Source: Candidatus Competibacteraceae bacterium (GTDB taxonomy: Bacteria > Pseudomonadota > Gammaproteobacteria > Competibacterales > Competibacteraceae). Taken from it: a stretch of 42,034 bases of DNA. This document shows, piece after piece, positions 1-42,034 of the stretch (the stretch's first letter is position 1; each line of letters opens with the position of its first letter). A program made the position numbers and the translations under genes. Below the pieces are notes generated by a model. The model made no database searches. It was not told the origin of the DNA and saw only the letters and a list, made by a program, of their open reading frames with translations. The stretch is from positions 1 through 42,034 of the forward strand of contig JAGRHQ010000008.1 of assembly GCA_020444905.1 (NCBI GenBank). The letters run 5' to 3'.

Positions 1-2
1 AA

Positions 3-884
3 GCCTTGTTGATGGCGTGCGCACTGGGGTTTGGTCTGAGCGCTGAAAGCATGGCCGGCGATATCAACATCACTGACGGCAACTTGCAAGACTGGGGATT
101 ATTCACCAATAGCAGTGGCCGTCAACCGTGGACGCCAGAGGGCAATCCAAACGATAAGAATGGCTTTGGCCAATACGTGCATGATGGTCTCACGATTTAC
201 TATACCTTTGAGGACTACACCGGTGGTAGTAACGGACGCGTTGATCCTGGTTACGGTGGCCAAGCCTACGACGCCGAGGCGCTTTATGTGACTTGGGATG
301 CCGATAATCTTTATATTGCCCTGGTCACCGGCCATAACCCGAACACCAAGCAAAATCCTCCTGGAGCTTATAGTGCTGGAGATTTCGCGCTGAATTTCTG
401 GAGCGGCGCGAATGACGGCATTTACGATTTTGGCATTCGCACCCCCCATAATTTCAACTCCAGTAGTAATCCAGATAACATCGGCCTATTCACCACTAAT
501 GTATATGAAACGACCAACGATGATTGGCTGAAAGACCCGCTTTGGAACACTGAAGCAGTAACGTCGCTGGACATATCCAAATCGCCGGATAAAGTGGGTT
601 CAGCGGCGATGAAAGTAACCAAGTTGCCCGGTGTCCTCGACATTGGTCCTGGCCCTGCCAGCGATTCACACTGGCTCTACGAAGTCAGTGTTGACAAGAG
701 CATTTTTGGCGATGCGTTCACCAAATACACCGATCTGGATATTAGCTGGACCATGAACTGCGCCAATGACGTGATCACGGTTCGGGATGATATTCCAACG
801 ATCGACGAACCGCCAGTTTGGGCGTTGCTGGGTTCGACCCTACCCGCAGTGTTCTGGCGTCGGCGTCGTCCTGCAATGCGCTAA
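3..884 (+). CDS. PEP-CTERM-like secreted protein, 5' end missing
   Basis: The reading frame is open to the window edge, so the true start lies upstream. The visible N-terminus (LLMACALGFGLSAESMA, then GD) looks like the hydrophobic core and cleavage site of a signal peptide. The C-terminus has the three-part layout of a PEP-CTERM sorting signal: a short Pro-Glu motif, here DEPP instead of the usual PEP, a hydrophobic stretch (VWALLGSTLPAVFW) and an RRRR cluster. By family knowledge such proteins are exported by Sec and processed by an exosortase. The central ~240 residues are rich in Gly, Asn, Asp and aromatics with repeated DADNLYIAL-type strands, suggesting a beta-rich exported domain; I do not recognise a catalytic motif. 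A strong terminator follows. The prsT gene at 9.9 kb supports a PEP-CTERM system, but no exosortase is in the window. Confidence 0.72.
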   Translation, partial: ALLMACALGFGLSAESMAGDINITDGNLQDWGLFTNSSGRQPWTPEGNPNDKNGFGQYVHDGLTIYYTFEDYTGGSNGRVDPGYGGQAYDAEALYVTWDADNLYIALVTGHNPNTKQNPPGAYSAGDFALNFWSGANDGIYDFGIRTPHNFNSSSNPDNIGLFTTNVYETTNDDWLKDPLWNTEAVTSLDISKSPDKVGSAAMKVTKLPGVLDIGPGPASDSHWLYEVSVDKSIFGDAFTKYTDLDISWTMNCANDVITVRDDIPTIDEPPVWALLGSTLPAVFWRRRRPAMR

Positions 885-901
885 GCCGCAATTTCATCCA
901 A

Positions 902-955
902 GACGGGCGCGGGCGCGGCTCATCATCGGCCACCGCCGCGCCCGTCGGCTTTTTT
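902..955 (+). terminator. Rho-independent terminator of the PEP-CTERM-like gene
   Basis: A perfect 11-bp GC-rich stem (902-912 GACGGGCGCGG with 936-946 CCGCGCCCGTC) with a ~23-nt loop is followed by GGCTTTTTT ending at about 955. It lies just after the stop codon of the upstream + strand gene. The T-run exists only on the + strand, so it does not obviously terminate the converging trpB-like gene, whose stop codon touches the T-run. Confidence 0.8.
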
Positions 956-2319
956 CACGCCGCCACCGACGGTAATCCCGCCAAGGCCATCGCCAGTTCA
1001 GCCTCGTCATAGCTCTGATCGGTCAAATTACCAGCAAAGTAATCCATATAGGCTTGCATATCGAAATGACCGTGGCCACAGAGATTGAACAGAATCGCCC
1101 GGCTCACGCCTTCTTCCTTGCAACGCAGCGCCTCGTCAATCGCTCCCTTCACCGCATGATTCGCCTCCGGGGCTGGCAGGATGCCCTCGGCGCGGGCGAA
1201 CTGTACGCCTGCCTCGAAGCAACCGAGTTGATGGTAGGCGCGGGCTTCGATCAACCCCAATTCCTTGACATGGCTGACCAGCGGCGCCATGCCGTGATAA
1301 CGCAGGCCACCGGCATGAAAACCAGGCGGAGTGAACGTTGAACCCAGTGTGTGCATCTTGGTCAACGGCGTCAGATGCGCGGTATCGCCAAAGTCGTAAG
1401 CGTATGGACCACGAGTCAGACTGGGACAGGCCACCGGTTCAACCGCGATGATGCGCGCTTTTCGACCACCACGCAGTTCGGCGCCAATAAACGGGAAGGC
1501 AATGCCGGCAAAGTTGGATCCGCCGCCCGTGCAACCAACGACTACATCGGGATAGTCATTGGCCATTTCCAGTTGCGCCAGGGCTTCCAGACCCACCACT
1601 GTCTGATGCAACAAAACGTGATTGAGCACCGAACCCAGCGCGTATTTGGTGTCGTCGCGTTGCACAGCGACTTCGACCGCCTCGGAGATCGCGATGCCCA
1701 GGCTACCCGGATGATCAGGCCGCTGGGCCAGAATCGCTCGCCCCGAGGCGGTTTCCTCGGATGGAGAAGCGACGCAGCGCGCACCATAAGTTTCCATTAA
1801 GGCCCGACGATAGGGTTTCTGATTGTAGGAAACCCGCACCATAAACACCTGCACGTCAATACCGAACAAGGCCCCAGCGAACGCCAGTGAAGAACCCCAT
1901 TGCCCGGCGCCAGTTTCCGTGGCGATCCGTCTAATACCGGCTTCCTTGTTGTAAAAGGCTTGCGCAACCGCAGTGTTAGGTTTGTGACTGCCCGCCGGGC
2001 TGACGCCTTCGTATTTGTAGTAAATCCTTGCCGGAGTGTCGAGCGCCCTCTCCAGACGGCGGGCGCGATACAGCGGACTGGGCCGCCATTGCCGGTAAAT
2101 ATCGCGCACCGGTTTCGGGATTTCAATGTCCCGCTCACTGGCAACCTCCTGCTGGATCAACGCCATGGGAAACAGCGGCGCCAGATCATCCGGGCCAATC
2201 GGTTGCAGGGTGCCGGGATGCAAAACCGGCGGCGGCGGCGCAGGTAAATCGGCAACCAGATTGTACCAGAATTTAGGCATCCGGGTTTCGTCGAGCACGT
2301 ATTTGACGGATTCAGTCAT
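955..2319 (-). CDS. trpB2: TrpB2-type tryptophan synthase beta-like PLP enzyme
   Basis: This 454-aa protein matches the TrpB2 (TrpB-related) group of fold-type II PLP enzymes, which are longer than the ~400-aa TrpB1. The PLP lysine is in GSHKPN (K113), and the phosphate-binding loop appears as GCTGGGSN. The TrpB2-type N-terminal extension ([19 protein letters not shown]) is present. The expected reaction is condensation of indole with serine to give tryptophan, possibly with free indole rather than as a TrpA partner; no trpA is adjacent. Transcription is from the minus strand, with AGGA upstream of the ATG. A 9-bp inverted repeat lies in the short leader. The substrate preference of TrpB2 enzymes is not readable from sequence. 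Confidence 0.88.
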
Positions 2320-2339
2320 GTCGGTTCCTGAAAAGGCAT

Positions 2340-2386
2340 CCGCCCTGTGGGCGGTTCGGGTTGCTCCCGCTCGCCGGACAGGGCGG
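2340..2386 (-). promoter_or_regulatory. Inverted repeat in the leader of the trpB2 gene
   Basis: CCGCCCTGT (2340-2348) is perfectly complementary to ACAGGGCGG (2378-2386). The hairpin lies about 20 bp upstream of the trpB2 ATG on the minus strand, where it would form in the 5' untranslated RNA. No T-run follows, so it is not a classic terminator. An operator or an RNA structure affecting translation are both possible. Confidence 0.4.
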
Positions 2387-2461
2387 GTCTTGAAAGTTTG
2401 ATGCGCGCTGCCGGAAGCGCCAACTTCATTTTAGCGCAAGTTCGACAGAGACGAGTATAGA

Positions 2462-2482
2462 GGCATCAGGCATCAGGCATCA
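2462..2482. repeat. Three tandem copies of GGCATCA
   Basis: The 7-bp unit GGCATCA occurs three times head to tail in the 226-bp gap between the UbiB-like gene and trpB2. It is short and perfect and lies outside coding sequence. It could be simple slippage; no function is apparent. Confidence 0.7.
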
Positions 2483-2545
2483 GGAACGGAAACAGGAAGT
2501 TGCTCCTGAATTTATCCGGCTTGCATGTGGAAAGACCACAAGCGC

Positions 2546-4198
2546 TTAGTCCCCGCGCCAGTAAATCCACCATCCGGCAAACAACAATCCGCCACCCACC
2601 AGCCAGCCTTCCGATTGGAGCAGGATGAGCACCCCGCCGATAATACAGGCGGCGGCGACAATGGCGCCGCGCAACCCGACCAGTGTGTGTTGTGTGGAAG
2701 ACACTGACGGAGTTGATTCCAACCGATGACCGGATTGCACTAGCAACTCTGGCAATCGACTGGCTAAATCCAGGAGTTCCGGGCCATTACGCCATAATTC
2801 CCGTCCGAAACGTTTTAACTGAAACTGTTCGCGGAAAATGCGCTCGATGTGGGTCCGGGAAATCGCCACCACATCCAGCTCAGGTTCGACCATCCGCCCC
2901 ACCCCTTCAAAAGTGACCAGCGCCTTGACCATCAGCACCAGATCGACCCGGAAATACATGCAGTGGCGGCCCCCCAAACGCATTGATTCCAGGATGAGTC
3001 GAGCAATGCTGAACTCGCCACGAGCGGCGCGCAGTAAAAAGCGCTGTGACAGTTCCACAACCGAACGCCGGAAGCCAGCCAGATCACCGCCGCCCGGTCC
3101 TGGCCGGGCAATTTCGCAAAGATGTTGGGCCGCTTTATCGATATCGCCATTGACCAGCGAATAGTAGTAGTACAGCAATCGCCGGCGGGTTTGCTCCTCA
3201 AAGCGTCCAACCATGCCTAGGTCAATAAAGCCGATCCGTAAGGGCGGTCCTGGTAAAATCAGTAGATTGCCGGCGTGCAAGTCAGCATGAAAGAACCCAT
3301 GCTGGTACAGCATCCGCAAAATGGCTCGCGCCCCCAAGTGAGCAATCTGCATCCGCTCTGAATCCTCCAATGCGAAGGTCGCCGGCGCTCCTGGTTTGAA
3401 CCCGTTCAGAAACTCCATCGTTAACACACTGTCGGTGCTGAGTTCCCGATGCATGACCGGAAACACGATCGCTGGATCCTGCTCAAACTGGGCAGTAAAA
3501 ATATCGCCGTTATCCGCTTCGACAGTCAAATCCAGTTCGCGAGTCGTATAACTACGAAACTCCTCGATAATGGCAAGGATCTCGTACTGGGGTATGAACG
3601 GTTTCAGCACCACGCCCAGCCAACCTAATAATCGAAGATCCACCAACACCAACTCGCGCACCCCAGGTTTAAGCACCTTAACTACGACCGCCTGCCCATC
3701 GCGGGTTGTAGCGCGATGGACTTGGGCCAGCGATGCCGAACCTAAGGGCTGTTCCTCAATGTGGAGAAACAACTCGGTCAAGGGGCGCTCCAGCTCAGCT
3801 TCGATCAAGGCGCGAATGATTGAAAAAGATACAGCTGGCGCCTGATCGAACAGATTTTTCAATTCATCCGTAATGGCGTGTGGTAACATATCTTCACGAA
3901 CCGCCAGAATCTGGCCAAGCTTAATGTAAGTCGGTCCGAGCCGCTCCAGACGGTAGCGCAGTTGAGTCGCAAACGACAGATCGACCAGCTCAGAATCAAG
4001 CCCGCGCTCCACTAAGGCCGCCGCCAACCGGAGCGGCCAGTGGCTACGGCGATGCCGCCATTCCGGAGGCAGACTGCGAGCGTGGGCTAATAAACCGCCC
4101 CCCAGTAAACCGAGTAACTGATGAATGACGGTCAGCAAACGCCGTAATAACCACCGACGACGCGCCGGGAATCGCATAGGGGCTGTTGGGATTGACAT
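2546..4198 (-). CDS. ubiB: UbiB/AarF (ABC1, ADCK) family atypical kinase-like protein
   Basis: A 550-aa member of the ABC1/AarF/UbiB family. Diagnostic segments are LGPTYIKLGQ (KxGQ motif, residues ~88-96), the small-residue nucleotide loop PLGSASLAQVHRA (~151-163), the ATP-site lysine in VVVKVLKPG (K174), the catalytic-loop equivalent HADLHAGNLL and the metal-site IGFIDLG. Two hydrophobic segments at the C-terminus (IVAAACIIGGVLILL and VGGGLLFAGWWIYW) predict the membrane anchor typical of UbiB. By family knowledge it supports ubiquinone biosynthesis or handling as an ATPase. It is not beside ubiE/ubiJ here, so a paralogue is possible and the symbol is tentative. It is divergent from the AAA-FHA gene, with 41 bp between the start codons. 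Confidence 0.82.
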   Translation of the reverse strand: MSIPTAPMRFPARRRWLLRRLLTVIHQLLGLLGGGLLAHARSLPPEWRHRRSHWPLRLAAALVERGLDSELVDLSFATQLRYRLERLGPTYIKLGQILAVREDMLPHAITDELKNLFDQAPAVSFSIIRALIEAELERPLTELFLHIEEQPLGSASLAQVHRATTRDGQAVVVKVLKPGVRELVLVDLRLLGWLGVVLKPFIPQYEILAIIEEFRSYTTRELDLTVEADNGDIFTAQFEQDPAIVFPVMHRELSTDSVLTMEFLNGFKPGAPATFALEDSERMQIAHLGARAILRMLYQHGFFHADLHAGNLLILPGPPLRIGFIDLGMVGRFEEQTRRRLLYYYYSLVNGDIDKAAQHLCEIARPGPGGGDLAGFRRSVVELSQRFLLRAARGEFSIARLILESMRLGGRHCMYFRVDLVLMVKALVTFEGVGRMVEPELDVVAISRTHIERIFREQFQLKRFGRELWRNGPELLDLASRLPELLVQSGHRLESTPSVSSTQHTLVGLRGAIVAAACIIGGVLILLQSEGWLVGGGLLFAGWWIYWRGD

Positions 4199-4239
4199 AA
4201 GCGTCGTAAACTTGCGAGTAGCGACTGGCGGGAGGGGAT

Positions 4240-6984
4240 ATGCAAACCACCAATACCGGCTCTGATCATCAGCCCTTCGAACCGAAGGAGCTTAAGCGTT
4301 TTTATCATAATGCCACTTTTGATGCTGCTTGCGAGGATATCCTGAAGGGCATTCGGGAACGAAGAGGCATTATTCTGCTGACAGGAGAAGCCGGTGTCGG
4401 CAAGACGCTGGTGTTGCGTCATTGCATGGCGGAAGCCAGCGATGTCCACTTTGTGCTACTGACCAACGCCAGCCTCGACTTTCCTGATATTCTGAATTAC
4501 CTGTGCGCCCATCTGGAATTACCGGTTGACCATCTGGACGCCGGTCAGCAAAGCCGATTGCTGCTGGATATGCTGGCGGCATGCGCGCGCCGCGATCAGA
4601 TTGTCGCGCTGTTAATTGACGACGCTCACCATCTGCGCCTTGGCGTTTTGCGCCGTCTGTACGATTTCGTGGAGATGCCCGCAGTCCCCGCGCATCGTCT
4701 GCAAGTCGTACTGACCGGATTGCCGGATATCGAAGGCAAACTGCGCCAACCCGAGCTGCACCAACTCCAGACCAGCATTGCGGTGCGCTGTCGCCTCGGC
4801 ATCCTGAGCGATCAGGAAATGGAAAAATTTATTCGTCACCAGTTTGAAACCGCCGAGCACTGGGATGGTAGCCCGCCCCCGGATGCGGTGACTGAGCGCA
4901 TCGCCCAATATTGTCAAGGCATTCCACGCGCTATCGTCATGCTCTGCGATACCTTGCTGCTGTTTGCGAGCCTGGAAGCCGGTGGGGAAATTACCCCGGC
5001 GCTGGTTGATGAAGCGGCCCGAAGTTGTTTTCTGAATGAACCTGCCCAAAAATCGCTGGCGTCGAATGCTGATAATCCGCTAGACGCGACTGAGGCGATG
5101 CCTTCCTTGCCGGACGACAATAAGGGGGAATTTGATCTGGATTTTCCCGATCTGGGCCTGAGTTTCGATTTCGATCTGGAAGAAACTCTGAAGACAGATG
5201 CAAACAGTCCGGTCGAATCGGCGCCGGACGAAACGGTTCTCGTCCTACCCTCAGACGAGACCTTGCCACCAACACAGCTGGTCATCGAAGAAACGCCAGT
5301 ACCGCTGCTAGATCTGCCTCCCGCCAGCAAACCGACCGGGACCGACGCCGAACCGCGAAAGACAACCGCTATGTCGCCGTCCCTGCGCGAATTCGCTAAC
5401 CTGCTCAGCGACCTGGGAGTAAAACAGGATCGCAAGGAGGCCCAGGACCGTGAAGCGCTACAGTATTTTCGAAACCGGTATCTGCGCTGGCTGCACGACA
5501 GTGATTCAGTGCAACGGGATGAACACGAGCGAAGATTTGCGCGGTTGCAGGAAACTCGACAACCCGTGCTGATCGGTTTGGCAACCGCGACTCCGGTATT
5601 ACCTGGGCGAAATGGCGTGCTCTGCGCCTTGCTTATTAATCCTACCTGGTGGCTGTACCGGGAAATCCAGTTGCATGTGCGCAGTCCTGATCTGGTTTTC
5701 GCTCAGGATGGGCAAGCACCCTCGGTCCGGTTGCTGGATGGCCGTGACGCTCAACCGGTTTATCTTGATTATCGTCTACTCCATACAGAACCGGCGCGAG
5801 CAACGCTCTGGCTGGAACTCGAACTCTGCGATCATCGCGGAGAATGGTCGGTTTACGCGAACCGGTTGGAGATTCGCCTGGATTTTTCGCCGGGAAGCCA
5901 GGAAAATCTCAAGATGGAAGCTGGATCAGGCGTTGAACCTGCCTGTGATCGGTTCTGGCCGGATCTTCCGATGGCTGGATCGGATGCTGGAGTATGGCTG
6001 TCGGGTGCGACAGAGAGCGGAAATCTGGCCTGTACCCTCCTGCTCGAACTGGAAGACAATCCCGAACATACTCACCACCTGCGCGCAGCCAACGAACAGA
6101 CGCTGAGCCGGGGCACCCCGCTGACCCGGGCTTTGTTGTTGGCTGCTGATCCGACGCAGGCTCCAGCGCGCATCGAATTGGTCTCTCGTCCTTTTATGAT
6201 TTTTGGTCGACAGAGCGCTGCTGCCGGAGCTGGATTTGGCGATTTCACGTTGGGTTTCATCCCGAAATACAGTCGGATTTCCCGCTTGCATTGTGTGGTC
6301 TGTGCGTTGGGCGATCAACTAGCGTTGATGGCGGTCAGCGATCACGGTCATACCTATACGGGGCGCAACGGCCAACGGCTGGATCGCGGGTGCTGGGAAA
6401 TACTGGAAACGGATGATGTAGTCGATGTTTGCGACTTGTACCACTTGCGACTCTCTGTGGCTTGGGATCATAAAAAAGAGCGTGAGACGCTGGAGTGGGA
6501 TCCCCAGGAGCCGCGCGACCGCTTCGGCCACTATCTGCTGGAACTGGTTGAGGTGCTGCGTCAACGCGACCAGCAGGCCGACAACAATGAATTGCGAGTC
6601 AATCTCCGCAACCGTTACCTCCACTTGATGCGCATGCAGGATCGGGTAGCCGAACTGAATGGTGTCGGTAATCCCGGCGCGTTGCATTATGCCCGCTTCG
6701 AACGCGATGACGCGGCCCACCAGCAGGTCGTGCACTACTATGTGCCCAAGTGGCTGCCCATTGGCGCTTCCCCACAGGATGGTTTGCATATCAACGCGCC
6801 GGATGTGATCCCTCATCATGCGGAATTATTATTTCGGGACGGCATGTACTGGATCCAGAATCTGGGGGCATCGGGTTCGGTGCAGGTCGGCTGCCACGGG
6901 TTGGCGACCAATGAGGTGCTGGCGTTGGAGACCGGCGATTCGCTGGCGATTGGTTCGGCGCGGTTCACGTTCGAGGGGTATTAG
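4240..6984 (+). CDS. ExeA-like AAA ATPase fused to two FHA-like domains
   Basis: This 914-aa protein has three visible parts. Residues ~1-270 are an ExeA/GspA-like AAA ATPase with Walker A GEAGVGKT (K55) and Walker B ALLIDDAHH (~123-131). An acidic, Pro-rich linker (~285-375, with DLDFPDLGLSFDFDLEE) follows. The C-terminal part carries two FHA-like domains: ~650-740, with FGRQ and SRISRLHCVV matching the GR...SRxH core, and ~836-914, with PHHAELLFRDGMYWIQNLG and SVQVG. Two helical segments share RNRYL (~473-477 and ~788-792), each ahead of beta-rich sequence, suggesting an internal duplication. FHA domains bind phosphothreonine, so an ATPase driven by phospho-signalling at the envelope is possible, but the function is unknown. 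The second FHA lacks the GR motif and may be scaffold only. The stop codon lies inside a 15-bp inverted repeat. Confidence 0.8.
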   Translation: MQTTNTGSDHQPFEPKELKRFYHNATFDAACEDILKGIRERRGIILLTGEAGVGKTLVLRHCMAEASDVHFVLLTNASLDFPDILNYLCAHLELPVDHLDAGQQSRLLLDMLAACARRDQIVALLIDDAHHLRLGVLRRLYDFVEMPAVPAHRLQVVLTGLPDIEGKLRQPELHQLQTSIAVRCRLGILSDQEMEKFIRHQFETAEHWDGSPPPDAVTERIAQYCQGIPRAIVMLCDTLLLFASLEAGGEITPALVDEAARSCFLNEPAQKSLASNADNPLDATEAMPSLPDDNKGEFDLDFPDLGLSFDFDLEETLKTDANSPVESAPDETVLVLPSDETLPPTQLVIEETPVPLLDLPPASKPTGTDAEPRKTTAMSPSLREFANLLSDLGVKQDRKEAQDREALQYFRNRYLRWLHDSDSVQRDEHERRFARLQETRQPVLIGLATATPVLPGRNGVLCALLINPTWWLYREIQLHVRSPDLVFAQDGQAPSVRLLDGRDAQPVYLDYRLLHTEPARATLWLELELCDHRGEWSVYANRLEIRLDFSPGSQENLKMEAGSGVEPACDRFWPDLPMAGSDAGVWLSGATESGNLACTLLLELEDNPEHTHHLRAANEQTLSRGTPLTRALLLAADPTQAPARIELVSRPFMIFGRQSAAAGAGFGDFTLGFIPKYSRISRLHCVVCALGDQLALMAVSDHGHTYTGRNGQRLDRGCWEILETDDVVDVCDLYHLRLSVAWDHKKERETLEWDPQEPRDRFGHYLLELVEVLRQRDQQADNNELRVNLRNRYLHLMRMQDRVAELNGVGNPGALHYARFERDDAAHQQVVHYYVPKWLPIGASPQDGLHINAPDVIPHHAELLFRDGMYWIQNLGASGSVQVGCHGLATNEVLALETGDSLAIGSARFTFEGY

Positions 6985-7014
6985 TCGCCGAGCACACATG
7001 GCGACTAATACCCC
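6975..7014. repeat. Perfect 15-bp inverted repeat over the AAA-FHA stop codon
   Basis: GGGGTATTAGTCGCC (6975-6989) and GGCGACTAATACCCC (7000-7014) are exact reverse complements around a 10-nt loop. The left arm contains the TAG stop of the AAA-FHA gene (6982-6984); the right arm abuts the response-regulator remnant. No T-run follows on either side, so it is not a standard intrinsic terminator. It could be an mRNA 3'-end stabiliser or a rearrangement scar. Confidence 0.85.
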
Positions 7015-7172
7015 AATATCAAGCACGACAACATGGTAAGGTTCTGACTCCCCCATGAATTCGGGGCGCCAACGCCATCCGTGGCGACATCCACCGCAAA
7101 TCCAGCCTGTTCCAGTTCAGTTCGCAAGCGATCGCCCGATAGCGTATCGTTTTCGACCAATAACAGGCGCAT
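7012..7172 (-). pseudogene. Truncated, frameshifted OmpR-type response regulator receiver
   Basis: From an ATG at 7172 the minus strand reads MRLLLVENDTLSGDRLRTEL and continues EQAGFAVDVATDG, a typical receiver-domain start (LLLVEND = first acidic pocket). The frame is lost at a run of five G (7050-7054, minus strand). Restoring one G gives NSWGESEPYHVVVLDIG, whose VVLDIG is the phospho-acceptor strand (Asp codon 7018-7020). Homology stops there, at the 15-bp inverted repeat; the rest of the receiver and the whole DNA-binding domain are absent. It is therefore a gene remnant and not a working regulator. The single-base shift could be a sequencing error, but the truncation could not. Confidence 0.75.
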
Positions 7173-7201
7173 GATGACGAATCCTGTTTTGGTGGAGTGT
7201 G

Positions 7202-8242
7202 TTAGTTTTCGGTCAGTAGACCGCCGGGAGTCGGCGGTAGCCTCGGCATAATTTGTTGCGGAAACGGGCCGTCTAATGCTCTGAGGAAAGCGACGATGTC
7301 CTGGATCTCAGCATCATTCAAATCTTTGTTAAGCTGGGTCTTGGCCATGACACGTACCGCTTCGTCGAGGCTTTTGACTGAACCGTTGTGGAAGTACGGC
7401 GCGGTGTAAGTCAGATTGCGCAGCGTCTGCACCCGCCACAAATATTTGTCCTCCTCCTTTTGAGTGACAGTGTAGCGGCCTGGATCCTCAGTCAGCTTGT
7501 ACTGGGTTTCGTATGGGCTGCCAGCGAAGACCGGGAATTTCATTAAGAAACCCTGACCCGCCGGCATGTTGGTGGAACCATTAAAAGCCGGACCGGAGTG
7601 ACAGGCCGTGCAACCGGTTTTGGCAAAGGCATCCATACCTCTAATCTGCTGCTCAGTCATGGCTTTTTTATCGCCCTTGACATAACGATCGTAAGCGCTG
7701 TTCGGCGTGATCAGGGTGCGCTCATAAGCTGCGATGGCTTTAGCCGCGTTGTCCATGGTTATAGCGTCTTTACCAAACGCTGCTTCGAAATAAGGTTGGT
7801 AACCGGGAATCGCCTGGATGCGGCCAATGGTGGCGTCCAGGTTCGGCATGCCCATTTCAATCGGATTAGCCGGCGGTCCTTTGGCCTGCTCTTCGAGAGA
7901 GGGCGCGCGGCCATCCCAAAACTGTGCTGAGTTGAACGCCGCATTCCAGACAGTTGGCGCGTTGCGACCGCCGACCTGCCCATGAACGCCTATGGACGTA
8001 GGCCGGTGATCATCGCCGCCCTCCATTACGTTGTGGCAAGAAAAGCAGGACACGGTGCCGGTTGAGGAAAAGCGGGTATCGAAATACAGCATCTTGCCAA
8101 GTGTGACCTTGGCTTCAGTGGTTGGATTATCCGCGGGATCGGGCGCTTTTTCGGGCAGCGCCGACCAGCGGCTGTCAGTAGCCGATACGGGTACGCTCAA
8201 GGTGGTCAAGCTAACTAGCAGATAGATCGCTGGTTTTCTCAT
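7202..8242 (-). CDS. ccpA: Di-haem cytochrome c peroxidase (CcpA/MauG family)
   Basis: A 346-aa periplasmic protein with an N-terminal signal peptide (cleavage likely after VSA, residue ~21) and two CxxCH haem sites, SCFSCHN and GCTACHS, spaced as in bacterial di-haem peroxidases. Further family segments are LGKMLYFDTRFS near the N-terminus, APTVWNAAFN, FWDGRAPSLEEQ and RNLTYTAPYFHNGSV. The expected reaction is reduction of H2O2 to water with electrons from small c-type cytochromes or the quinol pool. A sigma70-like promoter lies about 175 bp upstream. The upstream cytochrome b561 and PepSY genes share its strand and may belong to the same electron-transfer group, although a 417-bp gap separates them. 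Which haem is catalytic cannot be settled here. Confidence 0.93.
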   Translation of the reverse strand: MRKPAIYLLVSLTTLSVPVSATDSRWSALPEKAPDPADNPTTEAKVTLGKMLYFDTRFSSTGTVSCFSCHNVMEGGDDHRPTSIGVHGQVGGRNAPTVWNAAFNSAQFWDGRAPSLEEQAKGPPANPIEMGMPNLDATIGRIQAIPGYQPYFEAAFGKDAITMDNAAKAIAAYERTLITPNSAYDRYVKGDKKAMTEQQIRGMDAFAKTGCTACHSGPAFNGSTNMPAGQGFLMKFPVFAGSPYETQYKLTEDPGRYTVTQKEEDKYLWRVQTLRNLTYTAPYFHNGSVKSLDEAVRVMAKTQLNKDLNDAEIQDIVAFLRALDGPFPQQIMPRLPPTPGGLLTEN

Positions 8243-8659
8243 AACTGGATTCTTTAATCTTTAGTGGATATGAGGTTTCGTGAAAGAAATCCCTTAAGAA
8301 GTGGGTGGGTAGCCCGGCATTTTTCCGCATGGCTCGTTCTGTCTGGAGAAATGGTCATAAGGAAATTGACATAAGTTCTACTTTGTCGGATTTATATTTT
8401 TGATTTATTTAAATAATTATAATTCGATTTTGATCACAAGACAAGCTGGATGAGGCGGCCTACGAAAGAGACTTCCCCAGAGGCAGTAAAAAAACGCGAC
8501 CGCGGGTACAAAGGATGGTGGCTTGCTAGTCGGGATGGGTCCAGCAGCTCCTGGACTTTCGTGATCGCTTCAGAGGGCATTTCCGCCAATCACGCTGAAA
8601 ATATCACCAACATCGTCCATGATGTCGTAACTTTGTATAAAGTGGTAGCCTGCTGCGCT
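8243..8659. other. 417-bp gap upstream of the peroxidase gene
   Basis: No convincing gene is visible in this stretch. It holds the AT-rich promoter region of the peroxidase (about 8380-8444) and a short palindrome, GTCCAG (8539-8544) with CTGGAC (8551-8556). A + strand open frame from 8450 overlaps the 3' end of the cytochrome b gene and has no family features. I see no terminator with a T-run after the cytochrome b gene. Confidence 0.6.
8416..8444 (-). promoter_or_regulatory. Sigma70-like promoter of the cytochrome c peroxidase gene
   Basis: On the minus strand TTGTCT (-35, four of six consensus bases, at 8439-8444) is followed after exactly 17 bp by a perfect TATAAT (-10, at 8416-8421) in an AT-rich block. 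This places the start point roughly 170 bp before the peroxidase ATG, implying a long leader. The spacer contains TGATCA, but no proper FNR or CRP palindrome. Confidence 0.55.
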
Positions 8660-9301
8660 TCAAGCCCGCTTGCGCCCGGTGATCATGGCGTGAGCGAGAT
8701 TCTCCCGGTGCAGTAAACTTTCCCATATCACGCCGGTGAGGTGCCCGACGACCAGGATCAGCGTGAAGTTTGCAAAGAATTCATGAATTTCTTTGGCGAT
8801 GTCGATCAGACTATCGCTGCTGTTTACCAATAATCCGGCCAGCGGTCCCATCCCCTTGTCAGCGCCGTAGAGTATTAAACCAGCGGTGACGGTGACGGTG
8901 AGGCTCAACAACAAAATGATGATCATTGCACCACCGGCGGGGTTGTGGCCGAGATGGCGGGGCGCGCGCAACGTCAATACCTGTTGGGTATAAGTGAAAA
9001 TTTCACGTGGACTGCGCACGAAGTCACTGAATCGGGCGTAAGGGGGGCCAGTGAAACCCCAGATCAGGCGAAAAATCAGCAGTCCGACAATAGCATAGCC
9101 GGACCAGACATGGATAGTTTGTAACAACGCTCCATCGACGTTTTCCAGAAGATCTTCAAACAACTCGCCCTGGCTGAAATAAGCCAGCGTAAAGGCGATG
9201 ACCAGGCTCCAGTGAAACAGGCGAACCCAGAGATCCCAAACGGTGATTTCGGTGGTATTGCGGTCGGTCATGACAGGATGCTGTATCGGTGATGCCTCCA
9301 T
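8660..9301 (-). CDS. Cytochrome b561-type membrane protein
   Basis: A 213-aa integral membrane protein with about four transmembrane helices and histidines placed as haem ligands: LFHWSL (helix 1), TIHVWSGY (helix 2), and EIHEFF with VVGHLTG in the last helix region. It fits the bacterial cytochrome b561 family (Ni/Fe-hydrogenase b-type cytochrome/thiosulfate reductase fold), which passes electrons between quinol and a periplasmic partner. The gene follows pepSY by 55 bp on the same strand, a common pairing. The start is uncertain: an ATG at 9301 gives the length stated and an ATG at 9271 (MTDRN) is equally possible; neither has a clear ribosome-binding site at the right distance. Confidence 0.87.
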   Translation of the reverse strand: MEASPIQHPVMTDRNTTEITVWDLWVRLFHWSLVIAFTLAYFSQGELFEDLLENVDGALLQTIHVWSGYAIVGLLIFRLIWGFTGPPYARFSDFVRSPREIFTYTQQVLTLRAPRHLGHNPAGGAMIIILLLSLTVTVTAGLILYGADKGMGPLAGLLVNSSDSLIDIAKEIHEFFANFTLILVVGHLTGVIWESLLHRENLAHAMITGRKRA

Positions 9302-9356
9302 CGTAGCAAAAGCGCCAACGCGGAGGCGGGTTTATGCGCAGGAAAAGCTGTGGTGG

Positions 9357-9674
9357 TTACTCGCTCTTTTCGTCGACCAGCGCCCCAGTCGCGATCTCGT
9401 AGTACACCTTCCATTTTTTTCCGTCAGCACCATCAATTTTGACTTCCCAGGTCTGTTTGCCTTTATGACCATCCTCATACGCTTTGGTGACTTTGCCTGG
9501 ATGCGCCTTGATTGCCATTTCCACAGCCTGCTCCTTGGTGATTTTGCCAGAGGTTACAGCGGCAGACGGGCTGGTGGTTGGCGCTGTCTCCTTGGTTTCA
9601 GAAGCGGAAGCAGGGAAGGCGCAAAGGGTGGCGGCGAGAGTGGCGGCAACGAACAGCGATTTACGAATGATCAT
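9357..9674 (-). CDS. Secreted PepSY-domain protein
   Basis: A 105-aa protein with a signal peptide (cleavage likely after ASA, about residue 24), a Ser/Thr/Pro-rich linker and one PepSY domain from about residue 43 (ITKEQAVEMAIKAHPGKVTK through TWEVKIDGADGKKWKVYYE). PepSY domains are small periplasmic modules linked to protease inhibition or redox membrane proteins; pairing with a cytochrome b561 is frequent. It is first in a minus-strand pair with the cytochrome b gene and faces prsT divergently. Its own role is unknown. Confidence 0.85.
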   Translation of the reverse strand: MIIRKSLFVAATLAATLCAFPASASETKETAPTTSPSAAVTSGKITKEQAVEMAIKAHPGKVTKAYEDGHKGKQTWEVKIDGADGKKWKVYYEIATGALVDEKSE

Positions 9675-9836
9675 TAAGATTTCCTTGATAAAGTGGATTG
9701 AGAATAGGGCGGGTCACCGCCGGTTATCGTGGTCAAAGCCTCCTCCGAGCTCGACCTTGAGCGATACTTTAACATGCATACCTTAAACCAAGCTGAAATT
9801 CATTAGTCCAACCGTCGGCTAGTAAAGTGGTTAGCC

Positions 9837-9842
9837 TATAAT
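9837..9842 (+). promoter_or_regulatory. Candidate -10 element of prsT
   Basis: A perfect TATAAT lies 57 bp before the prsT ATG, in the divergent 224-bp region shared with pepSY. No good -35 hexamer is found 16-18 bp upstream, so this may be a weak or activator-dependent promoter. Confidence 0.35.
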
Positions 9843-9898
9843 CACAATATTCATTGAGCCACTGCCTCCAACCTGATGACTTACTTTTGGAGCCCATC

Positions 9899-12800
9899 AT
9901 GAAATCCCGTTATCGTTTATTGACTTTGCCCTTGCGCGCTCTGGTGCTGGGTTGCTGCCTGGGAGTCGGCGTCACCACTGGATTAGTGAGCTGCGGTGAT
10001 CGCACCACCGATGTCGAGCATGTTCAGCGAGCCCGGGAATATCAAACCAAGCAAGAGTGGCAAGCCGGCGTTATCGAACTCAAAAACGCCTTGCAGAAGA
10101 ACCCGGAGAACCGCGATGCCCGATTGCTGCTGGGGCAAATTTATGTGGAAACCGGCAACGGCGCTCCTGCGGAGAAAGAATTGCAACGCGCTCAGGAGTT
10201 GGGCGCCGAGCGCAGCGCCTGGCTGCTGCCATTGGCGCGATCCTACTTGCTGCAAGGCCAGAATCAAAAAGTGCTGGAGCTGACTCCGGAAGAAAGTGAT
10301 TCGCCAGCGACTCAAGCAACACTGCAGGCGTTGCACGGACTTGCTCAACTGGCGCTTGGACAACCCGACGCCGCCAAAACCAGTCTGGATCAGGCGCTGA
10401 AATTGCAGCCAAACGATCTCGACGCTTTGCTGGGCCTGGGCCAGTTGGCGCTAATCAATCGCAATTACAGCGAGGCCGAAGCCTTTGCCAGCAAGGCCAG
10501 CGAGCAGAATCCGGATGACCTGCGACCCTGGTTTATCAAAGTGCGGTTGCATCGCTTGCAAAATGACGATCCGGCAACGCTCAAAGCCTTGCAGCGCATT
10601 CTCGAACTGCAACCGGAAAACGCTGCCGCTCTGTTGGAGCGGGCGCAGATCCTGATCGCCCAGGGCAAGCAGGATGAAGCCCTGGCCGATGTCGAAACCG
10701 TTCGCAAGCGTCAACCGAATCAGCCAGAGGCCAATTATCTGCGCGGCAGCATCCTGTTCCAGAAGAAGGAACTGACCCCGGCTCAGGATGCCCTGCTGCA
10801 GGTGCTAAGAGTCGCGCCCGACCATCCCGGCAGTCAGTTCTTGTTGGGTTCCATCAATTATGAACAAGGCAATTTGGGGCTGGCCGAACAGTACCTGACG
10901 TCATTCGTTAGCCGCCTGCCCGGCTATTTGCCAGCGCGTCTGCTGCTGGCCGCCACCCAGCTTAAGCTGGAAAAACCAGATCAGGCTATTAACACCCTGA
11001 CGCCGGCGCTGGCCCAGTCGCCGGATGACGCCCAGTTGCTGGCCCTGCTCGGCAGCGCCTATCTGCAAAACCGGGATTACGCCAAGGGTTCGGAATACTT
11101 GCAGAAAGCGGCGCAGATTGCCCCGGATGCCGCCAATATCCGCACCCAATTGGCGCTATCGCGGCTTGGAGAAGGTAAAGCTGGCGAGGCGGTTCGCGAA
11201 CTGCAAGGGTTGGTCGATCTGGGACAGGACGTACTCCAGGCGGATCTGTTGCTGGTGCAAGCCTATTTGCAGCAGAAGGATTATGACAAGGCGATCACTG
11301 CCGCCAGCGAACTGGTGAAGAAAAAACCGGACGATCCGGTTGCGCATAACCTGTTAGGCGGAGCGTATCTGGCCAAGGGCGAGAATAAAAAAGCCCGTAG
11401 CGAATTTGAACAGGCGTTGCGGCTGAATCCGGATTTCAGCACTCCGGCGCTGAATCTCGCGTTGCTGGAATTGAAAGCCGGCAATCGTAACGCTGCACGG
11501 GAATTGTATGAAAAGATCGTCGCTAAAGAACCCGGTAACCTGAGCGCCCTGCTGCGCCTGGCCGGACTGGCTGAACAGGCAGGACAGAGCGAGCAAACGC
11601 TGCGCTGGCTGGAACAGGCCTGGGATAAAAATCCTGCATCCCTGGAAGCGGGTCTGGCGCTGATTGGCCAGTATCAGGCCGCCAACCTGAATGTGAAGGC
11701 GCTTAACATAGCGCGCGGCCTGGAAGCGGCTAATCCCGAACATCCAGCCGCACAGCGGGCGCTCGGTCTGGCGCTGCTGGCGGATGGCCGGCCTGATGAT
11801 GCGGTCAAGGCGTTCCGTAAGCTGACGGAATTGCAGCCGCAATCGCCGGAACCCTGGCATCTGATCGCCTTAACCCAGGCGCGTTCCCAGAAATTCAAAG
11901 AAGCCGCGGAAGCGATTAGCAGGGCGCTGGCGATTCAAGGCGACTATCTACCCTCGCTGGTGGCCCGCGTCGAATTGCAAGCACAGCAGGGGAAATTTGC
12001 TGAGGCGCTGGCCGGCGCCAAGGCGCTGCAAAAACAGTTTGCCAATCTGAATGTGGGCTACCGCCTGGAAGGCAACCTGTACGTCCGACAAAAGGATTTC
12101 ACCAAAGCACTGGCCGCTTATCAGGCCGCTTACGCCAAAACTCCGGACAGTCAAACCGTGCTCATGCTGGCCGGGGCGCAGCAGGTCAACGGCGACAGTG
12201 AGGCGGCGTTGAAGACGTTGCGCGAGTGGTTGACGGCGCATCCAAATGATGTTCAGGTGCGTACTCGACTGGCGGACGAGTTGCAACGCTTGGGACGACG
12301 CGAGGAGGCTATCGCCGAATATGAACGGCTCGCCAAGCGGGAAGCAGATAACGAAGGAAGCGGTGCGGTCACTCTGGATCGTGGCCTGCAACAAGCGGAT
12401 ACCCTGTTAGTGCAGGCTTATCTCCAGCAAAAGGAATTCGACAAGGCGATCGCTGCTGCTAAGGATTTGACCGAAAAACGGACGGATGAGCCGGGGGCGT
12501 TCAATCTGCTGGGTGCGGTTTATCTTGCGCAGGGCGATGATCGGGCGGCGCGAGCCGCCTTTGATCAGGCGTTGAAATTGAAACCCGACCATGTCCCCGC
12601 GCAAATGAACCTGGCGACGCTGGATGTCAAAAACGGAAATCAGGCTGGCGCGCAACTGCGCTATCGGCAGGTTCTGGAACGCGATCCAGACAATTTCGCG
12701 GCCGTAGTGCGGTTGGCGGCGCTGCTGGGGCGCACTGACGAGTCGCTGCGATTGCTGGAGCAAGCCTGGAGCCGGCAGCCAGACTCCATCGAGGCCGGTT

Positions 12801-13843
12801 TAGCATTGGCCCAGGAATACACAAACCGTGGCGACAAGGATAAGGCGCTGACCGTAGTGCAAAATCTGGAAAAGGTGAAAGCAGATGATCCACGGGTCGT
12901 GCGCGCATTGGGGCTGACTCAAGCCAGCAATGGCAAGACAACCGAGGCGATCGCCAGCTTCCAGAAGTTAGCCAGTCTGTTGCCGCAATCGCCGGAACCT
13001 TGGTATCTGGCGGCGATGGCGCAAAGCGCAGCCAAGAACGTTAGCGCTGCAACCAAGTCGCTGGACAAAGCCCTAGCCATTCAAAATAACTATTTACCAG
13101 CGCTGGTCGCCAAGGTGCAGTTGCAGCAACAAGGACAGGAAGTTGACCAGGCGCTGGAGGGCGTCCGCCACATTCAAGCTCTCTACCCGGACCAAATAAC
13201 GGGCTATGTGCTGGAAGGCGATTTACATCTGCGACAAAAGGAATTTGCGCCAGCGGTAGAAGCTTATCAGTCGGCGTATGCCAAAACGCCCAATAACCAG
13301 ACCGCGACGCGGTTGGCCAACGCCCAGTGGCAGGCCGGCGAACGGGAAGCAGCGCTAGCAACCTTGCGGCAATGGTTGACCAGTGAACCCAAGGACAATC
13401 GCGCGCGCTTGCAATACGCGATGTATTTGCAAGAATCGAATCGTAAAACGGAAACGATTACGGAGTACGAACAACTGGCCGAGCGCTTGCCGGATAATCC
13501 CATAGTCCTGAACAATCTGGCCTGGTTCTACTACGAAACCGGCTATCCTCGCGCGCTGCGTTATTCGGAACGCGCGCATGACAAGGCGCCGGATAATCCG
13601 GAAGTGGCGGATACCCTGGGCTGGATTCTGGTGCAGCGCAATGAAGCGTTGCGTGGCCTGGAGTTCCTGGAAAAAGCAGCGGACAAGCTGCCAGATCAGC
13701 CTTCGGTGCGCTATCATCTGGCAGCAACCTACGCCAAGTTGGGACGCAAGGACGCTGCGCGGCAGGCATTGGAAAAACTGGCAGGCGTTTCGGCGTTCCC
13801 GGAACAGGAAGAAGCGCGCAAGCTGTTGGAAAGCCTGAGATAG
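9899..13843 (+). CDS. prsT: PEP-CTERM system TPR-repeat lipoprotein PrsT, enlarged
   Basis: The ATG at 9899 is chosen because GGAG lies just upstream and the protein then starts MKSRYRLL with a lipoprotein signal ending in the lipobox LVSC. An in-frame ATG at 9854 would bury this signal. The remaining ~1280 residues are almost wholly TPR repeats, with the pattern A-x-x-x-L-x-x-N/P-D at ~34-residue spacing, matching the PrsT family found with exosortase and exopolysaccharide loci. By recall, typical members are ~900 aa; this one is 1314 aa. The extra length comes from an internal duplication: residues ~450-817 and ~835-1200 align throughout (LLVQAYLQQK, LPQSPEPW and AYAKTP all recur). It probably acts as an outer-membrane-anchored scaffold for export or polysaccharide assembly, which is inference from the family. 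Confidence 0.88.
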   Translation: MKSRYRLLTLPLRALVLGCCLGVGVTTGLVSCGDRTTDVEHVQRAREYQTKQEWQAGVIELKNALQKNPENRDARLLLGQIYVETGNGAPAEKELQRAQELGAERSAWLLPLARSYLLQGQNQKVLELTPEESDSPATQATLQALHGLAQLALGQPDAAKTSLDQALKLQPNDLDALLGLGQLALINRNYSEAEAFASKASEQNPDDLRPWFIKVRLHRLQNDDPATLKALQRILELQPENAAALLERAQILIAQGKQDEALADVETVRKRQPNQPEANYLRGSILFQKKELTPAQDALLQVLRVAPDHPGSQFLLGSINYEQGNLGLAEQYLTSFVSRLPGYLPARLLLAATQLKLEKPDQAINTLTPALAQSPDDAQLLALLGSAYLQNRDYAKGSEYLQKAAQIAPDAANIRTQLALSRLGEGKAGEAVRELQGLVDLGQDVLQADLLLVQAYLQQKDYDKAITAASELVKKKPDDPVAHNLLGGAYLAKGENKKARSEFEQALRLNPDFSTPALNLALLELKAGNRNAARELYEKIVAKEPGNLSALLRLAGLAEQAGQSEQTLRWLEQAWDKNPASLEAGLALIGQYQAANLNVKALNIARGLEAANPEHPAAQRALGLALLADGRPDDAVKAFRKLTELQPQSPEPWHLIALTQARSQKFKEAAEAISRALAIQGDYLPSLVARVELQAQQGKFAEALAGAKALQKQFANLNVGYRLEGNLYVRQKDFTKALAAYQAAYAKTPDSQTVLMLAGAQQVNGDSEAALKTLREWLTAHPNDVQVRTRLADELQRLGRREEAIAEYERLAKREADNEGSGAVTLDRGLQQADTLLVQAYLQQKEFDKAIAAAKDLTEKRTDEPGAFNLLGAVYLAQGDDRAARAAFDQALKLKPDHVPAQMNLATLDVKNGNQAGAQLRYRQVLERDPDNFAAVVRLAALLGRTDESLRLLEQAWSRQPDSIEAGLALAQEYTNRGDKDKALTVVQNLEKVKADDPRVVRALGLTQASNGKTTEAIASFQKLASLLPQSPEPWYLAAMAQSAAKNVSAATKSLDKALAIQNNYLPALVAKVQLQQQGQEVDQALEGVRHIQALYPDQITGYVLEGDLHLRQKEFAPAVEAYQSAYAKTPNNQTATRLANAQWQAGEREAALATLRQWLTSEPKDNRARLQYAMYLQESNRKTETITEYEQLAERLPDNPIVLNNLAWFYYETGYPRALRYSERAHDKAPDNPEVADTLGWILVQRNEALRGLEFLEKAADKLPDQPSVRYHLAATYAKLGRKDAARQALEKLAGVSAFPEQEEARKLLESLR

Positions 13844-13859
13844 TAAAGACGGGTTGCTT

Positions 13860-14093
13860 CTATCCTCCCGTGACGGGTGGAAAGAACGCCACTTCATCGC
13901 CATCGCACACGGGGTGGGTCCATTCTGCGTATTCCAGATTCACTGCCGCCAGCAGGTTTGATGGCGGCGGTGTTTCTGGATGTAACGTCTCCCAAATGCT
14001 AGCGACTGTCCACCCCTTAGCAAAGGGTAATTCATCGCCAGCGCGGCCTAGCTGGTCACGCAAACTGGCGAAGTATCTAATTTGAATAGCCAT
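13860..14093 (-). CDS. moaD: MoaD/ThiS-family molybdopterin synthase small subunit
   Basis: A 77-aa ubiquitin-like protein starting MAIQIRYFASLRDQLG and ending VAFFPPVTGG. The C-terminal Gly-Gly is the site that is adenylated and converted to thiocarboxylate, giving sulfur to precursor Z in molybdenum cofactor synthesis together with MoaE. The start has GAGGG just upstream. It stands alone here: no moaE, moaC or moeB is adjacent. It converges with prsT (16 bp apart) and diverges from metK. The FASLRDQLG opening favours MoaD over ThiS. Confidence 0.88.
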   Translation of the reverse strand: MAIQIRYFASLRDQLGRAGDELPFAKGWTVASIWETLHPETPPPSNLLAAVNLEYAEWTHPVCDGDEVAFFPPVTGG

Positions 14094-14332
14094 TTATTTT
14101 CCCTCATCATGCGCTGAAGAGACCTGAAAACACTGATCAGATCCAAGATCAAAAGTTTACCCAGCCCCGTCTTTCGCTCAATTGGGTCGTTAATAACCAA
14201 CTAAATAGCATAAAAAATACAGATGCAAATATCCTATTTTCCGGGTAGACTGATTCCATTGAAATTGCTGGCGCTGCCTTGGCGTCCGCCATTCCCTTAA
14301 TACCGCCACTGTTTTCGAGGACCCGCCATCTT

Positions 14333-15493
14333 ATGAGCCGAACCTATCTGTTCACTTCCGAATCCGTCTCCGAGGGACATCCGGATAAAATCGCCGATCA
14401 GATTTCCGATGCCGTGCTGGATGCCATTATCGCCGAGGATCCCAGAGCGCGAGTCGCCTGCGAAACTTTGATCAAAACCGGCGTGGTTGTGCTGGCTGGA
14501 GAGATTACCACTTCAGCCTGGGTGGATTTCGACCAGATCGTGCGCGATACCGTCGTGGGCATTGGCTACGACAATTCCAACGTGGGTTTTGACGGCGCCA
14601 CCTGCGCGGTGCTGTCCTGCATCGGCAAGCAATCCGCCAATATCGCGCAAGGCGTGGATCGCGCTAAGCCCGAGGAACAGGGCGCAGGTGACCAGGGCCT
14701 GATGTTTGGCTACGCCACCAACGAAACGGATGTGCTGATGCCGGCGCCGATTACCTATGCTCATCGGTTGGTGCAGCGACAGGCGGAAATGCGCAAGAGC
14801 GGGGTGCTGCCCTGGTTGCGGCCGGACGCCAAGAGCCAGATCACCTTCCGCTATGAGGACAATCAGGTCGCCGGCGTCGAAGCCGTGGTGCTGTCAACCC
14901 AGCATGATGCCGACATTACTTACAAACTGCTGCGCGAAGCGGTGATGGAAAATATCGTCTTGCCCGTACTGCCTCCCGAATGGCTGGACAAGCATACCCA
15001 ATATCACATTAACCCAACCGGCAGTTTCGTCATCGGCGGTCCCGTGGGTGATTGCGGCCTGACCGGACGCAAGATCATCGTCGATACCTACGGCGGTTCC
15101 GCCCATCACGGCGGCGGGGCTTTTTCCGGTAAAGACCCCTCCAAGGTCGATCGTTCCGCGGCTTACGCCGGGCGTTATGTAGCCAAGAACATTGTCGCCG
15201 CCGGCCTGGCGGACAAATGCGAAATCCAGGTCTCCTATGCGATTGGCGTCGCTGAGCCGACATCAATCAACGTCAATACCTTTGGCACCGGCAAGCTGGA
15301 TGAAGACCGGCTGGTCACGATTATTCGCGGTCATTTCGATCTGCGGCCTTACGGACTGGTCAAGATGCTGGATCTGATCCGGCCCATCTACCGCAAGACG
15401 GCTGCTTACGGGCACTTTGGCCGGGAAGAACCGGAATTTACCTGGGAGCGCACCGACCGGGCCGATGCATTGCGCGAAGCCGCCGGACTTTGA
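14333..15493 (+). CDS. metK: S-adenosylmethionine synthetase
   Basis: MetK makes S-adenosylmethionine from methionine and ATP. The ATG at 14333 is chosen because the protein then begins [20 protein letters not shown], the conserved family start, with GAGG upstream; an in-frame ATG at 14279 only adds an unrelated leader. The 386-aa length is typical. Visible motifs are GHPDK (substrate site), [12 protein letters not shown] (ATP-binding hexapeptide region) and [16 protein letters not shown] (P-loop-like, near the C-terminal third). It heads the methyl-cycle cluster with ahcY and metF. The 239-bp upstream gap shows no SAM riboswitch that I recognise. Confidence 0.97.
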
Positions 15494-15597
15494 GCTTTTT
15501 GATGCTCATGGAACAATTTGCAAGTAATCGCGGTCATTTGGCAAGCGATTGACCTGATCATTGCTGTTTTTCTGCTTGATTGATTTTCCTGCCCCCC

Positions 15598-15673
15598 ACG
15601 TCGAGGGGCGCTGCAGCGGTCATCGACCGTCAGGCTCGGCGTGGCATGGCTTTCATAAGCCAACGGCGCCCGT
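15598..15673 (+). ncRNA. S-adenosylhomocysteine (SAH) riboswitch
   Basis: The leader of ahcY carries the conserved SAH riboswitch core: GAGGGGCGCTGCAGCGG, then CAGGCTCGG, then AACGGCGCCC. P1 pairs GGGCGC (15606-15611) with GCGCCC (15666-15671). P2 forms CGGTC/GACCG (15617-15621 with 15625-15629). The diagnostic pseudoknot pairs CGAG (15602-15605) with CTCG (15635-15638). A variable hairpin TGGCTT/AAGCCA (15647-15662) sits in the 3' linker. SAH binding is known to raise expression of the downstream gene. The element ends ~23 nt before the ahcY ATG, with GGAG (15687-15690) free when the pseudoknot forms. Confidence 0.92.
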
Positions 15674-15696
15674 TCATTCCAATACTGGAGAACGCT

Positions 15697-17115
15697 ATGA
15701 ACGCCGTCGTGCGCGAAAAACCGTTTACCGACTTTCACGTCGCCGATTTATCGCTGGCTACCTGGGGCCGCAAGGAAATCGCCATCGCCGAAACCGAAAT
15801 GCCGGGATTGATGGCGATTCGCGAGGAATACCGAGCGCAACAGCCGCTCAAAGGCGCCTGTATCGCCGGTTCCCTACACATGACCATTCAGACGGCAGTG
15901 TTGATTGAAACCTTGGCTGATCTTGGAGCCGACATCCGCTGGGCTTCCTGCAACATCTTTTCGACTCAGGATCACGCCGCCGCCGCGATTGCCGCCAGCA
16001 ACATTCCGGTCTTCGCTTACAAGGGCGAGTCGCTGGTGGAATACTGGGATTTCACCCACCGCATTCTGGAATGGCCGAATGGCGGCGCGCCCAATATGAT
16101 TCTCGACGATGGCGGCGACGCCACATTATTAGTGACGCTGGGCAGCCGGGCGGAGCAGGATCGTTCACTGATCGCCAATCCAACCTGTGAGGAAGAGCAG
16201 GTGCTGTTCGCGGCCATCCGCCAGCGATTGGAACGTCAGCCGGGCTGGTACTCGAAAATTCAGGCCAATATCCGAGGAGTGACCGAGGAAACCACCACCG
16301 GCGTTCATCGCCTGTACCAGATGGAGAAGGAAGGCCGCTTGCCCTTCCCAGCGTTCAACGTGAACGACTCGGTGACCAAGTCCAAATTCGATAATCTTTA
16401 TGGATGCCGCGAATCGCTGGTGGACGGCATCAAGCGGGCTACCGATGTGATGATCGCTGGAAAAATTGCTGTAGTTCTCGGCTATGGCGATGTGGGTAAA
16501 GGCTGCGCCCAGTCGCTGCGGGGTCTGGGAGCAACAGTGTGGGTCACGGAAATCGACCCGATTTGCGCCTTGCAGGCGGCGATGGAAGGTTATCGGGTAG
16601 TGCGTATGGATGATGTGGCGGATCAGGCGGACATCTTCGTTACCACCACGGGCAACGTGAGCGTGATTACCCATGACCACATGGCGCAGATGAAAAATCA
16701 GGCGATTGTGTGCAACATTGGTCATTTTGATTCGGAGATCGCGGTCGCCAGTTTGAAAGAATATTGCTGGGAGAACATCAAGCCTCAGGTTGATCACATC
16801 ATCTTCCCGGACGGCAAGCGGATTATCCTGCTGGCGGAGGGGCGATTGGTGAACCTCGGTTGCGCCACCGGCCATCCCTCGTTCGTGATGAGCAACAGTT
16901 TTACCAACCAGACGCTGGCGCAGATCGAGCTGTTCAATCACCGCGACCATTACGAAAACCGGGTCTACGTGTTGCCCAAGCATCTGGATGAAAAGGTCGC
17001 GCGGCTGCATCTGGACCGGATTGGGGCGAAATTGACCACGCTCACTCCGGAACAGGCGGCGTATATTGGCGTGGCGGTGGACGGACCGTATAAGGCGGAG
17101 AATTATCGGTACTAA
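15697..17115 (+). CDS. ahcY: S-adenosylhomocysteine hydrolase
   Basis: AhcY splits S-adenosylhomocysteine to adenosine and homocysteine, relieving inhibition of methyltransferases. The ATG at 15697 has GGAG seven bases upstream and gives a 472-aa protein, the usual length for long bacterial forms. In-frame codons from 15580 run through the riboswitch and are not coding. Motifs seen are [18 protein letters not shown] [21 protein letters not shown] in two halves, the NAD-binding GYGDVGKG and the C-terminal [11 protein letters not shown]. It lies under direct control of the SAH riboswitch. An imperfect hairpin (17125-17131 with 17147-17153) follows the stop codon. Confidence 0.97.
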
Positions 17116-17124
17116 GATGCATTT

Positions 17125-17153
17125 AGGAGTGATTTGCTTTCCGAACCACTCCT
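17125..17153. repeat. 7-bp inverted repeat between ahcY and the AAA ATPase gene
   Basis: AGGAGTG (17125-17131) pairs with CACTCCT (17147-17153) across a 15-nt loop. It lies ten bases after the ahcY stop and about 15 bases before the next ATG. There is no T-run. It may mark the end of the ahcY transcript or the left edge of the inserted module. Confidence 0.45.
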
Positions 17154-17168
17154 TCAGGCATTCCAGAC

Positions 17169-18158
17169 ATGGCAAGCGCAGATTTATTGATTGGACTTGT
17201 AAAAGCCGGGGCTTCGGGTGATGCCGCATTATTCCGGCGTCATGTCGAAGCTCTGATTGCGGATGAACGCGCTAAAAAACATGGTATCTTGGCCGATCGT
17301 CTGGTTGCTATTCTTCAGGATATCCCCACTAACACACCCCAAACACGACTGACCCCAAGTGGAAACGGAATACACTCTTTTCTCTTAGAGCAAGTTTCTG
17401 AACGCCCATTGGATACGCTCGTGCTTGCTCCAGAAACGGAAGCGCTCTGCCGAGAATTGATTACAGAGCAGCATCGCAGCGATCTTTTGAAAACCTATGG
17501 CCTTTCACCACGTCATAAGCTTTTAGTTGCAGGTCCTCCCGGCAATGGCAAAACGACGCTCGCTGAGGCCATCGCTTATGAACTGGCCGTGCCGTTGCTT
17601 GTGGTCCGTTACGAAAGCCTCATCGGTAGTTTCTTGGGAGAAACCGGAAGTCGGTTGCAAAAAATATTCGACTACGCCAGGACACAGCATTGTGTTTTAT
17701 TTTTCGATGAGTTCGAGATTCTCGGCAAGGAACGGGGCGATACTCGGGAAACTGGTGAAATCAAGCGGGTCGTCGGTACGCTGCTTACCCAAATTGATCG
17801 TCTGCCCAACTATGTCGTCACCATTGCTGCCAGTAATCACCCGGAATTGCTGGATAGAGCGGTTTGGCGCCGCTTCCAGCTACGGATTATTCTCTCAGCT
17901 CCGACCCGAAACCAGATTGCCCGATTTATTGAGTCCTTTGCAGAGCAACGTCGTTTCCAATTTGGCTTGGCATCTGGAACCATTGCCGAAAAGCTTTCAG
18001 GACACAGTTTTGCCGAGGTCGAAGAATTTTGCGTGGATGTTTTTCGACAAGCCATTCTGGCAGGAAGAACCGATCATCCACGCGAACTGACTCAACTCAA
18101 ACTCAGACAATGGCAGAATCGGGCTATGGCAAAGACCAACTTGGAAGTGAATGAATAA
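17169..18158 (+). CDS. ietA: AAA ATPase of an IetAS-type module
   Basis: A 329-aa AAA ATPase with Walker A GPPGNGKT (K128), Walker B LFFDEFE (D180, E181), sensor-1-like IAASNH and a second-region arginine in LLDRAVWRRF. It is followed 20 bp downstream by a subtilisin-like protease gene. This ATPase-plus-protease pair matches IetA/IetS, described from an Agrobacterium Ti plasmid as a stability (toxin-antitoxin-like) pair and later reported among anti-phage systems. IetA is thought to control the protease. No good ribosome-binding site precedes the ATG. The N-terminal ~100 residues are helical and lack a known motif. The pair sits between ahcY and metF, genes that usually adjoin, which suggests insertion. 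Confidence 0.85.
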   Translation: MASADLLIGLVKAGASGDAALFRRHVEALIADERAKKHGILADRLVAILQDIPTNTPQTRLTPSGNGIHSFLLEQVSERPLDTLVLAPETEALCRELITEQHRSDLLKTYGLSPRHKLLVAGPPGNGKTTLAEAIAYELAVPLLVVRYESLIGSFLGETGSRLQKIFDYARTQHCVLFFDEFEILGKERGDTRETGEIKRVVGTLLTQIDRLPNYVVTIAASNHPELLDRAVWRRFQLRIILSAPTRNQIARFIESFAEQRRFQFGLASGTIAEKLSGHSFAEVEEFCVDVFRQAILAGRTDHPRELTQLKLRQWQNRAMAKTNLEVNE

Positions 18159-18178
18159 AGCAAACAGGAGAGTAGTAC

Positions 18179-20764
18179 ATGGCGTCGGAACAGCCGCTGC
18201 TAGTTTTCCCATCTTTTCAACGTGCCAAGCGTGATAAGGGATTTAGTATAGGAAAGCTGCCTCATACGCCAAGCAAATCAGAGCAAATAAAACGCCTTGG
18301 TCCCCAATTCAAGCGTCTGCAGCAAGCCTTCAAGGCCGAACGGCTGGCGCTTCAAACAGATTCCCAAGGTCTTTTCCCTGAGTTTGTTTTGGTTATTGAA
18401 ACCCGTGGGCGCATTGAAGATTTTTACCGCGCAGCCCAAGCTATTGGCATAGGTTGGCTTGGTGAAATTGACCTTGATGGTTTAGAGCCGGATGACGATT
18501 TTTATATTCCAGATAAAAATGGACAGCGCACCGAAAAACACTTGGATGGGCGACTTTATCTGGGAATGACTGACCAACGAGCACTAGAGGAACTTCTGCG
18601 GCTCTGGGGGCGTTTCAAGGAGGAGCAACCTCTTGGTCAGGGGAATGCCAAATGGCGAGAACTTTTCAGCCATGCTAAAGAAATCCGCCGCTGGGGCGTC
18701 AAAGATCGATTAATTGATTACGGTATTCTTGATGATTGGGCGCAGAGTATTGAAGACGATCCAAGTGCTCCTGTCACCTTCAGAGTAGAACTTTGGTATC
18801 CAGAAAAACCGGATAACTCTAGTCGCCAAGCCCATCAACAAGCCGAAGAAGATACTGTCCGCCAGGCGATTATTGCTGGTGGCGGAGAAATTTTGGCAAA
18901 TATACGGATAGATGAAATTCATTTTCATGCCTTCAAAGGCCAAATCCCTGTATCGGTAGCACGTTCCGCATTTCGAGTACTGGAATCGGAAGATGAAACT
19001 GGTCTAGCTACCTTATTTCGTAATAACGCTATCAGAACCTTTTTGCCGATAGCTCAAGGTATTGCTTCTTTACCTAGTGAGGGCGAACCATCTATATTTT
19101 TTTCTAAACCTCTGCCAAACGATAAACCACCAGTAGTCGCTTTGCTTGATGGGTACCCGTTTTCCCAACATGATGTATTAAATAATCGGATTGACATTTA
19201 TGACCCCGATATTTTGCTCTCTAAATATCCTCACCCAAAGAATATGCGGCATGGAACCGCAATGGCATCTCTCATTGTACATGGTGAGTTGGATGCCAAT
19301 GAGCCACCATTAAGTCGACGTATATTCTGTCAACCGATTCTCGAGCCTGATCTAATGAGTCGGAACGAGGATGAGCATATTCCAGAAACCGTTTTTGCTG
19401 AGGATCGGGTACATAAAGCAATCGTTGAAATGTTTGAGGGGGATAAGCCTACAGCACCTACGATTTATATCGTCAATCTTTCTATTGGCGAACAACCATT
19501 TTTCCGAGAAATAAGTCCTTGGGCTAGATTAATAGATTGGTTAGCATGGAAATATAAGCTACTCTTCTTAATTAGCTCAGGTAATCAAGGAATAAATATA
19601 AATCTTGGCTTAGACGAATCTACTTTTTTAGCGAATACAGATAAAAAAAAGATTCAAACCTTACTTCATCATCACCAAAAAAACCTATTTGATCGACGCT
19701 TATTAAGCCCAAGTGAAGCAATCAATGCGCTGACGATTGGAGCACAGCATAAAGATTATTCAACCATTTCCTATCTTGCGAACCGAGTAGATTTGCTGCC
19801 TTCAAATAACTTTCCTAATCCGGCAAGCCGTTTAGGACCAGGATTTCGACAAGCAATCAAACCAGAAATCCTGCTACCCGGTGGGAGGCAACTCTACCGT
19901 TACTGCCTTACCTCGAATGGAGCTTATTCCATCGATAAAAATAAAATTGCTCCCGGACAAAAAACTGCTGCGCCAGACCATACAGGTACGGGGTTAACAA
20001 ATGATTGCATCTACACCCGTGGCACCAGCAACGCTACTGCCTTAGCGACTCGCGCCGCTGCCAAACTTTACGAAGTTTTAGAGGGAATGAAAAACTTACC
20101 TGGCGGTGATTGCATTAATAGAGATACTACCGCTCCGTTATTAAAGGCATTAATCGTTCACAGCGCCACTTGGCCAGATGAAGCCATAGATGTACTGAAA
20201 ACAGTTGTTCCAAAGGGCAATAAACAAAAACGAGGAATTACCCGCTTTCTCGGCTATGGAGTTGCCGACCCAGCACGAGTAGAAGCCTGTGTCGCCCAGC
20301 GTGCTACGGTATTAGGCGCTGGCTTGTTGCAGCAGGACGAAGCCCATGAATATGAACTCCCGATTCCTGTTGAGTTAAGCAATACGACGGAATGGCGTCG
20401 GTTGATCATTACGCTGGCTTGGCTCACGCCAGTCAATCCAACCCATCGAGTGTACCGCAAAGCCAAATTGAGCTTTCAGCCACCCAAAGACCTTTTGGCA
20501 GTCGATAGGCAACACGCCGACTGGCAACAAGTTCAAAAGGGTACGGTTCAGCACGAAGTCCTGGAAGGGAAAAAAGCCTGCGTTTTCCAAGACGGCGACA
20601 GTCTGCGAATTAAAATCGCTGCGCAAGGCGACACCAGCCAAAATTTTGATGAAGCAATCCCTTACGGTCTTGCCATTACCCTGGAAGTGGAAGACCAAAG
20701 TGGAATTCCGATTTACGAGCGCGTTCGGGAAAAGTTAACCGTTCGGATTGTCGCTTCGGTCTGA
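18179..20764 (+). CDS. ietS: Subtilisin-like (S8) protease of an IetAS-type module
   Basis: An 861-aa protein with an S8 serine protease domain in its middle. The catalytic residues are D324 in ALLDGYP, H358 in MRHGTAMASL and S617 in RGTSNATALA; the oxyanion Asn is N469 in SSGNQG. No signal peptide is present, so it should act in the cytoplasm. The N-terminal ~300 residues form an uncharacterised region that may be an inhibitory or sensing domain; the C-terminal ~170 residues look beta-rich. AGGAG lies upstream of the ATG, and the gene is 20 bp after ietA, so the two are almost surely co-transcribed. Base composition is visibly more AT-rich (for example 19480-19700) than in the flanking met genes, which fits horizontal acquisition. 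The substrate is unknown. Confidence 0.87.
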   Translation: MASEQPLLVFPSFQRAKRDKGFSIGKLPHTPSKSEQIKRLGPQFKRLQQAFKAERLALQTDSQGLFPEFVLVIETRGRIEDFYRAAQAIGIGWLGEIDLDGLEPDDDFYIPDKNGQRTEKHLDGRLYLGMTDQRALEELLRLWGRFKEEQPLGQGNAKWRELFSHAKEIRRWGVKDRLIDYGILDDWAQSIEDDPSAPVTFRVELWYPEKPDNSSRQAHQQAEEDTVRQAIIAGGGEILANIRIDEIHFHAFKGQIPVSVARSAFRVLESEDETGLATLFRNNAIRTFLPIAQGIASLPSEGEPSIFFSKPLPNDKPPVVALLDGYPFSQHDVLNNRIDIYDPDILLSKYPHPKNMRHGTAMASLIVHGELDANEPPLSRRIFCQPILEPDLMSRNEDEHIPETVFAEDRVHKAIVEMFEGDKPTAPTIYIVNLSIGEQPFFREISPWARLIDWLAWKYKLLFLISSGNQGININLGLDESTFLANTDKKKIQTLLHHHQKNLFDRRLLSPSEAINALTIGAQHKDYSTISYLANRVDLLPSNNFPNPASRLGPGFRQAIKPEILLPGGRQLYRYCLTSNGAYSIDKNKIAPGQKTAAPDHTGTGLTNDCIYTRGTSNATALATRAAAKLYEVLEGMKNLPGGDCINRDTTAPLLKALIVHSATWPDEAIDVLKTVVPKGNKQKRGITRFLGYGVADPARVEACVAQRATVLGAGLLQQDEAHEYELPIPVELSNTTEWRRLIITLAWLTPVNPTHRVYRKAKLSFQPPKDLLAVDRQHADWQQVQKGTVQHEVLEGKKACVFQDGDSLRIKIAAQGDTSQNFDEAIPYGLAITLEVEDQSGIPIYERVREKLTVRIVASV

Positions 20765-20817
20765 CCGACATTACACCAATAACATCATCATGCATGATTA
20801 AGCAATTTCTAACGAAC

Positions 20818-21678
20818 ATGGAATCTCAAATCAAACATCCCAAGATTTTCAGTTGCGAATTCTTCCCGCCCATCACCGTCGAGGGCTTCACTAAACTCCA
20901 GGCGGCTCGCCAGGAATTACTGGTGATGCATCCGGCGTATTTCTCGGTTACCTACGGCGCCGGCGGTTCCACCCGCGACCGCACGGTGGAAGTAGTGCTG
21001 GATATTCAAGCCAACAGCGGCGTACCGGCCACTCCGCATTTGACCTGCATCGCCTCAACCCGGAGCAGCGTCCGCGAACTGTTGAACCACTATAAAGCGC
21101 ACGGTATCCGCCGCATCGTCGCATTGCGTGGTGATATGCCCTCGGGGATGCGTGATCCCGGCGAATTTCGCTACGCTAACGAACTGGTCCGCTTTATTCG
21201 TGAGGAATTTGGCGAGCATTTTCATCTCGAAGTCGCCGCCTATCCCGAATATCACCCTCAAGCATCCAGTCCTGATCAGGACTTACAAAACTTCCAGCGC
21301 AAAGTCGATGCGGGCGCCAACAGCGCTATTACCCAGTATTTCTATAATCCCGACGCCTATTTCCGTTTCATCGACCAATGTACGCGCCGGGGCATCGATA
21401 TTCCCATCGTGCCAGGCATCATGCCGATCACCAATTTCACCCAGTTAGCGCGCTTTTCCGATGCCTGCGGCGCGGAAATTCCCCGGTGGATTCGCAAGAA
21501 GCTGGAAAGTTTTGGCGATGACCGCGACGCCATTCGCGCCTTTGGTCTGGACGCGGTTAGCGCGCTTTGCCGGACCTTACTCGATGGCGGCGCGCCAGGC
21601 TTGCATTTTTACACAATGAATCAAGCCGGATTAACCTTGGCCATCAGCGAACGGCTGGGGTTGTTGACCGCCAATTAA
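20818..21678 (+). CDS. metF: 5,10-methylenetetrahydrofolate reductase
   Basis: MetF is a flavoprotein that reduces methylene-THF to methyl-THF, the methyl donor for methionine synthesis. The protein shows the family start KIFSCEFFPP, the THF/FAD region YFSVTYGAGGSTRDRT, HLTCIA, ALRGDMP and PGIMPITNF. The start is either 20818 (MESQIKHP, 286 aa) or 20794 (294 aa); neither has a clear ribosome-binding site and the shorter form fits the family better. The gene completes the metK-ahcY-metF methyl cycle but is now 3.7 kb from ahcY because of the IetAS genes, so read-through from the riboswitch-controlled transcript may be reduced. A terminator hairpin follows. Confidence 0.96.
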   Translation: MESQIKHPKIFSCEFFPPITVEGFTKLQAARQELLVMHPAYFSVTYGAGGSTRDRTVEVVLDIQANSGVPATPHLTCIASTRSSVRELLNHYKAHGIRRIVALRGDMPSGMRDPGEFRYANELVRFIREEFGEHFHLEVAAYPEYHPQASSPDQDLQNFQRKVDAGANSAITQYFYNPDAYFRFIDQCTRRGIDIPIVPGIMPITNFTQLARFSDACGAEIPRWIRKKLESFGDDRDAIRAFGLDAVSALCRTLLDGGAPGLHFYTMNQAGLTLAISERLGLLTAN

Positions 21679-21700
21679 CCGATTTTAATCGGATTAAACA

Positions 21701-21730
21701 ACAATGCCCTTCCACATGGAAGGGCATTGT
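21701..21730. terminator. Bidirectional terminator between metF and the flgO-like gene
   Basis: A perfect 13-bp stem (21701-21713 with 21718-21730) with an ACAT loop lies between two convergent genes. T-runs are short on both sides (GTATTTG on +, TGTTTAA on -), so efficiency is uncertain. A smaller hairpin CCGAT/ATCGG (21679-21692) directly follows the metF stop. Confidence 0.75.
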
Positions 21731-21746
21731 ATTTGAAAACAAGAAC

Positions 21747-22310
21747 TTACTGAGCAGCAATCAGCGCTTTGGCATCCGGCCCCAGAGGCAGCACATAGTC
21801 ATGGGAAGCCAGCACTAGATTATCAGTGGCGCGGATCAGACGAGCGTTGACGAACACCGACGTCCGGCCCACCGCATAGGTACCGGCAATCACCGCCGCC
21901 GCGTTATGCGACTGGCTGATCTCCCTGACAGAACGCGACAAAGCGAACTCGCCCGCGCCCTCCTGAACGAAGATGTTATTACGCATCTTGATCTCGATCA
22001 CCGTGAAACCCTGCTGGGCGAACCGCGAACCCAGTTGTTCGCCAATCACGCGCCCCAGGCCCGATGACATTTCAAGATTATTAATATCTACAAACGTCGC
22101 TGACAGCAGCGGCTCACGGCGCTCCCGCAACCAGGGCGCTCTTATGAGCAAGGCATCCGCCGCCTGATAGTTCTGGCTGATCAAGTCCGCATCCTGGATG
22201 ATGGGTCGGACCGGCGTTTCATCGCCTGAAGAGGCGCATCCCTGGATACCCGCCAAGCCGAACAGAGCCAGCAATGCGACTCCCGCACGTAGGATCATAT
22301 TCCAGTTCAT
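21747..22310 (-). CDS. FlgO-family lipoprotein
   Basis: A 187-aa lipoprotein: hydrophobic signal then GIQGCASSG, where the cysteine is lipidated. The mature part matches the FlgO domain, with NYQAADALL, PLLSATFVDINNLEMSSGLGRVIGEQLGSRF and the C-terminal AGTYAVGRTSVFVNARLIRA in two parts. In Vibrio, FlgO is an outer-membrane protein supporting flagellar stability; in bacteria without adjacent flagellar genes, as here, FlgO-domain proteins have unknown roles. Its ATG overlaps the stop of the preceding lipoprotein gene by four bases, so the two are translationally coupled. Confidence 0.85.
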   Translation of the reverse strand: MNWNMILRAGVALLALFGLAGIQGCASSGDETPVRPIIQDADLISQNYQAADALLIRAPWLRERREPLLSATFVDINNLEMSSGLGRVIGEQLGSRFAQQGFTVIEIKMRNNIFVQEGAGEFALSRSVREISQSHNAAAVIAGTYAVGRTSVFVNARLIRATDNLVLASHDYVLPLGPDAKALIAAQ

Positions 22311-22852
22311 GGTCCGACCACCTCTATGATGCGACTCGCCGATTGCTGCATGGCAATGTATTGGCTTTTATCGCCAACATAATAAACATTGCTATATCGG
22401 ATCAGATAACGATCAGCGTTCATGACCGAAACATTGACAATGACTTCGTACTCGACGGTTTCCGGCAACCCAGATTTTACCACCTGCATGTCATAGCTGA
22501 CGGGTAAACCGGCTGAAGGATTGGTAGTGAGAATGAATCCCCGTTCTACAAGACGCGTAGTCAATAAGTCATAAAACCCCGCGCCTGCCGCGCTGTCGTA
22601 TCTGGGCTGCTCGAGATACAAGCTAATGGTTGGACGGTCCTGAGCCTCATGCTCTTTATCGTACTCAGAATCTGGCGTCATTAAGGCGTCTTGTAGCCAA
22701 TTGGCTACATCAATCGCCATGACATCCCAGTGATGCGCCGACCGCATCTTCTGTTGGTAGGTGAGCGGATAGGTCGTCTCGACGGGCATTGGAGTTGTGC
22801 AAGCCCCCAGCCCCAAACAGAGAACAATAAGAGAAGCATACAAGGTCTTCAT
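22307..22852 (-). CDS. Lipoprotein of unknown function, coupled to the FlgO-like gene
   Basis: A 181-aa protein with a signal peptide and lipobox LGACTT. I do not recognise a family. The mature part contains YDSAAGAGFYDLLTTRLVE and VEYEVIVNVSVMNADRYLIRY, predicting an alpha/beta fold like that of other small periplasmic lipoproteins. It comes first in a two-gene minus-strand operon, overlapping the FlgO-like gene at ATGA (22307-22310), so the two products probably act together at the outer membrane. Confidence 0.8.
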   Translation of the reverse strand: MKTLYASLIVLCLGLGACTTPMPVETTYPLTYQQKMRSAHHWDVMAIDVANWLQDALMTPDSEYDKEHEAQDRPTISLYLEQPRYDSAAGAGFYDLLTTRLVERGFILTTNPSAGLPVSYDMQVVKSGLPETVEYEVIVNVSVMNADRYLIRYSNVYYVGDKSQYIAMQQSASRIIEVVGP

Positions 22853-23217
22853 GATTTTCTCCCTCGGCTTTTTGTATCCGTTGTTAGCGGCACTCTTCAG
22901 AGTTTAGCGGGTTATACCACCGGTTCCACCCCTTGACAACAAGGGTTTTGCAAATCTGCCCGTTGATTTTATCGCGAAGATGCAAGCAGGCTGATTACCA
23001 GAGCAAACAAAGTCTTAACGATTTAGTTCAACACATTATGTTGTATATGACTGGATCGTGAACCACAGTATGTAGAAAAACAGGCCTGTATCCTCTAAAA
23101 TTTCCAGTCCCGAATCACACTCAGCATCGCTCGGAGGCGATTCTTCTCAATTCAATACGTCAACCGTTCCTGATTCTAAGCGTGACTCATCAACATTTTT
23201 CCAGAGATCCCGGGGTT
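22853..23217. other. 365-bp divergent intergenic region with nrdJ control sites
   Basis: No gene is seen. The right half holds two NrdR-box-like sites (23031-23078). A TTGACA hexamer at 22933-22938 lacks a partner -10 at 17 bp. No cobalamin riboswitch box (GCCACTG) is seen, although the downstream enzyme uses adenosylcobalamin. Confidence 0.55.
23031..23078 (+). promoter_or_regulatory. Tandem NrdR-box-like sites upstream of nrdJa
   Basis: Two sites resemble the NrdR palindrome acaCwAtATaTwGtgt: ACACATTATGTTGTAT (23031-23046, about 13 of 16 positions) and CCACAGTATGTAGAAA (23063-23078, core CAGTATGTAG). Their spacing is 32 bp start to start, three helical turns, as is usual for NrdR box pairs. 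NrdR is the nucleotide-sensing repressor of ribonucleotide reductase genes, and the sites lie 140-190 bp upstream of nrdJa. Confidence 0.6.
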
Positions 23218-25377
23218 ATGAAAACCGCTCATTTGCAACCTGTTGACTGTCCGACCACCGCTGCCGCCGTGCCGATGCAGCCAGCCTCCTGGGATATCTG
23301 GGACAAGAAATACCGATTGAAGGCCAAGGATGGGCGTCCGATTGACGAAACTATCGATGGCACCTACCAAAGAGTTGCCCGGGCGCTGGCCGAAGTCGAG
23401 GCAACCCCGGAATTGCGCGAACACTGGTACGAAAAATTCTTGTGGGCCTTGCGCCATGGCGCAATTCCAGCAGGACGAATAATTTCCAATGCCGGCGCCT
23501 GGGAGCACAAACCCGCAACTTCGACCATCAATTGCACGGTATCCGGCACGATTCTGGATTCTATGGACGATATCCTGCGCAAAGTGCATGAAGCAGGACT
23601 CACATTAAAAGCGGGTTCTGGCATCGGTTATTGCTTCTCCACGCTGCGTCCGCGCGGCGCTTATGTATCTGGAGCCGGAGCCTATACCTCCGGCCCGCTG
23701 TCGTTCATGGATATTTACGACAAGATGTGTTTCACCGTCTCCTCGGCGGGTGGACGGCGCGGCGCGCAGATGGGAACTTTCGATGTGGGCCACCCCGATG
23801 TCATGGAATTCATCCGCGCCAAGCGTGAAGCGGGACGTTTGCGACAATTCAATCTGTCGCTGCTGATCACCCGCGAATTCATGGAAGCCGTCAAGAACAA
23901 TCAGGACTGGGTGTTGGCGTTCCCAATGATGGCTCAAGAAGCTGAGCAGGATCGGACCGATCTTGATGACGCTGCGCAAATTGTCTGGCGCGAATGGCCA
24001 ACTGCTCAGGGATTGGTGGTTAACCAAAAAGGCCAGGTTGCTTGCAAAATTTATCGAAAAATTCCCGCTCGACGTCTGTGGGACGTGATTATGTCCTCAA
24101 CTTATGATTATGCAGAACCGGGATTCATTTTGATTGATGAAGTCAATGCAATGAATAACAATTGGTTCTGTGAAAATATACAAGCATCAAATCCTTGCGG
24201 CGAACAAATGCTCCCTCCTTATGGATCTTGCTTACTCGGTTCGATCAATTTAACCCAGTTCGTGGAGAATCCCTTTACCCAAAAAGCCCGCTTTAACTGG
24301 GATACCTATCGCCAAGTGGTCGCCATCTTCACCCGAATGCTGGATAACGTGGTGGAAATCAATGGCCTGCCACTGGAACAGCAGCGCCAGGAGATTTTAA
24401 GTAAGCGCCGGCATGGCATGGGTTATCTCGGACTTGGTTCGACATTGACCTTGCTCGGTATGAAATATGGTTCGCCGGAATCCCTGGCTTTCACCGAGGA
24501 AGTCACTCGGGAAATGGCGCTCGTCGGCTGGCGGGTTGCGCTGGAACTGGCGCAGGAAAAAGGTCCGGCGCCTATTCTCGAACAGGAATTTACTATCACT
24601 GCTGATCTGCTGCGCAAGCGCCCGGAGATGGCGAACGATGGCATCCGCGAAGGGGATTGCGTCAAGGGCAAGGTTCTACACGCCCGCTATAGTCGCTACA
24701 TGCAGCGGATTGCGGAAGTTGATCCTGATCTGGTCAAAGCACTTGCTGAAGTAGGCGCACGGTTTACCCATCACACCTCCATCGCCCCGACCGGCACCAT
24801 CGCTCTGTCACTAGCTAATAACGTCAGTAATGGCATTGAACCCAGCTTCGCCCATCATTATTCACGCAACATTATCCGCTCCGGGAAAAAATCCAAGGAA
24901 AAAGTCGATGTATTCTCTTTTGAATTATTGGCCTACCGACACCTGATTAATCCCGGAGCTATTCCAGAGGCCCAATCGCTTGAGGAACAGTTACCGGATG
25001 CGTTCATTACCGCCGATGACGTGACGCCCAGGCAGCATGTGGATATTCAGGCTGCCGCGCAAAAATGGATCGATTCCAGCATCTCCAAAACCGCCAACGT
25101 TCCAACTGATTTCCCTTACGAGGATTTCAAGGACATCTATCTTTACGCCTACGAGCAGGGACTCAAAGGCTGCACGACCTTCCGCTTTAACCCCGCCGCC
25201 TTCCAGGGCGTGTTGGTCAAGGAACAAGATCTAGCGAATACCCACTACCGGTTCGTGTTGGAGGATGGTTCGGCAATCGAAGTGCAGGGCAACGAAGAAG
25301 TTGAGTATGATGGTGAAATTCATACGGCGGCGAATTTGTTCGACGCTATTAAGGAGGGATATTACGGAAAATTTTGA
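23218..25377 (+). CDS. nrdJ: Adenosylcobalamin-dependent (class II) ribonucleotide reductase, large part
   Basis: This is the catalytic part of a split class II reductase (NrdJa type), which reduces ribonucleotides to deoxyribonucleotides with adenosylcobalamin and without needing oxygen. Active-site cysteines appear in TSTINCTVSG (C106) and NPCGEQ (C327); the phosphate-binding APTGTIALSLANN is present. It ends DGEIHTAANLFDAIKEGYYG-KF, the natural end of NrdJa proteins, so the split is genuine. The ATG at 23218 gives 719 aa; a GTG at 23182 would add 12 residues and cannot be excluded, since neither has a strong ribosome-binding site. The second part, nrdJb, lies 498 bp downstream beyond a structured spacer. 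The upstream NrdR-like boxes suggest repression when dATP is high. Confidence 0.95.
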   Translation: MKTAHLQPVDCPTTAAAVPMQPASWDIWDKKYRLKAKDGRPIDETIDGTYQRVARALAEVEATPELREHWYEKFLWALRHGAIPAGRIISNAGAWEHKPATSTINCTVSGTILDSMDDILRKVHEAGLTLKAGSGIGYCFSTLRPRGAYVSGAGAYTSGPLSFMDIYDKMCFTVSSAGGRRGAQMGTFDVGHPDVMEFIRAKREAGRLRQFNLSLLITREFMEAVKNNQDWVLAFPMMAQEAEQDRTDLDDAAQIVWREWPTAQGLVVNQKGQVACKIYRKIPARRLWDVIMSSTYDYAEPGFILIDEVNAMNNNWFCENIQASNPCGEQMLPPYGSCLLGSINLTQFVENPFTQKARFNWDTYRQVVAIFTRMLDNVVEINGLPLEQQRQEILSKRRHGMGYLGLGSTLTLLGMKYGSPESLAFTEEVTREMALVGWRVALELAQEKGPAPILEQEFTITADLLRKRPEMANDGIREGDCVKGKVLHARYSRYMQRIAEVDPDLVKALAEVGARFTHHTSIAPTGTIALSLANNVSNGIEPSFAHHYSRNIIRSGKKSKEKVDVFSFELLAYRHLINPGAIPEAQSLEEQLPDAFITADDVTPRQHVDIQAAAQKWIDSSISKTANVPTDFPYEDFKDIYLYAYEQGLKGCTTFRFNPAAFQGVLVKEQDLANTHYRFVLEDGSAIEVQGNEEVEYDGEIHTAANLFDAIKEGYYGKF

Positions 25378-25405
25378 AACGAAGATTCGAAGGCAAAAAT
25401 GAAAA

Positions 25406-25435
25406 AGCGAACTCCAGTTAGCAGCTGGGTTCGCT
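25406..25435 (+). repeat. Strong hairpin 29 bp after nrdJa
   Basis: AGCGAAC (25406-25412) pairs with GTTCGCT (25429-25435), and CCAG (25414-25417) with CTGG (25425-25428), with one bulged T. That is eleven base pairs. No T-run follows, so it is more likely an mRNA 3'-end structure or part of the larger RNA than a terminator. Confidence 0.65.
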
Positions 25436-25448
25436 CGAAATGTTGGTT

Positions 25449-25541
25449 ACGCATGTGGCATGAACCGGGAGGCATGCCGCTCCTTGCAAGGAGTCTTTTC
25501 ATATAGCTACTTACAGTGCCCTTTCAAAGTAGCTCATGCGT
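25449..25541 (+). ncRNA. Cloverleaf-like structured RNA candidate
   Basis: Four helices tile 93 nt almost without gaps. A closing 7-bp helix (ACGCATG 25449-25455 with CATGCGT 25535-25541) encloses three hairpins: 25456-25462 with 25473-25479 (six Watson-Crick pairs plus G-U), CTCCT/AGGAG (25480-25484 with 25489-25493) and an 8-bp AGCTACTT/AAGTAGCT (25505-25512 with 25527-25534). It is not a tRNA: the T-loop and anticodon-arm signatures are missing. I cannot match it to tmRNA, RNase P RNA, 6S RNA or a cobalamin riboswitch. A structured RNA named for nrdJ genes exists in RNA motif surveys as I recall, and should be compared. Confidence 0.5.
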
Positions 25542-25564
25542 GGACAAGCTGCAAGGCCTAATCT

Positions 25565-25642
25565 CCTCCCGGAAAGGAGGTGATCGATGTGGTACTTCGA
25601 CGACAGTTGAAAGCTGCGCCACCGGGATTCCGGTGGGTCTTT
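25565..25642 (+). promoter_or_regulatory. Possible leader-ORF/attenuator upstream of nrdJb
   Basis: AAAGGAGGTGATC (25573-25585) is complementary to 13 nt of the usual 16S rRNA 3' end, far longer than a normal ribosome-binding site. Six bases after its GGAGG lies ATG (25587), opening a 7-codon ORF MWYFDDS ending at TGA (25608-25610). The GGAGG is paired in a hairpin CCTCC/GGAGG (25565-25569 with 25576-25580). Eight bases after the ORF a perfect 7-bp stem CCACCGG/CCGGTGG with GATT loop (25619-25636) is followed by GTCTTT. The order leader ORF, hairpin, U-rich tail resembles transcription attenuators. No proof of translation exists. Confidence 0.35.
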
Positions 25643-25739
25643 ACCCGTTACAGACGAGTGAAGAATTCGACCCGAGTACTTGACGCTTGGGATTACGGGT
25701 ATGAGTGCTGGGCTTTCTTAGTCAGGACTTAAAATTAGG

Positions 25740-25768
25740 TGGCGGGGCGCAATCCCCGCCATTTTCTT
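25740..25768 (+). terminator. Rho-independent terminator before nrdJb
   Basis: TGGCGGGG (25740-25747) pairs perfectly with CCCCGCCA (25754-25761), loop CGCAAT, followed by TTTTCTT. It ends whichever transcript covers the structured spacer, and implies nrdJb has its own promoter or depends on read-through. Confidence 0.85.
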
Positions 25769-25875
25769 GTCTGACGATCTTATCTTCGGTTTTGCTTACT
25801 ACATCCAAGCTACAATTAGCAAAAATGTAGCTTCAAAAAAACCGTATGAGATTAATCACTGCATACCGAATCCCC

Positions 25876-26553
25876 ATGACCGTCAAAATCGACAAAAAAA
25901 TTATTGCCTACAGCGTAGTCAAACCCGATGACATTCCAGCGATCACACCCACGCTGGCCGTGCAGCACATGCATGAGAGCCTGGAACGACCAGACGTTCT
26001 GCCCGGCGCGACCTACAAGGTCAAGACGCCGCTGTCTGACCATGCGCTATACATCACTATAAACGACATCGTGCTCAACAAAGGCACCCCGGACGAAATT
26101 CGGCGTCCCTTTGAAATCTTCATCAACTCCAAGGCGATGGAGCATTTCCAATGGATCGTTGCCCTGACCCGCATCATTTCAGCCGTCTTCCGCAAGGGCG
26201 GCGACGTCACGTTCCTGGTGGAGGAAATGCGTTCGGTATTCGACCCAAAGGGCGGCTACTTTAAAAAAGGCGGCAAGTACATGCCCTCGCTGGTCGCGGA
26301 AATCGGCGACGTCATCGAATCCCACCTGCGCTCCATTGGCATGTTGAAAGAAGACGGTCCTGACGAGCATCAGCGTAAAATGATTGAAGAGCAGCGCATC
26401 AAATACGAAACCGGCATGAAGGCGGTCGAAGAAGCAGGCGTGAGTACTTTTCCTCCTGAAGCCACGCTCTGTGGCAAATGCCAAACCAAGGCGGTGATCG
26501 TCATGGACGGTTGCCTGACCTGCCTGAACTGTGGCGACTCCAAGTGTTCCTAA
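25876..26553 (+). CDS. nrdJb: Class II ribonucleotide reductase, small C-terminal part (NrdJb)
   Basis: A 225-aa protein matching the separately encoded C-terminal part of class II reductase (TSCPD-type region), as in Pseudomonas NrdJb. It starts MTVKIDKKIIAYSVVKPDD; an ATG at 25846 would add ten residues without a better ribosome-binding site. Features are NDIVLNKGTPDEIRRPFEIF, the repeated Gly/Lys segment GGYFKKGGKY, and a C-terminal zinc-ribbon-like CGKC...CLTCLNCG, which in family knowledge contributes the cysteines that re-reduce the active site. It must work with NrdJa. The 498-bp structured spacer and terminator upstream suggest separate control. Confidence 0.88.
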   Translation: MTVKIDKKIIAYSVVKPDDIPAITPTLAVQHMHESLERPDVLPGATYKVKTPLSDHALYITINDIVLNKGTPDEIRRPFEIFINSKAMEHFQWIVALTRIISAVFRKGGDVTFLVEEMRSVFDPKGGYFKKGGKYMPSLVAEIGDVIESHLRSIGMLKEDGPDEHQRKMIEEQRIKYETGMKAVEEAGVSTFPPEATLCGKCQTKAVIVMDGCLTCLNCGDSKCS

Positions 26554-26592
26554 AGAAAACGACTTGATCCCGATTCTACTAGAGATTGCACG

Positions 26593-27594
26593 ATGTCCCC
26601 ATTGCCTGATCGCATGACCGTTATTGAAATTACCGAACCCGGCGGCCCGGAAAAGCTTGCACCCGCTAGTCGACCGGTACCGCAACCCGCTGCTGGCGAA
26701 GTGTTGATCCGGGTCGCTACCGCAGGGGTTAATCGTCCGGATTGCCTGCAACGCCAAGGCAGCTACCCTCCCCCGCCAGGCGCTTCCGACATTCCCGGTT
26801 TGGAAGTTGCCGGCACGGTCGCCGCCCTGGGCGAAGGCGTCGATACCTGGGCAGTTGGCGAGGAAGTCTGCGCCCTGTTAACCGGCGGCGGTTATGCCGA
26901 ATACTGTATCGCTCCTGCCCTGCAATGCCTGCCGGTTCCCACGGGCTTGACGTTGCAACAGGCGGCGGCGCTACCGGAAACCTTCTTTACGGTCTGGAGC
27001 AATGTGTTTGACCGGGGGCGACTGCAACCCGGTGAAATTCTGTTGGTTCATGGCGGCGCCAGCGGCATTGGCGTGACCGCTATCCAACTGGCTAAAGCGC
27101 TGGGGTCGCGGGTGCTAACAACCGTTGGCAGCTCTGACAAGGCGCAATCCTGCCTTAATCTGGGCGCTGAGCGGGTAATCAACTATCGCGAAGAAGATTT
27201 TGTCCAAGTTGCTAAAAGCGCCACGAATAATCGGGGTGTGGATGTCATTCTGGACATGGTCGGCGGCGATTACACACAACGCAACCTCAGCGCATTAGCA
27301 GTTGAAGGCCGACTGGTGTTTATCGCCTTCCTGCGCGGCGCTAAAGTCGAACTGAATCTAGCGCCGGTTATGATGAAACGACTGACCATAACGGGTTCAA
27401 CCCTGCGCGCCCGACCGATTGCCGACAAGGCGCCAATTGCCCAGGCTTTACGCGAAACGGTCTGGCCCCTGCTGGCGAACGGAACGATCAAACCAGTCAT
27501 CGACCGGATTTTCCCCTTGACCGAAGCTGCCGCTGCTCACGCCCTGATGGAGTCCAATCGCCATATCGGCAAAATCCTGTTGCAGGCCGCTTAA
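26593..27594 (+). CDS. NAD(P)H quinone oxidoreductase (MDR superfamily, PIG3-type)
   Basis: A 333-aa zinc-independent medium-chain dehydrogenase/reductase. Seen are the N-terminal catalytic fold with GVNRPDCLQRQGSYPPPPGA and DIPGLEVAGTV, the Rossmann motif VHGGASGIGVTAIQLAK, and the C-terminal FPLTEAAAAHALMESNRHIG-KI. It resembles the PIG3/quinone oxidoreductase group, which reduces quinones with NADPH. The structural zinc cysteines of alcohol dehydrogenases are absent. It starts 39 bp after nrdJb and could be co-transcribed with it, but no functional tie is obvious. A second in-frame ATG lies at 26614. Confidence 0.92.
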   Translation: MSPLPDRMTVIEITEPGGPEKLAPASRPVPQPAAGEVLIRVATAGVNRPDCLQRQGSYPPPPGASDIPGLEVAGTVAALGEGVDTWAVGEEVCALLTGGGYAEYCIAPALQCLPVPTGLTLQQAAALPETFFTVWSNVFDRGRLQPGEILLVHGGASGIGVTAIQLAKALGSRVLTTVGSSDKAQSCLNLGAERVINYREEDFVQVAKSATNNRGVDVILDMVGGDYTQRNLSALAVEGRLVFIAFLRGAKVELNLAPVMMKRLTITGSTLRARPIADKAPIAQALRETVWPLLANGTIKPVIDRIFPLTEAAAAHALMESNRHIGKILLQAA

Positions 27595-27661
27595 CCAGGC
27601 GCAAAGAATCTTTCAGAGTATGATCCATTCCCTGATAATAAATTCTGCATTGCAACAAAAA

Positions 27662-27699
27662 ATCATCTATGCTTATTGTCAACTATTATGAGAGATGAT
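27662..27699. repeat. 7-bp inverted repeat before the small ORF
   Basis: ATCATCT (27662-27668) and AGATGAT (27693-27699) are exact reverse complements, 24 nt apart, in AT-rich DNA some 60 bp before the 57-aa ORF. They may be an operator or chance. Confidence 0.35.
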
Positions 27700-27755
27700 G
27701 TTTCGTTCGGTGTTCACGCCGGCGAAATCCAAGCAGTAGGTGAGAGGTCAAAACC

Positions 27756-27929
27756 ATGCGTGGTCACCACAAACTCCACCACCCGTTTGTTTGGTTCGAA
27801 AACGGTGGATGGTGGTTCAAGATTTTTGGCGAATGCTTTGGTCCTTACTGGGAATTGGTTGATGCCCGCTACAATCTATTGGTTGTTCAGGGGATCAGCC
27901 AGCAACTTCGTGTTGCCGTCGCCCATTAG
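27756..27929 (+). CDS. Small aromatic-rich protein, 57 aa, unknown
   Basis: A short ORF with GGTGAGAGG 8-16 bases before its ATG. It encodes 57 residues starting MRGHHKLHHPF and including FVWFENGGWWFKIFG and GPYWELVDARYNLLVVQG. Three tryptophans precede residue 25 and another follows; the composition is not what random frames in this GC-rich DNA give. I know no family. It lies alone between the quinone oxidoreductase and the convergent ribosomal operon. A longer overlapping frame (27676-27951) is less protein-like, so this one is preferred. Confidence 0.5.
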   Translation: MRGHHKLHHPFVWFENGGWWFKIFGECFGPYWELVDARYNLLVVQGISQQLRVAVAH

Positions 27930-27950
27930 AATCAGCGGCGGATATCTATG

Positions 27951-27978
27951 AAAAAAGCCGGGTTACAGGCCCGGCTTT
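27951..27978 (-). terminator. Terminator of the ribosomal/rpoA operon
   Basis: On the minus strand a 9-bp stem (AAAGCCGGG 27954-27962 with CCCGGCTTT 27970-27978, 7-nt loop) ends in a run of six T, 25 bp after the rplQ stop. It is a strong intrinsic terminator, and would also partly stop + strand transcription. Confidence 0.9.
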
Positions 27979-28003
27979 AGGTAATTCGCTTTGAGGATGG
28001 GCA

Positions 28004-28378
28004 TTAGCCGACAGCCGCTTCGGGCCGATCCACCAGTTCAACATAGGCCATTGGCGCGTTGTCCCCTACGCGGAATCCGCATTTGAGAATGCGCAAATAG
28101 CCGCCAGGACGCGCCTGATAACGCGGCCCCAGCTCATTGAACAGTTTGGTGACCACATCACGGTTGCGCAGCCGATCGAACGCCAGCCGCCGGTGAGCCA
28201 CGCTATCTGCCTTGGATAAGGTAATCAACGGTTCAGCAACTCGACGTAGTTCCTTAGCCTTGGGCAACGTGGTCCGAATGAGTTCGTAGGTGAACAACGA
28301 AGCAGCCATGTTGCGCAGCATGGCTTTTCGATGGCTACTGGTTCGATTCAGTTTGCGACCGATTTTTCGATGGCGCAT
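28004..28378 (-). CDS. rplQ: 50S ribosomal protein L17
   Basis: A 124-aa protein starting [20 protein letters not shown], the invariant L17 opening, then [26 protein letters not shown]17 lies at the polypeptide exit region of the large subunit. It is the last gene of the alpha operon, 73 bp after rpoA, followed by the operon terminator. Confidence 0.98.
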
Positions 28379-28451
28379 AACAATAATTCCTTAGAAAAAA
28401 GCAAGTCAATCAGGTTAAACAGGCGACGAAAGATTAATATCGCCAAGCTCC

Positions 28452-29576
28452 TCATTCGGGATTTGCATCATCACTATCGACGGGTGAGGGCGATTTAGAC
28501 GATGCCTTATCCTCTTCGTCCGATTCAGCGGCCGCAGTGCCGCCGACCTTACGAGAGGTCGCTGCCCGTTCTTCGGCTTGTTGCTCCAGACTTAGGCCGG
28601 GTGGTGGCCAATCTTCCACCTTCATCCCCAGATGCAATCCAAATTTGGCCAGTACTTCCTTGATTTCCGTCAACGACTTCTTGCCAAGATTCGGCGTTTT
28701 CAGCAGTTCTGCTTCAGTGCGCTGCACCAAGTCGCCAATATAATAGACGTTTTCCGCCTTCAGACAATTGGCTGAGCGGACGGTTAATTCCAGATCATCT
28801 ACAGGTTGCAGTAGTTTGGGATCAATATCCACCGGCGGTTGTGGCAACGGCTCATCCCGCTTACCCTTGAGATCCACAAATACGGACAATTGATCCAACA
28901 AAATTCTGGCTGCTGTGCGAATCGCTTCTTCCGGATCGATCGTACCATTGGTTTCAAGATTCAGAACCAATTTATCCAGATTGGTGCGCTGTTCAACGCG
29001 GGCGCTTTCCACGCGATAGCTGATTCTCTGGATTGGGCTAAAAGAAGCATCCAGTCGCAACCGACCCAGCGGACGGGTTTCACTATCAGTGGTTTCCTGC
29101 TGAGTAGCCGGACGGTAACCGCGACCACGCTCAATCCTGAGTCTCATGTTCAGTTCACCACTTTTAGTGAGCTGCGCAATGAGTTGATCTGGATTGACAA
29201 TATCAATCAGATGGCTTTTTTCAATATCGCCCGCCAGCGCTGGCCCTGGCCCTTTTTTAGTCAACGTCAAGCTGGCTTCCTCGACGCCTTCCTGCAAGGT
29301 AACGGCAACCCCCTTGAGATTAAGCAGGATATCGATCACATCCTCTTGCACGCCCTCAATCGTCGAATACTCGTGCAGAACTCCATCGATCTCACACTCG
29401 ACAATCGCAGCACCGGGTATGGACGAAAGCAGAATCCGTCGCAGGGCATTGCCTAGCGTATAGCCGAACCCACGCTCCAGAGGCTCCACGGTCACTTGCG
29501 CCGATCGCCGCTTGTCGTCAAGAATCTTGATCTCAACCCGGGTCGGCTTCAGTAAATCGAATACGCCCAACACCAT
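28452..29576 (-). CDS. rpoA: RNA polymerase alpha subunit
   Basis: The alpha subunit assembles core RNA polymerase (N-terminal domain, ~1-235) and contacts UP elements and activators (C-terminal domain with [19 protein letters not shown]). The ATG at 29576 is chosen because GAGGGG lies seven bases upstream; a GTG at 29600 overlaps rpsD by four bases but lacks such a site. This start gives 374 aa, about 45 more than E. coli alpha (329). The extra is a C-terminal tail after KVEDWPPPG that is Glu/Asp/Ser-rich ([20 protein letters not shown]). The tail is intrinsically disordered-looking and its role is unknown. Confidence 0.98.
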
Positions 29577-29596
29577 CCGTTTCCCCTCGGATTCGA

Positions 29597-30217
29597 TCAC
29601 TTGGAATACAACTCCACCACTAGCGATTCGTTGATATCCGGCGGTAGATCGCCACGATCTGGAATCCGCTTGAATACCCCACGCATCTTGCTGGCATCCA
29701 CTTCGACCCAGTCGACAGCACCCTGGCTTTGAGCCAGTTGCAGCGCGTACTGGATCCGCGTTTGGCTGCGGCTTTTCTCGCGAACCGCTACGACATCTTC
29801 CGGTTTGACTTGATAGGAAGGAATGTTGACCCGCTGATCATTGACCAGGATGGCCTGATGGGATACCAGTTGCCGGGCTTCAGCGCGGGTGCTGCCAAAC
29901 CCCATCCGGTACACGACATTATCCAACCGGCACTCCAGCAACTTCAGCAGATTCTCGCCCGTCGAACCTTTACGACGGGCAGCTTCCTTATAATAATTAA
30001 GGAATTGCCGTTCCAATATCCCATAGATACGCCGCAATTTCTGCTTTTCGCGCAATTGCAACCCGTAATCAGACAACCGGGGACGGCGTGCGCCATGCTG
30101 ACCCGGCAAGCGTTCCAGATTGCATTTGGATTCCAGCGGACGGGCAGCAGACTTCAAAAACAGATCTACGCCTTCCCGACGGCTCAGTTTGCATTTCGGA
30201 CCGAGATATCTCGCCAC
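29597..30217 (-). CDS. rpsD: 30S ribosomal protein S4
   Basis: A 206-aa S4 starting [20 protein letters not shown], with the S4 RNA-binding domain ([27 protein letters not shown], in part). S4 is a primary 16S binder and, in E. coli, represses the alpha operon by binding the rpsM leader. Its stop lies 20 bases before the chosen rpoA ATG. The zinc-binding cysteines of some S4 forms are absent. Confidence 0.98.
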
Positions 30218-30232
30218 AGTAAAACTCCTGAA

Positions 30233-30622
30233 TTAGACGCGCCGACGCTTGGGCGGACGACAGCCGTTATGGGGGATCGGCGTCACGTCCATAATACTCA
30301 TGATCTTGAATCCAGCAGCGTTTAGGGCGCGCACCGCAGACTCCCGACCTGGCCCCGGACCTTTAACATTGACTTCCAGATTCTTGACGCCATATTCCTT
30401 GACCACGTTGCCCACCCGTTCAGCGGCCACCTGCGCGGCAAAAGGCGTACTCTTGCGAGAGCCACGAAATCCCGAGCCGCCCGACGTAGCCCACGCCAGC
30501 GCATTCCCCTGGCGATCCGTGATAGTAATGATGGTGTTGTTAAACGAAGCGTGGATATGGGCGATCCCATCCACGACATTTTTTTTGACGCGCTTGCGCG
30601 TCTTGGTGACCGGTTTTGCCAT
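30233..30622 (-). CDS. rpsK: 30S ribosomal protein S11
   Basis: A 129-aa S11 with [33 protein letters not shown] and the C-terminal [18 protein letters not shown]. It lies on the 30S platform near the mRNA exit. The gene is 41 bp after rpsM and 15 bp before rpsD in the alpha operon. Confidence 0.98.
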
Positions 30623-30663
30623 GCTCCAACCTATGCCGAGTATTCCAATGATTCAGGCGAAAC

Positions 30664-31020
30664 TTACTTACGGATTGCCCGGCGCGGCCCTTTGCGCGTC
30701 CTGGCGTTGGTGCGAGTGCGCTGGCCGCGAACGGGCAGACCACGCCGATGACGCAGCCCCCGGTAACAACCCAAATCCATCAATCGCTTGATGCTCATCG
30801 ACACTTCGCGGCGCAGATCGCCTTCCACTGCATACTTGGCCACTTCGGCGCGCAAAGTATCCACCTGAGCTTCATCCAGATCTCGAATCTTGCGATCCGG
30901 TGGAACCTGGGCCGCCGCACAGATGGATTTGGCGCGAGTCGGGCCAATGCCATAAATAGCCTGCAACGCGATCACCGCGTGCTTGTTAACTGGGATATTA
31001 ATGCCTGCAATACGGGCCAT
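30664..31020 (-). CDS. rpsM: 30S ribosomal protein S13
   Basis: A 118-aa S13 starting [20 protein letters not shown], with the helix-hairpin motif [14 protein letters not shown] and the Arg/Lys-rich tail [21 protein letters not shown] in two parts. It sits in the 30S head and bridges to the 50S subunit. GGAGGAG precedes the ATG. It is the first gene of the alpha operon, with a possible leader structure upstream. Confidence 0.98.
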
Positions 31021-31043
31021 GCCTTGCTGCTCCTCCTACCTCA

Positions 31044-31083
31044 CCGGGTCTTCGCTACGCAAAGAAGCGGAAATTTAACCCGG
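31044..31083 (-). promoter_or_regulatory. Possible S4-responsive leader structure of the alpha operon
   Basis: In the 95-bp gap between rpmJ and rpsM, CCGGGT (31044-31049) pairs with ACCCGG (31078-31083), enclosing CTTC/GAAG (31050-31053 with 31064-31067). In E. coli the rpsM leader folds into a pseudoknot bound by S4. The position is the same, but I cannot show the pseudoknot here. Confidence 0.3.
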
Positions 31084-31115
31084 ATAGCGATGCAAAATCA
31101 ATAAAGAAATGACTT

Positions 31116-31229
31116 TTATCCTTGCCGTTGCTTATGACGGGCATCCTTGCAAATCACCCGGACGACCCGGTCACGGCGAATGATCTTGCAATTACGGCAG
31201 ATTTTCTTTACCGAAGCGCGTACTTTCAT
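31116..31229 (-). CDS. rpmJ: 50S ribosomal protein L36
   Basis: A 37-aa protein, [20 protein letters not shown] and onward to HKQRQG, read on the minus strand. The zinc ligands C11, C14, C27 and H32 are all present, so this is the zinc-binding (C+) form. It lies between secY and rpsM, its standard place at the spc/alpha junction. Confidence 0.97.
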
Positions 31230-31296
31230 GGGTTTCTCCAAATCGATCAGGACGCTGCATCACGCCACGTCCAGTTCATTGATCTTGTTATTCCAA

Positions 31297-32625
31297 TTAG
31301 CGCAACAAACTTTGGCCCTTAAAACTGCTCTTCTTCATCAGACTCTCATATTGATGAGACATCAGGTGCGCCTGAACCTGGGCCATGAAATCCATTACCA
31401 CTACCACAATAATCAACAGCGAGGTACCCCCGAAATAGAATGGCACTCGCCAGTACAGAATTAGAAATTCAGGCAACAGACAAACGCCTGTGATATAGAT
31501 TGCGCCAACCAGGGTTAGTCGGGTGAGCACTTTGTCAATGTAAGCAGCGGTTTGCATACCAGGTCGGATACCCGGAATGAAGGCTCCAGACTTCTTCAAA
31601 TTGTCTGCGGTTTCCTTGGAATTAAAGACCAGCGCCGTGTAGAAGAAGCAGAAAAAGATGATCAGCCCAGCATAGAACATGACATAGAGCGGTTGTCCTG
31701 GCGACAAGGTGGAACTGATATCTCGCAGCCATCCCATATTGGGCGCGTTACCAAACCAACTGCCTAACGTTGCTGGAAACAGAATCAGACTGGAAGCAAA
31801 GATCGGTGGAATCACCCCCGACATATTCAGTTTCAACGGCAAGTGCGTGGTCTGGGCGGCGTAAACCCGCCGACCCTGTTGCCGTTTAGCATAATTGACC
31901 GTAATGCGCCGCTGGCCGCGCTCGACAAACACCACGAAGCCAGTGACCAACACCGCCAATATCAACAGGAAGAACACCATGATCAAGTGCAATTCACCGG
32001 TGCGAGCCAGCTCCAGAGTGCCGCCTACCGCGTGTGGCAAACCGGCAACGATGCCGGCGAAAATCAACATCGAAATGCCATTGCCGATACCGCGCTCGGT
32101 CACCTGTTCACCCAGCCACATCAGGAACATGGTGCCCGTTACCAAACTAATCGTAGAGGTCACAATAAAACCGATACCTGGCGAAATGACCACTGAAGTT
32201 CCGCCCGTCATTTGATTCTGCAGGGCGATGCTGACGCCGATAGCCTGAAAGGAAGCCAGCACCACCGTCAGATAGCGGGTATAGCGGGTCAAGGTGTGGC
32301 GACCCGCGGCTCCGCCTTCTTTTCGCAATTGTTCCAGCGCGGGCAAGACCATGGACATCAGTTGGAGGATGATCGATGCCGAGATGTATGGCATCACGCC
32401 CAGCGCAAAAATACTGAGCCGCCGCAATGCGCCGCCCGAAAACATGTTGAACATGTCCAGGATGGTGCCGCGTTGCTGATCGAACAATTGGGCCATCGCA
32501 TGCGGATCAATACCCGGCACCGGAATATGTGTACCGATGCGAAATACGACCAATGCTCCCAACAGAAACAGCAGACGCTGACGCAGTTCGGTCATTTTGC
32601 CGAGATCCGGCAGGGCGTTCGCCAT
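31297..32625 (-). CDS. secY: Protein translocase channel SecY
   Basis: A 442-aa polytopic membrane protein with ten predicted helices. Family segments are [16 protein letters not shown] near the N-terminus, [20 protein letters not shown] in helix 2 (plug region ahead of it), and [14 protein letters not shown]-like [19 protein letters not shown] in the C-terminal half. With SecE and SecG it forms the Sec channel used, for example, by the lipoproteins and haem proteins in this window. It lies between rplO (5 bp apart) and rpmJ in the spc operon. Confidence 0.98.
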
Positions 32626-32630
32626 GTTCT

Positions 32631-33065
32631 TTACTCGAGAATCGCGCCGCCAGCCGCCAGGATCGCTTCCTTGGCGCCTTTGGTCAGGGTCAGGCCCCGC
32701 ACGGTTACCGATTTTTCCAGTTTTCCGGACAGGATGACTTTGGCCTTACTGGCAAAAATCGGGACGAGATGCGCAGCCTGAAGCGCTGGCAGGTCAATCA
32801 CTTCAGCCCGAACCTTGGCCAGCGCATACACACGCACTTCAGCAGTATCCTTGGCGGTCATCGAGCGAAAGCCCCGCTTGGGCAGACGCCGCTGCAGCGG
32901 CATCTGGCCGCCTTCAAAGCCCACCTTGTGATAACCACCCGCCCGGGCGTGTTGGCCCTTATGGCCGCGCCCTGCGGTTTTGCCGAGACCAGAGCCAATA
33001 CCGCGCCCGACCCGCACCCGATCCGGCCGGCTACCCGGCGCTGGCTTGAGGGTATTCAATCGCAT
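32631..33065 (-). CDS. rplO: 50S ribosomal protein L15
   Basis: A 144-aa L15 starting [13 protein letters not shown], with the Gly-rich [19 protein letters not shown] segment and [18 protein letters not shown]. It organises 23S rRNA late in 50S assembly. Its start overlaps the rpmD 3' end by 10 bp, indicating translational coupling. Confidence 0.98.
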
Positions 33066-33253
33066 GGCGTCATAACCTCTTCGACTTTTAGCAAATAGGA
33101 GACCTTGCGAATCATGCCGCGATTTTCTGGAGTGTCGATAACCACTGCGCTGCTATGCATCCGTCGTAGCCCCAGTCCACGCACACACGCCTTATGCGCG
33201 GCCAATCGGCCATGCACACTTTTCACTAATGTGACTTTCAACTGGTTTGCCAT
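33056..33253 (-). CDS. rpmD: 50S ribosomal protein L30
   Basis: A 65-aa L30 ([50 protein letters not shown]). It starts five bases after rpsE and overlaps rplO by 10 bp. The length is slightly above the usual ~60 aa because of a short tail, MTPCD. Confidence 0.97.
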
Positions 33254-33258
33254 GCGCC

Positions 33259-33768
33259 TTAACTCCGAATCTCATCGATACTTTTACCACGTTTAGTGGC
33301 CAAGTAGTCCGGCGATTGCATAGCGCTAAGTCCACGAATGGTGGCCCGCACCACATTAATGGGATTGCGCGAACCAATGCACTTGGACAATACATCCTTG
33401 ATGCCGACCACTTCAAACACCGCCCGCATGGCGCCGCCCGCGATGATGCCTGTGCCTTCGGACGCGGGTTGCATGAAGACATGCGCCGCGCCATGCTCGG
33501 CATTCACCGCATATTGCAAGGTCGTTCCGTTCAACGCTACACGGCGCATGTTTTTACGGGCTTTGTCCATCGCTTTTTGAATAGCCATCGGCACTTCACG
33601 GGCCTTGCCATAACCCAGGCCAACCCGGCCATTGCCATCGCCCACCACGGTCAGCGCGGTGAACCCGAATTGCCGCCCCCCCTTGACGACCTTGGCGACG
33701 CGATTGACTGCAATCAACTTTTCCTGCAGGCCATCAGTACTCTGTGAACCTTCTACATTGCTCGCCAT
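33259..33768 (-). CDS. rpsE: 30S ribosomal protein S5
   Basis: A 169-aa S5 with [20 protein letters not shown], the double-stranded RNA-binding domain [18 protein letters not shown] and the C-terminal [17 protein letters not shown]5 helps decoding accuracy and mRNA unwinding. It lies 9 bp after rplR in the spc operon. Confidence 0.98.
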
Positions 33769-33777
33769 ATCTGTTCC

Positions 33778-34152
33778 TTAAAACTCCAAACCATTCTCAC
33801 GGGCGGCATCGGCCAATGCTTTAACCCGGCCGTGATATTTGAAACCGGAGCGGTCGAATGCAACTTGAGTAATGCCTATCGCCTTGGCTTTTTCGGCAAT
33901 CGCCTTGCCCACCGCCTTGGCTGCCGCGATGCCGCCGGTGCTCTCTAACCCCTGACGCAAGCTCGGCTCCACGGTCGATGATGTTGCCAGTGTCTGGTCG
34001 CCCGTCGCCGCCGGAATGATAATCTGGGCATAAATATGACGGGGAGTGCGATGTACGCATAAGCGATGAATGCCTAGCTCACGAATCTTGTATCGGGTCC
34101 GCAACCCGCGCCGCTGGCGAGCCGCTTTCTTGTCGGCTGCTTTCTTGTCCAT
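33778..34152 (-). CDS. rplR: 50S ribosomal protein L18
   Basis: A 124-aa L18, a 5S rRNA-binding protein. Recognisable parts are [33 protein letters not shown] and the C-terminal [20 protein letters not shown]. The N-terminus [16 protein letters not shown] is a little longer and more basic than in E. coli (117 aa). Confidence 0.98.
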
Positions 34153-34161
34153 GACGAATCT

Positions 34162-34734
34162 CTACTTTTTCTTGGCTTCTTTCAAGATGATTGTCTCATC
34201 CGCATAACGCACACCCTTACCTTTGTAGGGTTCCGGCGGCCGGTAAGCACGGATCTGGGCGGCGACTTCACCGACCTGCTGTTTGTCCACGCCGCGCACG
34301 ATAATTTCGGTCGGCGCCGGGGTCTGAATGGTAATGCCTTCCGGCGCCTTGAACTCGACGGGATGAGAAAACCCCAGCGCCAAATTCAGGAGATTACCTT
34401 GAGCCTGAGCGCGATAACCGACGCCAACCAGTTGCAATTTGCGCTCAAAACCCCGGCTGACGCCGATGACCAGGTTATTGAGCAGCGCACGCATGGTGCC
34501 GGTCATCGCCCGGTACTTCGCGTCGTTAGTCAGCACTTTAGGGGCGACTTTTAGCTCATTGCCTTCTTGCTGGATCGACACCCAGGGATGAATCCGGATT
34601 TCCGCTGATCCATTCTTGCCTTTGAGCGCAACCTGCTGGTCATTGATGGTCACATTCACGCCGACAGGTATTGGAATCGGTTGTTTACCGACCCGCGATA
34701 CGCGAATTTTTTTTTCCTGGAGCACCGCTGCCAT
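34162..34734 (-). CDS. rplF: 50S ribosomal protein L6
   Basis: A 190-aa L6 with KLQLVGVGYRAQAQGNLLNL, LGFSHPVEF and the C-terminal PEPYKGKGVRYADE. The ATG at 34734 is chosen because AAGGAG lies nine bases upstream, overlapping the rpsH stop; an ATG at 34779 lies inside rpsH and is unlikely. The protein starts MAAVLQEKKIRVSRVGKQPI, about a dozen residues longer than in E. coli. Confidence 0.97.
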   Translation of the reverse strand: MAAVLQEKKIRVSRVGKQPIPIPVGVNVTINDQQVALKGKNGSAEIRIHPWVSIQQEGNELKVAPKVLTNDAKYRAMTGTMRALLNNLVIGVSRGFERKLQLVGVGYRAQAQGNLLNLALGFSHPVEFKAPEGITIQTPAPTEIIVRGVDKQQVGEVAAQIRAYRPPEPYKGKGVRYADETIILKEAKKK

Positions 34735-34747
34735 GTTTAATTTCTCC

Positions 34748-35146
34748 TTACGCGATGATGCACAGCACTTCACCGCCATGACCAGCGACGCGGGCGGCGC
34801 GATCGCTCATCAGACCTTTGGACGTGGAGATAATCGCCACACCCAGCCCCCCCATGACCTTGGGCAATTTGTCTTTGCCGCGAAATACTCTTCGACTGGG
34901 TTTGCTAACTCTTTCGATACGCTCGATGACGGGTCGTCCTTCAAAATATTTGAGAGTAACAGTCAATACAGCCTTGCCCGGCGTGGTTTGCTCGACGGCA
35001 AAATCGGTAATGTAACCTTCATCCCGCAACACTTTGGCAATCGCCGCCTTCAGCTTGGAAGCCGGCATGGTCACCTGCGCCTTGGTAGCGGCTTGGGCAT
35101 TGCGAACTCGCGTCAGCATATCCGCGATGGGGTCCGTCATACTCAT
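34748..35146 (-). CDS. rpsH: 30S ribosomal protein S8
   Basis: A 132-aa S8. The start at 35146 gives [20 protein letters not shown], the standard opening; a further upstream ATG at 35200 adds 18 unrelated residues. The C-terminal [20 protein letters not shown] is conserved. S8 binds the central 16S domain and, in E. coli, represses the spc operon at rplE. Confidence 0.98.
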
Positions 35147-35264
35147 AATGTCAATCAACTCCAGATGGTCAGTCTCGGGGCCACGCCGGCGGCAGGGCAA
35201 ACCCTGAACTTAAAATCAATGGCAGAAAAGCAAACAAAAAATTCCTACTCGCTACTCACCAGCG

Positions 35265-35570
35265 CTACCAGCTTCCCTTACGCAAACCAGGGACGTCACC
35301 ACGCATGGTGGCTTCGCGCAATTTGTTACGTCCCAAGCCAAACTTACGATAGAAACCATGCGGACGACCTGTCAATCGGCAGCGATTGTGCAGGCGGCTC
35401 GGACTAGCGTCACGTGGCTGCATTTGCAGCTTATTCTGCGCTTCCCGCCGTTGTTCATCGGTGCTGGCCGGATTGCGAATCGTTTCCTTAAGCGCTTCCC
35501 GCCGGGCGGCGTATTGCTGGACGATGTGCGCCCGCTTGATCTCGCGGTTGATCATACTTAGTTTCGCCAC
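35265..35570 (-). CDS. rpsN: 30S ribosomal protein S14, GTG start
   Basis: A 101-aa S14 beginning with GTG (35570): (M)[16 protein letters not shown]. This start gives exactly the E. coli length and has GAGGG eight bases upstream. The frame is open further upstream, through rplE, but that part is not coding. It is the long form without the CxxC zinc sites; only one cysteine, in [12 protein letters not shown], is present. It lies 10 bp after rplE. Confidence 0.96.
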
Positions 35571-35580
35571 AATCGAACCC

Positions 35581-36120
35581 TCAGTTCCGGAATGGGAAAT
35601 TAAACGCCGCCAATAGGGCGCGGCCTTCTTCATCAGTGCGCGCTGTCGTGGCAATGGTAATATCCAGACCGCGAATGGCGTCGATCTTGTCATAATCGAT
35701 TTCCGGGAAAATAATCTGCTCGCGCACTCCCAGACTGTAATTACCACGACCGTCGAAGGCGCGGGCGCTGAAACCGCGAAAATCGCGGATGCGCGGGATA
35801 GCGATATTGACCAGCCGATCCAGAAATTCATACATCCGCTCGCGCCGCAGCGTGACTTTGCAACCGATTGGCCACCCTGCGCGAATTTTGAAACCGGCAA
35901 TGGATTTACGCGACAGGGTCACTATCGGTTTTTGACCAGCAATCTGAGCCAGATTGCTGACCGCATGATCCATGATTTTCTTGTCGGCTACAGCTTCCCC
36001 TACCCCCATATTCAGGGTGATTTTGGCGATGCGGGGTATTTCCATTACATTGCGGTAACTAAACTGTTCGCGCAATTTTGACACAACCGTTTCGCGATAA
36101 TGTTCTTGTAACCGGGTCAT
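35581..36120 (-). CDS. rplE: 50S ribosomal protein L5
   Basis: A 179-aa L5, binding 5S rRNA. Features are [59 protein letters not shown] and [20 protein letters not shown]. Its ATG overlaps the rplX stop by four bases. Confidence 0.98.
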
Positions 36121-36452
36121 GAAGAACTCCTTACAACATCCACTACTTCGTTGTTAGATTTGAAGTAGCGCACCTTGCCGCCATCTTCCAGGAATCGGAA
36201 ACCGACGCGGTCACCCTTTTTAGCCATCGGATTGAACAGCATCACGTTGGAAATATGCAAGGGCGCTTCGCGCTCAATAATCCCCCCCGACACGTTGCGG
36301 GCTGGATTGGGTTTGGTGTGGCGCTTGATCATATTGACGCCGGCCACAATAACGCGCTCGCCATTCTCCACGACTCGCATCACCTTGCCGCGTCGCCCCT
36401 TATCCTTACCGGCGATGACGATCACTTCGTCATCTTTTCGAATTCTGCGCAT
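36117..36452 (-). CDS. rplX: 50S ribosomal protein L24
   Basis: A 111-aa L24 with the KOW motif [20 protein letters not shown] and [13 protein letters not shown]. It starts 50S assembly by binding the 5' part of 23S rRNA. It overlaps rplE by four bases and starts 18 bp after rplN. The C-terminal DVVRSSS makes it slightly longer than in E. coli (104 aa). Confidence 0.98.
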
Positions 36453-36470
36453 GACTGCCTTCCTCCTGCT

Positions 36471-36839
36471 TCACAGCACTTCCGGGGCCAGCGAAATAAT
36501 TTTCATGAACCGCTCACTACGCAATTCACGGGTCACTGGCCCAAAAATACGGGTGCCGATCGGCTCCAGCTTGTTGTTAAGCAGCACAGCAGCGTTGCCA
36601 TCAAAGCGAATTAACGAACCGTCCGTCCGGCGCACGCCCTTGCGAGTACGCACGACAACCGCGTTGTATACCTCGCCTTTGTTCACCTTGCCTCGGGGGA
36701 TCGCATCCTTGACGCTGACCTTGATGACATCACCGATATGCGCGTAGCGGCGGTGCGAGCCGCCCAGCACCTTGATGCACATCAGTCGGCGGGCGCCGCT
36801 GTTGTCGGCGACTTCCAACATCGTTTGCATCTGAATCAT
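36471..36839 (-). CDS. rplN: 50S ribosomal protein L14
   Basis: A 122-aa L14, near invariant: [56 protein letters not shown]. It contacts 16S rRNA at an intersubunit bridge. It begins the group that in E. coli is the spc operon; only 52 bp separate it from rpsQ and no terminator is seen there. Confidence 0.98.
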
Positions 36840-36891
36840 GTTCTATATTCCCTTGACGGAGTTGGAAAAAGACCGGCCGCGCCCATCCCGT

Positions 36892-37152
36892 TCATTGGGC
36901 GCGATTGACCACTGACACCAGCATCCAGGACTTGGTTTTGGAGAGTGGCCGACATTGCTTGATGGCGACCAGATCGCCTTCACGGCATTCATTCTGCTCG
37001 TCATGGACATGCAACTTGGTGCTGCGGCGAATATATTTACCGTATATCGGATGCTTGACCAATCGTTCAATAACTACGGTGATGGTTTTGTCCATTTTAT
37101 TGCTGGTGACGCGCCCGGTCAGGGTGCGCTCCACCTGAGTTTCCGTTGTCAT
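36892..37152 (-). CDS. rpsQ: 30S ribosomal protein S17
   Basis: An 86-aa S17 with [39 protein letters not shown] and [10 protein letters not shown]. It is a primary 16S 5'-domain binder. It overlaps rpmC by four bases (ATGA) and closes the S10 group. Confidence 0.98.
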
Positions 37153-37343
37153 GCCTGCCTCGCCTTTTCGCTTAACACCATCTTGACCCGGGCGATGTTA
37201 CGCCGCGCCTGCCGAAACAGGTGGGGTTTATTCGCCTGTTGGGTCGCTTTCTGCATGCGTAGGTTAAATTGCTCGCGCAGCAATGCGAGCAATTCCTGCT
37301 TTAACTCGTCCGTGCTTTTTTCACGCAGTTGGCTCGCTTTCAT
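37149..37343 (-). CDS. rpmC: 50S ribosomal protein L29
   Basis: A 64-aa L29: [40 protein letters not shown], then [15 protein letters not shown]. It lies at the exit tunnel near the trigger-factor site. It overlaps rpsQ by four bases and shares one base with rplP. Confidence 0.98.
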
Positions 37344-37756
37344 TACATCACCATTCGGCTCACGAAGGCGGTTTGCACCGGAAGCTTGGCTGCCGCTAGG
37401 CGAAAGGCTTCGCGGGCGACCAGTTCGGACACACCCTCCACTTCATACAATACGCAGCCAGGCTTGACCTTGGCCACCCAGTACTCAACATTACCTTTGC
37501 CGCTACCCATACGCACTTCCAAGGGTTTCTTCGTGATCGGCTTGTCCGGGAAAATGCGAATCCACACCTTGCCGCCCCGTTTGATGTAGCGGTTAATCGC
37601 CCGGCGCGCGGCTTCAATCTGGCGAGCGGTCAACAGGCCGCGCGTGATAGCCTTCAACCCATATTCGCCAAAACTGACCTCGGCGCCGCTGGTCGCGAAG
37701 CCACGGTTGCGTCCCTTGCGCTGTTTGCGAAATTTTGTTCTTTTCGGCTGTAACAT
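37343..37756 (-). CDS. rplP: 50S ribosomal protein L16
   Basis: A 137-aa L16 beginning [19 protein letters not shown], with [20 protein letters not shown] and [18 protein letters not shown]. It helps position tRNA near the peptidyl centre. GAGAAG precedes the ATG. A terminator-like hairpin lies directly upstream, so expression of rplP and the genes beyond may be set there. Confidence 0.98.
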
Positions 37757-37779
37757 GTTTCTTCTCGTCTATAAAACAA

Positions 37780-37807
37780 GGAACTCCGCAATAGAATGCG
37801 GAGTTCC
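37780..37807 (-). terminator. Terminator-like hairpin inside the S10 operon, rpsC-rplP gap
   Basis: GGAACTCCGCA (37780-37790) and TGCGGAGTTCC (37797-37807) are exact reverse complements, an 11-bp stem with a 6-nt loop. On the minus strand, the direction of transcription, the stem is followed by TTGTTTT. It has the form of an intrinsic terminator or attenuator within an otherwise continuous ribosomal operon. Confidence 0.6.
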
Positions 37808-37822
37808 GCAAATCTGTCCAAA

Positions 37823-38506
37823 TCAGTTTGCCGAAGCTTTCTCGGATTTGGTCTCGCCTTGTCGTTCCAGGCCGAACACCTCGCCCTTGAAAATCCAGAC
37901 TTTGATGCCGATCACACCATAGGTGGTTTGCGCTTCGGCCAAACCATAATCGATGTTGGCGCGCAGCGTGTGCAGGGGAACCCGACCTTCACGGGTCCAC
38001 TCACTACGAGCGATTTCTGCACCGTTGAGCCGCCCGGAAACCTGGATCTTAATCCCCAGCGCGCCTAGACGCATCGCATTGGCGACTGTGCGCTTCATCG
38101 CTCGACGAAACATGATGCGCCGCTCCAGTTGTTGAGCCACGCTTTCAGCAACCAGCTGCGCATCCAATTCCGGTTTGCGGATCTCCTCAATGTTGACCTG
38201 AAGGTCCTTGACGTCTAACCCCATCATTCGGGCAACGTCCTTGCGCAAGGCTTCAATATCCTCGCCCTTCTTGCCGATCACCACACCCGGCCGGGCGGTG
38301 TGAATCGTAATGCGCGCCAGTCGCGCTGGCCGCTCGACCTGAATCCGGCTGACTGAAGCATTGGACAGTTTCTTTTTCAGAAATTGCCGCACCTTGAGAT
38401 CGGTTTCCAGCAAATCGGGAAAGTTCTTGCTACTCGCATACCACTTGGAAGTCCAGTCGGACGCAATTCCCAAACGAATGCCGGTGGGACTGACTTTTTG
38501 ACCCAT
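37823..38506 (-). CDS. rpsC: 30S ribosomal protein S3
   Basis: A 227-aa S3: [22 protein letters not shown] domain with [34 protein letters not shown] and [17 protein letters not shown]. It forms the mRNA entry site helicase with S4 and S5. It is 18 bp after rplV. The 66-bp gap to rplP carries the hairpin described separately. Confidence 0.98.
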
Positions 38507-38524
38507 GTCGTTCTCCGCTCCTTA

Positions 38525-38854
38525 TTATTCAGCGACTGTGACCGTAATATGGCTGGTGCGCTTAACGATGCGATTACCGCGCCCCTTGGCTCGGGGATGC
38601 ATACGTTTCAATACAGGGCCACAATCTACGCAAATCGCGGACACCTTGAGCTCATCAATGTCAGCGCCTTCGTTATGCTCGGCATTAGCAATTGCTGAGT
38701 CGAGTACTTTCTTGATCAATTGCGCCGCTTTTTTGTTGCTGAAGGTCAAAATCTCCAAAGCCCTGCCGACCGGGAGCATACGGACCTGATCAGCCACTAG
38801 CCGGGCCTTCTGCGGTGAGATGCGGGCATGTTTTAAAATAGCGACAGCTTGCAT
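38525..38854 (-). CDS. rplV: 50S ribosomal protein L22
   Basis: A 109-aa L22: [40 protein letters not shown] and the hairpin-loop and tail region [20 protein letters not shown]. Its beta-hairpin narrows the exit tunnel and is a macrolide-resistance site. It lies 11 bp after rpsS. Confidence 0.98.
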
Positions 38855-38865
38855 CGGAGCGCCTC

Positions 38866-39138
<273 letters not shown>

Positions 39139-39167
39139 CTTAACTTATCCTCTCGGTTCAGCCAGTC

Positions 39168-39992
39168 CTATTTCTTACGCCGGCGCACAATCAGTTTATC
39201 AGTGCGCTTGTTCGAGCGGGTCTTGTGGCCCTTGGTCGGGACGCCCCACGGTGACACCGGATGGCGCCCGCCAGAGGTGCGGCCTTCACCGCCACCATGG
39301 GGGTGATCGACCGGATTCATGGCCACGCCGCGCACGGTAGGCCGGACGCCACGCCAACGCTGGGCACCCGCCTTGCCCAGGGAGCGCAGGTTATGCTCTG
39401 CATTCCCCACCTCGCCGATCGTCGCCTTGCAGTCCGCATGCACTTTGCGGATTTCGCCAGAACGCAGCCGCAAGGTTGCGTAGTTACCTTCGCGGGCGAC
39501 CAGTTGTACGGAAGCGCCGGCGCTACGAGCCAGTTGCGCGCCCTTGCCGGGTCGTAATTCCACACAATGCACCTGGCTGCCGACGGGTATATTGCGCAGC
39601 GGCAGGGTATTGCCCGGCTTGATCGGCGCCGCTGGCCCGGACATCAGGCTGTCGCCGGCATGGACATGGCGGGGTGCAACAATGTAGCGGCGCTCGCCAT
39701 CAGCGTACAATAACAAAGCGATATGGGCGCTACGATTCGGATCGTACTCCAACCGCTCGACTCGCGCCGGGATATTGTCCTTGTTGCGTTTGAAGTCGAT
39801 CAGCCGATAGTGCTGTTTATGGCCGCCGCCTTGATGGCGGGTCGTGATGCGGCCCTGATTGTTGCGTCCACCCTTGCGCGACTGCTTCTCCAACAAGGGC
39901 GCATACGGTCGGCCTTTGTACAGTTCAGGATTGACGACCTTGATCACGAACCGTCGGCCCGGTGAGGTCGGCTTGGCTTTAACGAGAGGCAT
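39168..39992 (-). CDS. rplB: 50S ribosomal protein L2
   Basis: A 274-aa L2 with [20 protein letters not shown], the RNA-binding core, and the near-catalytic loop [17 protein letters not shown], which carries the conserved histidine at the peptidyl-transferase base. The C-terminus [20 protein letters not shown] is conserved. It lies 40 bp after rplW. Confidence 0.98.
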
Positions 39993-40032
39993 GAGAATTC
40001 ACCTTAAATCTGCAATATCGGCGAGTGTCCGC

Positions 40033-40332
40033 TCATCCAGCCATCAGGAAATCAATTTCCTGACCAGGCTCTAGCGAGACATAAGCTTTTTTCCAGTCCG
40101 AACGCCGCCCGTAAATGGCTCCGAAGCGTTTACGCTTACCCTTGACGTTGGCTACCGTAACGCGCTGAACCTTGACCTTGAACATCAATTCAACAGCATC
40201 CTTGATTTCCGGCTTCGTCGCATCGCGCAACACCTTGAATACGATCTGGTTATAGCGCTCGGCAACCCGGTTGGCTTTTTCAGAGATATGCGGGGCCAGC
40301 AAAATTTTCATCAAGCGTTCCTGGTTGTTCAT
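40033..40332 (-). CDS. rplW: 50S ribosomal protein L23
   Basis: A 99-aa L23: [20 protein letters not shown], then [20 protein letters not shown]. The ATG at 40332 overlaps the rplD stop (ATGA), giving the usual length; an ATG at 40341 would add MAG. It is the docking site of trigger factor and SRP at the tunnel exit. Confidence 0.97.
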
Positions 40333-40955
40333 CCCAGCCACTCCCCTACGCGTTGCATAGCCCCAACCGTGATAAGTACGGTATCGGCGCCCACCAGACT
40401 GACTGGGTCCAGACCGCTCACATCACTGAGCGCTACTTGACCCAGATTGCGCGCTGACAGATAGAGATTCAGGTCCACTTCTTCACTCACTAGCAATACC
40501 CGGCGCTGGTTGGTGAGATCCAGCGTTTTCAGCAGCGCAATCATTTGCTTGGTTTTAATTTCCGGGAAGGTCAATTTGTCGACCACCTGCAAACGGTCCT
40601 GGCGTAGTAACTCGGAAAAGATGGCGCGCATAGCGGCGCGGTACATCTTGCGGTTGACCTTCTGCGAATGATCCTGCGGACGGGCCGCAAACGTCACGCC
40701 GCCACCACGCCAGATCGGGCCGCGGGTGCTGCCGGCGCGGGCGCGACCGGTGCCTTTCTGTCGCCACGGCTTGCTGCCGCCGCCGCTGACCTGAGCGCGG
40801 CTTTTCTGCGCGCGGGTACCGGCGCGCGCGCCCGCCAGGTAAGCGACCACCACTTGATGCACCAGTGGTTCATTGAAGGGGCGTGCGAAAACTTCATCAG
40901 CTACCGTGATCTGACCAGGCGCCGCATCGTTGGTGTTTTTGATCTGAAGTTCCAT
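40329..40955 (-). CDS. rplD: 50S ribosomal protein L4
   Basis: A 208-aa L4 with the long exit-tunnel loop [20 protein letters not shown] then [16 protein letters not shown]. In E. coli, L4 also represses the S10 operon by causing termination in the leader; whether that holds here cannot be told because the rpsJ leader is outside the window. Translation is coupled to rplW by a four-base overlap. Confidence 0.98.
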
Positions 40956-40967
40956 ATCGTCTCCTTA

Positions 40968-41612
40968 CTACTTGCGCGCCTTCACAGCGGGCCGCACCAC
41001 CACATCGCCACCCTTATGACCAGGGATCGCGCCCTTGATGGCCAACAGATTACGCGCAGCATCGACCCGAATGACTTCCAGATTCTGCACACAACGCTGC
41101 ACTGCGCCAAGATGACCAGCCATTTTCTTGCCCTTGAACACTCGACCGGGACTTTGGTTCTGACCAATGGAGCCAGGAGCGCGATGCGACAGCGAATTAC
41201 CATGGCTAGCGCGCTGACTGCGGAAATGGTGGCGCTTGATCGCGCCCGCGAAGCCCTTGCCAATAGTGGCGCCGGTGACATCGACTTTCTGACCGACCTG
41301 GAAGCGATCGACGGTGAGTTCAGCGCCAACGCCAATGTTCTCGCCTTCGCTGTCTACCAAGCGGAACTCCCACAGGCCACGGCCGGGCGCAACGCCAGCT
41401 TTGGCGAAGTGACCGGCCATAGGCTTGGTCACTCGGCTGGCGCGCCGCTCGCCGACGGTGACCTGCAGAGCACGGTAACCGTCAATTTCTTCCGTCTTGA
41501 CCTGGGTAACACGGTTAGGTTCGACTTCAATGAGGGTCACAGGTATTGAAGCACCGTCTTCCGTGAAAACCCGGGTCATGCCGGCCTTGCGGCCGATGAG
41601 TCCGATTGCCAT
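40968..41612 (-). CDS. rplC: 50S ribosomal protein L3
   Basis: A 214-aa L3 starting [20 protein letters not shown]. The ATG at 41612 has AGAGG nine bases upstream; an ATG at 41633 would add seven unrelated residues. The segment [20 protein letters not shown] contains the glutamine methylated by PrmB in E. coli. L3 starts 50S assembly with L24. It is 12 bp before rplD and 125 bp after rpsJ. Confidence 0.98.
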
Positions 41613-41647
41613 TTTATTAAACCTCTGGAGCATAACCTGAATCAGAG

Positions 41648-41666
41648 GAGGGGAAGGCCGCCCCTC
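41648..41666 (-). repeat. Small hairpin in the rpsJ-rplC gap
   Basis: GAGGGG (41648-41653) pairs with CCCCTC (41661-41666), 7-nt loop, in the 125-bp gap, which is longer than other gaps in this operon. No T-run follows on the minus strand. It may be an RNA processing site or chance. Confidence 0.35.
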
Positions 41667-41737
41667 GTGATTCGCAAGGAAGCCAAGCTAAAAGCCAAAC
41701 CTGAAATAATGACTGTTCCAGGAAATCGCCTAACTTG

Positions 41738-42034
41738 CTAATTCAATTTAATCTGCACATCCACCCCGGCAGCGAGATCTAGCCGCATCAGAGCATCAAC
41801 TGTCTTGTCTGTCGGATCCACGATATCCATGAGCCGCTTGTGGGTGCGTAACTCGTATTGATCACGGGCATCCTTGTTAACATGAGGTGAAATCAACACG
41901 GTGAAGCGTTCGATCTTGGTCGGCAACGGAATCGGGCCGCGCACCTGGGCGCCGGTGCGCCGGGCGGTCTCGACAATTTCGCGCGCCGATTGATCGATCA
42001 AACGATGATCAAACGCCTTGAGGCGGATACGAAT
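41738..42034 (-). CDS. rpsJ: 30S ribosomal protein S10, 5' end outside window
   Basis: The frame continues to the window end, where the minus strand reads [20 protein letters not shown]; only about five N-terminal residues are missing. The rest, [20 protein letters not shown] and [20 protein letters not shown], is standard S10 (full length ~103 aa). S10 is the first gene of the S10 operon and, as NusE, also joins transcription antitermination complexes. The start codon and operon leader lie beyond the window. Confidence 0.98.

Follow-up and report, generated by a model that had tools for sequence, protein, structure and literature searches.

Anti-phage activity of IetAS, a pair made of an AAA ATPase and an S8 peptidase, was reportedly first described by Gao et al. 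in 2020. In homologous pairs the subtilase is the toxin and the AAA ATPase the antitoxin, as described for SgiAT of Salmonella genomic island 1 (PMC5006074) and TA132/133 of Mycoplasma mycoides (PMC8562856); in Pseudomonas, IetAS is correlated with resistance to phages (PMC11878078). Varied defence systems also occupy the core hotspots cDHS1 and cDHS2 of Pseudomonas aeruginosa, where they lie between fixed core genes without an integrase; recombination in the flanks was suggested, not shown, as the route of transfer (PMC10250203). The sections available to us of the work on the SAH riboswitch regulon (RF01057) give ahcY and metF as core members and list metabolic, membrane and rRNA-methylation genes as extra members, with no defence genes among these (PMC4239095).

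We analysed a window (the whole stretch of DNA under study, 42,034 nucleotides) from a draft genome of Candidatus Competibacteraceae, whose relatives include Candidatus Contendobacter MAGs. As in the regulon described in those sections (PMC4239095), the aptamer lies upstream of ahcY, but here the operon also holds defence genes, an ietAS pair between ahcY and metF (Table 1). We hold with good confidence that the pair is a horizontally spread immunity cassette in a riboswitch-led methyl-cycle operon, and that the ahcY-metF junction is a recurrent, family-specific landing site for defence genes. Such genes normally reside on islands or mobile elements; here a conserved metabolic operon is the landing site. 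IetAS itself is a known kind of system and the landing site is the new part. The source is one contig of a draft genome, and given the syntenic core genes around the pair its location is likely chromosomal. We found neither a tRNA nor a tmRNA in the window.

Table 1. Features of the ahcY-metF locus in the window and of other cargo at the same junction in relatives (positions with an L prefix refer to loci of relatives).
Feature	Position	Strand	Remarks
metK, SAM synthetase	14333..15493	+	conserved upstream neighbour; metK-ahcY order the same in relatives
SAH riboswitch aptamer	15597..15678	+	RF01057, 62.6 bits (cutoff 37); upstream of ahcY
ahcY, SAH hydrolase	15697..17115	+	left flank of the insertion; 98% amino acid identity to empty-site congener G002
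Two-tier hairpin, ahcY stop to ietA start	17116..17162	+	-18.1 kcal/mol, z -3.6; without U-tract
ietA, AAA+ ATPase, 329 aa	17169..18158	+	PADLOC IetA, E 9e-137
ietS Shine-Dalgarno AGGAG	18166..18170	+	kept in all carriers
ietS, subtilase-type S8 peptidase, 861 aa	18179..20764	+	PADLOC IetS, E 1.6e-285; PF00082
Probable replaced tract: spacer, ietAS and first metF codons	17116..20860	.	genus g9-like donor ancestry
metF, methylenetetrahydrofolate reductase	20818..21678	+	PF02219, E 5.8e-93; right flank
Strong inverted repeat 3' of metF	21701..21730	.	13-pair stem; listed on - strand with T-rich tail; likely the operon end
Insert of G016, contig 60, 7 kb	L077:1659-8599		DndC, DndD, DndE/FtsK-like and AriA/AriB-like genes between ahcY and metF
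G004, contig 236	L079:1-420		strong hairpin, then truncated MAD2-like DNA methyltransferase gene, directly after ahcY
1.2 kb block	L058:6595-7790		also in L039, L040 and L042, between ietS and metF

To place the pair, we searched both proteins against defence-system profiles. IetA matched the PADLOC model PDLC04232 over residues 1-323 (453.8 bits) and IetS matched PDLC04233 over residues 1-857 (947.5 bits), with the Pfam domains AAA and Peptidase_S8, respectively. These full-length matches bear out the assignment to the IetA and IetS families made in the initial annotation; scores against the NCBIfam equivalogs were far lower and missed the cut-offs by a wide margin (IteA NF042959, 220.4 against 510 bits; IteS NF042956, 72.5 against 900 bits). 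Judged by these profile scores, the window pair is a distinct clade within the wider IetAS family, not an equivalog. It shares gene order, domain pairing and catalytic residues with described IetAS, but differs in falling below the NCBIfam cut-offs and in lying in a metabolic operon as opposed to a plasmid or island. The pairing of an AAA antitoxin with a subtilase toxin is likewise shared with SgiAT and TA132/133 (PMC5006074, PMC8562856), but those modules are on or near mobile elements and their toxicity was tested, whereas the window pair is known from its genes.

A tight ATPase/protease pair with a full D324/H358/S617 triad had been described, and this holds to the nucleotide: the two ORFs are co-directional, with a gap of 20 nt, and the three residues together with the oxyanion N469 are invariant in IetS across seven homologues of 33-81% identity. 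In IetA, the Walker A motif (G122-K128), the Walker B residues D180-E181, N223 and R234/R235 are invariant in homologues down to 46% identity. The model of IetA (pLDDT 79) has an AAA+ fold with an N-terminal helical domain and p97/proteasome-ATPase neighbours, and IetA is predicted to be a Cdc48/proteasome-ATPase-like AAA+ protein. The model of IetS was poor (pLDDT 55) and its fold comparison was discarded; phmmer returned no solved structure related to IetS, inspection by eye showed no signal peptide and no relatives were found in the phage collection. Two out of four further ietAS copies are apparently disrupted, one in G035 (a MAG of 2.5x coverage) and one on a contig binned with G003 (one stop), indicating that intactness is not universal.

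We next compared the junction across genomes. In our family sample of 39 genomes, ahcY and metF are on one contig in 27, and in 21 of these (tallied by hand) the two genes directly adjoin, with a gap of about 20 to 350 bp. The nearest congener, G002, has such an empty junction. Contigs of G008, G014 and G021 break off at the junction. The ietAS pair occupies the junction in the window genome (G000), in three carriers from another genus (G025, G029 and G035) and on one contig, C102, of G003. G003 has a second junction, an empty one on C7, so that C102 is probably misbinned. Outside the family we sampled 82 genomes of the class in which ahcY and metF adjoin, and one of these 82 has a gap above 1 kb (hand tally). 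Thus, the pair does separate ahcY from a usually adjoining metF. Inserts above 1 kb are concentrated in the family (6/27 junctions versus 1/82 in the rest of the class; Fisher test, p 8e-4, or 0.01 with the IetAS carriers collapsed, in a test that counts related genomes as independent). The clade of the window's IetS was found in five other genomes out of 368 class-wide, none of which has ahcY or metF within about 1.5 kb on each side, so the link between IetAS and ahcY looks family-specific. The inserts of G131 (0.8 kb) and G049 (1.7 kb) yielded no clear gene. Two other families have a small four-helix gene, S23-like by eye, between ahcY and metF (L094:1084-1440 and L095:1530-1910). A 4 kb interval between metK and ahcY in G018, considered as possible defence cargo, holds a pyruvate carboxylase-like gene instead.

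IetAS is one of several cargoes found behind ahcY. In the insert of G016, both DndC and DndD exceed the TIGRFAM cut-offs, the DndE/FtsK-like protein is related to SspH, and an AAA_21 ATPase and a DUF4435 protein resemble AriA and AriB (PARIS-like). This insert is seamless, the dndC start overlapping the ahcY stop (TAATG) and the last gene ending 13 nt before metF. The MAD2-like gene of G004 is cut by the contig end, so that its position relative to metF is not seen; metF of that genome is elsewhere, next to TerD-like genes. Each of these two arrangements was seen in one genome. The junction of G013 holds a 1.2 kb block made of a gene for a retropepsin-like aspartyl protease and an ORF of 175 aa in antisense that matches nothing in Pfam or PADLOC, and the same block separates ietS from metF in G025, G029 and on the G003 contig. 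Elsewhere, IetAS homologues adjoin type I or type III restriction genes or DISARM-like (DrmD-like) genes, as expected of a defence pair.

Different defence sets, IetAS and DndCD/PARIS-like, are thus found between the same core genes, and from these comparisons of gene order the ahcY-metF junction seems to be a place where immunity genes land repeatedly in one family. Fixed core genes around varied defence systems, without an integrase, are shared with cDHS1/2 (PMC10250203), but the ahcY-metF junction has no flanking tRNA or tmRNA, its cargo sits co-directionally in a riboswitch-led operon, and it is mostly empty (6/27 occupied) in a sample of few genomes. The landing site is a novel variant of a core defence hotspot, in which a riboswitch-led core metabolic operon takes different defence sets. 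An ahcY-metF gap above 1 kb is, accordingly, a simple marker for finding new defence systems.

Composition and divergence both indicate that the pair was acquired. Consistent with its description as more AT-rich than its surroundings, GC3 is 0.70 in ahcY, only 0.46 in ietA and 0.38 in ietS, and again higher, 0.64, in metF; across carriers, ietS has a GC3 of 0.38-0.41 versus 0.70-0.85 for the neighbouring ahcY. With this foreign composition and its absence from many relatives, the pair is inserted and not native, as had been proposed. Between the window and the carriers of the other genus, dS of ietA and ietS (0.58-0.89) is below that of the flanking genes (ahcY, 1.07-1.33; metF, 1.40-2.10; ribonucleotide reductase, 1.47-2.43), indicating that ietAS crossed genera after these genera split. 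Over the same comparisons dN/dS is 0.07-0.09 for ietA and 0.13-0.15 for ietS, and the overall range for both genes (0.06-0.17) indicates purifying selection. The order of dS is reversed for ietA between G029 and G025 (0.56 versus 0.11-0.48 in the flanks), and ietA, not ietS, is near-identical between G025 and the G003 contig, showing that the cassette itself is mosaic.

The edges of the insertion point to how it moved. Identity between the window and G002 is about 95% up to the ahcY stop, then collapses, and recovers inside metF near 20850-20880. Between these breakpoints the window matches G035, of another genus, and its metF begins with the G035-type codons MESQ, where G002 has MPQS. Conversely, metF of G025, G029 and G013 begins with MPQS, the type of the window's own genus, beside the 1.2 kb block. 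Such a two-way exchange of metF starts is a prediction of recombination in flanking core genes, and from these alignments homologous recombination within the genes on either side probably transferred the ietAS block; recombination could equally have deleted the cassette from G002. The comparative evidence is thus for a cassette that moved between genera via its core-gene flanks, without an integrase.

To examine how the pair might be expressed, we searched the 53-nt spacer between ahcY and ietA. No consensus match to a sigma-70-like promoter or an intrinsic terminator was found there on the + strand; over the region, counts of both are at shuffle level, and we relied only on their absence from this spacer. 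It is this absence that makes read-through from ahcY the simplest reading, and ietAS is likely transcribed in this way. In carriers the spacer folds as a two-tier hairpin of -18 to -27 kcal/mol, with 4 compensated pairs among only 4 distinct carrier sequences (shuffled mean 1.6). Empty-site relatives also have hairpins 3' of ahcY, which suggests a 3' end or stability element more than a part of IetAS. The hairpin is conserved but has no U-tract; a canonical terminator, which would have spoken against the initial annotation, is absent between ahcY and ietA. No Shine-Dalgarno sequence is visible before ietA, whereas ietS has a conserved one, and together with the stable hairpin this could hold expression low. 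Under our preferred reading, ietA and ietS would be transcribed by read-through, and the operon would supply steady housekeeping expression, possibly higher on SAH build-up. An IetA ring would restrain IetS or feed it substrates; infection, or loss of IetA, would free the cytoplasmic protease, which may then halt phage growth through cell death or arrest.

Why defence genes should collect behind ahcY can be read in several ways. We lean towards passive parking, in which the junction costs little to occupy and provides constitutive expression, and SAH is irrelevant to defence. Consistent with this, the pair has no consensus promoter of its own, and the junction accepts non-defence cargo (the block of G013 and the S23-like four-helix genes of G113 and G146); the concentration of inserts in one family and the share of defence genes among them are left unexplained by it. 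It is possible, but we think it rather improbable, that the pair is instead a toxin-antitoxin stabiliser with no anti-phage role, whose loss is lethal, as with sgiAT and ietAS of pTi. The homologous toxin-antitoxin pairs of SGI1 (PMC5006074) and mycoplasma (PMC8562856) argue for such a role, but no mobile element is present to be stabilised, the pair is missing from many relatives, apparently broken ietS copies exist and homologues elsewhere cluster with restriction systems. A stabiliser role and a defence role are compatible and need not exclude one another.

That the pair lies downstream of a true SAH riboswitch, as first annotated, was confirmed by the RF01057 match, and with this locus one can ask directly if immunity can be under riboswitch control. 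The RF01057 aptamer is present in eight related loci in the same direction. SAH riboswitches act as ON switches, and their genes are turned on when SAH rises. In a functional coupling, SAH build-up would raise ietAS, Dnd or the methyltransferase along with ahcY. The aptamer is directly upstream in the carriers, G016 and G004, the differing defence genes are co-directional with ahcY, and dndC of G016 overlaps its stop; yet most sites are empty, the aspartyl-protease block of G013 is cargo not known as defence, any insert at the junction would be co-regulated passively, and the hairpin after ahcY may uncouple what follows. Destruction of SAM by phage SAM hydrolases or lyases, suggested earlier as a trigger, fails on direction, since it would bring SAH down; for any coupling, the sensible trigger would be methylation by the phage or poor clearance of SAH. 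We rank passive co-expression above selected SAH control, which we consider unlikely. Less likely again is metabolite-sensing immunity, in which unrelated defence cassettes were recruited so that defence is turned on by a rise in SAH, which forms as a by-product when phage or restriction enzymes methylate; a search of the literature available to us found no paper that links riboswitch, S-adenosylhomocysteine and phage defence. A native role of the two genes as a housekeeping protease pair in methyl metabolism would fit the operon position and the purifying selection, but is highly improbable given the empty sites in most relatives, the foreign GC3 and the presence of the pair in defence islands elsewhere.

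Several further features were observed. Distant IetAS pairs occur in the same family in G012, G024 and G031 (L089, L090 and L091), beside a type III methyltransferase gene in G012 and beside type I restriction genes in G024. On the - strand of the window, positions 30988-31073 match the Rfam family Alpha_RBS right at threshold (38.2 versus 38 bits). A lipoprotein-like gene at 22307-22852 is about 41% identical to its counterparts in the window's own genus versus 71-73% to those of genus g12, and by this measure is likely another exchange near ietAS. The ribonucleotide reductase gene is intact in the window; in several relatives (L051, L058, L059 and L040) about 1 kb, likely an intein or intron, interrupts it near codons 188-339.

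Follow-up and report, generated by a model that had tools for sequence, protein, structure and literature searches.

A predicted pseudoknotted leader RNA in a mobile small-protein cassette between nrdJa and nrdJb

In a 42,034-nucleotide stretch of Candidatus Competibacteraceae DNA (the window), nrdJa and nrdJb, which encode a split class II ribonucleotide reductase, are separated by a spacer that holds a wandering phage and plasmid cassette. The structured RNA found there heads a small protein gene of this cassette and does not belong to reductase control. We propose that positions 25406–25764 form a mobile cassette whose leader controls translation of the small protein through two alternative, incompatible pairings, a reading to which we assign a probability of about two in three. 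The leader is a structured RNA of this leader-plus-gene cassette, with a pseudoknot that is not represented in Rfam. It is a candidate structured RNA family with no entry in Rfam, and covariation supports it directly.

Results and Discussion

The nrdJa-nrdJb spacer

Both reductase genes lie on the forward strand, nrdJa, the catalytic half, at 23221–25377 (TIGR02504, 577 bits; its longest reading frame begins at 23182) and nrdJb, the second polypeptide, at 25876–26553. A preliminary description of the spacer had reported a cloverleaf of four helices and a linker at 25449–25541, and these elements are present in the sequence: 25449–25455/25535–25541 (7 bp), 25456–25462/25473–25479 (7 bp with a U-G pair), 25480–25484/25489–25493 (5 bp), and 25505–25512/25527–25534 (8 bp), with an 11-nt linker at 25494–25504. 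The minimum free energy fold of the isolated 106 nt is close to the cloverleaf and only moderately better than chance (z −2.0; 8 of 200 shuffles are equally good); the 398-nt spacer taken in full has clear structure (z −4.5; 0 of 100 shuffles). The cloverleaf topology breaks down in relatives, as its closing helix has all seven pairs in the window, five of seven in genome G034, and three of seven in G005, and judged by these alignments it is not a conserved element. The expected preservation of the helices by compensating changes thus fails for the closing helix, and it is instead the P2 and P3 helices and the pseudoknot described below that are kept. The clear terminator placed 3′ of the stems is confirmed as an intrinsic terminator following the small gene (25737–25764, forward strand; 21 of 21 cells paired in three species), and the further stems are accounted for by an overlooked 47-codon reading frame with a Shine-Dalgarno site.

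That the RNA is conserved, structured, and no known housekeeping RNA was borne out by negative Rfam and ARAGORN scans of the spacer, ARAGORN finding 0 tRNA or tmRNA genes. The covariance-model search that the preliminary description had recommended gave no Rfam 15 match at the spacer, and the suggestion made there that the RNA may be the surveyed nrdJ motif is not supported, there being no match to that motif by cmscan in the window at the gathering score, nor in the spacer even at E ≤ 10. No Rfam 15 family matches the leader at the gathering score, either in the window spacer or in 20 relatives, and permissive searches with two leaders returned chance-level matches only. Readings as a tRNA, tmRNA, CRISPR, or known riboswitch are unsupported by Rfam or ARAGORN. 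Short matches to the spacer in other genomes of the family (21–51 nt; L007–L015) lie mostly within other genes and look like chance. A further hairpin, AAGCUACA..UGUAGCUU, lies between the terminator and nrdJb (25809–25837), and is kept in G034 and absent in G005. Elsewhere the window contains an SAH riboswitch (15597–15678, forward strand; 62.6 bits, well over the gathering score) and an Alpha operon ribosome binding site (30988–31073, reverse strand; 38.2 bits, just above the cut-off of 38).

A small protein gene

The small reading frame at 25589–25732 (forward strand; GTG start, 47 codons, MVLRRQLKAAPPGFRWVFTRYRRVKNSTRVLDAWDYGYECWAFLVRT) is an unannotated in-frame part of a frame spanning 25580–25732, and is preceded by the Shine-Dalgarno site AAAGGAGG (25573–25580, forward strand), which is conserved in alignment A7 and lies 8 nt from the GTG. 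When the window is compared with G034 and G005 (contig L033, Candidatus Competibacteraceae), substitutions in the frame are mostly at third positions, with dN/dS of 0.09–0.21, and the start codon, GTG in the window, is ATG in G005; by this substitution pattern it is a coding gene under purifying selection. Its relatives, a profile match, and an AlphaFold2 model bear on the same point. The protein matches PHROG 33859 over residues 8–47 (E 2.3e-15) and has no match in Pfam, NCBIfam, PADLOC, or PDB; an enterobacterial phage member matches the same PHROG at E 2.2e-39. AlphaFold2 confidently predicts a small, compact beta fold (mean pLDDT 88) for this basic and aromatic protein, not a membrane helix, and no structure in PDB or BFVD matched it at E < 0.9. 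Its probable role is that of an accessory effector or a regulator in mobile elements. Members of PHROG 33859 often go unannotated because they are only about 45 residues long, and the RNA offers a handle on their function, compensatory mutants being simple to construct.

Architecture of the leader

The leader begins with a terminator-like hairpin, H1 (25406–25435), which has no U run after it and 23 of 33 cells paired in the three species; in the phage copies it comes immediately after the stop codon of the preceding gene. Hairpin P2 (25457–25478; GGCAUG/CAUGCC) has 17 of 18 cells paired in the three species, and in 17 leaders of the E. coli phage type 107 of 119 cells are paired, with compensating changes. 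Its loop carries the 5′ strand of the pseudoknot, CCGGGAGG (25465–25472), a perfect 8-nt complement of 25565–25572 that covaries across relatives. The P3 domain (25482–25556) is closed by 25482–25488/25550–25556 and encloses P4 (25505–25512/25527–25534); P3 has 21 of 21 cells paired in the three species and P4 21 of 24, and P3 covaries in wider relatives (CUUGG/CCAAG, CUUGC/GCAAG, CUAGC/GCUAG). Last comes the Shine-Dalgarno hairpin, CCUCC/GGAGG (25565–25580; 15 of 15 cells paired), whose masking pairing, 25565–25569/25576–25580, can form in all three species and gives the site a pairing probability of about 0.99. All of these elements are on the forward strand. The 5′ arm of the hairpin overlaps the pseudoknot 3′ strand CCUCCCGG (25565–25572), so the two pairings are mutually exclusive. 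From alignment, the conserved parts of leader and cassette are P2, the loop pairing, P3, the Shine-Dalgarno hairpin, and the terminator.

Leaders of this design fall into two structural classes, in which the pseudoknot strand lies either in a hairpin loop (the window and the E. coli phages) or in a bulge of a long hairpin (alignment A4), the second having the conserved core residues GAAUGG..CCAC..UAGUGGAUUC..UCAA. We found no description of the leader in the literature searched, from which subscription papers were mostly absent.

Covariation of the pseudoknot

The pairing CCGGGAGG/CCUCCCGG of the window is replaced in relatives by CCAAGAGG/UCUCUUGG, CCCAAGGG/UCCUUGGG, and GGGAAGC/GCUUCCC, and in further relatives by UGGAGAGC/GCUCUCCA, AGAGCACC/GGUGCUCU, UGGACGC/GCGUCCA, and more; the distance from pairing to start codon is similar despite these differences in sequence. 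In a permutation test on 60 dissimilar leaders true partners scored 17.4 versus 13.8 for permuted ones (z 10.6; 0 of 5000), where the exact z is somewhat optimistic, the windows having been chosen after examples had been seen, but slid and shuffled controls give a clear result. In these 60 leaders control windows gave 1.3–1.4, with one exception at 4.6 that contains other helices of the RNA, and ordinary gene leaders gave z of 0.6–2.5. When 24 leaders of the second structural class are simply aligned with MAFFT, with no fitting to the structure, the pseudoknot helix is 84% paired, with changes on both sides in five of seven pairs, and covariation over the whole structure is 0.324 versus 0.190 when shuffled (0 of 500). 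We note also that the P2/pseudoknot region is 97% identical, against 77–85% for nrdJa. Taken as comparative evidence, these data indicate that the pseudoknot is conserved and covarying.

Covariance model R2 recovers leaders absent from its training, exactly upstream of the gene, with E-values from 4.5e-9 to 2e-3, and a model of the window class detects further leaders outside the set from which it was built. Among 369 gammaproteobacterial genomes model R1 found one strong match, at the known locus, and one weak match (E 0.006), and a leader apart from the gene was not clearly seen in that scan.

Distribution of the cassette

The gene family occurs in about 150 loci, 70 of them in reference genomes and at least 80 in viral contigs, and a leader of the same design lies upstream in most of them. 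Relatives sit in prophages, phages, and plasmids, including small ColRNAI-type plasmids of Klebsiella and E. coli, Acinetobacter and Alteromonas plasmids, and a lambda-like phage; 15 of 5426 E. coli genomes carry the gene, mostly unannotated. The upstream neighbor is usually an ImmA/IrrE-type or repressor-like gene: among 100 non-redundant loci an IrrE/ImmA-type metallopeptidase was found by motif search in at least 44, and in 21 the neighbor ends in an LPxDLTxxEA motif. One metallopeptidase neighbor matches Pfam M78 and PADLOC capP, and among neighbors seen only once are an AAA ATPase and, at locus L057, a protein with a CAP12/PycTIR-type TIR domain at its end, which is a candidate defence effector. 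The leader starts right after the stop codon of the neighbor, with the small start codon mostly 135–170 nt further on.

Within the bacterial family itself the spacer could be measured in 22 genomes with both reductase genes. Thirteen have 24–39 nt and no element, three contain this cassette, five have a 362–559 nt spacer with a different small reading frame (VFVNEYSRFRLGKWERVRAHWRSPPSR), and one has a 69-nt spacer resembling a remnant of the second cassette. None of the phage, plasmid, or other-genome relatives tested adjoins nrdJ. The short spacers in most genomes and the location of relatives away from nrdJ argue that the cassette visits this site, and is not a reductase control element kept by descent. 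The gap in the split reductase is thus a recurrent landing place within one bacterial family, having received two small-protein cassettes and retained one apparent remnant. Pseudomonas aeruginosa requires both NrdJa and NrdJb in vivo (PMC4520616), and an insertion with a terminator between their genes should therefore carry a cost.

The second small reading frame occurs in the same spacer, with a structured leader of its own, at loci L185, L194, L195, L197, L198, and L216, and its leader has a putative pseudoknot of 10–11 bp (GCAACCGAGC/GCUCGGUUGC). These leaders too show long-range pairing (z 3.7; 9 of 20000). Models R1 and R2 do not recognize them, so the link between the two leader types is one of architecture and pseudoknot only. 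Unannotated plasmid relatives of the second frame (L225, L226, L227) lie near toxin-antitoxin genes (VapBC, DUF1778-GNAT, and Xre/MbcA/ParS), and L195 (genome G026) has an additional GC-rich inverted-repeat stretch of about 200 nt between this frame and nrdJb.

A proposed translational switch and its alternatives

We suggest that the cassette is self-contained, consisting of leader RNA, a small gene of the PHROG 33859 family, and terminator, and that it came into the nrdJa-nrdJb spacer from the phage and plasmid pool. In the off state CCUCCCGG would pair with GGAGG and hide the Shine-Dalgarno site; in the on state it would pair with the P2 loop CCGGGAGG as a pseudoknot and leave the site free, the state being chosen by some signal that might be a partner RNA, the small protein itself, a host factor, or a ligand. 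We infer that the switch works, that the pseudoknot is its 'on' state, and that a signal selects between states. The pseudoknot as the open state is the likeliest reading by analogy with the timP mRNA, in which mutually exclusive folds occur and the pseudoknot is required for translation and excludes the fold masking the ribosome binding site (the timPR type I toxin-antitoxin locus, RyfA; PMC11228461). Of 65 leaders with strong pseudoknots, 64 have the 3′ strand located 5′ of the Shine-Dalgarno site, and the strand overlaps an anti-Shine-Dalgarno helix in 40 and has no such overlapping helix in 25. In the window the pseudoknot duplex is worth −16.0 versus −7.4 kcal/mol for the Shine-Dalgarno hairpin, but it has to span the P3 domain; when the pseudoknot strands are kept unpaired the comparison is −60.5 versus −52.2 kcal/mol before a pseudoknot loop penalty, and is indicative only.

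The pseudoknot 3′ strand in the window ends 3 nt before GGAGG, and a duplex so placed could also hinder ribosomes. This is the starting point for an opposite reading, rather unlikely in our estimation, in which formation of the pseudoknot represses translation: stacked immediately 5′ of the Shine-Dalgarno site, it would block the 30S subunit until a signal opens it. Several translational riboswitches repress by pseudoknot blocking, and in L240 and L231, of the second small-protein family, the strand contains the Shine-Dalgarno site itself, which would close the site and keeps this reading in consideration; yet in the window and in the 40 overlapping leaders the pairing strand is the anti-Shine-Dalgarno arm, so that forming the pseudoknot unmasks the site. 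Control may alternatively be autogenous, with the small protein binding its own leader and shutting off or permitting its own synthesis, which we regard as unlikely but deserving of real weight. RNA and protein travel together, as the R1 scan saw the leader only beside the gene save for the one weak extra match, and a basic, aromatic protein with a confidently predicted small beta fold would suit such a role; against it, leaders of this design also head the genes of an unrelated small protein family, and the searches of PDB and BFVD did not match the fold to any RNA-binding protein. It is improbable that the leader is a metabolite riboswitch governing the small gene: the conserved core residues of the second structural class (A4), the pseudoknot beside the Shine-Dalgarno site, and the class-wide conservation would be expected of one, but there is no Rfam match, the topology differs between the classes, and the controlled gene is not metabolic.

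Two further readings detach the RNA from the small gene. We think it quite improbable that the element regulates nrdJb in cis or sets the balance of the reductase, as suggested earlier. The cassette does lie within the nrdJ operon of three genomes, with a different cassette at the same site in five more, and a terminator between the halves could lower nrdJb transcription; nevertheless, the distribution described above speaks against such a role, and the structure abuts the Shine-Dalgarno site of the small gene, some 290 nt before nrdJb. An independent non-coding RNA with an incidental reading frame would account for strong structure across the whole spacer, but it is scarcely credible given the third-position substitutions and low dN/dS, the GTG/ATG exchange at the start codon, and a protein family that can still be recognized at about 40% identity although the DNA has diverged.

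A broader and more tentative idea, which we hold to be possible and somewhat against the odds, is that there is a new class of mobile translational-switch leaders defined not by sequence but by architecture, with a hairpin loop or bulge pseudoknotted to a strand before the Shine-Dalgarno site. Two or more families of tiny basic proteins, unrelated to each other, would have such leaders in phages, plasmids, and nrdJ operons. The leaders might respond to infection, DNA damage, or a partner RNA by releasing a small effector, and would then make up a new RNA-gated module of mobile elements.

Relationship to known systems

The small gene belongs to PHROG 33859, which is a bare protein cluster with neither a leader RNA nor a function attached. 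As in the SAM-II and preQ1-II riboswitches, which have pseudoknots adjacent to the Shine-Dalgarno site, the pseudoknot strand lies directly upstream of or at that site, although the leader has no covariance-model match. The nrdJ RNA motif (Weinberg et al. 2017, in Rfam), as cited in PMC8388888, resembles the RNA described here only in being associated with an nrdJ gene; it gives no covariance-model match, and the window RNA heads another gene inside the operon. Many phage cassettes lie directly 3′ of an IrrE-type metallopeptidase gene, recalling the ImmR-ImmA, DdrO-PprI(IrrE), and CapH-CapP modules, whereas the window copy has no such partner and other copies have varied ones (LPxDLTxxEA proteins, TIR, AAA ATPase). 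The timP mRNA differs in that TimP is a toxic inner-membrane protein with an antisense RNA, TimR, whereas the window protein is predicted to be a basic small beta fold. Nonetheless, timP is likewise a small-protein mRNA with a structure-masked ribosome binding site, a long-range pseudoknot in a mutually exclusive fold, and tight control of translation (PMC11228461), and the window leader has both a Shine-Dalgarno site masked by conserved local structure and a mutually exclusive, covarying long-range pseudoknot.
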